A stretch of DNA of 50,622 nucleotides from Nitrospiraceae bacterium (GCA_012517735.1 JAAYUK010000082.1:1-50622), one strand, 5' to 3'; shown: positions 1 to 50,622, numbered from the stretch's first letter. The notes: generated by a model from the sequence alone, not told the origin. Numbers and translations: made by a program.

Positions 1-312
1 GAGAGTATCAATGACAATTACATCAGGTTCTTCTTCAAGGGGGGCGGCGCCGCTATCGACCGGCGGCTCAGAAGGGTACGCCTCATTGCCGAAATTCTCA
101 AACATATGGATTTCAACGTAAAGACGACGGACGATGTGGTTGAAGCCTCACTCATGAAATACAAGAAAGAAACGATTGAAGAGAAGCTCGAGATCATGGG
201 CAAGTTTACAGTCTATACGAAACAGCTCGACATGGTCATGTATAATGACGCCATTACCGACGGATACATCAAGCAGTTCATCAAACAGCATATTCCGAAA
301 AAATCGGGATAG
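1..312 (+). CDS. PEP synthase-like protein (PEP/pyruvate-binding domain), 3' end only
   Basis: The reading frame is open from base 1 to the TAG at 310-312 (103 codons), so this is the C-terminal end of a gene that starts outside the window. The stretch NYIRFFFKGGGAAIDRRLRR, followed by a helix-rich tail with YTKQLDMVMYND, is typical of the C-terminus of large PEP/pyruvate-binding (PPDK_N) proteins related to phosphoenolpyruvate synthase in delta-proteobacteria and Nitrospirota. That match is from memory of the family. The catalytic domains lie upstream and cannot be assessed. The gene converges on the response regulator gene. A PEP synthase regulatory protein is encoded at 11.8 kb. An ATG at 106 is internal, not a start. 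Confidence 0.8.
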   Translation, partial: ESINDNYIRFFFKGGGAAIDRRLRRVRLIAEILKHMDFNVKTTDDVVEASLMKYKKETIEEKLEIMGKFTVYTKQLDMVMYNDAITDGYIKQFIKQHIPKKSG

Positions 313-339
313 CCTCTCTCTGCCGAGAAGCTATTCCCG
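305..339. terminator. Weak hairpin between convergent genes
   Basis: CGGGATAGC (305-313) can pair with GCTATTCCCG (330-339) with one bulged T. It overlaps the stop codon of the PEP synthase-like gene and precedes the end of the response regulator gene. There is no clear U-run on either strand, so termination is only suggested by position. Confidence 0.3.
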
Positions 340-344
340 GTCAT

Positions 345-758
345 TCACTTACTGAGCTGCTCCTTCAATGCTTTGTTCTCACGCTGTGTGCGCAGCCACT
401 TGATGGCCTTCTCGATCGTGAAAATGATCTGCTCCTTCCGGAACGGTTTTGTAATGAAGTCGAAGGCGTTCTTGTCCATCGCTTCAGCGGCTGACTCGGC
501 AGTAGCATATGCAGTAATGATGATGATCGGGATCTCCTCGTCAAAACTCCTTACCGCATTGAGCAGCTCGATTCCATCGAGCCCCGGCATCTTCAGATCG
601 GTCAGCAGCACATCGAAACCGCCCTTTCTGGCCAATGCGAGCGCTTCAGCGGGATTATTGGTAGTAACAAACTCATAAGGGGTATTCGCCTTGATGATCA
701 TGCTCAAAAGCCTGAGCATGTCGGGCTCATCGTCAACAATCAGCAGCTTTTCAGGCAT
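345..758 (-). CDS. Single-domain response regulator (CheY-like receiver)
   Basis: 137 aa, a receiver domain with no output domain. The acidic pocket is D9/D10, the phospho-acceptor is D54 (LLTDLKMPG), with T82 and K104 (ITKPF) in place, so it should be phosphorylatable. After the receiver there is a charged helix of about 25 residues (residues 112-137) that could be a coiled coil. The start overlaps the end of the histidine kinase gene by 19 nt, so the two are translationally coupled and almost certainly form one two-component system. Output must go through a protein partner or another domain protein, which is not visible here. Confidence 0.92.
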   Translation of the reverse strand: MPEKLLIVDDEPDMLRLLSMIIKANTPYEFVTTNNPAEALALARKGGFDVLLTDLKMPGLDGIELLNAVRSFDEEIPIIIITAYATAESAAEAMDKNAFDFITKPFRKEQIIFTIEKAIKWLRTQRENKALKEQLSK

Positions 759-3031
759 ACATCCTCCTCGTTCTGAACCGGGACAGCGGGCAACGTAACG
801 ACAAAGGTCGTGCCGGTCACCGCCGACTCGTCAGCTGTTTTGGTATCAAAGGTTATGGAACCTCCATGATTGCTTATTATGCCATACGAAATGGACAGAC
901 CGAGACCGGTCCCCTCGCCGACCTTTTTGGTCGTGAAAAACGGGTCGAAGATCTTCGATCGAACCGACCGGGGAATGCCGGGACCGGTGTCTGTAAAAGA
1001 AACTTCGACACAGCTGTTGTCAGGTGCAAGACGTGTTCTGACCGTCAGCGTGCCGCCCGTTCCCTTCATGACCGCCGCTGCATTGGCGATCAGATTGAAA
1101 AAGACCTGCTGCAGCTCTCCCGGATCGCCCTTGATCATGGGAAGTCCCGCGGAAAAATCCTTTTCGACACTGATCTTGTTGATCGTCAGATTGTTCGTCA
1201 CAACCGCAAGGACCGATTCGAGATTGGCATTGATATCGACATCCTGTTCCTTGTGTTCGGTAAAGCGCGCAAATCCGAGCAGGTTCTCGACAATACGCTT
1301 TGCATTCATCCCCTGACGCTCGATGGTCTTGAGGAGCTCATAATTTTCTGACTCCTTGGGAGTCTGATCGAGAAGCATCTCGGTAAACCCCAGGATAACC
1401 GCAAGCGGATTATTGATCTCATGAGCAACACCGGCTGCGAGCGTGCCGACTGACGCAAGCTTTTCGGTATGCGACATGCGCTGTTCCATTTTCTTGCGCT
1501 CGGTAATGTCGCGGCCAATGCCGAGGACGGCATAGGCAGCGCCGCTTTCATCGAGCAGGGCGCTGTAATTGATGTTCAGCCAGCGCTCTTCACCATCAAC
1601 AAGGACCAGGCTGGTTACCGCTTCCTCCGAAATCTCGCGGGCGACGATCCGGGACACCACCGCCATCTGGACAGCGGCGCTCTCCGCATCGAAGAGCTCC
1701 GCTATGGGAAAAGGAACGAATCCCTCCTCCTCCTGCTTTTTGAAAAACAGCCATCCCCTGCTGTTCAGCGAAAGCACCCGCCCTTCGGCATCAAGGGTAA
1801 AAATGACATCCTTGGCATGTTCGATCAGCGACCGGTAGCGATATTCGGATTTCTGGAGTTCGCACGTCTTTTCGTCAACCTGCTGCTGAATGGTCTTCGA
1901 CCAGCGCACAAGAATGCTGACGAGCGTCAAGCCGCCAAGAAGCGTTATCAGCACAGCAACCCCCTGCACCAGCGACTGGCGGAACGTAATGTCCCGGATG
2001 GCGCCTTCCACCTCACTGATCGGAGCCACAACCGCAACCGACCAGTGCCGGCCGGTGCCGTCGTGCGCCAAGGGAACGGGAGAATAGGCGATCAGCTTCT
2101 TCATTTCTCCCCGCTGTCCGCGGTGCCATCCGGAAATAAACCAGCTGGTGCCCTCCTTGCCGGTCAGCAGCATGGTTTTCTGAATCTCGTTGATACGCGA
2201 AAACGAGATCGCCGGATTCTTTTCTTTCCGCGCTTCCATGGCATTTTTCCCGATGAAATCAGATTCAGGATGATACAGGAACGTCCCTTTCTCATCAATG
2301 ACCCAGGTGTACCCGCTTTTGCCCGAACGGAGCGCACCGGCAACCTTCTCGGTGAGGCGTGACGCATCGATGACGAAGAGAATCACTCCCGCAAAATCAT
2401 TGGTCGCAACCGGATGCGCATCATCCACCGAAACCTGCCAGACCGGCATTGCCATGCGCAGCAATGTCTCATGCTTGCCGTTTACCGGCTGAATATCAAT
2501 TTCGCTCATCCGGAGCTTGCCCTTCAGGTCAGGTCGACCGGCCTGCTCAAGACTCTCTCTGTCCAGCGCACTCGGCTCGACAATCTGCACCCCTGCTTCG
2601 CTGATTACATGCGTTTTCCCGGATTTCGTCTCCACATAGCGGATTTCACGCAGGCCGTCGTCCTGAAAACTCGTGAACACAATCTGGATTCGGCGATGCA
2701 TTTGAATACGCTCTGAGTACTGGACTGCTGGAGAGAAGCTGAGCAGATTCAGCTCCCGCTTGAAATCCGCAATACTGTTTTCGATCATGCTGGCTGCATG
2801 CCGTGCGATAACAAGCTGCTGATTGTTGAAATCCTCAATTACCGTATCACGGACCGCCTCCGACGATATCCAGCCGAGAACCAGAATGACGCCGAGCATC
2901 ACTGCAGTAACCAGAAGCGTCAGCAGTTTGTAATGGCGGGTATAAAAGGAAAATACCCGTTCGAGCATTGATAATCGATGCAACGCGGGGACGGGCGCAG
3001 AAACCTGACAGGTCGGCGGTGTGCGGTTCAT
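740..3031 (-). CDS. Membrane sensor histidine kinase (Cache-PAS-HisKA-HATPase)
   Basis: 763 aa. A transmembrane segment at about residues 36-56 is followed by an extracytoplasmic Cache-like sensor region to about 340, with [10 protein letters not shown] and [16 protein letters not shown], then a second membrane helix at about 345-370. Next come a PAS domain (about 395-510, ending [11 protein letters not shown]), a HisKA helix with the phospho-acceptor His in AHEINNPLA (about residue 540), and an HATPase domain with N-box NLIANAA and G-boxes DTGPGIP and GTGLGLS. The Cache domain suggests sensing of a small organic ligand. It is the cognate kinase of the receiver protein it overlaps. A TATAAT lies 5 nt before the ATG and there is no Shine-Dalgarno sequence, so the mRNA may be leaderless. 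A start at residue 22 (base 2968) is the alternative. Confidence 0.93.
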
Positions 3032-3036
3032 ACGGG

Positions 3037-3042
3037 ATTATA
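3037..3042 (-). promoter_or_regulatory. -10 box of histidine kinase promoter
   Basis: A perfect TATAAT on the minus strand ends 5 nt before the kinase ATG at 3031. No convincing -35 hexamer is seen. It would place the transcription start at or next to the start codon. Confidence 0.35.
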
Positions 3043-3068
3043 GCGCAAACACGGCACGGGAATCCTGA

Positions 3069-3099
3069 CGGAGGGGAAGAGCATCGCTCTCCCCCTCCG
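3069..3099 (-). terminator. Terminator-like hairpin after the universal stress gene
   Basis: A 14-bp stem (3069-3082 with 3086-3099, one G-U pair on the minus-strand RNA) with a 3-nt loop. An outer TCCTGA/TCAGGA pair (3063-3068 with 3105-3110) extends it over the stop codon of the gene ending at 3105. It lacks a U-tract. It separates the TauE/universal stress operon from the histidine kinase gene. Confidence 0.5.
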
Positions 3100-3104
3100 G
3101 ACAA

Positions 3105-3578
3105 TCAGGACGCGAGATTCGGCGCTGCACAAAATTCCATGCAGCTCTCTTTGACGATATATACACAACAAGGGGAATATTTGACGATGCGGGGAGCCTC
3201 GGCACCGAGCAGGAAGCGGGCCCCCTCTGAGGCGCCGCGGGCACCGATGACAAGAAGATTTGCCTTTTCCTGCTCTACATAGTCGACAATTGCCTCGGCA
3301 GGGGACGGCCCCTTGATGATACGCGCCTTGACGTTTTTGACTCCCTGCTGTTCCAAATAGGCAATGCCTCCTCGCAGCAGATTCTCGGCGCGCTGCGTAA
3401 ATTCATCACGCGCGGTGTCCCGGTCCCCCGGCAACAAGCCGACCTCGAGATCCGAAAAATGCGCCTGCACATTGACGAGATGCACTTCGAGGTTTTCACG
3501 GTCCTTGCAGAGAAAGGATGCGGCAGCAAGACACATGTCGCTGTATTTTGAACCGTCTATCGCAACAACCACTTTCAT
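3105..3578 (-). CDS. Universal stress protein (UspA family)
   Basis: 157 aa. It begins MKVVVAIDGSKYSD and has the Usp alpha/beta fold pattern. The C-terminal nucleotide-binding signature is GARGASEGARFLLGAEA followed by a CCVYIVK strand. The usual G-x2-G-x9-G-S/T motif is altered (GAE instead of GS), so ATP binding is uncertain. It is the last gene of the operon TauE exporter, 238-aa membrane protein, Usp (gap 11 nt). In many anaerobes Usp genes travel with membrane transporters. The specific stress is not evident from sequence. Confidence 0.9.
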   Translation of the reverse strand: MKVVVAIDGSKYSDMCLAAASFLCKDRENLEVHLVNVQAHFSDLEVGLLPGDRDTARDEFTQRAENLLRGGIAYLEQQGVKNVKARIIKGPSPAEAIVDYVEQEKANLLVIGARGASEGARFLLGAEAPRIVKYSPCCVYIVKESCMEFCAAPNLAS

Positions 3579-3589
3579 TGGTCAGCCTC

Positions 3590-4306
3590 CTAAATCTCTT
3601 TCTTGACTTTCACCTTTTTGTGGACCGTAAGTCCCAAGCCTTCAAACAGATGGAACAGCGCATATCCCCACCAGATCGTATAGCCGACATAAAAAACGAG
3701 AAGAGCGGACATCATGCCAAGCCGATCCGTCACCTTCTGGGCCTGGATACCATAGAAATTATAGGCGGGTTCCACAACCTTCTTGTTCACCTCATTGATC
3801 ATCTTCGCGTTCTCGAAATCCTTCGAAAGCTGGAGGGCCTTGTCGATTTTGGTGAGAAGCGTCCACCAGTTCTTCATCGCCTGCTTCTCATCATATCCAT
3901 ATGTTTCCTTGAGTTTCGCCCCATCATTCTTGTACATCAAATCGCCGTCCCGGATGACCACTTCGAGCATCTTGCCGACATCGCCGCTCACCTTCAGCTC
4001 GCCGCCGTTCAACTCGCTCTTGCCGCCGGCAATCGCCACAAGCTCGGCTGCCTTCTTTGCGTCGTCAGGCTTGTCGTATTTGACCGTTGCCTGTATCTGC
4101 TTGCCGACATACGATTCATTCTGCTTGCTGACTTTCGGCACGAAATACGCCGATCCTTTTGAGAGTTTGTTGAACATGTCGTCCGAAAATTCGAGACCGT
4201 TCATGCCTTTGCCGAAAATGGGCGACATGATGAGTCCGAAGAGCCCGAAAAAAGCGATTGCCATGACAACGCCGGTATTGAAATGTCGTTTATCGCGTAT
4301 CAACAT
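3590..4306 (-). CDS. Membrane-anchored protein of unknown function, TauE partner
   Basis: 238 aa, not recognised. There is a hydrophobic segment at about residues 13-30 (VVMAIAFFGLFGLIMSPIFG), a hydrophilic extracytoplasmic middle of about 160 residues rich in Lys/Glu/Asp, and a second membrane helix at about 198-222 (ALLVFYVGYTIWWGYALFHL) followed by a basic tail VHKKVKVKK. It starts 3 nt after the stop of the upstream TauE-family gene, so it is probably an accessory subunit or periplasmic partner of that exporter. No catalytic motif or haem motif is visible. Confidence 0.85.
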   Translation of the reverse strand: MLIRDKRHFNTGVVMAIAFFGLFGLIMSPIFGKGMNGLEFSDDMFNKLSKGSAYFVPKVSKQNESYVGKQIQATVKYDKPDDAKKAAELVAIAGGKSELNGGELKVSGDVGKMLEVVIRDGDLMYKNDGAKLKETYGYDEKQAMKNWWTLLTKIDKALQLSKDFENAKMINEVNKKVVEPAYNFYGIQAQKVTDRLGMMSALLVFYVGYTIWWGYALFHLFEGLGLTVHKKVKVKKEI

Positions 4307-4309
4307 GGC

Positions 4310-5590
4310 CTATCCCTCCCTGAACGTCTTGATGTTTTTGATGAAGCTCCACAAAACCCACGCGACAAAGATCACAACAGTGATCCAGAACAGGTAATTG
4401 CCGACCACTTCGATCATGCCGACCAGGTCTTTCGGCCAGTTCAGATACCCCATATCCGTAAACTGCTTCGGCAGCGTCGAAAACCGGTTGATGAAACCGG
4501 CAAGAATTGTCACCACAAAGAACATCCTGATGGTCATGCCGCTGACGACCTTCGTCGTCAGCGCCCCGATCTGAATGCCAAAAAGCGAACCGAGCAGCAT
4601 TCCCATCGCAAGCGTATAAAAGACAAAACCGTAAATCGCATATTGGGTGATTGCACCGTATCCTGCGGTAAACACGATCTGGAAGATGTCGGTTCCGACC
4701 GTAGTGAACGTCGAGATACCAAAGACATAGACAAACATCGGGAAGGTGATGAATCCTCCGCCGACGCCCATCATCGCCGATGCCATGCCGACCACAAAAC
4801 CGCCTGCAGCGAGAATCCAGCCCGAGATACTCCTGCCTCCCGGCACCATGTCCTCGTCAAACTTGACCATCGGCGGCATGCTGATAGCCTGGAGTTTTCC
4901 GGCCACACCGGGCAGCTCGGTCGAGCTCGGCACCTTCGGCGCATCATGATCGCCATGGCCATGACCAGTCGGCTGCACGCCGGATTTTCTCTTCTTCAGG
5001 AAGTCCGAGATACCATACCAGCTCAGGAATCCAAGAATGGTCGCATAGATAATGCTGGTCACTGCATCACTGAGAATGGGATCTTTTTCATAAATGGTCT
5101 TCTGGATAAATCCCCCGGCAGTCGCACCGAGGATCGACCCGAACAGAAAGTAGACGGCAAGCTTCATGTTGACGTTGCCCATTTTCTTGTGCAGCACCGA
5201 TCCCATGATCGCCTTTGCAAAGATATGGAACAGATCGGTTCCGACTGCGAGAATGCCCTTTACGCCTGCAGCCATCAGCGCCGGGGTGATGATGAAGCCG
5301 CCGCCCGCGCCAATACATCCCGTAATAAGGCCGGCACAAAAACCGACCGCAATCGAAACAAGAAACACGACAGGAGTGTAAAAGGAAGGTGCATACGCCT
5401 TTTTGCCGCCGAGCAGATCGGCAGCGTCGGCAATATACAGTGAAAAGACCGGCACGAGCGCTGCCATCGCGATCAGCACCAGCATGCGCTTTTTGCTGCG
5501 CAGAATGTTCATGGAGACTTCATAGTCCCACCGGGCATAGTGCATGGATGCCTGCATCATGCCCTCATACAGCTTCCTCGGAAAACTCAT
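4310..5590 (-). CDS. Sulfite exporter TauE/SafE family permease
   Basis: 426 aa integral membrane protein with two related halves, each with a glycine-rich repeat (CIGAGGGFIITPALMAAGV and MGVGGGFITFPMFVYVFG) followed by a GTDxF motif, the signature of TauE/SafE (DUF81). About 8-9 membrane helices are expected. A hydrophilic linker (about residues 195-255, with GHGHGDHD) lies between the halves, and an extra N-terminal cytoplasmic segment of about 35 residues precedes the first helix. The family exports sulfite, sulfoacetate or related anions; the substrate here is inferred only. It is the first gene of the operon with the 238-aa protein and Usp. A second TauE homologue is at 7913-8968. Confidence 0.92.
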   Translation of the reverse strand: MSFPRKLYEGMMQASMHYARWDYEVSMNILRSKKRMLVLIAMAALVPVFSLYIADAADLLGGKKAYAPSFYTPVVFLVSIAVGFCAGLITGCIGAGGGFIITPALMAAGVKGILAVGTDLFHIFAKAIMGSVLHKKMGNVNMKLAVYFLFGSILGATAGGFIQKTIYEKDPILSDAVTSIIYATILGFLSWYGISDFLKKRKSGVQPTGHGHGDHDAPKVPSSTELPGVAGKLQAISMPPMVKFDEDMVPGGRSISGWILAAGGFVVGMASAMMGVGGGFITFPMFVYVFGISTFTTVGTDIFQIVFTAGYGAITQYAIYGFVFYTLAMGMLLGSLFGIQIGALTTKVVSGMTIRMFFVVTILAGFINRFSTLPKQFTDMGYLNWPKDLVGMIEVVGNYLFWITVVIFVAWVLWSFIKNIKTFREG

Positions 5591-5718
5591 CGCACAACCT
5601 CCCTCAAAAATGGCTTTTTCAGGCGTTGCGGGTCATTCCCCCGATAACCACGCATCCTGCAGCACGCTCAGCATTCGATCCCCATGGTCGAAGACTCAAA
5701 CGGCAAACAGACTTGTCA

Positions 5719-5734
5719 ATCAAGATGCATGCCA
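5719..5734 (-). promoter_or_regulatory. Weak sigma-54-like promoter candidate for the TauE operon
   Basis: The minus strand reads TGGCATGCATCTTGAT. The -24 element is good (TGGCATG), but the -12 GC doublet is GA, so one invariant base is lost. It lies about 130 nt before the TauE start and about 150 nt from the GCAAC palindromes, an arrangement seen for enhancer-dependent promoters. Confidence 0.25.
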
Positions 5735-5887
5735 CATCTCCAAAGCCTTGATTCATGCGAGTGTTTACTCTTTCAGTCTTTTTAGTGCAACTTTCAGATG
5801 CACTAGCTGATTTTTCGTGCCGCCGAATAAATGGCTTAAAATAAGGATTTGCTAAAAGCCACGCTCTTTTTTTACATGCTACTTTTT

Positions 5888-5911
5888 GTTGCTTATGCAA
5901 CTTAATATTGC
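5888..5911. promoter_or_regulatory. Double palindrome GTTGC-N4-GCAAC / GCAAC-N5-ATTGC, putative operator
   Basis: GTTGCTTATGCAAC (5888-5901) overlaps GCAACTTAATATTGC (5897-5911). The second matches GCAACTTAATGTTGC at 10336-10350 in 14 of 15 bases, and a third relative lies at 10401-10415. The shared motif suggests one regulator acts on the TauE operon and on the gntR/sigma-54 activator region. Confidence 0.4.
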
Positions 5912-6016
5912 GCTCAAAAAACACACTCCTTTTTCTCCTGTGACCAATCTTAGCACAGAAGGGGAGTGCATTCGGCATCATATTTTTTTATACGGGAATA
6001 AGCGAAAACAGCCACT

Positions 6017-6033
6017 GGCGCTGATCCAGCGCC
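6017..6033 (-). terminator. Hairpin downstream of the small membrane ORF
   Basis: GGCGCTG (6017-6023), loop ATC, CAGCGCC (6027-6033): a perfect 7-bp stem. On the minus strand a TTTT run follows about 9 nt later, so it may terminate the leftward 267-aa/30-aa transcript. Confidence 0.4.
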
Positions 6034-6047
6034 CGCAAACAGGAGAT

Positions 6048-6081
6048 ACTTCTTACTTCTTACTTCTTACTTCTTACTTCT
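6048..6081. repeat. Tandem heptamer repeat (ACTTCTT)n, 4.9 copies
   Basis: Four exact copies of ACTTCTT plus six bases. On the minus strand it reads (AAGAAGT)n and holds TAA every 7 nt, so all three frames are closed. It supplies the stop codon of the 30-aa ORF. The same repeat sits at the end of pheT (12952-12984). Confidence 0.85.
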
Positions 6082-6159
6082 GTGCCTGATCCGGGCCCCG
6101 ATCAGGGCACCCGCCACAACAGCGCCAAACGCGACCACAGCAACCAGCAGATACTCCAT
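6067..6159 (-). CDS. Small single-helix membrane peptide (30 aa), candidate
   Basis: ATG at 6159 to TAA at 6067, 30 aa: a hydrophobic helix MEYLLVAVVAFGAVVAGALI followed by a basic tail ending RHRSKK. An AAGGAG ribosome-binding site lies 6 nt upstream and overlaps the last codons of the 267-aa protein gene, whose TAA ends 3 nt before this ATG, so coupling is likely. The stop codon is provided by the heptamer repeat. The hydrophobic core with a positively charged C-terminus is typical of real small membrane proteins, but no homologue is known to me. It could modulate the neighbouring membrane protein. Confidence 0.5.
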   Translation of the reverse strand: MEYLLVAVVAFGAVVAGALIGARIRHRSKK

Positions 6160-6162
6160 GAC

Positions 6163-6966
6163 TTACTCCTTGCTTTCGTGCTTCAGAAGGCGCACATACG
6201 CACCGCGCAAAACATCCTGACGAATGGATGTCTGCGCAATGGCGTTTTCCCTGTCAGCGCGGAGAACCGTGCCGCGCCCGATTTCATGCCCGGCAGGATC
6301 GGCCACAACAACCTCCATGCCCTCGACCACGCCATGACTGAGTCCAAGCCCGAACCACACATCCGTTCCGGTGTCAGTCTTTTGCAACTGGAAGATTTCG
6401 GCACATCCTTCCCGGGCAAGCAATTGATCTATTCTGGTTGAAACGAGATACACCAGTCCAAAGATGATCCCGAGAACAGGCACGCACGCCAGCGATACAA
6501 CCCACGGCCTGACATCAAATGTCCGCTGGATAAACGAAAGCGAACTCTGGCGAAGCGCTTCACTATCTTTAAACACCACCGCCCTGAAAGCGGCCCCAGG
6601 CACCCCCGGCTTATCCGTAGGCGCAAAGACGCGAAGGTCATAAGACCCCGGCGGGGCATCCGGAGCGGCGGAAATCTCACCGATCCACATGTTGCCGCCG
6701 AACCAGAATCCGGTCCGCAACTCCCTGATCGAGAGTGAGGCATAGTGCGATGCAGCCTCGATGCGAAGCTGGGAAACATCCTTGACCGAAGGGTCCAGCT
6801 GTCCTTCGACCGGCTCACTGGTCCCCGGCAAGAGCTTAACCGTAAAAAGCGGTTCACGAAAGCGGGAGACACAGCTGTCGAGAAGCGCAACAAACATGAG
6901 AATGCAGACAAGCGCCCCGATCTTGCCCAATACATTGCGTCCCCAGACTGCCTGACTATGATTCAC
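6163..6966 (-). CDS. Two-helix membrane protein of unknown function
   Basis: 267 aa from a GTG at 6966 that has a strong GGAAGGAG site upstream. A TTG at 6996 is in frame but lies inside a repeat element, so I reject it. There is a hydrophobic helix at about residues 12-30 ending near a Cys (LLDSC), a beta-rich extracytoplasmic domain (about 35-150, with PGTSEPVEGQL and APPGSYDLRVFAPTDKPG), a second helix at about 154-175, and a C-terminal domain with GVVEGMEVVVADPAGHEIGRG that looks like a small beta-barrel. No family is recognised. It lies between two TauE operons and is followed by the 30-aa peptide, so a role in the same envelope process is plausible but unproven. Confidence 0.8.
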   Translation of the reverse strand: MNHSQAVWGRNVLGKIGALVCILMFVALLDSCVSRFREPLFTVKLLPGTSEPVEGQLDPSVKDVSQLRIEAASHYASLSIRELRTGFWFGGNMWIGEISAAPDAPPGSYDLRVFAPTDKPGVPGAAFRAVVFKDSEALRQSSLSFIQRTFDVRPWVVSLACVPVLGIIFGLVYLVSTRIDQLLAREGCAEIFQLQKTDTGTDVWFGLGLSHGVVEGMEVVVADPAGHEIGRGTVLRADRENAIAQTSIRQDVLRGAYVRLLKHESKE

Positions 6967-6992
6967 CGCGCTCCTTCCTTGCCGCTGTTTAT

Positions 6993-7059
6993 CCAAAAAT
7001 AGTCATTAGCCCGGCTGGACAGGCCCGCAGCCTTGGGTCGAATCCAGTGACAATTGTGG
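6993..7059. repeat. Short inverted-repeat element, family 1 copy (67 bp)
   Basis: It starts CCAAAAATAGTCATTAG and ends CCAGTGACAATTGTGG, near-inverted termini. Inside are the family-1 blocks CCCGGCTGGACAGGC and GGGTCGAATCC. It ends 27 nt from the GTG of the 267-aa gene, so it lies in that gene's promoter region. Other copies are at 27421, 27613, 39242 and 41596. Confidence 0.75.
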
Positions 7060-7218
7060 ATTTATCGCCCCGAAAGGCCTCGTTCCAAACCTCTTCCGCC
7101 ATGATACCGAACCTGTCACGTTCCGGCACCGGAGAACACCGTGCTGAGGCTGATGTCCGGCCGGCCCAGCCCCTTTCATCTGATGACGTATTAGTATACC
7201 GAATATTTCCCGATCGAC

Positions 7219-7270
7219 AAAAAAAGAAGGGATCGCCCCGCAGCGCCCTCGGGCTGTGCAGAACGATCCC
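7219..7270 (-). terminator. Rho-independent terminator of the lipoprotein/TauE operon
   Basis: On the minus strand GGGATCG pairs with CGATCCC (7264-7270 with 7229-7235). An inner CAGC/GCTG stem lies within the loop, and the hairpin is followed by TTCTTTTTTT. It lies just after the stop codon of the lipoprotein gene at 7286. Confidence 0.75.
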
Positions 7271-7285
7271 CCTCGGGAGGTACAG

Positions 7286-7903
7286 CTACTTCTTGTAAAT
7301 ATCCGTTTTCGAGACGTTCATGAGACGGGAGGCCTTGCCCGGCTCCTTATAGTAAATCCTGACCTCGTCGCCCGCGTCCCAAGTGCTGTCCGGATAGGCA
7401 AAGTACTCATCCGGAACCGAGAACACGGTGTAGGTCTTCTGGCGGGCCGAGTAGATCGTGATCGTCTTCTTCTCACGATCGACAATCAGGTTCGGTTTCG
7501 CCTTTTCCGTCGCCTTGTCGAACACGAGCGGGTTGTTCCGTTCAATATTCTCCTTCTGCTCGATCAGCTTGTAATCGATCGTCTTGAAGTTCTGCTCTTT
7601 CGGATCGAAAATCACGATCTGGTTCTTCTTGGTATCGATCTTCATGCGGCCGCCCGGCTTCGGCTCAGGCCCCATTTCCGCCGGATCGGTCGGAATCGCG
7701 TAGGTCACCGGCGGGAGGCCATTGTAATTCGGCTGCTTGTTCGGATCGGTATTGGTATCGCGAATGAGCGTCACCGTCTTTTTCGCCTTGTCGAACGCAA
7801 TCGTCCGGCCCTGATCCACCTTGCCGAACTCCTGCCCGCAGCCGGTCAGGAGAAAGACCGGAACCATGAGACATGTAACAATAAAGAGAAGTTTTCTCAT
7901 CAC
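7286..7903 (-). CDS. Lipoprotein, possibly DUF4881 family
   Basis: 205 aa. It has a lipoprotein signal peptide with lipobox LLTGC (Cys at about residue 22), then a soluble beta-rich domain with repeated strand-turn units (KAKKTVTLI, KKNQIVIFD, EKKTITIYS). I recall a family DUF4881 of Desulfovibrio-type lipoproteins of this length, but this assignment is tentative. It starts 9 nt after the stop of the second TauE gene and is the last gene of the operon 94-aa protein, TauE, lipoprotein. It is probably a periplasm-facing accessory of the exporter. No metal or haem motif is seen. Confidence 0.85.
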   Translation of the reverse strand: MMRKLLFIVTCLMVPVFLLTGCGQEFGKVDQGRTIAFDKAKKTVTLIRDTNTDPNKQPNYNGLPPVTYAIPTDPAEMGPEPKPGGRMKIDTKKNQIVIFDPKEQNFKTIDYKLIEQKENIERNNPLVFDKATEKAKPNLIVDREKKTITIYSARQKTYTVFSVPDEYFAYPDSTWDAGDEVRIYYKEPGKASRLMNVSKTDIYKK

Positions 7904-7912
7904 GCAGTCCCC

Positions 7913-8968
7913 CTATGCCTTTCCGTTTTTCATCGCGATTTCGCGCCGGGCGCCCTGAAGCATTTTGACAAAAATATAGAGCGAAAGCGAGCTGACGACG
8001 ATGAGGACCGTTGCCGTCGAAAGATCATCCATGAATGCCTTGATGCCGTCAATATATCTCGGGAGCAGTTTCATGATGATCGAGGCCATACATCCCAAAA
8101 CCGCGATGCCGAAAGCGATTCTGATGCCATAGCCTTTTATGTACTTGGTGGCAACAGTACCGACCTGCGCACCCATGGCCGCGCCGATCAGCATGATAAC
8201 CGCAGCGACGAGTTCGGTTCTTCCCTTGTATGTGTAAGTACCGGCACCATAGAGTCCGGAGATCATGACCTCAAAAAGGTCGGTTCCGACCGCGACATGT
8301 GTCGGGCAGCCAATGAAGTAGATAAGAGCGGGCATGCGGATGAGACCGCCGCCGATGCCGAGAATTCCCGCAAGCCAGCCCGTCATGAAGCTGACGAAGA
8401 CCGGTGCCCAGATCGAGCAGGTGAATCCTGCCTGATTGAAGTGCATCATCGGCGGGATCTTGATCTTGTGAACGGTTTTGTGCCACTCAATACCCGTCGC
8501 CAGTTTGTCGATTTCCTGCCCCGCCGCCTTGGCAGCGCGCTCTTTCTCTTTGCGTTTTGCAACGTCATGGAACACCATCCATGCAATGAAGGTAAGCAGG
8601 CCGACATAGAGCCAGCGGACATACAGCTCAACCTTGCCTATTCTCTCAAACCACATGATCATCTGCGCGCCGATTTCAAAACCGACTATGGTTCCGACGA
8701 GCATGACAATACCGAGCTTATAGTCGACATTGCCGAACTTGCCGTGCCGCATGGTCGAAACCAGCGATTTGCCCGCCATGTGGGCAATGTCGGTACCGAT
8801 CGCAAATGCCATCGGAAAGCCGAGAATATTGAGACCCGGGGTCACCATCCAGGCGCCGCCCATACCGAAAAAGCCGCCGATGATACCGACGCCGATACCC
8901 AGAATGATCAGGCCGGGCCAGAAGATCGTAACGCCCGAAATAGGCATCAACATGTAGAAAAAATCCAT
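7913..8968 (-). CDS. Sulfite exporter TauE/SafE family permease (second copy)
   Basis: 351 aa with the same two-half TauE architecture: GFFGMGGAWMVTPGLNILGFP in the first half and GIGGGLIRMPALIYFIGCPT in the second, each followed by a GTDLF or GTDIAH motif. About 8 membrane helices are expected. It is shorter than the 426-aa copy and has a charged linker (about residues 130-165, KRKEKERAAK). It is flanked by a 94-aa signal-peptide protein upstream (21 nt) and a lipoprotein downstream, which form a cassette. Substrate is inferred as sulfite or another small sulfur or organic anion. Confidence 0.92.
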   Translation of the reverse strand: MDFFYMLMPISGVTIFWPGLIILGIGVGIIGGFFGMGGAWMVTPGLNILGFPMAFAIGTDIAHMAGKSLVSTMRHGKFGNVDYKLGIVMLVGTIVGFEIGAQMIMWFERIGKVELYVRWLYVGLLTFIAWMVFHDVAKRKEKERAAKAAGQEIDKLATGIEWHKTVHKIKIPPMMHFNQAGFTCSIWAPVFVSFMTGWLAGILGIGGGLIRMPALIYFIGCPTHVAVGTDLFEVMISGLYGAGTYTYKGRTELVAAVIMLIGAAMGAQVGTVATKYIKGYGIRIAFGIAVLGCMASIIMKLLPRYIDGIKAFMDDLSTATVLIVVSSLSLYIFVKMLQGARREIAMKNGKA

Positions 8969-8989
8969 AACCGCCTCCCTGCCTTTCCC

Positions 8990-9274
8990 TTAGTGTTCCG
9001 CGAGGTCCCGCGATTTGAGATCGAGACCGATATGGTGCATGATAAAGTCGGCTGCTACGCCAAAAATCACTCCGATGATCGGAATCGCCACAACCGTAAG
9101 AAGTGCAAAATACAGGTGGCTGTCATTGTAGAGATTTGCAAACCATGCCTCCCACCCTGTTGTTTTCCGGGTATCGGCAACGATAACCACGGCCGATCCG
9201 CCGCCGCCCGCTGCAAACGCCAGCTGCGGGAGCATCATCAGGCCCAATACTGCACATGTGAACAGTTTACGCAT
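8990..9274 (-). CDS. Small membrane protein with signal peptide, TauE accessory
   Basis: 94 aa. A cleavable signal peptide (residues 1-21, LPQLAFA) is followed by a glycine stretch, a short periplasmic part and one membrane helix (about 54-76, LYFALLTVVAIPIIGVIFGV), then a short tail. It is the first gene of the operon with TauE and the lipoprotein, preceded by a GGAGGGAAG ribosome-binding site. Proteins of this type beside TauE genes occur in sulfate reducers as far as I recall, but no function is established. It may be an essential small subunit of the exporter. Confidence 0.8.
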   Translation of the reverse strand: MRKLFTCAVLGLMMLPQLAFAAGGGGSAVVIVADTRKTTGWEAWFANLYNDSHLYFALLTVVAIPIIGVIFGVAADFIMHHIGLDLKSRDLAEH

Positions 9275-9456
9275 TTTCCTTCCCTCCTTATGGAAACTTC
9301 GTTGCTATGCGAAGTACGCTGTTGAGCGCGCGTTCAACTTCTCACATCACCTGACGCAGTGCACCTCCTTTGCTCCCCCGCTGGAACCTGTCTGGTTATT
9401 TCCGGTAAACATACCATTCTTTTTCTTTTCCTTTCGGCTCATCCCCAGTACCCTGC

Positions 9457-10194
9457 TCAACGAATCCGCTCAAATTCATTCTGCACCTTGTACTTCCCCA
9501 CCTTGCCGATCAGCTTCATGAAAGCGAGTGTGTTGTCGTCGCCGTCGATGAAGATCCGGTAGACCGCCACTGAACAGGTTCCGTCCTTGACCCCCAGGAA
9601 CCCGGCATCATCGCCTTTCGCCTTCACGACATCCACCGACTGGACGACCTTGGCAATCCTGCGGGGAGTCCGCTCCTGAATGGCGTCGAAAAATGGCTGC
9701 TCGATCAGATCGGCCTGCTCGATTCCCGGAACAAGGTTCACGGAGACGTACAGATCTTCACAACAGACCGGCTCACCATTAATCATGCCGTGGCTCTGAA
9801 CATGGAGAACCGGTCCGCCGTCATGGAGATACCGTTTTGCTTCGCCATTGACCTCCCCGACCGAGCGCCGCACGATCCGCCGCTGCAGCCGCACCCCGCC
9901 GCCAAAGGTGTCTTCCGCAAACCGCGTCCGGATCGTCATGCCCAGATGCGGAACCGAGCTTTTCACAAAGGTGCCCTTCCCCTGCTGCCGTTTCAGATAC
10001 CCGTCGCGTACCAGATCGGTGATCGCCAGCCGCACCGTCGCCTTGCTTACACTGAACATGCGGCACAATTCATCCTCGGAAGGAATCAGCGCATTGATAC
10101 CCCATTCACCCTTTTCTATCTTGCGCTTGACGATGTCATAGATCTGCACGTACAGCTTTTTCTGACTGTCACGATCAACACTTGTTTCGAGCAT
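9457..10194 (-). CDS. GntR-family transcriptional regulator (HutC-type, UTRA domain)
   Basis: 245 aa. The N-terminal winged helix-turn-helix (residues about 10-75) has IPSEDELCRMFSVSKATVRLAI and the wing QQGKGTFV. The C-terminal UTRA effector-binding domain (about 95-240) begins at about FGGGVRLQRR and includes GVKDGTCSVAVYRIFIDGD. It binds a small-molecule effector and usually represses adjacent genes. It lies directly upstream of the second TauE operon in the same orientation, with 182 nt between. A perfect 22-bp palindrome about 105 nt upstream of its start is a likely self-operator. A GGAGAGGC site precedes the ATG. Confidence 0.9.
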   Translation of the reverse strand: MLETSVDRDSQKKLYVQIYDIVKRKIEKGEWGINALIPSEDELCRMFSVSKATVRLAITDLVRDGYLKRQQGKGTFVKSSVPHLGMTIRTRFAEDTFGGGVRLQRRIVRRSVGEVNGEAKRYLHDGGPVLHVQSHGMINGEPVCCEDLYVSVNLVPGIEQADLIEQPFFDAIQERTPRRIAKVVQSVDVVKAKGDDAGFLGVKDGTCSVAVYRIFIDGDDNTLAFMKLIGKVGKYKVQNEFERIR

Positions 10195-10298
10195 GTGCCT
10201 CTCCTTCCGCTCTGGAATCCAGCATACGCGGAAACATCTGATGTTTATCTCCTAAGCAAGGCAGATGCCAGAAACGTAACTCATTGATTTTTCAGTAG

Positions 10299-10320
10299 AC
10301 CGGTCTTTATAAAGACCGGT
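10299..10320. promoter_or_regulatory. Perfect 22-bp palindrome upstream of gntR, likely operator
   Basis: ACCGGTCTTTA (10299-10309) is followed immediately by its exact reverse complement (10310-10320). It lies 105 nt before the GntR start codon. Its AT core and GC arms suit a dimeric winged-helix regulator. Confidence 0.55.
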
Positions 10321-10335
10321 AATACGAATGCTGAA

Positions 10336-10416
10336 GCAACTTAATGTTGCATGACGGGCGGCATTTTGAAAATTATTTCGCTAAAACAACGAGGGAGAGA
10401 GCAACATTGTGTTGCT
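10336..10416. promoter_or_regulatory. Two GCAAC-N5-GTTGC palindromes
   Basis: GCAACTTAATGTTGC (10336-10350) and AGCAACATTGTGTTGCT (10400-10416), 64 nt apart, lie between the sigma-54 activator stop and gntR. The first is nearly identical to the site at 5897-5911. Paired sites of this kind upstream of a promoter fit an enhancer or operator. Confidence 0.45.
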
Positions 10417-10424
10417 TTGTGTGA

Positions 10425-11717
<1,293 letters not shown>

Positions 11718-11723
11718 GGAGTT

Positions 11724-11731
11724 ATTATAAT
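11724..11731. promoter_or_regulatory. Overlapping divergent -10 boxes (sigma-54 activator / PEP synthase regulator)
   Basis: ATTATAAT reads as TATAAT on the plus strand (11726-11731) and on the minus strand (11729-11724). The minus one is 6 nt before the activator ATG, the plus one about 75 nt before the PSRP ATG. -35 boxes are weak. Confidence 0.35.
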
Positions 11732-11805
11732 GAATGCCGTACTCAAAGGAAAGGGTTCGCGAAATCACGGTAGCATTTGAAAATCAAGGATTGGTAAACT
11801 ACCGC

Positions 11806-12639
11806 ATGAAAACCAAAAGCAGACCGACACATAAAATTTTCATTCTCTCCGACGGCACCGGTCAGAGCGCAATCGATATCATGCGCGCAGCGCTGGTTCA
11901 ATTTCGCGACCATCGCGTCACATTCACGGTATTTTCCCGTGTGGGATCCCGCGACAAGGTGCAGGAAATCCTCAGCCAGGCGCGGGAAAAACGGGCATTT
12001 GTGGCCTTCACCTTTGTCAAGCAGAGCATTCGCGATTTTGTTCACCAGTACTGTGTCCGCTACAAGATTCTGCACTATGACATTCTCGGACCGGTCATCC
12101 GGGGACTCTCCTCCTATCTCGGAGGCGCCCCTCTCGAAGAACCGACGCTGTTGCGAAAGACCGACGAGCGCTATTTCCAGAGAATTGAAGCGATCGAATT
12201 TTCGATTGTACACGACGACGGGAAAAGTCTTGAGCGGCTGGAGGCTGCCGATATCGTCATTGTGGGCCTGTCACGAACGTCAAAGACACCGACCTCGTTC
12301 TTTCTTGCACAACAAGGGTATAAAGTCGTCAATATTCCGATCACTCCTCCGCTGCCGCTGCCGGACACCCTGTTTGAAACGGATCAGGGAAAGATTGTCT
12401 GTCTCATGATGCAACCAGAGGTTCTCCAAAAGGTTCGTATAGCGCGACTGCATCATGTGCGTGCCGTGGACAACAGCTATATCGACCTCAAAAAAATCTA
12501 TGATGAAATCGAGTATGTCGAGGAACTGCTCAGAAAACATCGGCAGTGGAAAGTGGTCGATACGACCAACAAGTCAGTTGAGGAGACTGCCCGCGAGATT
12601 ATCGAGTATGTCATCGGCAAGGATGTCGTTGTGTTATAA
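11806..12639 (+). CDS. ppsR: PEP synthase regulatory protein (bifunctional kinase/pyrophosphorylase, DUF299)
   Basis: 277 aa from the ATG at 11806 (MKTKSRPTHKIFILSDGTGQ). An upstream in-frame start at 11734 is less likely. It carries the DUF299 signatures ILSDGTGQSA near the N-terminus and the P-loop-like GLSRTSKTPTSFFLA, followed by the conserved NIPITPPLPLP. The family uses ADP to phosphorylate, and phosphate to dephosphorylate, a threonine in PEP synthase or pyruvate phosphate dikinase, switching gluconeogenic PEP formation. A PEP-synthase-like gene ends at the left edge of the window. The gene is divergent from the sigma-54 activator. Confidence 0.93.
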   Translation: MKTKSRPTHKIFILSDGTGQSAIDIMRAALVQFRDHRVTFTVFSRVGSRDKVQEILSQAREKRAFVAFTFVKQSIRDFVHQYCVRYKILHYDILGPVIRGLSSYLGGAPLEEPTLLRKTDERYFQRIEAIEFSIVHDDGKSLERLEAADIVIVGLSRTSKTPTSFFLAQQGYKVVNIPITPPLPLPDTLFETDQGKIVCLMMQPEVLQKVRIARLHHVRAVDNSYIDLKKIYDEIEYVEELLRKHRQWKVVDTTNKSVEETAREIIEYVIGKDVVVL

Positions 12640-12689
12640 GAGGCTTCGGGATTGCCGCCGTCTCAAGAAATTTTCCGGGAGGATTCATC

Positions 12690-12893
12690 ATGACCATAAC
12701 ACTTTCGATTCAGGGAATGAGCTGTCAGCATTGTGTTCATCGCGTAAAAAAGGCGATCGATGCAGTTGCCGGAGTAAGCGGCAGTCAGGTAACCATGGGG
12801 AGCGCAATCGTTGATTTCGAACCTTCACAGGTTTCTGCCGATGCGCTGAAGAAAGCGGTCGAAGAAGCCGGCTATACGATTACAGCACCATAG
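12690..12893 (+). CDS. Heavy-metal-associated (HMA) domain protein, CopZ-like
   Basis: 67 aa, a single ferredoxin-fold HMA domain with the metal site GMSCQHC (Cys12 and Cys15) near the N-terminus and an intact fold through EAGYTI. Such proteins chaperone Cu(I) or related soft metals to P-type ATPases, none of which is nearby. A GGGAGGATT site precedes the ATG. It is 50 nt downstream of ppsR and ends at a bidirectional terminator. Confidence 0.9.
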   Translation: MTITLSIQGMSCQHCVHRVKKAIDAVAGVSGSQVTMGSAIVDFEPSQVSADALKKAVEEAGYTITAP

Positions 12894-12898
12894 TACAG

Positions 12899-12928
12899 AA
12901 CGGCCCCGCCGAGAAGCGCGGGGCCGTT
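12899..12928. terminator. Bidirectional terminator between HMA gene and pheT
   Basis: AACGGCCCCGC (12899-12909) and GCGGGGCCGTT (12918-12928) form a perfect 11-bp stem with an 8-nt loop. A second small hairpin (AATCCC/GGGATT, about 12936-12952) with TTTT on the minus strand lies next to it, suited to pheT. Confidence 0.7.
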
Positions 12929-12951
12929 ACCTGAAAATCCCGTCAGGGGAT

Positions 12952-12984
12952 TCTTCTTACTTCTTACTTCTTACTTCTTACTTA
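12952..12984. repeat. Tandem heptamer repeat (ACTTCTT)n at the end of pheT
   Basis: About four copies. The minus-strand TAA stop of pheT (12984-12982) is the first repeat unit, so pheT ends exactly where the array begins. It is the same heptamer as at 6048-6081. Confidence 0.85.
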
Positions 12985-15072
12985 TTGCCGTATCTGCCCG
13001 CCGGTCTTTTCAGAGACATGGCTCACCAGCGCGGCATGAAGCGTATCGACCTCGTCATCGGTCAGCGTCCTGTCTGATGCGCGATAGCGCACGTTAAACG
13101 CCACGCTTTTCTTCCCGTTGCCGACCGAAGCCCCCTGATACACATCAAAAATCGCGGTTTCCTCGATCATATCCGAAGGGAACGAACGAACAAGATCAAG
13201 AATCATCGAGGATTCGAGTGCAGCATCCACAACCAGCGCCGTGTCACGTTCCACAAATGGAAAGCGGGCGATGGAACGGTAATGCACCGATGCCCCGATA
13301 TGCGGAAGCAATGCCGAAAGGTCCAGTTCCAGCACCACGATAGAAGGTCTCTGCGCCTTGATCTCAAGGGCGTTGACCACCAGCGGAGAGAGCACGCCGA
13401 TCGTGCCGATCCGCGTGCCGGCAATCATGATGTCGGCAGACTGTCCGGGATGAAGATACGGTTCAGCCGAGCGCCGGTACGTCACGCCGGCGACGCGCGT
13501 ATCCGCAAAGCAGTCTTCCAGCGCCCCCTTCATGCGGTAAAAATCGTGGGTATCGTCCCGATAGAGGCTTTTCACCTTTTCGCGATAGATCAACGCAGCA
13601 AGGCATTCGCGTTCCTCAGGAAGCTGCTCCCCCTCCCGGGGCAGAAATATCCGTGCCTGCTCGAACAACTGAAACTCGCGGTTTCCCTGCGCAACATTGG
13701 TAATGAGGTTCCTGATCAGCGATGGCAGCATGCAGGTTCGCATGACCGTACCATCTTCGCTGAGGGGATTCTGGATGCGCACCCCTGCCCGCCTGATGTC
13801 TGACGCGGCAAGCCGCAGACGGTCAATATCTGCCTCGCCAATAAAACTGTAGTTGATCGTTTCGGTATATCCCGCAGCAAGGAATGCACTCCGCAGCTTC
13901 TGTTTCAGACGCATCATGCGCTGGGCATCGGTAAGCGCATCGTCATTGCCAAGGCGCATCCGCGGCAGTTCCGGTGCAATATTGTCGAACCCGAACAGAC
14001 GGGCGATCTCTTCGATCACATCGACTTCCATCGTCATATCCCGGCGGAACGGCGGCGGCTTCACGACAAAACCGGTATCGGTCACTTCAGTGATTTCAAG
14101 CTCAAGCCCCTTGAGGCAGTCGAGAATCTGTGCATTGGCAAGCGACAATCCAAGCACCTGATTCACCCGCGCATACCGCACCGGAATCGGAGTGGAACAC
14201 CATCGCTTGGGATAAATATCAAGCTTGCCGTACATTGATCCATGCGCAAGCTCCTTGATCAGCTGGGCCGCGCGGTCAAGCGCCTTTTTCATGATCTTGA
14301 TATCCGTACCGCGCTCAAACCGGTATGACGCCTCAGTCTTCAGACCAAGGCGCTTGGAGGTACGCCGGATCGATCCCGGATCAAAATACGCACTCTCAAT
14401 AAAGACATCGGTCGTGGCATCGGACACTTCGCTGTCGCTGCCGCCCATCACACCAGCTACGGCTACCGGCACCTTGCCGTCCCAGATAAGCAGCATGTCG
14501 GGAGCGATCCGGCGCTCGACACCATCCAGCGTCGTAAACGCAATCGGCTCTTTGGCCCCGAGCACCGTTGCCGGCGTACCCACCCTGATGCGGTGATCGT
14601 GCAGCTTGTTGAGATCAAAGGCATGAAGCGGGTGACCGAATTCCAGCAACACATAGTTCGTTACATCGACCACATTGTTGATCGAACGGATACCGCATTT
14701 TTCGAGCCGCTCTTGCATCCAGTCAGGAGACGGCCCGATTGTAACGGCGTGCACGATACGGCCTGCATACCGGTTGCAGAGATCACTATCAAGAATATCG
14801 ATATTGAAATCGAGTTCCTTCGGTTCCGAAACAATGTTGAGATCAGGAAAAGTGACCTTGGTGCCGTATAAAGCCGCGACTTCCCGGGCAATGCCGATAA
14901 TACTCAGGCAGTCGGGGCGGTTCGGGGTGACATTGACCTCAAACACGGTATCATCCCCAATGCGCTCCAGTGCTTCAACCTCAAAGCCGGCCATGGTCAG
15001 CCGATGAGCCAGCTGCTCAGGCGTTTCGGTTATCGTAACGAATTCTTTCAGCCAAAGATAGGGTATACGCAT
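12982..15072 (-). CDS. pheT: Phenylalanyl-tRNA synthetase beta subunit, lacking the B2 domain
   Basis: 696 aa. It starts MRIPYLWLKEFV and runs directly into EVNVTPNRPDCLS, without the EMAP/OB-fold tRNA-binding domain (B2) that usually occupies residues 40-150. This explains its length against about 790-800 aa in E. coli. B3/B4 editing-domain segments (RIRVGTPA, VMGGSDSEV) and B5 (ALDRAAQLI to IEEIARLFGFDNI) are present. The C-terminal FDX-ACB anticodon-binding domain (about 600-696, YRSIARFPFVERD, RYRASDRTLTDDEV) is complete. It pairs with PheS as an alpha2beta2 enzyme charging tRNA-Phe. Its start abuts the pheS stop. Confidence 0.95.
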   Translation of the reverse strand: MRIPYLWLKEFVTITETPEQLAHRLTMAGFEVEALERIGDDTVFEVNVTPNRPDCLSIIGIAREVAALYGTKVTFPDLNIVSEPKELDFNIDILDSDLCNRYAGRIVHAVTIGPSPDWMQERLEKCGIRSINNVVDVTNYVLLEFGHPLHAFDLNKLHDHRIRVGTPATVLGAKEPIAFTTLDGVERRIAPDMLLIWDGKVPVAVAGVMGGSDSEVSDATTDVFIESAYFDPGSIRRTSKRLGLKTEASYRFERGTDIKIMKKALDRAAQLIKELAHGSMYGKLDIYPKRWCSTPIPVRYARVNQVLGLSLANAQILDCLKGLELEITEVTDTGFVVKPPPFRRDMTMEVDVIEEIARLFGFDNIAPELPRMRLGNDDALTDAQRMMRLKQKLRSAFLAAGYTETINYSFIGEADIDRLRLAASDIRRAGVRIQNPLSEDGTVMRTCMLPSLIRNLITNVAQGNREFQLFEQARIFLPREGEQLPEERECLAALIYREKVKSLYRDDTHDFYRMKGALEDCFADTRVAGVTYRRSAEPYLHPGQSADIMIAGTRIGTIGVLSPLVVNALEIKAQRPSIVVLELDLSALLPHIGASVHYRSIARFPFVERDTALVVDAALESSMILDLVRSFPSDMIEETAIFDVYQGASVGNGKKSVAFNVRYRASDRTLTDDEVDTLHAALVSHVSEKTGGQIRQ

Positions 15073-16080
15073 CTAGAATTGCCTCAAAAAACGAAGATCG
15101 TTTTCAAACAGAAGCCGGATGTCGTCAATGCGATACTTCAGCATTGTGATCCGCTCCACACCCATGCCAAATGCAAAACCGGTATAGAGTTCGGGATCAA
15201 TACCGCCGAACTCGAGCACCTTCGGATTGACCATGCCGGCACCCATAACCTCAAGCCACCCGGAGCCCTTGCAGACCCGGCATCCCTTCGCATCGCACAG
15301 GATGCAGCCGATGTCGATCTCGGCGGACGGCTCGGTAAACGGGAAAAAACTCGGACGGAAACGCACCGGCACCTGCGGACCGAACATCTGGTGTACAAAA
15401 GAAACCAGCACCCCCTTGAGATTGCTGAAGGTAATATGGGTATCTACCACCAGTCCTTCGACCTGATGAAACATCGGCGTATGCGAAACATCGGCATCGC
15501 AGCGGTACACCTTGCCCGGGGCAATAAAGCGAAGCGGCGGCTTCTGCCGCTCCATGACCCGCACCTGCACCGGTGAGGTATGCGTGCGCAGTACCACATC
15601 GTCGCTGACATAAAAGGTATCCTGCATGTCGCGGGCAGGATGGTCCTTCGGAATATTGAGTGCTTCAAAGTTATAATGGTCGAGCTCCACTTCAGGGCCT
15701 TCCTCGACCGAAAAACCGAGACGGACAAAGATATCGATAATTTCATTGAGCACCGTGCTGATCGGGTGGGCTCTCCCGATGCCGGTCGTCTTGCCCGGCA
15801 GGGTAATATCGATCGATTCAGAAGCAAGGCGTTTCGCAAGTTCCTGATGGGTAAGCTCAACCTCTTTCGCCTCGCTCAGTGATTCGATGGCTTCCTTGAG
15901 CTCATTGATGCGCTTGCCGGCATGCGGACGTTCTTCTGCGGAGAGGGCTCCGAGCGTTTTGAGCTGGAGCGTGACCACACCTTTTTTCCCAAGATATTTC
16001 GCCTTCAGCTGGGCAAGTTCCTGCAGTGTCGTCACTGTTTGTAAATCAGCAAGATAAGACGCCTTCAGATCTTCACTCAT
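15073..16080 (-). CDS. pheS: Phenylalanyl-tRNA synthetase alpha subunit
   Basis: 335 aa from the ATG at 16080 (MSEDLKASYLADL). A longer in-frame start at 16128 lies in the loop of a hairpin and is rejected. An N-terminal coiled coil (about 1-85) is followed by the class II catalytic core with the motif 2 region TSPVQVRVMERQKPPLRFIA and motif 3 GFAFGMGVERITMLKY. A CILC...CRVC cluster (about residues 265-277) suggests a zinc site, as in Thermus-like PheS. The stop abuts pheT. A strong hairpin with a U-tract separates it from rplT, so expression may depend on read-through or on a separate promoter. Confidence 0.95.
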   Translation of the reverse strand: MSEDLKASYLADLQTVTTLQELAQLKAKYLGKKGVVTLQLKTLGALSAEERPHAGKRINELKEAIESLSEAKEVELTHQELAKRLASESIDITLPGKTTGIGRAHPISTVLNEIIDIFVRLGFSVEEGPEVELDHYNFEALNIPKDHPARDMQDTFYVSDDVVLRTHTSPVQVRVMERQKPPLRFIAPGKVYRCDADVSHTPMFHQVEGLVVDTHITFSNLKGVLVSFVHQMFGPQVPVRFRPSFFPFTEPSAEIDIGCILCDAKGCRVCKGSGWLEVMGAGMVNPKVLEFGGIDPELYTGFAFGMGVERITMLKYRIDDIRLLFENDLRFLRQF

Positions 16081-16105
16081 AGTGATATTCCGGACTCCAG
16101 GTAAG

Positions 16106-16145
16106 AAAAAGCGCCTCCCCGGACACATGGCGCCCGGGAAGACGC
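16106..16145 (-). terminator. Intrinsic terminator/attenuator between rplT and pheS
   Basis: On the minus-strand RNA, GCGUCUUCCCGGG (16145-16133) pairs over 13 positions, three of them G-U, with UCCGGGGAGGCGC (16123-16111). The loop is 9 nt and UUUUUC follows. It lies 16 nt after the rplT stop and 26 nt before the pheS ATG. Confidence 0.7.
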
Positions 16146-16161
16146 GTCTCTTGTACGGTTA

Positions 16162-16509
16162 TTAACCCTTGACCTGATCGACGATCGCCTTGAATGCGTT
16201 CATGTCGTGATACGCAAGGTCAGCCAGTGCGCGGCGATCGAGTGCAACATTCGCCTTTTTGAGACTGTTCATGAACTGACTGTATGTCAGACCGAGCGAA
16301 CGGACTGCCGCATTGATACGCGCAATCCAGAGCGCCCGGAATTCACGCTTCTTGTTTTTGCGGTCCTTGTATGACGCAAGAAGCGCCTTGTTGACCTGCT
16401 CCTTTGCGTTTACATAGAGGCGGCTCTTGCCGCCTACATAGCCTTTTGCCTGGGCCAGGACTTTTTTGTGACGGCGGGCCGTCTTGAAACCACCACGTGC
16501 TCTCGGCAT
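16162..16509 (-). CDS. rplT: 50S ribosomal protein L20
   Basis: 115 aa from the ATG at 16509 ([16 protein letters not shown]), with AGGAGGAAC as ribosome-binding site; the upstream in-frame codons are not part of it. It is full length and very basic, with the typical [15 protein letters not shown] and [16 protein letters not shown]20 binds 23S rRNA early in assembly and in many bacteria represses its own operon by binding mRNA. It follows rpmI and is followed by a strong hairpin. The order infC-rpmI-rplT is conserved. Confidence 0.97.
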
Positions 16510-16645
16510 TGTTCCTCCTTCAACCGGTTTGGCAGTCCTTTGGGCCAAACGCGGAGTGTTGTCTCTCTTCCGCTCAGAAACGGAATGATAATGTTACTAA
16601 AAAACAGTGAGATACGTCAAATCCCACCATCCCGGCACTCCCTTG

Positions 16646-16843
16646 CTACTGGTACGGAAGCAGTCTCTTGATCCGGTATTCCAGAACCTCCGGCACCAGC
16701 GAGCTTCTGCGGAGACCACGGATACGCTTGGCAGTCTTGCCGGTCAGGAGATGACCCTTGAACGCCTTGTATCTGCGAATCTTGCCGCTGCCGGTTACGC
16801 TGAACCGTTTTGCGGCGCCTCTGTGTGTTTTCAGTTTCGGCAT
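16646..16843 (-). CDS. rpmI: 50S ribosomal protein L35
   Basis: 65 aa from the ATG at 16843 ([14 protein letters not shown]), preceded by GGAGGGAATT. A longer in-frame start at 16909 would lie inside an RNA structure and is rejected. The [20 protein letters not shown] core and C-terminal RIKRLLPYQ are typical. It lies between infC and rplT. Confidence 0.97.
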
Positions 16844-16876
16844 AATTCCCTCCTTTACACAAAATAAGAACTGCAT

Positions 16877-16921
16877 GCGCATCCGGCTTGCAGCCGTGCT
16901 GCACAACAACGGCGGATGCGC
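16877..16921 (-). promoter_or_regulatory. Structured RNA between infC and rpmI, possible L20 autoregulatory leader
   Basis: A perfect 9-bp outer stem GCGCATCCG/CGGATGCGC (16877-16885 with 16913-16921) encloses an inner hairpin TGCAGC-CGT-GCTGCA (16889-16903). It begins 11 nt after the infC stop and ends about 33 nt before the rpmI start. In E. coli the L20 repression site lies in the same interval. Equivalence here is by position and structure only. A loose U-rich stretch follows, so attenuation is also possible. Confidence 0.5.
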
Positions 16922-16932
16922 TTCAGGTCCGG

Positions 16933-17436
16933 TTACTTGTTGCTCGGTGCAACAACCATGGTGATGTTGTTGCCTTCGTGCCGCGGCTGCTGCTCTATGG
17001 TAAACTTGCCCGGAAGCGTCTCCTTGATCTTCTCGAACACCCGCATGCCCAGTTCGGGACGGACATTCTCGCGACCACGGAAGAACATCGAAACCTTTGC
17101 CTTGTCGCCCTCATCGAGGAAACGCCGCATGTTTCTGATCTTCAGTTCAAGGTCGTGATCGGAAATCTGGGGTCTGATCTTCACCTCTTTGACATCGGTA
17201 GATTTCTTGTTCGAATGTTTCTTGCCCATCTGGTACTTGTACTTGCCGTAATCCATGATACGACAGACCGGCGGCTGGGCGGTCGCTGCTACTTCGACCA
17301 GATCGAACCCTTTGTCACGAGCCATCTGAAGCGCCTGCGCCGTCGGCATGATGCCGAGCTGGGTACCTTCGTCGTCGATCAGACGCACTTCGCGGACTCT
17401 GATTCCCTCATTCACTCTTACAATGTCCTTGCTGAT
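16933..17436 (-). CDS. infC: Translation initiation factor IF-3, probable AUC start
   Basis: 167 aa if begun at ATC (17436-17434), giving (M)[27 protein letters not shown] Shine-Dalgarno (17448-17443) is 6 nt upstream of this ATC. The first conventional start, GTG at 17415, is 27 nt away and would trim the conserved RVNE segment. IF-3 genes characteristically use AUU/AUC/AUA starts so that IF-3 represses its own translation. The N-domain (about 8-80, with [14 protein letters not shown]) and the C-domain (about 90-167, [15 protein letters not shown]) are complete. Confidence 0.95.
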
Positions 17437-17489
17437 ACGATCACCTCCATGTGCGCGGGTAAGGGACGACGATTGCGTCCTTCCGCAAA

Positions 17490-19385
17490 TTACTGTTTTT
17501 CCTGAATCATTTCCGTGAGGATACCGGCAAACTCCTCTATGGTATAGGGACCGATGTTTTCACCGTCCCGCTTGCGCACGGTGACCTTCCGTTCTTCGAC
17601 TTCACGATCTCCGAGCAGGATGAGATAGGGAATCTTCGCCATGGTGGCCCGACGGATCTTGAACCCGATCTTTTCATTGTCCGTGTCAAGCGCAACCCGG
17701 ATCCCCCGCTTCTGCAACTGTTCATGCACCTCTCGTGCAAATTCCTCGTGCCGCTCGGTGATGGTCAGAACAGAAACCTGAACCGGCGCAAGCCAGAGCG
17801 GAAACACGCCGGCATAGTGCTCGACCAGAACGCCCATGAACCGTTCGATCGAACCGAGCAGTGCACGATGGATCATGTACGGACGATGTTTCCTGCCGTC
17901 AGCGCCTGTATAGGTCATGTCGAAGCGTTCCGGCAGATTGAAGTCGAACTGAATGGTGCTGCACTGCCACTCGCGGCCGAGTGCATCCTTGATCTTGATG
18001 TCGATCTTCGGACCGTAGAATGCGCCGCCGCCTTCATCAACCTCATAGGCAATGCCGCTCCGTTTGACCGCGTCCTCAAGCGCAATCGTCGCAGCCTGCC
18101 ACATCGCATCGTCACCGACCGATTTTCCGACCGGACGGGTTGCAAGATAGACCTTGAACTCCCGGAAGCCGAAGGACCGGAGCATGAAGAGACTGAATGC
18201 CAATACCTTGTCGATCTCTTCCGGCATCTGGTCAGGACGGCAGAAAAGATGCGCGTCATCCTGCGTGAACCCGCGTACCCGGAGCAGCCCATGGAGAACA
18301 CCGCTCCGCTCATAGCGGTATACAGTTCCGAGTTCCGCCCAGCGCACCGGAAAATCACGATACGACCAGCCCCGGTTCTTGAACATCATGATATGGAACG
18401 GACAGTTCATCGGCTTCACATAATACGCCTGTTCATCGATGGCCATCGGGGCATACATGTTTTCATGGTAGAAGTCGAGATGCCCGCTCGTCTGCCAGAG
18501 GTTGGCACGGCCGATATGCGGTGAAACGACCAGTTCGTAGCCGTTTTTGTAATGCTCGTCACGCCAGAAGGTCTCGACAATGTGACGGAGGCGCGCGCCC
18601 TTCGGATGCCAGAGGATCAGGCCTGAGCCGACCTCCTCCTGCACGGAATACAGATCGAGCTCACGACCGAGGCGGCGGTGGTCGCGTTTTTCGATCTCTT
18701 CAAGCCGCTTCAGGTAGGCATCGAGTTCTTCTCTGGTCGGCCATGCGGTTCCATAGATGCGCTGCAGCATCTTGTTCTTCTCGTCACCGCGCCAGTAGGC
18801 CCCGGCGACGCTCAGGAGCTTGAACGCCTTGATGCGGCCGGTCCTCGGCAGATGCGGGCCCCGGCAGAGATCGACAAAGCCGTCTTCCTCATACAGTGAG
18901 ACGGTGTCATCGGGAATCGCCTGGATCAGTTCGACCTTGTAGGTCTCTCCCATCCGTTCGAACAGCGCAATCGCTTCCGCCTTCGGCACCACACGGCAGA
19001 CGAACGGAGCGCTCTTTTTGATGATCTCTTTCATCTTTGCTTCGATCTTCTGCAGATCTTCCGGCGTGAACGGTTCGGCGCGGTCAAAGTCATAATAGAA
19101 GCCGTCTTCGATCGCCGGACCGATCGCGACTTTTACCTCCGGGTAGAGCAGCTTCACTGCATGCGCCATGACATGCGAGGTGCTGTGGCGATACAGCTCA
19201 ATGCCTTCGGGAGAAGAAAACGTTATGAGTTCGACGGTAGCGTCGGGCGCAGCCGTGTCGGCAGCGGAGAGGTCAGCAAGGTCACCGTTGATCTTGAGGG
19301 CGAACGCCCGTGATGCCTCGATATCCTTTTTGAGCTCAGCCGGCTCACGGTTCACAACCGTACCGTCAGGCAGGATCAGTTTAAT
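17490..19385 (-). CDS. thrS: Threonyl-tRNA synthetase, apparent AUU start
   Basis: 631 aa if started at ATT (19385-19383), giving (M)KLILPDGTVVNREP. A TGGAGG site (19398-19393) lies 7 nt upstream of it. The first conventional start, a GTG at 19355, would remove the first strand of the N-terminal TGS domain and sit 37 nt from the Shine-Dalgarno. After TGS (about 1-60) come the editing domain (HSTSHVMAHAV, YYDF, CRGPHLP), the class II catalytic core (MNCPFHIMMF; RVRGFTQDDAHLFC; HRALLGSIERF), and an anticodon-binding domain (about 530-631). It lies immediately upstream of infC, the arrangement found in E. coli. Confidence 0.95.
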   Translation of the reverse strand: MKLILPDGTVVNREPAELKKDIEASRAFALKINGDLADLSAADTAAPDATVELITFSSPEGIELYRHSTSHVMAHAVKLLYPEVKVAIGPAIEDGFYYDFDRAEPFTPEDLQKIEAKMKEIIKKSAPFVCRVVPKAEAIALFERMGETYKVELIQAIPDDTVSLYEEDGFVDLCRGPHLPRTGRIKAFKLLSVAGAYWRGDEKNKMLQRIYGTAWPTREELDAYLKRLEEIEKRDHRRLGRELDLYSVQEEVGSGLILWHPKGARLRHIVETFWRDEHYKNGYELVVSPHIGRANLWQTSGHLDFYHENMYAPMAIDEQAYYVKPMNCPFHIMMFKNRGWSYRDFPVRWAELGTVYRYERSGVLHGLLRVRGFTQDDAHLFCRPDQMPEEIDKVLAFSLFMLRSFGFREFKVYLATRPVGKSVGDDAMWQAATIALEDAVKRSGIAYEVDEGGGAFYGPKIDIKIKDALGREWQCSTIQFDFNLPERFDMTYTGADGRKHRPYMIHRALLGSIERFMGVLVEHYAGVFPLWLAPVQVSVLTITERHEEFAREVHEQLQKRGIRVALDTDNEKIGFKIRRATMAKIPYLILLGDREVEERKVTVRKRDGENIGPYTIEEFAGILTEMIQEKQ

Positions 19386-19436
19386 GGTAATTCCTCCAGC
19401 GATGAAAGATAGATTGTTATCATAGCTGATTTCACC

Positions 19437-20150
19437 CTACCGGTTCAACAACTTACCGTCAACCATCCGGAGACGTCGTCCGCATCGTTGGGAGAGGGCA
19501 TCATTGTGCGTCACAAAAATGACCGTAATGCCCCGCTCCCGGTTCAGGCGCTCAAACAGTTCGAACAGTTCCTCTCCGGTAGCGGTATCCAGATTACCGG
19601 TCGGCTCATCCGCCAACAGCACCTTCGGGTTGTTTACCAACGCGCGGGCAACGGCAACCCGCTGCTGCTCACCGCCGGAAAGTTCCCCCGGCTTGTGATG
19701 CAGACGGTTGCCCAGACCGAGCTGCTCAAGTAATTCCGTTGCCGACTGTTCAACCGCATCATTGCCGCCGGATCGTCGCAGACCGATCCGGCCCGGCATC
19801 ATCACATTTTCGAGCGCCGTGAACTCCGGCAGAAGATGATGGAACTGAAAAACAAAACCGACCGCCCGGTTTCTGAACAGTGCGAGATCCTGCGTGGAAA
19901 GCGCGAACGGCTGCACTGCCGCCTGATCATTTCCCTGCCATGGAAGATGAAAGGTGATTGTTCCGGATGTCGGGGTATCGAGCGTACCGAGGATATGGAG
20001 AAAGGTGCTCTTGCCCGCCCCCGATGCGCCGACAATACTCACCATTTCTCCTGCTTCAAACACAATATCGACATCCTTCACCACCTGCACCTCACCCGCA
20101 GGCATGACAAAGGTCTTCGAGAGTCCTGCCACCGTTATGAGTGCTGACAT
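19437..20150 (-). CDS. lolD: Lipoprotein-releasing ABC transporter ATPase LolD
   Basis: 237 aa. Walker A is GASGAGKST, the Q-loop is VFQFHHLLPEFTALENVMMP, the signature is LSGGEQQRVAVARAL, Walker B is LLADEPTGNLD, and the H-loop is VTHN. The LLPEFTALENV segment is characteristic of LolD. About 15 extra residues (HLPWQGNDQAAVQPF) are inserted between the strand after LGTLDTPTSG and the Q-loop. It powers the LolC/E permease that extracts outer-membrane lipoproteins. It is separated from lolC by a 78-aa gene. Confidence 0.93.
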   Translation of the reverse strand: MSALITVAGLSKTFVMPAGEVQVVKDVDIVFEAGEMVSIVGASGAGKSTFLHILGTLDTPTSGTITFHLPWQGNDQAAVQPFALSTQDLALFRNRAVGFVFQFHHLLPEFTALENVMMPGRIGLRRSGGNDAVEQSATELLEQLGLGNRLHHKPGELSGGEQQRVAVARALVNNPKVLLADEPTGNLDTATGEELFELFERLNRERGITVIFVTHNDALSQRCGRRLRMVDGKLLNR

Positions 20151-20156
20151 AAACCC

Positions 20157-20393
20157 CTATTCATACTTCTTTTTTGCGCCGGTGTTCCGTCCGACGTTTT
20201 CTTTCCACCGTTCAGTATCTTCCTTGATATCGTCAGCCGTTTGGGCAGCCTTGATAAAATACTTTTTCACAAACACAGGGGCTTTCTCCGCCCACTCCCG
20301 GAACTGGTCGCCGCCGCTGAACGCCGCCATGATCAGGAATACGATTACAAGAATCAGTCCCAGACATCCTATGTTCCGAATGGTCTTCATCAC
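20157..20393 (-). CDS. Small membrane protein between lolC and lolD
   Basis: 78 aa. It has an N-terminal hydrophobic helix (about 9-25, CLGLILVIVFLIMAAF) followed by a charged amphipathic region with many Lys/Glu. It overlaps the lolC stop by 4 nt and ends 6 nt before lolD, so all three genes should be co-translated. I do not recognise a family. It could be an accessory of the Lol complex, as suggested only by its conserved-looking position inside the operon. Confidence 0.75.
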   Translation of the reverse strand: MMKTIRNIGCLGLILVIVFLIMAAFSGGDQFREWAEKAPVFVKKYFIKAAQTADDIKEDTERWKENVGRNTGAKKKYE

Positions 20394-21619
20394 TCATACC
20401 TCAACGGTTCTACAGGATTGAGCTTCGCCGCCTGCCAGGACGGGTAGATGGTTGAAAGAAAACTGATCACAATGGCCGAAACCGATACGACCGCGAAATC
20501 CAGCAGATTCACCTTGACCGGCAGTTTGCTCAGATAGTAAATGTCGGCCGGCAGTTCGATCAGCTTGTACTCATTCAGCACGTAGCAGAGAATCGATCCG
20601 AGCGTCAGGCCGATCAGCGTACCGACCAGCCCGATGAGAAGCCCTTGCAGCATGAAGATATGCATGATCTCCCGGTTGGTCGATCCCATGGATTTCAGAA
20701 TCGCGATCTCCCGCTCTTTTTCGACCACATTCATCATGAGCGTGCTGACAATGTTGAATGAAGCGACCAGTATGATCAGGACGAGAATGACGAACATCGC
20801 CAGCTTCTCGAGCTTGAGCGCGGAAAAGAGATTGCGGTTCATCTGCATCCAGTCGCGCGCGTAATACGGGAAGCCGAGCTTCTCCTGCACCGTGGCATGC
20901 ACGGTCTGGGCTTTATAGACATCCTTCAGCCGGAGTTCAATGCCGGTCACCTTCGTGCCGTAGCCGAAGAAATCCTGGGCCGACCTGAGATCAGTCAGCA
21001 CCAGATTCGTATCATACTCGAACATGCCCATCTGAAAGATGTCCGCAACCACAAACTGCTTCACCTTCGGCAGCATGCCGAGCGGCCCGACCTCCCCCAC
21101 CGGCGAGACGATGTTGATTGTATCGCCGGGAATAATGCCGAGAATCGCGGCAAGCTCATAGCCGATGACTATCCAGGGCTTCCCGTCTTTTTCTTTCAGA
21201 TTATCGAGATTGCCGACCTTCAGTTTCTTGAGGATGTCGGTCGTCGCAAATTCCAGCTTGGGTTCAATGCCGCGCATGAATACCCCATGCGCACGTTTGC
21301 CGGACGAAACCATCACCTGCCCGAGCGCAAACGGCGCGGCAGACTGCACCTGCGGATCGCTCTTCATGATCTCCATGACCTTCGGATAATCCTCGACAGC
21401 CCCCTTATGCGTCATGACGACCGCATGGGCATTGGCTCCGAGAATCTTGTTCTGCAGGTCCTCGTGAAAACCGCTCATGACCGAGAGCACGACCAGAAGC
21501 GCCATGACTCCGACCGCCACCCCGCCGATCGAAACGGCCGTGTTGAACGAAACGCCGCCATGCCGTTTTTTGGACTTGAGATACCGGAGCGCGATAAAGA
21601 ACTGGTAGGGAAGTTTCAT
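20390..21619 (-). CDS. lolC: Lipoprotein-releasing ABC transporter permease LolC/LolE family
   Basis: 409 aa from the ATG at 21619 (MKLPYQFFIALRYLKSKKRH). A TTG at 21643 adds 8 residues and is less likely. An N-terminal membrane helix (about 20-50, ending VMSGFHEDLQNKILG) is followed by a large periplasmic MacB_PCD domain (about 60-260) and three C-terminal helices of the FtsX-like domain. The latter include NIVSTLMMNVVEKEREIAIL, LKSMGSTNREIM, and a final LSTIYPSWQAAKLNPVEPLRYE. Only one permease gene is present, so it probably works as a homodimer (LolF type) with LolD. Confidence 0.93.
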   Translation of the reverse strand: MKLPYQFFIALRYLKSKKRHGGVSFNTAVSIGGVAVGVMALLVVLSVMSGFHEDLQNKILGANAHAVVMTHKGAVEDYPKVMEIMKSDPQVQSAAPFALGQVMVSSGKRAHGVFMRGIEPKLEFATTDILKKLKVGNLDNLKEKDGKPWIVIGYELAAILGIIPGDTINIVSPVGEVGPLGMLPKVKQFVVADIFQMGMFEYDTNLVLTDLRSAQDFFGYGTKVTGIELRLKDVYKAQTVHATVQEKLGFPYYARDWMQMNRNLFSALKLEKLAMFVILVLIILVASFNIVSTLMMNVVEKEREIAILKSMGSTNREIMHIFMLQGLLIGLVGTLIGLTLGSILCYVLNEYKLIELPADIYYLSKLPVKVNLLDFAVVSVSAIVISFLSTIYPSWQAAKLNPVEPLRYE

Positions 21620-21694
21620 ACAAATTATAAAGGGAAAGAGCAAAGAGCAAACAAAGCGGATACCGTATCTTTTACCCTTGCGCTTTTCATTTCT

Positions 21695-23173
21695 CTATTG
21701 CGCTTCCGGCTTCATCTGCGGGAAGAGGATGACGTCCCGGATCGACTGGGAATTCGTCAGGAGCATGACAAGGCGGTCGATACCGATGCCTTCGCCAGCA
21801 GCCGGCGGCATGCCGTACTCGAGCGCCCGGACAAAGTCCTCATCCATCGCATGCGCCTCGTCATCGCCCTGCTGTTTCGCCTCGACCTGCTTTTCGAATC
21901 GCCGGCGCTGATCGAGCGGATCATTCAGCTCGGAAAACGCATTGGCAATCTCACGCGCAGCGATAAAGAGCTCGAAGCGCTCCGTTAATTCAGGATTCTC
22001 CGGCTTCCGCTTGGCGAGCGGAGAAAGCTCGACGGGGTAGTCGGTGATAAATGTCGGCTGCACCAGATACTGCTCGACAAACTCCTTGAATACTTCGTCA
22101 ATGATCTTGGCATGCGACGAATCCTTCTTCACTTCGAGCTTCTGCTCCCACGCCCACTTGAGCGCAAAATCCCGATCCGTCATCACCGCATCCGGCACAC
22201 CTTTCTGGCGGAGCGACTCTAGCATCGGAATGCGCGGCCACGGCGGGGTCAGATCAATGACATGATCGCCATACGGCACTTTCAGTGTGCCGAGCACCTT
22301 GTTCGCAATCGTGGCGAACAGCTCCTCCGTGAAATCCATCAGATAGCGATAATCCTTGTAGGCAACGTAGAACTCAAGCATCGTGAATTCCGGATTATGC
22401 TTGATCGAAATGCCTTCGTTGCGAAAGTTCTTGTTCAGCTCGAACACGCGGTCATACCCGCCTACCAGCAGCCGCTTCAGATAGAGTTCCGGCGCAATTC
22501 TGAGGAACAGATCGATGTCCAGCGCATTATGGTGCGTGGAAAACGGACGGGCTGCGGCGCCGCCCGGGATCTGGTGCATCATCGGGGTCTCGACCTCGAT
22601 GAACCCCTTGGCTTCGAGAAAATCGCGAACCGCCTTGATGATGGCCGACCGCTTCTGGAAGGTCTCTTTTACCTGCGGATTGACAATAAGATCGACATAC
22701 CGCTGGCGGTAGCGGAGCTCGACATCCTTCAGGCCATGCCACTTTTCGGGGAGCGGCAAAAGGGCTTTGGTCACCAGTACATATTCATTGACTTCGAGCG
22801 TCAGTTCATCGGTCCTGGTGCGGAACACCCGGCCCTTCACCCCGATGATATCGCCGATATCGAGCTTCTTGACCTGCGCATACTGATCGCCCAGCAGGTC
22901 TTTGCGGAAATAGAGCTGCAGTCTGCCGGTCGCGTCCTGAATATGCACAAAGGCGGCCTTGCCGAAGTCGCGCATGGCGACAATGCGCCCTGCAATTGAG
23001 GCAAATCGGTGCTCGGCCTCAAGCGCATCCTTGGTGACGGCATCATACGCTTCTCGAACAGCTGCGGTGGTGGTCTCGGGATCAAATCGGTTGCTGAACG
23101 GGTCATTGCCCGATTCGCGCAGCTCGGCAAGCTTCTTGTGGCGCTGCGCTACCAGTTCATTCATGTCATCCAT
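21695..23173 (-). CDS. lysS: Lysyl-tRNA synthetase (class II)
   Basis: 492 aa. The N-terminal OB-fold anticodon domain (about 60-160, AGRIVAMRDFGKAAFVHIQD) is followed by the class II core: motif 1 GFIEVETPMM, motif 2 FRNEGISIKHNPEFTMLE, motif 3 GEGIGIDRLVMLL. It is full length. A TTGACT-N18-TATACT promoter ends 8 nt before the ATG and there is no Shine-Dalgarno sequence, so the mRNA is probably leaderless. A second ATG four codons in is possible. The lol genes downstream are in the same orientation (75 nt gap). Confidence 0.96.
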   Translation of the reverse strand: MDDMNELVAQRHKKLAELRESGNDPFSNRFDPETTTAAVREAYDAVTKDALEAEHRFASIAGRIVAMRDFGKAAFVHIQDATGRLQLYFRKDLLGDQYAQVKKLDIGDIIGVKGRVFRTRTDELTLEVNEYVLVTKALLPLPEKWHGLKDVELRYRQRYVDLIVNPQVKETFQKRSAIIKAVRDFLEAKGFIEVETPMMHQIPGGAAARPFSTHHNALDIDLFLRIAPELYLKRLLVGGYDRVFELNKNFRNEGISIKHNPEFTMLEFYVAYKDYRYLMDFTEELFATIANKVLGTLKVPYGDHVIDLTPPWPRIPMLESLRQKGVPDAVMTDRDFALKWAWEQKLEVKKDSSHAKIIDEVFKEFVEQYLVQPTFITDYPVELSPLAKRKPENPELTERFELFIAAREIANAFSELNDPLDQRRRFEKQVEAKQQGDDEAHAMDEDFVRALEYGMPPAAGEGIGIDRLVMLLTNSQSIRDVILFPQMKPEAQ

Positions 23174-23181
23174 AGCTCAAA

Positions 23182-23211
23182 AGTATACCCACCGGCCGTC
23201 CGCGAAGTCAA
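23182..23211 (-). promoter_or_regulatory. Sigma-70 promoter of lysS
   Basis: -35 TTGACT (23211-23206), 18-nt spacer, -10 TATACT (23187-23182), 8 nt from the lysS ATG. Confidence 0.65.
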
Positions 23212-23218
23212 CCGCTGC

Positions 23219-23247
23219 TTGACTAAAATGGCTGTTTCCTCTAGACT
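23219..23247 (+). promoter_or_regulatory. Sigma-70 promoter of tpiA
   Basis: -35 TTGACT (23219-23224), 17-nt spacer, -10 TAGACT (23242-23247), 9 nt from the tpiA ATG; divergent from the lysS promoter. Confidence 0.6.
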
Positions 23248-23256
23248 ATTTGAACC

Positions 23257-24000
23257 ATGAGAACGCCATTGATCGCTGCAAACTGGAAGATGAACAAAAC
23301 GATTGCCGAGACCGCCGCGTTTTTCGACGCGTTTCTTCCGGTCGTCAGGGACGTCACTGATGTGGACATCATCATTGCCCCGCCGTTCACGTCGCTCGCC
23401 ACTGCTGCGGAAAAGACCCGCAGTTCGTCGGTAAAAATTGCCGCACAGAATGCCTACTTTGAGGAAAAAGGCGCATTTACCGGAGAGATCTCCGCCGCCA
23501 TGCTGATCGATGCGGGATGCGAAGCGGTTATTCTCGGCCACTCCGAACGCCGCCATATCCTGAAGGAGACGGACGAGGTCATCAACAAGAAGATCAAGGC
23601 AGCGCTTGCCCATGGGCTCGAAGTGCTGTTCTGCATCGGCGAACTGCTCGCCGAGCGCGAAGCGGGCAAGACGAATGACGTGCTCCGGACCCAGATAACC
23701 GCTGGACTGGCGGGAATTCCGTCAGAGGGGATCGTCGTCGCGTATGAACCGGTCTGGGCCATCGGCACCGGCAAAACGGCAACCCCGGAGATTGCGCAGG
23801 AAGCGCATGATTTTATCCGTTCGCTTCTTGCGGAAAAGTATGGTGATACGGCGCAGACCATACGCATCCTGTACGGCGGCAGCGTAACGCCGGAGAATGT
23901 AAAGGGTCTCATGGCATGCCCGGATATTGACGGCGCTCTGGTGGGCGGTGCCAGCCTCAAACCTGATAGTTTTGCACAGCTTGTGCGGTTCAATCGATAA
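23257..24000 (+). CDS. tpiA: Triosephosphate isomerase
   Basis: 247 aa TIM barrel. It has the substrate-binding NWKMNK, electrophilic His in LGHSERR, catalytic Glu in VVAYEPVWAIGTG (flexible loop), and phosphate-binding YGGSVTPEN and GALVGGASL. It interconverts glyceraldehyde-3-phosphate and dihydroxyacetone phosphate. There is no Shine-Dalgarno sequence before the ATG and the -10 box is 9 nt away, so the transcript may be leaderless. secG follows after 33 nt, a common tpiA-secG arrangement. Confidence 0.97.
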   Translation: MRTPLIAANWKMNKTIAETAAFFDAFLPVVRDVTDVDIIIAPPFTSLATAAEKTRSSSVKIAAQNAYFEEKGAFTGEISAAMLIDAGCEAVILGHSERRHILKETDEVINKKIKAALAHGLEVLFCIGELLAEREAGKTNDVLRTQITAGLAGIPSEGIVVAYEPVWAIGTGKTATPEIAQEAHDFIRSLLAEKYGDTAQTIRILYGGSVTPENVKGLMACPDIDGALVGGASLKPDSFAQLVRFNR

Positions 24001-24033
24001 GTTTCCGTTTACCGGATATTTTCAGGAGGAAAG

Positions 24034-24369
24034 ATGGAAGTATTGCTACTCGTAATTCACGTCGTTTCTGCGCTGTTTCTGATCAGCGTCGTTCTGCTCC
24101 AGCGCGGAAAAGGCGCTGAAATGGGTGCTGCCTTCGGCGGTTCGAGCCAGACGCTCTTCGGCAGCCGCGGCCCGGCCGATTTTCTGAACAAACTGACGAC
24201 CGCGGCAGCCGTCGTCTTCATGCTCAGCTCGCTGCTGCTGACCGTTGTGACCAGCAAGAGCGGATCGGTCATGGACAAGGCCCAGATTCCAACCCAACAG
24301 CAACAGGCCGCTCCGCAGCTTCCGCAGCAGCCGATTCAGCAGGCTCCCGTTCAGCCGCAGGGCAAATAG
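24034..24369 (+). CDS. secG: Preprotein translocase subunit SecG
   Basis: 111 aa with two membrane helices (about 3-22 and 53-73), the conserved LLQRGKGAEMGAAFGGSSQTLFGSRG loop in shortened form (QRGKGAEMGAAFGG), and a Gln/Pro-rich C-terminal tail. SecG assists SecYE in protein export. An AGGAGG site precedes the ATG. It follows tpiA and is 3 nt from the next gene. Confidence 0.95.
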   Translation: MEVLLLVIHVVSALFLISVVLLQRGKGAEMGAAFGGSSQTLFGSRGPADFLNKLTTAAAVVFMLSSLLLTVVTSKSGSVMDKAQIPTQQQQAAPQLPQQPIQQAPVQPQGK

Positions 24370-24372
24370 TCC

Positions 24373-25983
24373 GTGAGAGGCAGGAAACACGTCGTAGCAC
24401 CGGCGTCTGTCTTCCTGCTTCTTTTTTTCGCTCTTTCCCTCTCCGGCTGCGCCAAAGAACCCGAAATAAAATATCCGAATACGATTACCCTCGGCACCCT
24501 GGGCGATGCCAAACGTCTTCTGCCGATGCTGGCATCGGATTCCGCCTCGAGCCAGGTGAGCGGCTTCGTGCACAACGGCCTCACCAAGTACGACAAGGAT
24601 ATCCGCATCAAGGGAGAGCTTGCCGAATCATGGGATATCAGCGCCGACGGGCTGACCATCACCTTTCATCTCCGTAAAGGGGTAAAATGGCACGATGGCA
24701 AACCGTTCACCGCGGATGATGTCGTTTTCACCTACGAGACTGTTATCAGTCCCAAAACACCGACCCCCTACGCGACCAATTATGGCCCGGTCAAGTCAGT
24801 TACAGCGCTTGACGCGCACACAGTCCGCGTGGTCTACTCCGAGCCGTATGCTCCGGCGCTGGAATCATGGGGCATGGGGATAATTCCAAAACACCTGCTT
24901 GAGGGGAAAGACATCGGAAAATCGGAACTGAACCGGGCTCCTGTCGGCACCGGCCCATACCGGCTGAAAGAATGGGTCACCGGACAGAAAATCGTACTGG
25001 AAGCGTATGACGGTTATTTCGAAGGCAGGCCGAACATCGACCGCGTCGTCATCCGCATCATACCCGACATGGCGACCATGTTTCTCGAACTGAAGTTCGG
25101 CGGCATCGACCTGATGAGCGTAACGCCTCCCCAGTTCAAACTCCAGATTCCGACCGACTTTTTCCGCCGGTACTTTGCAACGTATCAGTATCCCTCGTTC
25201 GGATATACCTACCTTGGCTACAACCTCAAGCATCCCCTGTTCAGCCAGTTGAAGGTCAGGCAGGCGCTTGCCCATGCCATCAACAAGGATGAGCTCATCG
25301 CCGGGGTCCTGCTCGGTCTCGGCTCCCCTTGCACCGGGCCTTTCCCGCAGGAGTCATGGGCGTTCAATCCGAACGTGCGCGATTATCCGTACGATCCGGC
25401 AAAAGCCCTCGCGCTGCTGGGAGAGCTCGGATGGAAAAAAAACAGCCAGGGAATGCTCGAAAAGGATGGCAAACCGTTTTCATTTACGGTCATCACCAAT
25501 CAGGGCAATGAAGCCCGCCTCAAGACCGCCCAGATCCTGAAAGAACAGTTGAAGCGGGTCGGCATCGACATGAACATCAAGGTGCTGGAGTGGCAGGCGA
25601 TGCTCAATGAATTTATCGACAAGCGCCGGTTTGAGGTGATCCTGATGGGATGGGGGCTTTCCCGTGATCCCGATCTTTATGATATCTGGCACTCGTCCAA
25701 AACAAAGGAAAAAGAATTCAATTTCATCTCATACCAAAATGATGAGGTTGACCGCCTGCTCATCGAAGGCCGTCAGACGTTCGATATCGAAAAAAGGAAA
25801 ACGATCTATCATCGCATTCACGAAATCCTTGCCTATGAGCAGCCCTATGCATTTCTCTACGTACCCGATGCCCTGCCGGTGCTCCACAAGCGTTTCAAGG
25901 GGGTTGAAAAGGCTCCGCTCGGCATCTGGCACGACTTCATCCATTGGTACGTACCGAAAAACAGGGCAGAGTGGTATCAGTAG
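24373..25983 (+). CDS. Peptide ABC transporter substrate-binding lipoprotein (SBP_bac_5)
   Basis: 536 aa starting at GTG 24373. A lipoprotein signal peptide ends in the lipobox LSGC (about residue 26), followed by the DppA/OppA fold: GLTKYDKDIRIKGELAESW, FHLRKGVKWHDGKPFTADDVVFTYE, APVGTGPYRLKEW, VRQALAHAINKDELIAGV. It binds oligopeptides, nickel complexes or related ligands outside the cytoplasmic membrane. No permease or ATPase gene is adjacent, so it must work with a transporter encoded elsewhere. It is probably co-transcribed with tpiA and secG. Confidence 0.93.
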   Translation: MRGRKHVVAPASVFLLLFFALSLSGCAKEPEIKYPNTITLGTLGDAKRLLPMLASDSASSQVSGFVHNGLTKYDKDIRIKGELAESWDISADGLTITFHLRKGVKWHDGKPFTADDVVFTYETVISPKTPTPYATNYGPVKSVTALDAHTVRVVYSEPYAPALESWGMGIIPKHLLEGKDIGKSELNRAPVGTGPYRLKEWVTGQKIVLEAYDGYFEGRPNIDRVVIRIIPDMATMFLELKFGGIDLMSVTPPQFKLQIPTDFFRRYFATYQYPSFGYTYLGYNLKHPLFSQLKVRQALAHAINKDELIAGVLLGLGSPCTGPFPQESWAFNPNVRDYPYDPAKALALLGELGWKKNSQGMLEKDGKPFSFTVITNQGNEARLKTAQILKEQLKRVGIDMNIKVLEWQAMLNEFIDKRRFEVILMGWGLSRDPDLYDIWHSSKTKEKEFNFISYQNDEVDRLLIEGRQTFDIEKRKTIYHRIHEILAYEQPYAFLYVPDALPVLHKRFKGVEKAPLGIWHDFIHWYVPKNRAEWYQ

Positions 25984-26100
25984 AGAGCTGGTTTATACCA
26001 CGGCTTTTTTGTACTTCTTCCCGCTGATCTTTCTCTTTTGTCTTCGCCAGCTCAGTCCAGAAGCGGGATTGTAACCTCCCTGTAATCGCGCCTGTTTTAG

Positions 26101-27252
26101 CTACGGAAGCTTTTTCCACGGGAGAATCGTTACATTATCCCTGCTCATTTCCCGTTCTCCGCCGTATACGAGCGTTGCGGGCCGATCAGTCCTCCCCGCA
26201 AGTGCAGACCATTTCTGCAGGCCGGCAAAAAAGTCAGGAGCGACGGTCTGTCCTGACTTGATCTCTACCGGACTGAGCTCTGTACCTTCTTCCAGGACAA
26301 GATCGACCTCAAGCCCCTTGCTGTCGCGCCAGAAGAAAAGATTGGACGGCAAGCCGTTATTGAAACGCGCCTTCAGGAACTCCGTCACCACAAGATTCTC
26401 GAACAACGCACCCCTCTGGGCATGAAACGCCAGCTGGTCTTCTTCCCTGATGCCAAGCAGCCAGCCCGCCATGCCTGCGTCCACAAAGTACAGTTTAGGA
26501 GCTTTAACGAGCCGTTTATTGAAGTTGCGATGGTGGGGACGCAGCAGATAAATGATATAGCTTGCTTCGAGCACGGAAATCCATGAAGCGGCGGTGTTAT
26601 GGGTAATTCCGCAGTCTCCTGCAAGCGACGAGAGGTTCAGGAGCTGGCCGACACGCGCTGCACACATCTTCACAAACCGCTGGAACGCTGAAAGATCCCG
26701 GACATTCACGAGCTGGCGAACATCACGCTCGATATAGGTGGTCATATAGCCGGCAAACCAGTCGCCGGGGGAGATATCCCGGTCATATAATGCAGGATAA
26801 AGCCCCCTGAAAAGAAGCGCATCGAGGGAAGATGGAAGACGCTTCGCCGCCTTCAGTTCGCTGACCGAGAACGGAAGGAGCTGCACGAGCCCAACCCTGC
26901 CCGCAAGAGACTGACTTATGCCCGACAGCAACCCGAACTGCTGGGAACCGGTCAGTACGAACATGCCAGGTTTCGCATGCGCATCGACATGCGTCTGGAG
27001 ATATGAAAAGAGCTGGGGTGCCCGCTGTACTTCATCCAGGATGGCGCCGTCCGGAAGCCTCGACAGAAAGCCGCGCGGATCCTGTTCGGCAAGACTGCGG
27101 ATGTCAGGATCTTCGAGCGACAGATACTCCTTGTCGGGAAAAGCCATTCTGGTCAATGTCGTCTTGCCAGACTGCCGCGGCCCCGTAATGGCCACTATGG
27201 GAAATCCTGCTGCAAGCCGCAACAGCCTCTGATGGGCCGCTCTGTTGATCAT
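26101..27252 (-). CDS. AAA ATPase with DUF4143 domain
   Basis: 383 aa. The N-terminal AAA_14 domain has Walker A GPRQSGKTTL, Walker B AILDEVQRAP, and sensor motif FVLTGSQQF. The C-terminal DUF4143 domain (about 200-340) contains NKRLVKAPKLYFVDAGMAGWL and the PD-(D/E)XK-like FFWRDSKGLEVDLVLEEG...PVEIKSGQT. These proteins are widespread, often in mobile or accessory regions, and their role is unknown, though the nuclease-like fold suggests a toxin or defence-type function. It converges on the peptide-binding gene. A repeat element lies upstream. Confidence 0.9.
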   Translation of the reverse strand: MINRAAHQRLLRLAAGFPIVAITGPRQSGKTTLTRMAFPDKEYLSLEDPDIRSLAEQDPRGFLSRLPDGAILDEVQRAPQLFSYLQTHVDAHAKPGMFVLTGSQQFGLLSGISQSLAGRVGLVQLLPFSVSELKAAKRLPSSLDALLFRGLYPALYDRDISPGDWFAGYMTTYIERDVRQLVNVRDLSAFQRFVKMCAARVGQLLNLSSLAGDCGITHNTAASWISVLEASYIIYLLRPHHRNFNKRLVKAPKLYFVDAGMAGWLLGIREEDQLAFHAQRGALFENLVVTEFLKARFNNGLPSNLFFWRDSKGLEVDLVLEEGTELSPVEIKSGQTVAPDFFAGLQKWSALAGRTDRPATLVYGGEREMSRDNVTILPWKKLP

Positions 27253-27283
27253 GGATTACCATAACTCCGACCAGAACAAATTG

Positions 27284-27412
27284 TCAATTTAATTTACAAA
27301 TTGTACCGAAGATATCTTTGCGATGCGCTTCCCTGAACACCAGACTGAAAAAACGCCTGATCTCCCGATACCACTCGTTCAGCTTCTCTGCCTGATCCAT
27401 CGCGCCTGCCAT
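27284..27412 (-). pseudogene. Small ORF or truncated gene remnant next to repeat elements
   Basis: 42 aa (MAGAMDQAEKLNEWYREIRR to DIFGTICKLN), with no ribosome-binding site. The frame stays open only into the family-1 element that begins at 27421. A charged helical peptide like this could be a gene's 3' end cut off by the element. No family is recognised and it may not be expressed. Confidence 0.25.
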
Positions 27413-27420
27413 TGATTTAT

Positions 27421-27607
27421 CCGAGAATTGTCATTAGTCTGGCAGGACAGGCAACGCCGCTCATTCTCGGACGGCATCCAGCCGTCCTCCGAGGTATTCG
27501 CCTCGCACATACATCCTGTATGTGCCGCTTCGCCGAATAAATCCGCTCTGTTGCCAGTCCAGCCAGACTTAGAGCGTTATTGGATCGAACCCAATGACAA
27601 TTTTGGG
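27421..27607. repeat. Inverted-repeat element, family 1, long copy (187 bp)
   Basis: Termini CCGAGAATTGTCATTAG and CCAATGACAATTTTGGG are inverted. The interior has a GGACGGCATCCAGCCGTCC hairpin and a CACATACATCCTGTATGTG hairpin. It aligns with the reverse complement of 39242-39466 over most of its length. There is no coding capacity, so it is a MITE-like nonautonomous element. Confidence 0.8.
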
Positions 27608-27612
27608 TTTAT

Positions 27613-27680
27613 CCCAGAGTTGTCATTAGCCCGGGCTGGGCAGGCAACGCTTTCGGTCGAATCCGAATGACCGTTTTGGG
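27613..27680. repeat. Short inverted-repeat element, family 1 (68 bp)
   Basis: Termini CCCAGAGTTGTCATTAG and CGAATGACCGTTTTGGG; the core has CCCGGGCTGGGCAGGCAACG and TCGGTCGAATCC. It lies 5 nt after the long copy in the same orientation and resembles the 6993-7059 copy. Confidence 0.8.
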
Positions 27681-27733
27681 GCAAAGGACTTTCGCAGTAA
27701 TCCGCCTGACATGCTGCAGGGATTTCCGGCCAA

Positions 27734-30124
27734 TTAGCGATACAACAGATACTTCGACCGCAGCTCCAGGAACTCGTTCAGCGGACCCTGCCATTCCTTC
27801 GCGATGACGGAAGCACTCCGGCCCTGCCTGACCGCCTCGATCACCCGGCGGGAACCGACCATGCCGAGAGTGGCGTCAATGTTGAACTCCTTCGGGTAGA
27901 GTCTTTTCAACTCCCCAATTATCGCCACCCCGAGATAGGGGGCATCGAGCAGCTGACGGTTTACCAAGGTAATTCTTGCGCCGTTGCAGACACGGTTTTT
28001 GTAGCGGCTCTCTTTCGGGATAAAGCTCACCGGCGAAAACCGCACCCCGGGTATCTTGAGGCCGGAGAGAGCGGCGGTGAACTTGTGCGCGTTGATCCAC
28101 GGGGCGCCAAGCACCTCAAAAGGCGAATCGGTTCCACGACCGACACTGATATTCGCGCCCTCTACCAGGGCGACCCCCGGATACAGAGTGGCCCCCGTGA
28201 GGCTTCGCAGATTCGGCGACGGGTTGATCCACTGCAAACCGGTCTCGTCAAACCAGTCGGCACGCCGGTAATCGATCATCCGGATCACCCGCAACCGTGC
28301 GCCGATCCTCAATTCGGCATTGAACAGTTCCGCAAGCTCTCCGACCGTCATGCCGTGCCTGACCGGCAGGGGAAAGTATGCGGTAAAAGAAGTGAGATTG
28401 GGGTCCAGAACCGGTCCCTGCACCATTGAAGCCGTGATCGGATTGGGCCGGTCGAGCACGAAAAACGCGATATCCTTTTGGGCTGCGGCTTCCATGGCAT
28501 AACCCATCGTCGAGATATAGGTGTAAAACCTGACCCCGGCATCCTGTATGTCAAAAATGAGCGCGTCGAGACCTTCCAGCATCGCTTCGGTTGGCCGCCT
28601 GACCTCGCCATAAAGACTGTGCACCAACAGTCCCGAAGCCGTGTCCCGGGAAGAGGCCACCTTTGCATCTTCGGTACCCGAAAAGCCATGCTCAGGACTG
28701 AAGAGCGCCTTTACCGCAATACCGCCCTCACGAAGCAGATCAACGGTGCGCCTGCCCGATGCATCAACCCCGGTATGATTGGTTATCAGCCCGACCCGCA
28801 GCCCTTTGAGCTGCTCAAACCGGTCTTCAGCCAGCACATCAATTCCGGTCTTCACCCTGCCCTGCCGGACTCCCGATGCTGTCCCGGACGTTTTCAGATA
28901 CGCAGCGACAAGAGGTCTCGATGCAAGAATATGATCGTTCGTGAGCGGTGCTGCCGCGTTTGCAACCACTGACTTGATGTCCGCCCGCAACGCCTTCACA
29001 TTTCCGCCGTCCTTCGGGTGCAGGCGATTGGTCAGGATGATCACAAAACGATCCGTCACCGGATCGATCCAGAGTGATGTCCCGGTATACCCGAGATGTC
29101 CGTATGCGCCGACCGGCGCGAGTGCATCACGGTTCGCAACAAGAGGAGCCTCAAGGTCCCATCCGAGACCGCGCAATCGTGTCTTTCCGGCAGGAGCGTG
29201 CGGGATCGTCATCTGTTCGACACTCTCCTGCTTCAGAATCCGGACCGTGCCGAACGAACCGCCGTTCAGCATCATCCGCGCAAAAACCGCAAGATCATCA
29301 GCGGTTGAAAAGAGTCCGGCATGTCCGGCCACACCGCCCATTGCATGACAGGAGGGATCCTGCACCTCCCCGCAGAGCACCGCTCCGGCCCGCCTGCCGG
29401 TCGGAGCGATCCGGGCCTTCAATGCGCCGTCAGGCCGGAATCCGGTATCGTTCATGCCAAGCGGTCTGAAGATATGCTGCCTGCAATAGACATCGAGCCG
29501 CTGTCCGCTGACCCTTCTGACGATCTCGCCGAGGGCTTCGAAGTTGATGTCGCTGTACCGGTAGCTGCTTCCGGGCGGCGCTGTCGGCTTTTCTGCAATG
29601 ATCTTCTGCATGGCCGCATCATAGCCGCTCCACCCGCGGGTCGATCCAAGATCGGCCCGAAGGCCGGAATAATGGGTGAGCAGATGCCTGATCGTAATGT
29701 CGTCCTTCCCGTTTTTTCTGAATGCAGGCCAATAAGCGGCTGCGGGAGCGTCGAGCCGGAGCTTTCCCTTTTCAACCAATTGCATCACCGCGGTGGAAGT
29801 CGCTACTACTTTTGTCAGCGACGCAAGGTCGAATATGGTGTCTTCGGTCATGCCCGCAACCACAGGCTCCACAGAACGGTTGCCGAAGGCCTTGCGGTAG
29901 ATGATGCGGTCGCGGCTTCCAATAAGCACAACCGCGCCGGGAGTATGACCATCGCGAATGGCGCGTTCTATGAGAGGAACCAGAGCTGCCGCATGCTCCT
30001 CATGAAACGCCGAAGCGCTCAGCCTGACCTCGGCCGCCGATATGCCCGAAGCGCACCAGGAGACCAGGACCCATGCCAGCAGCCCCGCCGCACTCCTCAC
30101 AAATGAACTGCCGCTGTGTGTCAT
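27734..30124 (-). CDS. Fusion of serine hydrolase (beta-lactamase family) and NamZ-type exo-N-acetylmuramidase (DUF1343)
   Basis: 796 aa. A signal peptide (1-30) is followed by a class C beta-lactamase-like hydrolase (about 45-400) with nucleophile S102-x-x-K105 (SLTK), second motif YSD (YRYSDINFE), and HLGYTGTSLWID. The C-terminal half (about 415-796) is DUF1343/NamZ: GLITNHTGVD, FSPEHGF, DIQDAGVRFYTYISTM, DRPNPI, LPVRHGMTVGELA, NPSPNLRS, GRGTDSPFE. In B. subtilis the separate YbbC (NamZ) removes MurNAc ends from peptidoglycan and its neighbour YbbE is a serine hydrolase. The fusion here suggests coupled wall-fragment turnover in the periplasm. The ATG overlaps the upstream gene's stop by 4 nt. 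Confidence 0.92.
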   Translation of the reverse strand: MTHSGSSFVRSAAGLLAWVLVSWCASGISAAEVRLSASAFHEEHAAALVPLIERAIRDGHTPGAVVLIGSRDRIIYRKAFGNRSVEPVVAGMTEDTIFDLASLTKVVATSTAVMQLVEKGKLRLDAPAAAYWPAFRKNGKDDITIRHLLTHYSGLRADLGSTRGWSGYDAAMQKIIAEKPTAPPGSSYRYSDINFEALGEIVRRVSGQRLDVYCRQHIFRPLGMNDTGFRPDGALKARIAPTGRRAGAVLCGEVQDPSCHAMGGVAGHAGLFSTADDLAVFARMMLNGGSFGTVRILKQESVEQMTIPHAPAGKTRLRGLGWDLEAPLVANRDALAPVGAYGHLGYTGTSLWIDPVTDRFVIILTNRLHPKDGGNVKALRADIKSVVANAAAPLTNDHILASRPLVAAYLKTSGTASGVRQGRVKTGIDVLAEDRFEQLKGLRVGLITNHTGVDASGRRTVDLLREGGIAVKALFSPEHGFSGTEDAKVASSRDTASGLLVHSLYGEVRRPTEAMLEGLDALIFDIQDAGVRFYTYISTMGYAMEAAAQKDIAFFVLDRPNPITASMVQGPVLDPNLTSFTAYFPLPVRHGMTVGELAELFNAELRIGARLRVIRMIDYRRADWFDETGLQWINPSPNLRSLTGATLYPGVALVEGANISVGRGTDSPFEVLGAPWINAHKFTAALSGLKIPGVRFSPVSFIPKESRYKNRVCNGARITLVNRQLLDAPYLGVAIIGELKRLYPKEFNIDATLGMVGSRRVIEAVRQGRSASVIAKEWQGPLNEFLELRSKYLLYR

Positions 30125-31485
30125 CCCTTTTGCTGCGAACCGGATACGCCTTCCGCCTTCTGCGATGCCGGTTTCTTTTTCAAACCGTCCGCACTATAGA
30201 TATTCCGCGGATTCCAGAGCATCCATCCGGACGAGCCGAAGTCCTCCGCCGCCGTGATCTGTTCCCGAATCTGCACGCCGGTGAAATGGCGGCGATCGAA
30301 GGCATAATCCCGGAATGCCTGCAGCCATGGCCGGAAACGGACAGACGGCAGATTCGTCCGCTCCTTCGCCCGTTCGAGCGTCAGGTAGACGATTTTACCG
30401 GAATTCGCCACCGGATTCCGGTATCCAGGAATGCCGAACTGGAACCCCGACGGATACAGCATGAGCGAAATATAGTCGACTGACGGAGCTACTGCATCGA
30501 GTTTCTGCCCGATGTCCGTGTCATTCTGGTTCCAGGCAACATACCCGAAGATGTCGGCCGAGATGAACACGTTATAGGGCTGCAGCTTCTTCTTCGCCTC
30601 GGCAAGAAATCCGGCGATATGTTTTACCCGGTTCTCCTCCGTATTCGGAACACCAAACACAAGGCCCTTGTGGTCAGGGAATCTGACATAATCGAACTGT
30701 ATCTCATCAAACCCCATCTGCGCAGCCTCGATCGCGACGGCGATCGCGTAGTCCCACACCTCTTTTTTCGAAGGATCAACCCAGATCAGCCGCTCCCGGT
30801 CCCGCCATACAGCACCGTTCGCCGTCCTGACGGCCAGTTCAGGCTTCGCCGTGCCGAGCAGATCGTCCTTGAACACGACAATGCGGGCAGTCGTATAAAT
30901 GCCGCGCTCCTTGAGCGACTGGACCGTCTCTTTCATGTCCCTGACGGTAATCACCTTCTGCGCGCCGATTTCTCCCGCAAGCGGAACTGCGCTCTTGTAA
31001 GGAATCAGGCCACGGTCGCCCTTCACATCGATAACCAGCGCATTCAGTTCGGTCTCCTCGATGAGATTCAGCGCCGCCTCGCGAAGTGTTCTGCTGCCGA
31101 TACCGTACACCGTCAGGTAGAGCGCCTTCGGCGTCACCGGCTTCAGTCTCAGCTCGATCGGCCCGCCCTTCTGCGGGTCGTTCATGACCAGTTCCGTACG
31201 GGAATAGCCATGCGCCCGCGCGGCAACCTTGCCGATCCCAGGCTGCATGGTGAATCCGCCGTGGTCGTCCGTCAGGACCACTTCGCTCCCATTGAGCGTC
31301 ACAATCGCTCCCTTGATCGGTTTGCCCTCGGCATCGACCACCTTGCCGCTCATCAGGGCAGCGGGAGCAGTACGCTGCGGGACGGACGGAGCAGAGGGTG
31401 CGGTCGGAGCCGATTGATTGCACGCCATCAGTGCAACAGTCATGGTGAAAAACGTCACCATTCGTAGTGTCCACCGTATCATCAT
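30121..31485 (-). CDS. Lipoprotein glycoside hydrolase-like protein (DUF4015/GHL13) with N-terminal carboxypeptidase-regulatory-like domain
   Basis: 454 aa. The lipoprotein signal ends at a Cys in TVALMACNQ. A Pro/Ala-rich linker is followed by a carboxypeptidase-regulatory-like beta-sandwich (about 45-115, SGKVVDAEGKPIKGAIVTLNG). Next is a TIM-barrel hydrolase-like domain (about 120-440) with LVIDVKGDRG, GFDEIQFDYVRFPD, FISADIFGYVAW, and GVQIREQITAAEDFGSSGWMLW. The DEIQFDYVRFP motif is the family signature with likely catalytic acids. The substrate is presumably a cell-surface polysaccharide. Its ATG overlaps the deacetylase stop by 4 nt, so deacetylase, hydrolase and wall enzyme form one operon. 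Confidence 0.9.
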   Translation of the reverse strand: MMIRWTLRMVTFFTMTVALMACNQSAPTAPSAPSVPQRTAPAALMSGKVVDAEGKPIKGAIVTLNGSEVVLTDDHGGFTMQPGIGKVAARAHGYSRTELVMNDPQKGGPIELRLKPVTPKALYLTVYGIGSRTLREAALNLIEETELNALVIDVKGDRGLIPYKSAVPLAGEIGAQKVITVRDMKETVQSLKERGIYTTARIVVFKDDLLGTAKPELAVRTANGAVWRDRERLIWVDPSKKEVWDYAIAVAIEAAQMGFDEIQFDYVRFPDHKGLVFGVPNTEENRVKHIAGFLAEAKKKLQPYNVFISADIFGYVAWNQNDTDIGQKLDAVAPSVDYISLMLYPSGFQFGIPGYRNPVANSGKIVYLTLERAKERTNLPSVRFRPWLQAFRDYAFDRRHFTGVQIREQITAAEDFGSSGWMLWNPRNIYSADGLKKKPASQKAEGVSGSQQKG

Positions 31486-32300
31486 TGATTACCCTTTCCG
31501 GCTTTTGGCTGTTCCGGCTTCGGCTTCGCCACAATCCATTCGAACGCCTTCCCTTTGTTTGCATTGGTCAGCAGAAACCTCGGAAGCTTCATGATCGAAT
31601 CAGCACCGGTCACCTGTCGCCGGTCGATGGTGAAGGCAGCCACATAACCCGCCTCCGCTGCCTTGGCACAGAGCCAGTCGTCGTAAATGCCGAACGGCCA
31701 CGAGATCATATCCACCGTTGCCCCAAGCTCCTTTTCGAGCCGTGACTTTGACTTGCGGAGCTGCATGTCGACCGATTTCTCATACTCCTGCTGACTCATT
31801 TTCTTCCGGTCCTGCTTAAAGTTCGCATGCCAGTAGGTATGCGACTGGATATCGAACAGACCGCTCTTTTTCACCTCGCGAAGCTGATCCCAGGTCATTG
31901 CATACGATGCGTTGGAGATCGCCGATGGGTACACAAAAAGCGTCACAGGGATGCGGTATTTCTTGACGAGCGGAAACATCTCCGTATACACCGTTTTATG
32001 GGCATCGTCAATTGTAATAACCACCGATTTCGGCGGAAGCGGAGGCCCTTTGCGAAGCTGATAATCAACCAGTTTCCTGAGCGGGATTACCACATAGCCG
32101 TTCGCCTTCAGATATTCGAGATGCGATACAAAAACCGGCGTCGTGACCGTCATACTGTCCGCAACCGTCGGCCCGAAACGGTGATAGAGCAGAATCGGAA
32201 CTGATTCAGACGAGTTCTGTGCATGAACTGACGGCGGCATGACCGCGTTGAGCAGAACCACAAGAAGAGCTGCAGCAAATAACTTCAGTACATATTTCAT
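31482..32300 (-). CDS. Polysaccharide deacetylase family protein (CE4), exported
   Basis: 272 aa from the ATG at 32300 (MKYVLKLFAAALLVV). A GTG-initiated longer form to 32345 lacks sense as a signal peptide. The signal peptide ends about residue 27 (SVHA). The NodB domain has VPILLYHRF, TIDDAH (catalytic Asp98, metal Asp99), metal His154 and His158 in SHTYWH, and SWPFGIYDD. It resembles the N-terminal half of PgaB, and the next gene resembles a hydrolase, so the pair may process an exopolysaccharide such as poly-N-acetylglucosamine. The GGGAG site is in a small hairpin. Confidence 0.92.
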   Translation of the reverse strand: MKYVLKLFAAALLVVLLNAVMPPSVHAQNSSESVPILLYHRFGPTVADSMTVTTPVFVSHLEYLKANGYVVIPLRKLVDYQLRKGPPLPPKSVVITIDDAHKTVYTEMFPLVKKYRIPVTLFVYPSAISNASYAMTWDQLREVKKSGLFDIQSHTYWHANFKQDRKKMSQQEYEKSVDMQLRKSKSRLEKELGATVDMISWPFGIYDDWLCAKAAEAGYVAAFTIDRRQVTGADSIMKLPRFLLTNANKGKAFEWIVAKPKPEQPKAGKGNQ

Positions 32301-32313
32301 GGGAGACTCTCCC
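32301..32313 (-). promoter_or_regulatory. Hairpin covering the deacetylase ribosome-binding site
   Basis: GGGAG-AGT-CTCCC immediately precedes the ATG at 32300. The Shine-Dalgarno GGGAG is one arm, so initiation may need the hairpin to be opened, for example by translation of the upstream 14-codon ORF that ends at 32315. Confidence 0.4.
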
Positions 32314-32314
32314 G

Positions 32315-32359
32315 TTAATCCAGAGTGAGCTGCACGTGCATCCACAGCTTTTGTTTCAT
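32315..32359 (-). CDS. Candidate 14-aa upstream ORF (leader peptide) before the deacetylase gene
   Basis: MKQKLWMHVQLTLD then TAA. A TAGGAGTAAT site sits 4-5 nt before the ATG at 32359, a better match than the deacetylase has. The stop is 14 nt before the deacetylase ATG. No codon bias for one amino acid is seen, so coupling through the hairpin is likelier than classical attenuation. Confidence 0.35.
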   Translation of the reverse strand: MKQKLWMHVQLTLD

Positions 32360-32397
32360 ATTACTCCTAAATTGAATCTCTCTGCAAAAATCATTCT

Positions 32398-33117
32398 TTA
32401 TGAGGATTTCCAGCGGTCAAACTCGGGGGGAAGCAGCGCAAGAAGCTTTTTTGGCTGCATGCTGAAAAGATCGTATGTCATGTCGAGCTGATTGACCACA
32501 TCAACAAAGCGACGCAGCGCCCCGGCCGTTTTCCCCCGCCCTGCTCCCGTCTTCGGACGGCTGTGGCGCACATCATAGTACAATTCAGTCGCAACATTGA
32601 TGATCACAGGGTTGGTGATAAAGCCCTGTCTCCCCGCAAGCTCATGATGGAACGAATTCTCGTGAGGAAGTGCTGAACAGAGCAGCAGCGCCGCATCCAT
32701 TCCGTACAAATGGTAAACCTGATAGGCGCCTTCCAGCAAGTGACGATGACGATACCGGTAGCCGCTGCTCAGGATATGGCGATAGTCCATGCCGGGCCGC
32801 CGCGTCCGGTCGCTTCCCGGCGGACATACCTGATCAAAAAACCAGAGCGAAAGCCAGCTCCAGAGTCCGGTATTGCCCGCTATGAGGTGATAAGGCGTAT
32901 CCCCGAACACATCGGCCATGTACTCGCAAAAATCGATGCGGAACCTGAATTTTCTTTGCTCGATTTCCAGGGGAACGGGGAACGCAGCGCTCTGTCTCTC
33001 ATCGAAGAGAATATCCCGCGGCAGCGATCCGGTTTGACCGCTGCGGAGCTGATTCAGATAGGTTCGAAATGCCTCGATCCCTGCGGTGTTCAGCATCCGG
33101 ATCTGATGAACGGTCAT
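32398..33117 (-). CDS. Protein of unknown function, third gene of GHKL-ATPase operon
   Basis: 239 aa, soluble, without signal peptide. Conserved-looking features are the N-terminal RMLNTAGIEAFRTYL, the aromatic/basic SGYRYRHRHLLEGAYQVYHL (about 118-137), and a C-terminal FVDVVNQLDMTYDLFSM...LLALLPPEFDRW. I recall a similar C-terminus in the uncharacterised DUF6339 family, but cannot check. The HRH and several Asp/Glu residues could be catalytic, yet no standard nuclease motif is clear. The ATG overlaps the stop of the preceding 254-aa gene by 4 nt, so the three genes are translated together. Confidence 0.85.
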   Translation of the reverse strand: MTVHQIRMLNTAGIEAFRTYLNQLRSGQTGSLPRDILFDERQSAAFPVPLEIEQRKFRFRIDFCEYMADVFGDTPYHLIAGNTGLWSWLSLWFFDQVCPPGSDRTRRPGMDYRHILSSGYRYRHRHLLEGAYQVYHLYGMDAALLLCSALPHENSFHHELAGRQGFITNPVIINVATELYYDVRHSRPKTGAGRGKTAGALRRFVDVVNQLDMTYDLFSMQPKKLLALLPPEFDRWKSS

Positions 33118-33878
33118 TTCTCCTCCCCCGCACTGCCGCCGAACCGGTCACAGACCCGCCATTTCCGGCAAAAAGCAAGGACAGCGTTGCCGATCCAGAA
33201 CTCCTTGTCCTGTTCGGTGGTCAAAACAGTGCGCGCAGGCAGCGGGCTTACGCCCGGAAGATCTTCAACAAAACGAATCCAGTGGCTCTGCCAATCATCC
33301 GGATCGCACTCGTCATCATCATAGTTTTCCCTAATGAGAATGTGCCTGAGTATCTGCCGGACAATCTCCGGATAGACCAGCGAAAAGAAATGCGTGTCGC
33401 TCCGGACGATCTCCCGGATTCCTTCAATCGCCGCATTCACCTGCAATATCGGCCTCGCGTCCGAAAGATCGAGCTGCCATACCAGATCACCCAATTCGAC
33501 GAATTCGACCGGAAGCAGACAGAGCCGGTCATGTGGCTCTGCAACATCGAGCCGCGGCACGATCCGGTCCACAGACGCAATGATGCGACCGTCAAGGACC
33601 ACTTTGACCCGGAAAAGCGGGATACCGCCCGGCGACAACTGTTCAAGAACGGTCCTGTCCGGTGCTGTCGGATTGCCGGCGCAGCCGTACGGAAAACGCA
33701 TCAGCGATGCGCCGCGATATGCCTCCACAAACACTTCGGCTTCGGGGGGCAAATGCAGTCCCTTCAGGCTCAATGAGGCCTCGAACGAAAAGCTCCCCGC
33801 TCCGACTCCGGAGAGCTGAAAAGAGACGGCTGAACGTGGAATCTTCCGGCGTCCCGTGTAATTGAATTTTCGTATCAT
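33114..33878 (-). CDS. Protein of unknown function, second gene of GHKL-ATPase operon
   Basis: 254 aa, soluble, not recognised. The N-terminal half looks all-beta: MIRKFNYTGRRKIPRSAVSF, FEASLSLKGLHLPPEAEVFVEAYRG and a glycine-rich turn FPYGCAGNP. The C-terminal half is helical with an acidic patch (YDDDECDPDDW, about 200-210) and an aromatic stretch. The order beta-sandwich-like then helical suggests an adaptor or sensor rather than an enzyme, but this is inference. It overlaps both neighbours by 4 nt (ATGA). Confidence 0.82.
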   Translation of the reverse strand: MIRKFNYTGRRKIPRSAVSFQLSGVGAGSFSFEASLSLKGLHLPPEAEVFVEAYRGASLMRFPYGCAGNPTAPDRTVLEQLSPGGIPLFRVKVVLDGRIIASVDRIVPRLDVAEPHDRLCLLPVEFVELGDLVWQLDLSDARPILQVNAAIEGIREIVRSDTHFFSLVYPEIVRQILRHILIRENYDDDECDPDDWQSHWIRFVEDLPGVSPLPARTVLTTEQDKEFWIGNAVLAFCRKWRVCDRFGGSAGEEK

Positions 33879-35785
33879 GGAACCAACGCCTCAATGAGGT
33901 CTGCGCGAACGATGATATCCCGGTTCGGATCAAAACCGGTCAGTTCAAGTGAAAAAGCTTCAGCGGCAGCTTCGGCGTAAATCCGGTTGCGGACGACTCT
34001 GTGAATCCTGACGTTCCGGGGCTTGATGGCGAGCGGCGGCTTGTCGAGTTCGAAATCAAGCGGGCTGTATCTGGCAAAGGGATCCCCGCGGCGGATGAGA
34101 TAGGCGGCAGAGAGCATAAAATAACGGGTCGGCAGCGGTCGGGTTCTGTCGCCGGAGACCCGGAAACCGGTCTTCACCGGCACAACAAGCAGATAGCGCC
34201 CCTGTCCATACCCGGCAGCGTCCATGGCATCCGAACCGCCTTGTCCTTCCCTTCCTTTCTTCTGCCCACCTTCCGGGGCCGACGGCTGGGCGGGTACCGT
34301 GACAAAAAACAGATCCCGGAGCAGAGACTCGTCCTTGCCCTTCGGGGGCGCCGACAGAATGCGCACCAGTTCCCGCGGGCTGTTCTTGACAAAGCGCAAT
34401 GCGGAAGCGCCCCGGACATATTTACCGCGGAACTTCGGGGAACGTTCCTGCCACTCCGTATGCGCCGGATTTTCGGCATCCCCGAGCATGGCGGACAACA
34501 CAGGATCATCGACAACGACCAGAGCCCTGACCCCCTTGGTCCGGAGCGACTTCACGCCTGCTATGGTGATGCCGTCACGGACGAAATGATCTTCGGGCTG
34601 CTCCAGGCTCTCATCACGTTGCAGATATACGGAAAAGGAGGCCTCCTGGCCGCCATGATGCGGCCGCTGGACTTTCATCGGCACGCGGACGGCAATCGGT
34701 TGGCCGGCTTCAAATGCCGCACGCGTTGCCGCAAGACGTTCCTCCGGAACGAGGGACTCGTCCCATTCAGCGGCGCGAGCCGGATTCGGCGGACGGAGAA
34801 CAACATGATCTTCGCGGTTCAGACCGTGGACCCATTGCGACATCGCAAGCAGGGCCCGCAGTCTCTTCTTGTTCATGTGAGTCTGCTCGATTTCAAGCTG
34901 TTCAAGGAGCGAATCAACGGTATCGCGTGAAATGATCCTGGGCTTGAGGTCCCCCTGGATCACCTCAACAGCAAGGGTTCCCCCGACAATCGGGAAGAAA
35001 TAATGGATAAGCACCGAAGCAATCAGTCGGAGCGCCGTGATGGACGGATCCGGATACGGCACGACGACCGAAAGTCCGGGTTTTTCGGCGCGATCAACCG
35101 AAAAGTCGGCACAAAACCTCCGCAGGGTGTCGGCGTCTTGCACCGGCAGTGCAAAATCGCCCTCAAACAGACCGTACCATCCATAAGGATAGTATTTGCG
35201 TCCGTTGAGCACATGCGTCTTCAGGGTAGCCTGTCCCATGAGCAGCCGACTGCCGTCGCTGCGGCGGGTGCTTATGCCAAGAAAAGCGTTCATCCGCGAT
35301 GCTGCCTGATATACCGTCTTGCCGAGACCCCATCTGCCCCGATCGCTTTCCGTCTTGCCGGAGCGGCCGACGTTTCTCCAGAAATAGAAGAAGTCGTTTT
35401 TGGCACCGTACCGCTCAAGATCGCTGTCGACACGAAAGTCGCCCTCAAGCCCCCGTGTCCCAAAGTCCTCGATGACCAGGTAAGGCATGGGATCATGCAG
35501 CGACGGCTGAAACGACAGTCCGTTCTGTTCGGCGGCCAAATGCGGGGAAAGCGATGCAAAATAGCGCTCAAAGAGCGATGCATTGCCATGGCTACGGCCG
35601 ACGATACGAAAGCGCACGGTCACCGTTTCGCCGGGCACTGCCGCATCGAGCGAATTTTGAATGACTTCACGCACAAGGGCATCGGTGATACTGTCAAGAT
35701 GATCAGTGGTGAAAAATTCGCCCGCAATCGGATCAGCATTCATCTCACCGCGGGACATCACCCTGAATTTCCAGTACGGAGTCAT
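33875..35785 (-). CDS. GHKL/Hsp90-fold ATPase (HATPase_c_3 / MORC-MutL-like), first gene of a three-gene operon
   Basis: 636 aa. The N-terminal GHKL ATPase has E40 and N44 in REVIQNSLDAA (N-box), D107-x-G109-x2-G112 (G1, IEDFGTRGLEGD) and a GRWGLGKTVY box (G150-K156), so ATP binding and hydrolysis look intact. The region after about 220 (PGLSVVVPYPD, IHYFFPIVGGTLAVEV) could be an S5-like fold. The rest is unassigned, with a long Gly/Lys-rich linker (about 505-530). Related GHKL ATPases occur in bacterial R-M and defence loci. A sigma-70 promoter lies just upstream. It is divergent from the DUF1998 helicase gene. Confidence 0.88.
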   Translation of the reverse strand: MTPYWKFRVMSRGEMNADPIAGEFFTTDHLDSITDALVREVIQNSLDAAVPGETVTVRFRIVGRSHGNASLFERYFASLSPHLAAEQNGLSFQPSLHDPMPYLVIEDFGTRGLEGDFRVDSDLERYGAKNDFFYFWRNVGRSGKTESDRGRWGLGKTVYQAASRMNAFLGISTRRSDGSRLLMGQATLKTHVLNGRKYYPYGWYGLFEGDFALPVQDADTLRRFCADFSVDRAEKPGLSVVVPYPDPSITALRLIASVLIHYFFPIVGGTLAVEVIQGDLKPRIISRDTVDSLLEQLEIEQTHMNKKRLRALLAMSQWVHGLNREDHVVLRPPNPARAAEWDESLVPEERLAATRAAFEAGQPIAVRVPMKVQRPHHGGQEASFSVYLQRDESLEQPEDHFVRDGITIAGVKSLRTKGVRALVVVDDPVLSAMLGDAENPAHTEWQERSPKFRGKYVRGASALRFVKNSPRELVRILSAPPKGKDESLLRDLFFVTVPAQPSAPEGGQKKGREGQGGSDAMDAAGYGQGRYLLVVPVKTGFRVSGDRTRPLPTRYFMLSAAYLIRRGDPFARYSPLDFELDKPPLAIKPRNVRIHRVVRNRIYAEAAAEAFSLELTGFDPNRDIIVRADLIEALVP

Positions 35786-35793
35786 GATCCTCT

Positions 35794-35822
35794 ATTAAAG
35801 CTGTTTTCGCAAATGCTGTAAA
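35794..35822 (-). promoter_or_regulatory. Sigma-70 promoter of the GHKL operon
   Basis: -35 TTTACA (35822-35817), 17-nt spacer, -10 TTTAAT (35799-35794); 5/6 matches in each box. The -10 box is 8 nt from the ATG at 35785. Confidence 0.6.
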
Positions 35823-35988
35823 GAGTTGCACAGGCGAAAAAGCTTGGAGCTCTCGATGGTCACCGTGAACGCACCTGTCCCAAAATTTCGTCTCAGTGAG
35901 CATCAAAGCCCCTGTGGTCGCTCAAGATTGTCTTTGGATCACCCAGACCGTCTCCCGTTGCGAAAAATGGTATCAGAACCCAATCGCC

Positions 35989-36018
35989 TTACCCTTGCGG
36001 CTGCGTGTACGGTATACT
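35989..36018 (+). promoter_or_regulatory. Promoter of the DUF1998 helicase gene
   Basis: -10 TATACT (36013-36018) with a weak TTACCC (35989-35994) 18 nt upstream, 16 nt from the ATG at 36035. Confidence 0.4.
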
Positions 36019-36034
36019 TTCTCAAGAGACTTGT

Positions 36035-38326
36035 ATGCCCTTTCCTGAAGACACTATCCTCCATACTCTGATCGAAGCACTGAAAGCCGATCGCCTGACC
36101 GGACCCGGCATCACTGCGCATGAATTCATCCCGCCGCGCGAGGCGGTGTATGAAGATATGGTACTGCATCCGCAGATTGCTGAAGCGCTCAAAGCTCAGG
36201 GGATCGAAAAGTTCTACCGGCATCAGGCGGAGGCAATCGACCACATCCGCTGCGGCGAGCATGTCGTGGTCATGACGCCGACCGCAAGCGGCAAGAGCCT
36301 GATCTATAACATTCCGGTCATCGAAACCATCCTCCAGAATCCTGAAGCAAAAGCACTCTACATCTTCCCGCTCAAAGGGCTCGAGCAGGACCAGCTCCGA
36401 GCGCTGAACGGCCTCTTCGACGCGGTACTGGGGCCGGTTGCCAAAGTGGGGCGCAAAGAACCATTGCAGCGAGCCGAGGTGTATGATGGCGATACGAAAC
36501 CCTATCGGCGCTCGCGGATACGGGAGGAAATGCCGAACGTCATCTTCACGAATCCCGACATGCTCCACCACGCCATCAACCCGTTTCATAAAAAATGGGA
36601 ACCGTTTTTCAGAAACCTGAAGTATATCGTTATTGACGAAGTGCACGCCTATCGCGGCGTCTTCGGCTCGCATGTCAGCCATGTCATCCGGCGTCTTCGG
36701 CGCATCTGCACCTGCTGGGGAGCAACGCCGCTTTTCATCGCCTGTTCCGCAACCATCGCCAACCCGAAAGAATTCACCGAAACACTTATCGGCAAATCGT
36801 TTGTGGTCGTCGACCAGACCGGCGCGCCGCAGTCGGGCAAACACTTCCTCTGCATCAGCCCGATCGACAGCCCTTACTCGGAAGCCACGCGCATATTCAC
36901 CCAATGCATAAAAGCCGGCCTGCGGACCATCGTCTTTACCAAAGCACGGAAGATAACCGAGCTGATCTACACTTGGACAGTCCAGCGAGCACCGTTGATT
37001 GCCGACCGGATCAGCCCGTACCGCGCCGGATTTCTGCCGTCAGAGCGCCGCGAGATCGAACAGAAACTCTTCAGCGGTGAACTGATGGGCGTCATCTCGA
37101 CCAGCGCGCTTGAGCTTGGCGTGGACATCGGCGGGCTCGACGTCTGCATCCTCTGCGGCTATCCCGGTTCCATCGCAAGCATGTGGCAGCGCGCCGGACG
37201 AGTGGGACGCGGAGACCGCGAATCGCTCGTCGTAATGATTGCGTTGAAAGACGCTCTTGACCATTATCTGGTATCGCACCCCGAAATGCTCTTCTCCAAG
37301 CCGCATGAGTCTGCCTCGTGCGATCCCGGCAATGAACGCATCCTCAAGCAACACCTCGTCTGCGCCGCCGGTGAACAGTGGCTCACCATTGATGATCCGG
37401 TCTACAGCGGCTACATCGGCGAGCCGGTTTTCGACGAACTGATCGCAGAACGGGCGCTGGTGGCCGGCAGGCGGGGAGACATCTGGTTTTCGGGCATCAG
37501 AAATCCGCAGAATACCGTCGGCATCCGCAGCGTCGGCAGGCCGCTCCGCATCTACGACGAACGCGGCCAACTGATCGGCGAACTCGACGGCCGTCGTATC
37601 TACCGCGACGGCTTCCCCGGCGCCATTTACCTGCACCGTGGCAGACAGTATCGTATTACACGCCTCAATATCGAAGATAACGAGTCCTCCTGCAAGGAAG
37701 TCAATGTTGAGTACTACACGCAGGCACTCTCCAATGAACATGCCGAGGTAGTCGATGTCCTCGCACAATTTCCGTCGCTGCTCAGTAAAGATGTCAGCAT
37801 CATGCACGGGAAAGTAAGAATCACCTATCAGGTTGTGGGGTATGATAAAAAACACCTTTATCACGGCACCAGGCTCGAACGTCTCAGTGTTGACATGCCT
37901 GAATATGTATTTGAAACCGAGGGTATCTGGATGACGATCAACCGCGGGCTCGGAGAGGAGATAGTCGAACGCGGATTCGACCTTGCGGGCACGCTCCACG
38001 CTGCCGAGCATGTGACGATCAATGCCATTCCCCTCTTCGCCCTCTGCGACAAGGGAGACATCGGAGGCATCAGCTATCCGCTCTACCCTGAGATGAAGTC
38101 TCCAGCAATTTTCATTTACGACGGCTACGACGGCGGCATCGGCCTTACCAAACGGGTGCTCGACGTGCCGCGCGAATGGATATCGGCCGCCATAGAACTG
38201 CTGCGCACCTGCGACTGCGACGACGGCTGCCCCTCCTGTGTGCAGGACGCCCAGTGCGGCTCCGGCAACGACCCGCTCGACAAAAAAGGGGCCATCTGGT
38301 TTCTCGAAAAACTGCTGGAGACGTGA
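36035..38326 (+). CDS. DEAD/DEAH helicase with C-terminal DUF1998, MrfA/Hrq1-like
   Basis: 763 aa from the ATG at 36035 (MPFPEDTILHTLIEAL); the GTG at 36005 precedes the -10 box. Superfamily 2 motifs are TPTASGKSL (I), VIDEVHAYRG (II), ACSATIANP (III), and QRAGRVGRGDR (VI), with TRLERLSVDMPEY in the accessory region. The C-terminal DUF1998 domain holds a four-Cys cluster CDCDDGCPSCVQDAQC (about 730-745), as in Bacillus MrfA (YprA), which repairs mitomycin adducts, and yeast Hrq1. It may be a housekeeping repair gene or work with the divergent GHKL operon. An inverted-repeat element and a gene remnant follow. Confidence 0.92.
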   Translation: MPFPEDTILHTLIEALKADRLTGPGITAHEFIPPREAVYEDMVLHPQIAEALKAQGIEKFYRHQAEAIDHIRCGEHVVVMTPTASGKSLIYNIPVIETILQNPEAKALYIFPLKGLEQDQLRALNGLFDAVLGPVAKVGRKEPLQRAEVYDGDTKPYRRSRIREEMPNVIFTNPDMLHHAINPFHKKWEPFFRNLKYIVIDEVHAYRGVFGSHVSHVIRRLRRICTCWGATPLFIACSATIANPKEFTETLIGKSFVVVDQTGAPQSGKHFLCISPIDSPYSEATRIFTQCIKAGLRTIVFTKARKITELIYTWTVQRAPLIADRISPYRAGFLPSERREIEQKLFSGELMGVISTSALELGVDIGGLDVCILCGYPGSIASMWQRAGRVGRGDRESLVVMIALKDALDHYLVSHPEMLFSKPHESASCDPGNERILKQHLVCAAGEQWLTIDDPVYSGYIGEPVFDELIAERALVAGRRGDIWFSGIRNPQNTVGIRSVGRPLRIYDERGQLIGELDGRRIYRDGFPGAIYLHRGRQYRITRLNIEDNESSCKEVNVEYYTQALSNEHAEVVDVLAQFPSLLSKDVSIMHGKVRITYQVVGYDKKHLYHGTRLERLSVDMPEYVFETEGIWMTINRGLGEEIVERGFDLAGTLHAAEHVTINAIPLFALCDKGDIGGISYPLYPEMKSPAIFIYDGYDGGIGLTKRVLDVPREWISAAIELLRTCDCDDGCPSCVQDAQCGSGNDPLDKKGAIWFLEKLLET

Positions 38327-38372
38327 GACAAGTCGGCGGATGACAAGACATGACCTTACCCTCAAATACTCA

Positions 38373-38519
38373 CAGGCTGCTGAAAAAGTCCCTCCTCGGA
38401 TCAACGAGGTCAATTTGGGGGATGTTCCGACATGGATTGCTCCGAGTTTTTCGATCCCTGAGCCTCTGAGAGAGCCGTTTTTCGCAGTGCATTTTGCACA
38501 AAGATTTTTCAGCAGCCTG
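38373..38519. repeat. Inverted-repeat element, family 2 (147 bp, perfect 15-bp ends)
   Basis: CAGGCTGCTGAAAAA (38373-38387) and its exact inverse TTTTTCAGCAGCCTG (38505-38519). No target-site duplication is evident. It has no coding capacity of its own, though one frame is open through it. It sits between the helicase gene and a truncated decarboxylase, at the remnant's 5' break. Confidence 0.75.
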
Positions 38520-39005
38520 TTAGATACGTTCCGGGAGGCGATTGACTCGCTTCATCGGTTGGCAGACAATCTGGAGGCAGAACTCGGACGGAAGATACGT
38601 ATGCTCAATATTGGCGGTGGCCTCGCAGGATGGTACTTGCCCGAAATGCCGCCTCCGAGCATCGCCGACCTATCCCTCGTTGGGGACACTATGTGCCTCA
38701 TCACGAAGGTCGTCATGGTGAAACGCGATGATAACAGCGCCATTGCGGTCATGGATGTAGGATACGACCAGCTCATCTACCACCGCCCCTTCCATGTGCG
38801 CACATCCGAGCACGAGGATCTTCCTAATACGGGAAACGATGCTGTTGCAGGACCGCTTTGCTTCTCAGGCGACATTATTCGAAGCGCAACAACACTCAAC
38901 GGCGTCAAACGGGGAGACTACCTCTATCTGCCCTTTGTCGGTGCATATTGTTATGCCGCTTCAAATCACTTCAACAGGCGACAATACGGTGGGATGGTCG
39001 TGTGA
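38520..39005 (+). pseudogene. C-terminal remnant of a PLP-dependent (type III, LysA-like) decarboxylase
   Basis: About 161 codons start directly at the family-2 element. LNIGGGLAGWY, GPLCFSGDIIRS, LPFVGAYCYAASNHFN are the PLP-phosphate loop, substrate-site Cys and C-terminal motifs of diaminopimelate/ornithine decarboxylases. The N-terminal half with the PLP-binding lysine is missing. The frame is open back to an ATG at 38340 through the element (221 aa), a leftover of 12 residues, 49 element-encoded residues and this part. Non-functional as a decarboxylase. Confidence 0.75.
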
Positions 39006-39241
39006 GATGGACACCGCATCTCTGCCTGTAATCGCGCAGAGGACTTTCGCATGAACTCGATCTTTTTAACCGACTTGATCCAGAAGGGGAACGCAAGTGA
39101 GCCATGACGTCATTTGAAAAATGGAAAAGAAGAGATGCCCAACAAACTCCTGCAGGCGACGTCCTGAAGGACTGCGTTCGAGAGTCTCGTTCTTTCCCTC
39201 CTCTGCGCGTGCCTTGACAGCATAGCTACAGCACGATTCAA
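39006..39241. other. Gap between the decarboxylase remnant and the repeat element
   Basis: 236 bases in which I see no gene, hairpin terminator or promoter that I would support. Confidence 0.5.
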
Positions 39242-39466
39242 CCCAAAAGTCATTGGATTCGACCGAAAGCGCTCCGAGCTGGCTGGGCTTGCAACAGGGC
39301 GGATTTCTCCGGCAAAGCGGCACTTTCAGGACGTATGTGCATGGCGAATACCCCGCAGGACGGCTGGATGCCGTCCGACAAACGGAATCCCCAAAAATGT
39401 CAATGACTTTTCGGGGCGGTATTTGAGCGGCGTTGCCTGTCCTGCCGGGCTAATGACAATTTTCGG
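39242..39466. repeat. Inverted-repeat element, family 1, long copy (225 bp, reverse orientation)
   Basis: Left end CCCAAAAGTCATTGG, right end CTAATGACAATTTTCGG. It is the reverse-complement version of 27421-27607, sharing GGACGGCTGGATGCCGTCC, GCATGGCGAATACC, and CAGCCAGCTCGGAGCGC-type blocks. It has an additional internal insert of about 35 bp that repeats the terminal GTCATT motif. It lies downstream of the leftward aminotransferase gene. Confidence 0.8.
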
Positions 39467-39570
39467 TTAAAGAAAGAATGTCCTTGGCATGACTATTACT
39501 GAAAAGACATTCACATAAAATCATTGACATGCCTGAATCTGATCCGAGCTGCTATGCACTAACGCATTCA

Positions 39571-40764
39571 TCAGTAATCCGAATGAAGCTCCCGGCATAC
39601 ATTCAGGAGGTAGGTGTTGTCCGCTTCGTTGCGGACCGTGATCCGATGATAGCCGCGTCCGTTCAATCCGGTCATGTTCCCCAGATCAGCAGTAAGAATA
39701 CCATGGGATGCAAAGGCATCACTCAGCTTGCTGCCGGTCAGACCAGCATGTCTCACCATTAGGGTATTGGTGTCAGACGACAGGCACCTAAAGACTGACA
39801 TTCCCCGGAAGCCTTCTTGCAGGGTATCCCGACGCATGCGGTTTATCCGTCGGGAATCGTTCACGTAATCCTGGTCAACAAAGGCCATTTGGGCCAGATA
39901 GAGTGAAAACCAGGTAACCGGAAAATAGGGGCAGTAAACCTGCAGCCCGGTCCTGATATCAGCAGAGGAGCAGATCAAGTAGCCTACCCTGATGCTGGGC
40001 AGGCCGTAGATCTTTGAAAACGTGCGCAGCACCATCAGGTTAGGATACTCTCCTGCATAGCGGGCACAGGATACAACGCGGTCATCCTGATCCGTGTATT
40101 CACCGTAAGCCTCATCCACCACCACACAACAGCCCTGCTTCTTTGCCGCATCCAACAGCGGCAAAAGCTCTTCCTGTGGAATCAGCTGACCAGTTGGGTT
40201 AACCGGGTTGCTGATCCAGAGCAGCCGGGGACCGGCAGCAAGCTGAGCAATCAAAGCAGTCGTTGTATCGGCGGTCCAGCGGTATTGATCCTCTTCCTTA
40301 AGCTGCACCTGCACAGCAATAGCGCCGAGTCGTGAGGCGTATTCTTCATACAGATTGAAATTGGGTACCGGCAGGAGGTAATGATCTCCGTCAACAAGAA
40401 AGGCACGGGCAACCAAGTCGATGATTGCATCGAGCCCGGTACCAAGCAGAAACCAGTCTGGATGCACCCCATACAGCTCGGACAATTTTTTCTTTAGCAT
40501 CCGGTAATGATTGTCCGGATATTCATCCAGCTTGCTGACCGCCAGTTCCCCCATATCGACATAGTTGAGCAGCTCTCTGATCAGCGGTGAAAAACCGTCG
40601 CAGTTCTTGCCAATGTCAAATCGATAGACCTGTTCAATACCGTAGCGTGCCTTCAGCCGCTCAATCAACTGGGCTTCGTCGGTCTCCTTATCAAGGTAGC
40701 CACCCACGCGCACCTTGAGCGCCTGCTGCGTCGTCGCGTTCAGAAATTGTTTCAGACCATCCAT
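39571..40764 (-). CDS. PLP-dependent aminotransferase class I/II (HisC-like)
   Basis: 397 aa from the ATG at 40764; a GTG at 40779 overlapping the GNAT stop is an alternative. Fold type I features are GTGLDAIIDLVAR, SNPVNPTGQL, VVDEAYGEY (PLP Asp), and TFSKIYGLPSIRVGY (Schiff-base Lys in FSK). The C-terminal NGRGYHRITVR contains the carboxylate Arg. It resembles histidinol-phosphate or L-threonine-O-phosphate transaminases, but the neighbours are not his or cob genes, so the substrate is unknown. It is co-transcribed with the GNAT gene upstream. Confidence 0.88.
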   Translation of the reverse strand: MDGLKQFLNATTQQALKVRVGGYLDKETDEAQLIERLKARYGIEQVYRFDIGKNCDGFSPLIRELLNYVDMGELAVSKLDEYPDNHYRMLKKKLSELYGVHPDWFLLGTGLDAIIDLVARAFLVDGDHYLLPVPNFNLYEEYASRLGAIAVQVQLKEEDQYRWTADTTTALIAQLAAGPRLLWISNPVNPTGQLIPQEELLPLLDAAKKQGCCVVVDEAYGEYTDQDDRVVSCARYAGEYPNLMVLRTFSKIYGLPSIRVGYLICSSADIRTGLQVYCPYFPVTWFSLYLAQMAFVDQDYVNDSRRINRMRRDTLQEGFRGMSVFRCLSSDTNTLMVRHAGLTGSKLSDAFASHGILTADLGNMTGLNGRGYHRITVRNEADNTYLLNVCRELHSDY

Positions 40765-40775
40765 AACCACAGACC

Positions 40776-41573
40776 TCACTCCCGCTCCAGGAGATAATAG
40801 TTCTGCCGTTGCCCCTGCAGTTGACCTCTGATCAGAGTCCGGCAGCGATAGCCGCGCTGGTTGATATACTCACTGAACAGCAGTCTGGTCTCCTGACGCA
40901 TGGCAATGGCAGCATTTCTGTCAGACTGTTTCAATGCCTGCAGGTCGGCAGGTATCTGCACCAGAACCTGGTCTGCATCCGGCATGTAGCCGTTTCGGGC
41001 AACCGGCAGCAGTCCCAGCACCGTTGAAAGTTCTGGTGCCTTGTGACTTCCGTCAAGGCATGCCTGAGTCCGTGGCAGCAAAAGATCCTGTTCAACCAGA
41101 AAGCGGTCAACAGGCATACCGCTGTTCATCTGATCCTCAACAACAAAACAGTCCGACTTATAGGCGACCACACATGCGCCAAAACGGTTCAGGTAGAGGT
41201 GAGCGTTTCTCCCCTCCAGCGGTTCATAGGTCCAGACAAGCTTCACCACATCATGGGATCTGTACCACTGAAGCGCCTGCCTGTGAAAATCAAGACCGAT
41301 ACCGGCATCACGGTATTCCGGCAGCATGCCCAGCATATGCCAGTACAGGCAGCCGGCAGATCTGGTCGGCAAATATATTGCTAACCCGACCATCCGGTCT
41401 CCGTCAAAAGCGCCCATGACCAGCCCCATCGGGGGTGACTCCATGCTCAATACCTTAAGGGTGATCAGAGAATCACAGCCGTCAGGGCTTAATCCCCATA
41501 TTTTAGCCTGTAGTTCAATACAAGTCTGGAGTTCTTTTTCAGTGGTTATGCTACGAAAGGTGATTGATGCCAT
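40776..41573 (-). CDS. GNAT-family N-acetyltransferase (COG3375-type)
   Basis: 265 aa. The N-terminal GNAT fold (about 1-165) has MVGLAIYLPTR, MLGMLPEYRDAGIGLDFHRQ (the acetyl-CoA pyrophosphate loop, R/Q-x-x-G-x-G/A variant), and WTYEPLEGRNAHLYLNRFG. The C-terminal 100 residues are a family extension. From the family, it transfers an acyl group to an amine. The adjacent aminotransferase and the decarboxylase remnant suggest a small pathway for an acylated amino acid or polyamine, which is inference. A family-1 repeat lies in its upstream region. Confidence 0.87.
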   Translation of the reverse strand: MASITFRSITTEKELQTCIELQAKIWGLSPDGCDSLITLKVLSMESPPMGLVMGAFDGDRMVGLAIYLPTRSAGCLYWHMLGMLPEYRDAGIGLDFHRQALQWYRSHDVVKLVWTYEPLEGRNAHLYLNRFGACVVAYKSDCFVVEDQMNSGMPVDRFLVEQDLLLPRTQACLDGSHKAPELSTVLGLLPVARNGYMPDADQVLVQIPADLQALKQSDRNAAIAMRQETRLLFSEYINQRGYRCRTLIRGQLQGQRQNYYLLERE

Positions 41574-41595
41574 GTTCCAGTCCTTTCCTGATTAT

Positions 41596-41645
41596 CCCAA
41601 AATTGTCATTGGATTCGACCGAAACCGCTCAGACTGCCAATAGCC
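41596..41645. repeat. Partial inverted-repeat element, family 1
   Basis: CCCAAAATTGTCATTGG, then ATTCGACCGAAACCGCTCAG, as at the left end of 39242-39466. The far end is not recognisable (CCAATAGCC near 41637-41645). It lies 22 nt upstream of the GNAT start. Confidence 0.65.
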
Positions 41646-41710
41646 GACCCCAAAGTACTCAAGCAGTAAAAAGTTTCTTTCACACGCTGCCAAAAAGTGG
41701 CCAATCGGGA

Positions 41711-42241
41711 TCAATGTGCTGTCGCCTGATTCGATTGCGCGGCTTCTTCCTTGCGCATTCTTATCACCGCGGACCGATCATCCCGATCCCGGAGCAACCA
41801 GTACACGATACCGAGTACAAGTGTTGCGCCAGCGAGTGCTGCGATCGTTTCCGCTCCCGTTTTGCTGCTGTCGAGAATGATGAATTTACGGCTGATCGCA
41901 AGCAGCGCGATCAGAATGACCGTCTTGACTTCGACAATGCTGTCCTTTCTCAAGGCGACACGAAGGATCGAATGTTTGAACTCCAGGGCGATCAGCAGCG
42001 TCATGATCGTCCCGAACAGTGACTGAAACACTCCGTAGTCAAGGACATCCACGGCGCCGACGATGAGCAACGGTAGTATCCGCATGATAAGCTGAACGAG
42101 CGCCATGATGATCACAATAGCGATGATCCCGCTCAATAGAATGGCGACAACCTGCTCAAAGCGTTCGTATAACGTCATCACTCCCCATTGTTCGCGAATC
42201 AGCTTGAAATCGCTGCTTTTTCTATTCTCAACGGCTCCCAT
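41711..42241 (-). CDS. PsiE-like (phosphate-starvation-inducible E) membrane protein
   Basis: 176 aa with four membrane helices (about 31-53, 60-78, 84-102, 130-152), the PsiE family layout, and the conserved short motif ALEFKHSILRVALRK between helices. The C-terminal tail is charged. Its function is unknown in any organism; phosphate regulation is known only for E. coli psiE. It is divergent from the cyclophilin gene. Confidence 0.85.
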   Translation of the reverse strand: MGAVENRKSSDFKLIREQWGVMTLYERFEQVVAILLSGIIAIVIIMALVQLIMRILPLLIVGAVDVLDYGVFQSLFGTIMTLLIALEFKHSILRVALRKDSIVEVKTVILIALLAISRKFIILDSSKTGAETIAALAGATLVLGIVYWLLRDRDDRSAVIRMRKEEAAQSNQATAH

Positions 42242-42416
42242 GGTTACCTCCTCTGCTGCGTACTGTTTTACGATACTACCCGAATGTCTTTTGTTTCAAC
42301 ACCGCAAGGATACCGTCCAGAAATGAAAATGAGAAGACAGCGCCCGTTTTCTGTGGCCATTTCCGTATTTGTGCTGTTCGCTGCCTTGCCGTGTTCGCCG
42401 GTCGTTTTCCTGCCGG

Positions 42417-42445
42417 TGTCGAATCCTTCCCACCTGATGTATAAT
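42417..42445 (+). promoter_or_regulatory. Promoter of the cyclophilin gene
   Basis: -10 TATAAT (42440-42445) with a poor TGTCGA 17 nt upstream; 31 nt before the GTG start at 42476. Confidence 0.4.
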
Positions 42446-42475
42446 AAAAGTCATTATCTCAATCAGGGAGAGATC

Positions 42476-43084
42476 GTGTATACATTGAAATCGCTCTGTA
42501 TGTGCCTCACCATCATGCTTTTTGCCGTTATCGCTTGCTCTGAACAAAAACCGCAACCGCAGCAACAACAACCCGTTCAAAAGGAGACAAAAAAGATGTC
42601 TGAGAAACGTGCTATTATCACCACCAAGTTCGGCGATATCGAACTGAAGTTCCTGCCTGATGTTGCTCCGGGTCATGTGCAGAATTTCATTGACCTTGCC
42701 CAGAAGGGCTTTTATGATGGAACCACCTTTCATCGTGTGATTCCCGGCTTCATGATCCAGGGTGGCGACCCGAATTCGAAGGATGCCGACAAGTCGAAAC
42801 ATGGCATGGGAGGCCCGGGCTACACGATCAAGGCGGAGTTCAATGCAACGCCGCACAAGCGCGGTGTGCTCTCGATGGCTCGCGCAGGCCACCCGGACAG
42901 CGCTGGCTCGCAGTTCTTTATCTGTGTTGCCGATGCTCCATTCCTCGATCGCCAGTACACCGCATTCGGAGAAGTCGTGAAGGGAATGGAAATTGCCGAC
43001 AAGATCGTGAGCGAGCCGCGCGACTCCAACGACAATCCGAAAGAACGCGTGGAGATGAAGGTAAAAATCGTCGACGCCCAGTAG
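42476..43084 (+). CDS. Peptidyl-prolyl cis-trans isomerase (cyclophilin type), lipoprotein
   Basis: 202 aa from the GTG at 42476, preceded by CAGGGAGAG. The lipoprotein signal ends at LFAVIAC. A short Gln/Pro linker is followed by the cyclophilin domain (about 42-202) with FHRVIPGFMIQGGDP, GVLSMARAGHPDSAGSQFFI and FGEVVKGMEIADKI. All residues of the active site (R in FHRV, Q in MIQGGD, F in QFFI) are present. A fold-assisting isomerase facing the periplasm. An upstream extension to 42188 is spurious. Confidence 0.93.
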   Translation: MYTLKSLCMCLTIMLFAVIACSEQKPQPQQQQPVQKETKKMSEKRAIITTKFGDIELKFLPDVAPGHVQNFIDLAQKGFYDGTTFHRVIPGFMIQGGDPNSKDADKSKHGMGGPGYTIKAEFNATPHKRGVLSMARAGHPDSAGSQFFICVADAPFLDRQYTAFGEVVKGMEIADKIVSEPRDSNDNPKERVEMKVKIVDAQ

Positions 43085-43099
43085 TCTGTATTCTGAAAA

Positions 43100-43136
43100 C
43101 GAAACAGGCCAGCCGCATTCGGGCTGGCCTGTTTCG
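43100..43136. terminator. Bidirectional terminator between cyclophilin and Usp genes
   Basis: A perfect 15-bp stem, CGAAACAGGCCAGCC (43100-43114) with GGCTGGCCTGTTTCG (43122-43136), 7-nt loop. TTTTC follows on the minus strand. Confidence 0.75.
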
Positions 43137-43156
43137 TATGGCAAAAGGGATTGCTA

Positions 43157-43636
43157 CTACGGCCCGCCGAACAGTTCCCGCTTTGTTTCGAGCGGTTGCG
43201 GCTCGATAACGCGCATCAATAATACCGGCACGGTGGCATGCGTCACAACCTTTTCCGCGACACTGCCGAGCACCCAGGCGACCTCTCCCCTGCCATGGGT
43301 AGCCATGGCGATAAGGTCACACCCTTTCTCCGCAGCACAGATGAGGATCTCCTGAGCCGGCATGCCTTCCCGATATTCGAACTCGACCGGAATGCCTTTT
43401 GCCTTGATGGCAGCAGCGATGGGCTCCATTTTCTCCAGCGCGGTCTTTTTCAGCGCTTCCATGGTTTCTTCAACAAACCGCGGAGCGGCTTCAATCATTG
43501 CTGCCATGCTCGAGAAGTTTCCGACCGTCAGCAGGACCACAGCCGCCTGCTGGCTTTTCGCGAGGTCCTCTACTTGAGGGAGAATACTGGCCGCAAGCTC
43601 GGACCCGTCGAGCGGTACCAGGATTTTTTTGAACAT
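43157..43636 (-). CDS. Universal stress protein (UspA family)
   Basis: 159 aa. It begins MFKKILVPLDGSELA and has the complete ATP-binding signature THGRGEVAWVLGSVAEKV (G-x2-G-x9-G-S type). It is more canonical than the Usp at 3105-3578 and probably binds ATP. It is monocistronic, with its own promoter and terminator. It is divergent from the sodium:solute symporter gene. Confidence 0.93.
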   Translation of the reverse strand: MFKKILVPLDGSELAASILPQVEDLAKSQQAAVVLLTVGNFSSMAAMIEAAPRFVEETMEALKKTALEKMEPIAAAIKAKGIPVEFEYREGMPAQEILICAAEKGCDLIAMATHGRGEVAWVLGSVAEKVVTHATVPVLLMRVIEPQPLETKRELFGGP

Positions 43637-43697
43637 GACTCACTCCTTTCTGGCATTTTGTGCATGTTTTTCACGACATCGACCACTTCCTACCCTG

Positions 43698-43726
43698 AGT
43701 ATACTGCGAAACAGACACTTTGCAAA
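43698..43726 (-). promoter_or_regulatory. Promoter of the Usp gene
   Basis: -35 TTTGCA (43726-43721), 17-nt spacer, -10 TATACT (43703-43698), about 60 nt from the ATG. Confidence 0.5.
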
Positions 43727-43772
43727 GTTGTCATAACGACCGGTCATTACATTATTCTGCTCGCTATTCCCG

Positions 43773-43781
43773 TGGTATAAT
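43773..43781 (+). promoter_or_regulatory. Extended -10 promoter of the symporter gene
   Basis: TGGTATAAT, a perfect extended -10 (TGn-TATAAT), with no good -35; 64 nt before the ATG at 43845. Confidence 0.5.
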
Positions 43782-43844
43782 ACATTTTTTCTGCCTCCGG
43801 CCTGGTTACGGTTCGGGCATATCTGCGCGGTAAGGAGTCGTTCC

Positions 43845-45395
43845 ATGTCCCAGTTGCTGCACATCATCATCGTCGTTGTCTACGTGCTCATCATGCTCGG
43901 CGTCGGTTACTGGTGCATGCGGCGGACGAAGTCGGTCGGCGACTTCTTTCTCGGCGGCCGGACACTTGGACCGTGGATGAGCGCGTTTGCCTACGGGACC
44001 ACCTATTTTTCGGCCGTGCTCTTTATCGGCTATGCCGGCAAGCTTGGATGGGGATTCGGCATCCATACGCTCTGGATCGTTCTCGGCAATACCCTGATCG
44101 GGACCTTCCTCGCATGGAAGCTCCTTGCAAGCCGAACCCGTATCATGACAACCCGGCTCAATGCCCTGACCATGCCCGAGTTTCTCCATGCCCGCTACGA
44201 CAGCAAGGGGCTGCAGATCATCTCGTCGCTCGCAATCTTCATCTTTCTGGTCCCCTATTCCGCTTCGGTCTATATGGGTCTCAGTTATCTGTTCGAAAAA
44301 ACGCTCGGCCTCCAGTACAATGAGGCGCTGATATTTCTGGCTGCGCTTACCGGCGTATATCTGGTCATGGGCGGTTATCTCGCAGTGGCGGTGAGCGATT
44401 TCATCCGGGGCATCGTCGAATTTGCCGGGGTCCTGCTCATGGTATTTCTTCTGGCGCAGTGGCAGGGCGGCTTTGTTCACACCGCGACCCAGCTGCTCGG
44501 CGATCCTGCGGTCATGGCACCCGGGCTTATCAAACCGGTGCCGCTCGGCCCTGCCGAGTGGCAGATTCTCGTGCCGGGATCGGTCTTTCTGATATCGCTC
44601 GTCCTGATCACCAGCTTCGGCCCCATGGCTATGCCGCAGATGGTGCAGAAGTTTTATTCCATCCGGAGCGTAGCGGACGTAAGACGGGCGATGACTGTCG
44701 CCGGCATCTTCGCGCTCTTCATGTCATTCGGCGCTTACTACAGCGGCGCGCTTACCCACCTCTACTATCCGGCCGGTCTGCCACAGGGCATTTTCGAGAA
44801 CGGCAGGCCGAACCTTGACCTGCTCATGCCGCACTTCATTACGACCATGCTGCCGCACGGCTTCGTGCTGGTCATTCTGCTCCTCGTCTTTTCGGCCTCC
44901 ATGTCGAGTCTTTCCTCGCTGGTGCTCGTTTCGAGTTCTGCAATTGCAATCGATCTTTACGGGGCTTTCATCAACCGCCACACCAACCAGAAGCAGACCA
45001 TGATCCTCATGCGCCTGCTCTGTGCGGTCTTTGTCGCGCTTTCGCTCATTCTCGCCATGGTCAAAGTGGATGTCATCGTCAATCTCATGGTCATGTCGTG
45101 GGGAGCACTGGCCGGGGTATTCCTGGCACCGTATATCTACGGACTTTTCTGGAAGCGGACAACCAGACAGGGGGCATATGCCGGGATTGTCTCAGGACTG
45201 CTCTCCGCGTTTTCCCTGTTTCTCCTGTGGGGGAAAAACGGCATCCCGGTCGCCGGAGCCATCACCATGTTCCTGCCGATGCTGGTTGTTCCGGTCGTCA
45301 GCCTCTTTACGCAACCTCCTCCGCAAACACTCATCGATCAGGCATTCGGCGGATATGACCGGACCGGAGATGTTCAGTCTGAGGAGAACCGGTAA
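43845..45395 (+). CDS. Sodium:solute symporter family protein
   Basis: 516 aa with about 13 membrane helices of the SSS/LeuT fold. Helix 1 is followed by RRTKSVGDFFLGGRTLGPWMSA, then GTTYFSAVLFIGYAGKLGW, and a MAPG...FGPMAMPQMVQKFYSIRS segment like that of PutP-related carriers. It imports an organic solute using Na+; the substrate is not predictable. An AAGGAG site precedes the ATG. The HD-GYP gene follows after 84 nt in the same direction. Confidence 0.93.
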   Translation: MSQLLHIIIVVVYVLIMLGVGYWCMRRTKSVGDFFLGGRTLGPWMSAFAYGTTYFSAVLFIGYAGKLGWGFGIHTLWIVLGNTLIGTFLAWKLLASRTRIMTTRLNALTMPEFLHARYDSKGLQIISSLAIFIFLVPYSASVYMGLSYLFEKTLGLQYNEALIFLAALTGVYLVMGGYLAVAVSDFIRGIVEFAGVLLMVFLLAQWQGGFVHTATQLLGDPAVMAPGLIKPVPLGPAEWQILVPGSVFLISLVLITSFGPMAMPQMVQKFYSIRSVADVRRAMTVAGIFALFMSFGAYYSGALTHLYYPAGLPQGIFENGRPNLDLLMPHFITTMLPHGFVLVILLLVFSASMSSLSSLVLVSSSAIAIDLYGAFINRHTNQKQTMILMRLLCAVFVALSLILAMVKVDVIVNLMVMSWGALAGVFLAPYIYGLFWKRTTRQGAYAGIVSGLLSAFSLFLLWGKNGIPVAGAITMFLPMLVVPVVSLFTQPPPQTLIDQAFGGYDRTGDVQSEENR

Positions 45396-45479
45396 CGTCA
45401 GCGCCGAAAGTCTTTTTTGCAGCCTTCTCTTCATTGACAGTGCTGGAACGATGCGTTACACTCTTCTGAAGGGGAGAGG

Positions 45480-46700
45480 ATGATCGACGAAAAAGAGAAA
45501 ATGCGTCAAATACTGTCGCTGGGCCTTGAGCTTGCGCAGGTACGCGATGTTGACATCCTGCTGGAACGCATATTGAGTGTGGCCCGGGCATTTGTCAATG
45601 CAGATGCCGGGTCTATCTATATCCGCGAGGGAGAGACCCTCAAGTTCAGCTACACGCAGAACGATACCTTCCAGAAACAGCTTGCCCCCGGACAGAAGCT
45701 CATCTATTCGACATTCACCGTGCCGATCAACAACGCATCGCTCGCTGGCTACGTTGCCAATACAGGCACCATGCTGAACATTCCCGATGTCTATGAACTT
45801 CCGGATACGGTTCCCTATGCGTTTAACCGGGGATATGACGAGCTGACCAGATACCGTACCCAATCGGTGCTGACCTTCCCGCTCAAGAACAACCGGGGAG
45901 CGGTGATCGGCGTCCTGCAGCTGATCAACGCATGCGACCCGGCGGGTACCGTTGTTCCGTTTGCGCCTGAAGATGAACCGTTCATCATGCACTTCGCCGG
46001 CAATGCCGCGATCGCCATCGAGCGGGCCATGATGACCCGCGCCATGATTCTCCGCATGATCAGCATGGCGGAACTGCGCGATCCCAAAGAGACCGGAGCT
46101 CATGTCAACCGCGTTGCCGCCTACTCGATCGAAATTTATGAACGGTGGGCCCGCTCACGCGGAGTTGCTGAAAGTGAAATCACGCAGAATCGCGATGTGC
46201 TCCGCATGGCGGCCATGCTGCACGACGTCGGCAAGGTTGCGATTGCCGATGCCATTCTGAAAAAACCGGGCAGGCTGGACGACGCGGAATATGCAGTGAT
46301 GAAAAACCACACCTGGCTGGGAGCACGTCTCTTTTCCGACACCTTCTCCGATTTCGACCAGGCGGCGGCGGCGGTCGCGCTGAACCACCACGAACGTTGG
46401 GACGGCAACGGCTACCCGGGACATGTCAATCCGCTCAACGGTGAGGTGCTGGCCACCGGTCAGGGCACTCCTGGAAAAAAAGGCGAAGAAATACCGCTCT
46501 TTGGGCGTATTGTAGCGATTGCCGATGTGTATGACGCGCTCTCATCAAGGCGTGCGTACAAAGAATCCTGGGACGAAGGCCGTGTGCTCGAAACCCTCCG
46601 GCAGGAGGCAGGCAGACAATTCGATCCCGAACTCATTGAAGCCTTTTTTGCGTCCTTTGACACCATCCGCTCCATCGCAGACCGTTACCCCAGCGCCTGA
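45480..46700 (+). CDS. GAF domain - HD-GYP cyclic di-GMP phosphodiesterase-like protein
   Basis: 406 aa. The GAF sensor domain (about 20-180, ADAGSIYIREGETLKF) is followed by an HD-GYP domain (about 190-390) with MLHDVGKVAI (HD), and the GYP-type motif HHERWDGNGYPG. A 20-residue glycine-rich insertion (about 320-342, TGQGTPGKKGEEIP) lies after it, then DVYDALSSRRAYK. The metal-binding His/Asp residues are present, so it likely cleaves c-di-GMP or cGAMP in response to a GAF ligand. It may share an operon with the symporter. Confidence 0.93.
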   Translation: MIDEKEKMRQILSLGLELAQVRDVDILLERILSVARAFVNADAGSIYIREGETLKFSYTQNDTFQKQLAPGQKLIYSTFTVPINNASLAGYVANTGTMLNIPDVYELPDTVPYAFNRGYDELTRYRTQSVLTFPLKNNRGAVIGVLQLINACDPAGTVVPFAPEDEPFIMHFAGNAAIAIERAMMTRAMILRMISMAELRDPKETGAHVNRVAAYSIEIYERWARSRGVAESEITQNRDVLRMAAMLHDVGKVAIADAILKKPGRLDDAEYAVMKNHTWLGARLFSDTFSDFDQAAAAVALNHHERWDGNGYPGHVNPLNGEVLATGQGTPGKKGEEIPLFGRIVAIADVYDALSSRRAYKESWDEGRVLETLRQEAGRQFDPELIEAFFASFDTIRSIADRYPSA

Positions 46701-46782
46701 ACACTGGGCGCATCACGAGAACGCACCAGCTCCCGCACGGTTACCCGACAAAACAATTCCACAACCAGTGATCATTTCTGGG

Positions 46783-46815
46783 AAAAAAACGGCAAGGGCC
46801 CTGCAGCCCTTGCCG
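46783..46815 (-). terminator. Rho-independent terminator of the flavocytochrome gene
   Basis: CGGCAAGGGC (46790-46799) pairs with GCCCTTGCCG (46806-46815), 10 bp with a 6-nt loop, followed on the minus strand by TTTTTTTCC. Confidence 0.88.
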
Positions 46816-46832
46816 CCGGAAACGACGATGTC

Positions 46833-48602
46833 CTACTTGCCGGTTGCCTGCTTCGCCGCTGTGGCCCCGGCAATACGCCCGAAGGTGATCGTTTCGGAAA
46901 TCGAATTGCCTCCCAGCCGGTTTGCCCCATGCACCCCGCCGGTCACTTCTCCAGCCGCATAGAGATGCGGAACCGGCGCGCCGTCCTTGTTGATCACTCT
47001 CGTCAGGGTATCAATCTTCAGACCGCCCATGGTGTAATGAATCCCCGGCTTGACCTCAATTGCGTAGAACTTCGGCGTACGGATCGCACGCGGCAGGTCC
47101 GGACGCTTGAACTCGGCATCATTCTTGGCATCGAATGCAGCATTGTAGGCATCGACACTCGCCTTCAGGGCATCTGCCGGAACGCCCATGGCCTTGGCAA
47201 GTTCCTCAACGGTGGCTCCTTCCTTGACCAGATCGAGATGGAAATACCCATCGATCTGCTTCAGGCTTTTGCGAATCGAGTCATCAAAAACCAGAAATGC
47301 GGACTTGCCGGTCTGTTTGAGGATAGCCGCCGAAGCAGCGTCGCGGGTCGTCAGTTCGTTCACAAAGCGCTTGCCTTCCCTGTTGATGAGGATAGCACCG
47401 TTTCCGCGCACCGCTTCGGTAATAAGAATACGGCTGCCTGCGGCAACGGTCGGATGAATCTGTATCTCCTTCATGTCGATCAGCTGGCCGCCCGCTGCTT
47501 CACCGAGCTTCATGCCTTCTCCCTGCGCTCCCGGCTGATTGGACGTGGTCATGCCGGCAAATTCAGGCTTGAAAGCCTCGACCATTTGAGCGTTTGCGGA
47601 AAAACCGCCCGCGGCAATAACAACCGCTTTTGCCTCAATCACATAGAGCCCCCGGTGCTTGCCCTCAACCTGCACGCCGGTGACCTTGCCGTCAGCATCG
47701 CGCAAAAGCTCTACCACCTTGCTGTTTACCCTGATATCGATTTTGCGGTCTTCAGCATTTTTGCGAAGGACGCCGATGAGATGAGCCCCGATGACGGAAC
47801 CGCCTGTCGGACGATGTATCCGGTTCACGCTCGCACCGCCAAACCTCCCCACATCGCTCAGGTCAGCCCCAAGAGAGGTAAGCCACTCCACCGATTCAGC
47901 CGATTTTTCAGCCAGTATCCTGACCAGCTCCGGGTTGTTGATATTCTTGCCGCCCTTCATGGTGTCCGTGAACATGAGGTCGGTGCTGTCCTTGATATTC
48001 TTTTTCGCCTGAAACTGCGTATTCGCAGCGTTCATGCCGCCTGCGGACAGCATGCTGTTGCCGCCGGTAATCGGCATCTTTTCGAGCAGAATCACGTTCG
48101 CACCGGCGTCATGGGCAGTAATTGCCGCGGTAAATCCTGCTGCTCCTGCACCGATAACAACCACATCGGCACGATCGCGCGTCGGGTCTTTCCGTACGAT
48201 CTTCCGCTCAATGCCGGTTTTTGCAGTGCTTCCCGGAATTTTCATATCGAACGTATGACAGTTGAGACAATACGGTTTCGAGGCAACATGCCCATGGTGG
48301 CAGGCGGTACAGTTGATCTGGCCAAGATGCGACTTGTGCGCATTGATGTCGTGTTTCGACTTTGCGCCAAGGTCGGCAAGGCTTCCGTGGCAGGATGCAC
48401 ACTGAGCATTGACCCCGGATTCGTTATCGTCAACCTTCATGCTCTCGCCATGACAGGACTTGCAGTTCTGCCCTTTCGCCTTGTGCAGATCCGCAAGCGA
48501 GGGACCGGTCTGGTCCGGCGGTGCAGCCTCAAGGCTCCATACAGGCAATCCGATCAATACCGCCAGAAGGAAAACCAGAAAACACTTTCTCACCGATCTC
48601 AT
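46833..48602 (-). CDS. Periplasmic flavocytochrome c fumarate reductase (tetrahaem)
   Basis: 589 aa from the ATG at 48602 (MRSVRKCFLVFLL), with AAAGGAG. A signal peptide (1-27) is followed by an N-terminal cytochrome domain with four CxxCH haem sites (CKSCH, CASCH, CTACH, CLNCH), then an FAD-dependent domain: VVVIGAGAAGFTAAI, GGNSMLSAGGMNA, IQIHPTV, GKRFVNE, HYTMGGLKID, and GANRLGGNSISE. These hold the fumarate-binding His and Arg residues known from Shewanella FccA, so it likely reduces fumarate (or a related unsaturated acid). It has its own promoter and terminator and lies near a Dcu carrier. Confidence 0.94.
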   Translation of the reverse strand: MRSVRKCFLVFLLAVLIGLPVWSLEAAPPDQTGPSLADLHKAKGQNCKSCHGESMKVDDNESGVNAQCASCHGSLADLGAKSKHDINAHKSHLGQINCTACHHGHVASKPYCLNCHTFDMKIPGSTAKTGIERKIVRKDPTRDRADVVVIGAGAAGFTAAITAHDAGANVILLEKMPITGGNSMLSAGGMNAANTQFQAKKNIKDSTDLMFTDTMKGGKNINNPELVRILAEKSAESVEWLTSLGADLSDVGRFGGASVNRIHRPTGGSVIGAHLIGVLRKNAEDRKIDIRVNSKVVELLRDADGKVTGVQVEGKHRGLYVIEAKAVVIAAGGFSANAQMVEAFKPEFAGMTTSNQPGAQGEGMKLGEAAGGQLIDMKEIQIHPTVAAGSRILITEAVRGNGAILINREGKRFVNELTTRDAASAAILKQTGKSAFLVFDDSIRKSLKQIDGYFHLDLVKEGATVEELAKAMGVPADALKASVDAYNAAFDAKNDAEFKRPDLPRAIRTPKFYAIEVKPGIHYTMGGLKIDTLTRVINKDGAPVPHLYAAGEVTGGVHGANRLGGNSISETITFGRIAGATAAKQATGK

Positions 48603-48624
48603 TGACCACTCCTTTTTTCTTTTC

Positions 48625-48653
48625 ATCATAGTAGAAAACAGCCCTGTTTTCAA
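48625..48653 (-). promoter_or_regulatory. Sigma-70 promoter of the flavocytochrome gene
   Basis: -35 TTGAAA (48653-48648), 17-nt spacer, -10 TATGAT (48630-48625); start codon at 48602 with an AAAGGAG site. Confidence 0.65.
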
Positions 48654-48674
48654 CCTCTCGACGTCGTGGCTGCG

Positions 48675-49157
48675 TCATTCCCAGGGGATATCGTCAGGCA
48701 GCGACGGAATGATGCGCTTGCCCGATTCACGCAGCTGCGACGCGTGATCCTCTGCCCCCATCGACTGCAACGCTCCGGTGGTACTACCCGCTTCCCGGGC
48801 ATCGACAACGGGACCGTGCGACTCCCCGGTAATCTGCATATCAACCGATGCGACCGGGAGTTTCGCGGTTGCATCGACCAACGAGTCGAAGCCCGGCATG
48901 ACGTCCTGATATCGTGAGGACAGATTGACAACGAAGTGACAACTCTCGACTGAACCCCGCAGCAGCGCTTCCAGGGCGCGCTCGCCCCGATCCCGGCCGA
49001 ACGATACTGCATAGGGATTGCCGCCGCTGAAATACAGATTCAGGAGATATTTCGCCCCCGACAGTTTGAAGCATAACATGCCGGTTCTGCTCTGCAGACG
49101 GACCATCTTCAGGACGTCACCCACCGTATGCACGCTCACGTTCCCCCGCCTTCGCAT
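48675..49157 (-). CDS. DUF4388-like (PATAN-type) small protein
   Basis: 160 aa. The N-terminal segment (about 8-75) VGDVLKMVRLQSRTGMLCF, LYFSGGNPYAVSFG, RGERALEALL resembles the DUF4388 domain found in signalling proteins of delta-proteobacteria and Nitrospirota. The remaining 85 residues are low in secondary structure and not assigned. There is no signal peptide. It lies between the Dcu carrier and flavocytochrome genes in the same orientation (gaps of 42 and 72 nt), so it may belong to a fumarate-respiration unit, with a regulatory or adaptor role. A GTG a few codons in is an alternative start. Confidence 0.78.
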   Translation of the reverse strand: MRRRGNVSVHTVGDVLKMVRLQSRTGMLCFKLSGAKYLLNLYFSGGNPYAVSFGRDRGERALEALLRGSVESCHFVVNLSSRYQDVMPGFDSLVDATAKLPVASVDMQITGESHGPVVDAREAGSTTGALQSMGAEDHASQLRESGKRIIPSLPDDIPWE

Positions 49158-49199
49158 CGGCCGAAGAAATCATGTCTCCTGGCCGGGATCATCGCAATC

Positions 49200-50522
49200 C
49201 TACAGTTTCAGGAAAAACGCTCCGATAAGGTAGCCGATCACCGTAGCGGTGCCGACTCCGATAAGACCCGGAATCATAAAGCTGTGATTCAGCAAATACT
49301 TGCCGATGCGGGTCGTGCCGGTCCGGTCAAAGTTGATGGCCGACAGGTCGCTCGGATAAAAACAGAAGAAGAAATACGCATAACAGGCCGGGATCATGCC
49401 GATGAGCAGATTGATCGGAATGCCGAGGACAAAACCGACCGGCACCATGATTACCAGCGTTGCTGCCTGACTCTTGACAAAAGCGGAAACGCAGAACATG
49501 GCGACTGCGAACAACCATGAATACTGGGTCACCATTGCCTTCATATTCTCAACGAGGGTCTTTTTGTGCGCATCGATAAAGGTATCGCTCATCCAGGCAA
49601 TACCCATGATTGCGATAACTGCCACCATACCGGCAGTAAAAACCGACGATGATGCTATTTTCGCAACCTTGACCCGGCTGTATAGCAGGATCAGAGCACC
49701 GGCCGACAGCATGACGATCTGGACAATCGTGGTCATGGAAACAGCCTTGCCGTCAATGACCGGCGCCAGCTTGAATGATGCAATAAGCACAATAGCTATG
49801 ACGCCGGCAAAAAAGAGCAGTACCGAACGTTTGGCTTTCGCTGAAATGCCGTGATCCAGCAATGTCACGCTCTCATCGAGCTGGGCGCGGAAAGCAGGAT
49901 CCTTCATGCGCTCCTGAAACTCGGGATCCTTGTCGAGATCCTTGCCGCGATTGAGACTCCAGAGTGCGGCAATCAGGACGCCGATAAAGGTTGCCGGAAC
50001 AGTTACCCCGAGAATATGAAAAAGTGTGACCGTGTAGCCTGCCTTGAGCGACATGGCAAGGAAACTGGTTACCGCTGCCGCGATCGGACTGGCGGTAATG
50101 CCCATCTGCGATGCAATCGAAGAGACGGCCATGGCGCGCTCAGGACGTATACCGGTTTTATACGCAACATCGGCAATAATCGGCTGCAACATGTACACCG
50201 CATGTCCGGTTCCGACCGCCATGGTCAGAAAATAGGAACAGAACGGGGCCAGAAAGACAATATTGCGCGGATGCCTGCGAAGCAGCTTCTCCGCCAGCTG
50301 AACCATATACGTCAGGCCGCCGGCCGCATGCAGCGTCGCTGATGCGGCGACAACTGCCACAATGATAAGCATGACATCGATGGGAGGAGAGCCGGGCTTC
50401 ATCCCAAAAGCAAAGGTGAAGATCGTAACCCCGGCGCCGCCGATAAGTCCGAGACCGACACCGCCGACCCTGATGCCGACATAGATTGCAAACAGCAGTA
50501 TGGCAAAATGTACCCAAAACAT
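49200..50522 (-). CDS. Anaerobic C4-dicarboxylate transporter, DcuA/DcuB family
   Basis: 440 aa with about 11-12 membrane helices. Family features are the N-terminal VGIRVGGVGLGLIGGAGVTIFTFAFGMKPG (shown by GGVGLGLIGGAGVTIF), SPPIDVMLIIVAVVAASATL, AVGTGHAVYMLQPIIADVA, SIASQMGITASPIAAAVTSF, and a late SDLSAINFDRTG. It exchanges fumarate or malate for succinate. With the flavocytochrome c reductase it can form a fumarate-respiration module. A sigma-54 promoter lies upstream, and the start has AAAAAAAGGAGG. Confidence 0.93.
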   Translation of the reverse strand: MFWVHFAILLFAIYVGIRVGGVGLGLIGGAGVTIFTFAFGMKPGSPPIDVMLIIVAVVAASATLHAAGGLTYMVQLAEKLLRRHPRNIVFLAPFCSYFLTMAVGTGHAVYMLQPIIADVAYKTGIRPERAMAVSSIASQMGITASPIAAAVTSFLAMSLKAGYTVTLFHILGVTVPATFIGVLIAALWSLNRGKDLDKDPEFQERMKDPAFRAQLDESVTLLDHGISAKAKRSVLLFFAGVIAIVLIASFKLAPVIDGKAVSMTTIVQIVMLSAGALILLYSRVKVAKIASSSVFTAGMVAVIAIMGIAWMSDTFIDAHKKTLVENMKAMVTQYSWLFAVAMFCVSAFVKSQAATLVIMVPVGFVLGIPINLLIGMIPACYAYFFFCFYPSDLSAINFDRTGTTRIGKYLLNHSFMIPGLIGVGTATVIGYLIGAFFLKL

Positions 50523-50585
50523 GGATAGACCTCCTTTTTTTCAGCAACTGCGCTCGTGCCGGAGCGCGTAAATGCCGGAAACATT

Positions 50586-50601
50586 TGCACCAGACATGCC
50601 A
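50586..50601 (-). promoter_or_regulatory. Sigma-54 promoter of the Dcu carrier gene
   Basis: The minus strand reads TGGCATGTCTGGTGCA: GG at -24 and GC at -12 with exact spacing (consensus TGGCAY-R-N4-TTGCW; one mismatch, T to G). Transcription would start near 50575, with a leader of about 50 nt before the ATG at 50522. Confidence 0.65.
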
Positions 50602-50622
50602 GGAGGATGCTTTGCGATAACC

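What the first reader, a model, noticed from the sequence alone, without database searches (positions are those of the whole stretch)
32398..38326. Three-gene operon led by a GHKL ATPase, divergent from a DUF1998 helicase: candidate undescribed defence or DNA-maintenance system
The 636-aa ATPase (intact E40/N44, DxGxxG and GxxGxGK boxes), a 254-aa beta/helical protein and a 239-aa unknown overlap by 4 nt at each junction, so they are made together. Their promoter is one side of a 250-nt divergent region whose other side drives an MrfA/Hrq1-like DUF1998 helicase. GHKL ATPases of the MutL/MORC type recur in bacterial restriction and defence loci, and DUF1998 helicases in DISARM-like systems. The region is bordered by repeat elements and a gene remnant, as accessory islands are. 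Neither small partner has a recognised domain.
Basis: partly seen in the sequence, partly recalled or inferred. Interest (0 to 1): 0.8.

Follow-up and report, generated by a model that had tools for sequence, protein, structure and literature searches.

The report
Methylase-free relative of PDC-M33 module
The three overlapping genes are a real, widely shared module built around a MutL/MORC-type ATPase that usually sits beside cytosine restriction-modification genes in other bacteria; it is a distant relative of an already catalogued but untested phage-defence candidate (PDC-M33), the neighbouring helicase is unrelated to it, and what is odd is that no DNA methylase of five families searched was found in this bacterium.

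Summary
Observation confirmed: three genes (636, 254, 239 aa) overlap by 4 nt, with intact GHKL ATP-binding motifs, divergent from an MrfA/TIGR03817 helicase. Interpretation half right. The ATPase has the invariant ExxxH motif that Iyer et al. 2008 gave as diagnostic of paraMORC2, a family from restriction-modification operons. PADLOC already lists a three-gene candidate of this layout, PDC-M33: the first gene matches it (profile-profile E 9e-40), the third is a remote DUF6339/PDC-M33C homologue (91%, E 1e-6), the second cannot be tied to it. In 54 related loci from many phyla the trio is kept in order in 49; at least 25 have a C5-cytosine methylase nearby, 17 Vsr, 9 an EcoRII-type nuclease. 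The helicase is not a partner: it is a widespread gene in the family, and in the sister species it sits on another contig, beside a type IIG restriction island. Genuinely interesting: the window's well-supported clade of seven lacks C5-methylase genome-wide, and the window's genome lacks five DNA-methylase families and Vsr, yet all three genes are under purifying selection. Best reading: an R-M-type antiphage ATPase complex that in this lineage works without a methylation mark. Anti-phage function remains untested.

The parts
33875..35785 (-). gene A: GHKL ATPase, 636 aa, paraMORC2-type, distant match to PADLOC PDC-M33A
35642..35671 (-). GHKL motif I of A (REVIQNSLDA, residues 39-48; E40 and N44 invariant in 50 homologues)
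35450..35467 (-). DxGxxG motif of A (residues 107-112)
35318..35338 (-). GxxGxGK motif of A (residues 150-156)
34451..34486 (-). LGDAENPAHTEW (residues 434-445): ExxxH motif, E438 and H442 invariant
33114..33878 (-). gene B: 254 aa, predicted Ig/FN3-like beta-sandwich (about residues 8-112) plus helical C-terminal part
32398..33117 (-). gene C: 239 aa, mostly helical, remote homologue of DUF6339/PDC-M33C, no fold match found in PDB
36035..38326 (+). divergent MrfA-like (TIGR03817/MZB) helicase: neighbour, judged NOT part of the system

Best explanation
Genes A-B-C encode a three-protein complex of the restriction-modification-associated GHKL class (paraMORC2-like ATPase A, Ig-like/helical adaptor B, DUF6339-like protein C), a divergent sister lineage of the PADLOC candidate PDC-M33, that most likely restricts invading DNA. 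Proposed mechanism: A dimerises on ATP and closes on DNA as MutL and MORC do (inferred from the fold class); B and C bind A and help recognise the target or deliver the cut (inferred from near-obligate linkage); the invariant D-x-E-x3-H cluster of A is the best candidate for a catalytic or metal site (speculation). In about half of the relatives a linked C5-methylase could mark self DNA; in the clade of this window no C5-methylase was found in the genome, so here the complex must tell self from foreign by something other than 5-methylcytosine. Shown: the trio, its order, its R-M linkage elsewhere, its conservation, the lack of detected methylases. Inferred: complex formation, DNA clamping, restriction. 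Not shown: any anti-phage effect.
For: Trio in order in 49 of 54 loci, A-B junction <=20 nt or overlapping in 46 and B-C in 45 of 49. C5-methylase within about 7.5 kb in 25 of 54 (26 with the G277 contig), Vsr 17, EcoRII-C nuclease 9; a rough chance expectation is about 0.2% per locus. In 19 of the 25 there is a methylase plus the ATPase module without an EcoRII-type nuclease, so ABC could itself be the restriction part (other nucleases were not ruled out). Distant relatives lie beside AIPR, dcm, Vsr, AlwI, MutH/Sau3AI, HNH and type II nucleases, many on plasmids. All 50 A homologues hit PDC-M33A; A vs M33A set E 9e-40; C vs M33C set 91%, E 1.1e-6, mismatched controls under 1%. Purifying selection dN/dS 0.10-0.19. 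Sporadic: 2 of the 31 genomes of the family searched.
Against: No phage assay exists. At this locus and in this genome no C5-methylase, Vsr, PF01555, PF02384, PF07669 or PF02086 was found, so the R-M context that supports the function is missing exactly here. B is not demonstrably related to PDC-M33B. A few Planctomycetota carry A alone. No nuclease signature was found in A, B or C.
Confidence: 0.62

Rival explanations
1. ABC is a repair or DNA-maintenance complex, MutL-like, that serves the repair of 5-methylcytosine deamination alongside Vsr or HhH-GPD glycosylases, rather than a restriction device.
For: Vsr in 17 and HhH-GPD glycosylase in up to 4 of 54 loci; A is in the MutL/MORC ATPase superfamily; five planctomycete loci hold A alone.
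Against: The window genome has no detected C5-methylase and no Vsr, so there should be no 5mC to repair; type II nucleases of several families and AIPR also recur; distribution is sporadic, and relatives are often plasmid-borne.
Confidence: 0.14
2. ABC is the left-over restriction part of an R-M system whose methylase was lost, now without function.
For: No C5-methylase found in the host genome while about half of the relatives have one linked.
Against: All ATP motifs intact; dN/dS 0.10-0.19 in all three genes between two species with dS above 1.3; seven members of one clade from several phyla are all without C5-methylase.
Confidence: 0.05
3. ABC and the divergent MrfA-like helicase form one four-gene defence system.
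For: Shared 249-nt divergent region; SF2 helicases do sit near a few relatives (L045, L046, L058).
Against: In the sister species the 82-85% identical helicase is on contig C27 and ABC on C2; DNA homology breaks cleanly between 35808 and 36007; the helicase is found near full length in 16 of 40 relatives while ABC is only in 2 of the family's genomes; neighbour clustering at the other ABC loci gave no recurrent MrfA-like helicase.
Confidence: 0.03
4. ABC is a DNA-silencing or compaction device in the manner of eukaryotic MORCs (no cutting; it traps foreign DNA and stops its expression), helped by but not dependent on methylation.
For: No nuclease signature found in A, B or C; MORC-1 of C. elegans entraps and compacts DNA (abstract of PMC8277788); would work in principle without a methylase, as this lineage needs.
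Against: Nothing direct; linkage to restriction nucleases is equally expected for a restriction helper.
Confidence: 0.16

Closest known systems
PDC-M33 (PADLOC-DB 2.0.0 'phage defence candidate', models PDC-M33A, B, C)
   Same: Three genes in the same order and of like size; A homologous over 411 columns (E 9e-40), C homologous over its length to the M33C/DUF6339 set (91%); relatives near dcm, Vsr and type II nucleases.
   Different: B and C do not hit the M33B/M33C models and B is not demonstrably homologous; A of the window hits the model only over residues 1-306 (59 bits); no methylase of the families searched was found in the window's genome.
paraMORC2 family (Iyer, Abhiman and Aravind 2008, PMC2292703)
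   Same: GHKL ATPase with the diagnostic ExxxH motif, invariant in 50 homologues; R-M neighbourhoods with cytosine methylases, Vsr, AIPR.
   Different: The text does not describe B and C as a fixed trio (its figures are not held); the window's own locus lacks the R-M genes.
VcSduA, Shedu with GHKL domain (formerly paraMORC3, PMC12137116)
   Same: A prokaryotic GHKL ATPase shown by experiment to need its ATPase residue for anti-phage action.
   Different: Nuclease domain (DUF4263) fused in one protein; no B or C.
Response_reg_2 / HEF_HK loci (PMC8011034)
   Same: GHKL proteins next to C5-methylase and Vsr; two of our Bacteroidota loci (L025, L029) carry an HK-like GHKL protein plus a response-regulator-like protein directly before A.
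   Different: Different GHKL family; the ABC proteins are not named in the passages I read.

Membership tests
paraMORC2 | GHKL ATP-binding motifs intact | tested here: met
   E40, N44, D107xGxxG, GxxGxGK present; nearly all invariant over 50 sequences
paraMORC2 | conserved ExxxH in the C-terminal part of the S5 domain | tested here: met
   E438 and H442 invariant in 50 sequences; aligned with the same motif in the PDC-M33A set; definition. That it lies in an S5 domain was not tested
paraMORC2 | S5-fold domain after the GHKL domain | not tested
paraMORC2 | restriction-modification neighbourhood | tested here: inconclusive
   met for about half of the ABC loci, not at the window's locus or genome
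PDC-M33 | gene A matches PDC-M33A | tested here: met
   7.4e-17 for the window, 50 of 50 homologues, hhalign E 9e-40
PDC-M33 | gene B matches PDC-M33B | tested here: not met
   no hit for the window or any of 46 homologues; hhalign P 0.005, probability 7.5%
PDC-M33 | gene C is a DUF6339/PDC-M33C protein | tested here: inconclusive
   no hit to the model, no DUF6339 hit among 47 homologues, but hhalign 91%, E 1.1e-6 over 223 columns
PDC-M33 | same gene order, genes touching | tested here: met
Type II restriction-modification system | cognate DNA methylase present | tested here: not met
   PF00145, PF01555, PF02384, PF07669, PF02086 not found in the window's genome; other methylase families not searched, MAG
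DISARM | DUF1998/MZB protein and helicase as operon partners | tested here: not met
   the helicase is a separate, widespread gene, unlinked in the sister species
MORC proper | GhXhhpXXRhl motif in S5 domain | not tested
   -

The most novel reading that the evidence does not exclude
In this clade the GHKL complex is a self-sufficient defence that recognises foreign DNA without any methylation mark (for example by topology, ends or replication state), showing that 'R-M-associated' MORC-type ATPases can act as stand-alone immune clamps, with a helical DUF6339-like subunit for which no known fold was found.
Probability: 0.28. Interest if true: 0.72.

Novelty: new variant of a known kind. Interest (0 to 1): 0.46.

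Why it matters
Bacterial MORC/paraMORC ATPases were predicted in 2008 to work in restriction but, so far as the literature held here shows, this family (PDC-M33 and this trio included) remains untested. A compact three-gene version that is under selection in genomes without a detectable methylase separates the ATPase complex from methylation, and so makes it possible to test directly what these ATPases recognise and do to DNA, with bearing on how eukaryotic MORC proteins silence DNA.

Tried and rejected
Sequence search of A, B, C against solved structures: nothing. Foldseek and VIA-align for C against PDB: no match, and none against viral models; absence is weak evidence. B: Ig/FN3-like sandwich only, Z up to 9.0 against unrelated glycosidases, no functional hint; its helical half was barely tested. 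Viral contigs: no relative of A. An HD-domain neighbour looked shared between G001 (L008) and L018, but they are only 35% identical over 55 residues and were not found at the other clade members, so not counted. Helicase as partner: rejected. 'PDC-M33', 'DUF6339' and 'paraMORC2' searched in papers: only the 2008 paper for the last, nothing for the others; AIPR plus GHKL gave the same paper. Steps that failed for file names, a frame, or a plasmid row that may not be folded: the row was dropped. The ORF caller picks antisense frames in GC-rich loci (L018, L020-L022), so their neighbours were read with codon-position GC.

Full report
What is there. The window holds three minus-strand genes that overlap by 4 nt at each junction: A 33875-35785 (636 aa), B 33114-33878 (254 aa), C 32398-33117 (239 aa). 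A has intact GHKL motifs (E40, N44, DxGxxG at 107-112, GxxGxGK at 150-156). A 249-nt gap separates A from a divergent helicase (ATG 36035, end 38326) of the MrfA/TIGR03817 type. Pfam and NCBIfam know none of A, B, C. PADLOC hits A with PDC-M33A (7e-17, residues 1-306).

The trio is real and widespread. The genus-mate genome G001 has all three at 68-71% identity. A scan of one genome per species found 57 loci. After removing duplicates, fragments and distant forms, and adding loci from other searches, 54 loci remain besides the window; 49 hold A, B and C in that order, nearly always touching (46 and 45 of 49 junctions at 20 nt or less or overlapping). They span Nitrospirota, Planctomycetota, Bacteroidota, Pseudomonadota, Acidobacteriota, Verrucomicrobiota and others. 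Five planctomycete loci have A without recognisable B and C.

What the neighbours say. Clustering of neighbouring ORFs gave a C5-cytosine methylase in 25 of the 54 loci, Vsr in 17, an EcoRII-type nuclease in 9 (Pfam EcoRII-C in the two tested) and HhH-GPD glycosylases in up to 4. The G277 contig adds a methylase and Vsr that the ORF clustering missed. From the copy number I estimate that a random place would have such a methylase this near in about 0.2% of cases (my estimate). In 19 of 25 methylase-linked loci no EcoRII-type nuclease was seen, so the trio may itself be the restriction part; I did not exclude every nuclease family. Other single associations: SIR2-STAND, TIR, weak GmrSD_N, an HK-like GHKL protein with a response-regulator-like protein.

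What A is. E438 and H442 in LGDAENPAHTEW are invariant in 50 homologues. Iyer et al. [quoted passage not shown] AIPR is named in their operon figure legend. I could not test the S5 fold.

What the trio is. Distant relatives on a phage contig (L016), in G261 (L011) and on an Enterococcus plasmid (L015) carry A with partners that hit PADLOC's PDC-M33B and, in L011 and L016, PDC-M33C. Annotated plasmid relatives end in a DUF6339 protein, next to dcm, Vsr, AlwI, MutH/Sau3AI or other nucleases. Profile-profile comparison with these: A, probability 100%, E 9e-40 over 411 columns with ExxxH aligned to ExxxH; C, 91%, E 1.1e-6 over 223 columns; B, only P 0.005; mismatched pairs all under 1% probability. 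So the trio is a divergent sister of PDC-M33, not a plain member: B fails the M33B test.

Structures. C: pLDDT 95, mostly helical, no PDB match. B: pLDDT 89, residues about 8-112 an Ig/FN3-like sandwich, then helices. Neither shows a nuclease.

The helicase is not a partner. It is found near full length in 16 of 40 relatives, at 52-85% identity outside its own genome, while the trio is in 2 of the 31 genomes of the family searched. In G001 the helicase is on contig C27, the trio on C2. Nucleotide homology between the two species covers window 32407-35808 (trio plus 23 nt) and, separately, 36007-38328 (helicase), and breaks between them. In G001 the slot beside the helicase is filled by a type IIG restriction enzyme-methylase (full-length match, E 9e-295), an HKD-Snf2 helicase, a MNT/HepT pair and a YhcG nuclease. 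So the helicase flank can take up defence genes: a single but telling case.

The odd point. In the tree of A the window lies in a clade of seven (100/98) with G001 and L018-L022. No PF00145 match was found in any of the seven genomes, whereas 25 of the 48 other loci have a linked methylase. Flanks of L020-L022 are short, so the genome-wide search is what carries this point. In the window's own genome (rated 100% complete) PF01555, PF02384, PF07669, PF02086 and Vsr were not found either; G405 and G406 (L021, L022) also lack all five methylase families. These are MAGs, and methylases of other families were not searched. Yet A, B and C are under purifying selection between window and G001 (dN/dS 0.13, 0.19, 0.11; dS similar to the core helicase), so this is not a decaying remnant. 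The like dS fits inheritance from the genus ancestor with relocation.

Mechanism, by status. Shown by sequence: trio, order, motifs, linkage elsewhere, conservation, no detected methylase here. Inferred from family knowledge: ATP-driven dimer closure on DNA, complex with B and C, restriction of foreign DNA. Speculation: D436/E438/H442 as an active or metal site; recognition by topology, ends or replication state in the methylase-free clade.

Verdict. The methylase-free clade is the part worth a bench test.

Noticed in passing
L094:281-9870 (G001 contig C27): Beside the helicase orthologue of the sister species lies a restriction island: type IIG enzyme, HKD-Snf2 helicase, MNT/HepT pair, YhcG nuclease, Bro-N protein; the helicase flank may be a defence hotspot.
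   Followed up: partly
window:38369-38523: Near-perfect 19-nt inverted repeat (TTTTTCAGCAGCCTG core) 117 nt apart, just after the helicase, none expected by chance; inside the region of a truncated lysA-like gene.
   Followed up: partly
window:38355-39005: Only the C-terminal part of a diaminopimelate/ornithine decarboxylase-like gene remains.
   Followed up: no
L047:8480-11938: A continues in frame from an N-terminal part with sigma-70 regions 2 and 4 (1152-aa open frame), possibly a natural fusion of a sigma-like factor to the GHKL ATPase.
   Followed up: no
L032, L033, L034, L035, L042: Planctomycete loci with A but no recognisable B or C next to it.
   Followed up: partly
L025:6652-9986, L029:6681-9985: An HK-like GHKL protein plus a response-regulator-like protein lie directly before A, after Vsr and C5-methylase; these look like the HEF_HK/Response_reg_2 pair of PMC8011034.
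   Followed up: partly
L106-L111, about 5745-5980: A small ORF of about 62-80 aa sits directly before the PDC-M33A-like gene in several plasmid loci (Priestia, Ligilactobacillus, Deinococcus, Arthrobacter, Planococcus, Paenarthrobacter); none was seen before A in the window.
   Followed up: no
L045:5610-9401, L046:6426-10124: HIT + PLD + SF2 helicase + S24-peptidase-like large protein near ABC in Pirellulaceae; the L045 copy is hit by PADLOC type IV restriction models.
   Followed up: partly
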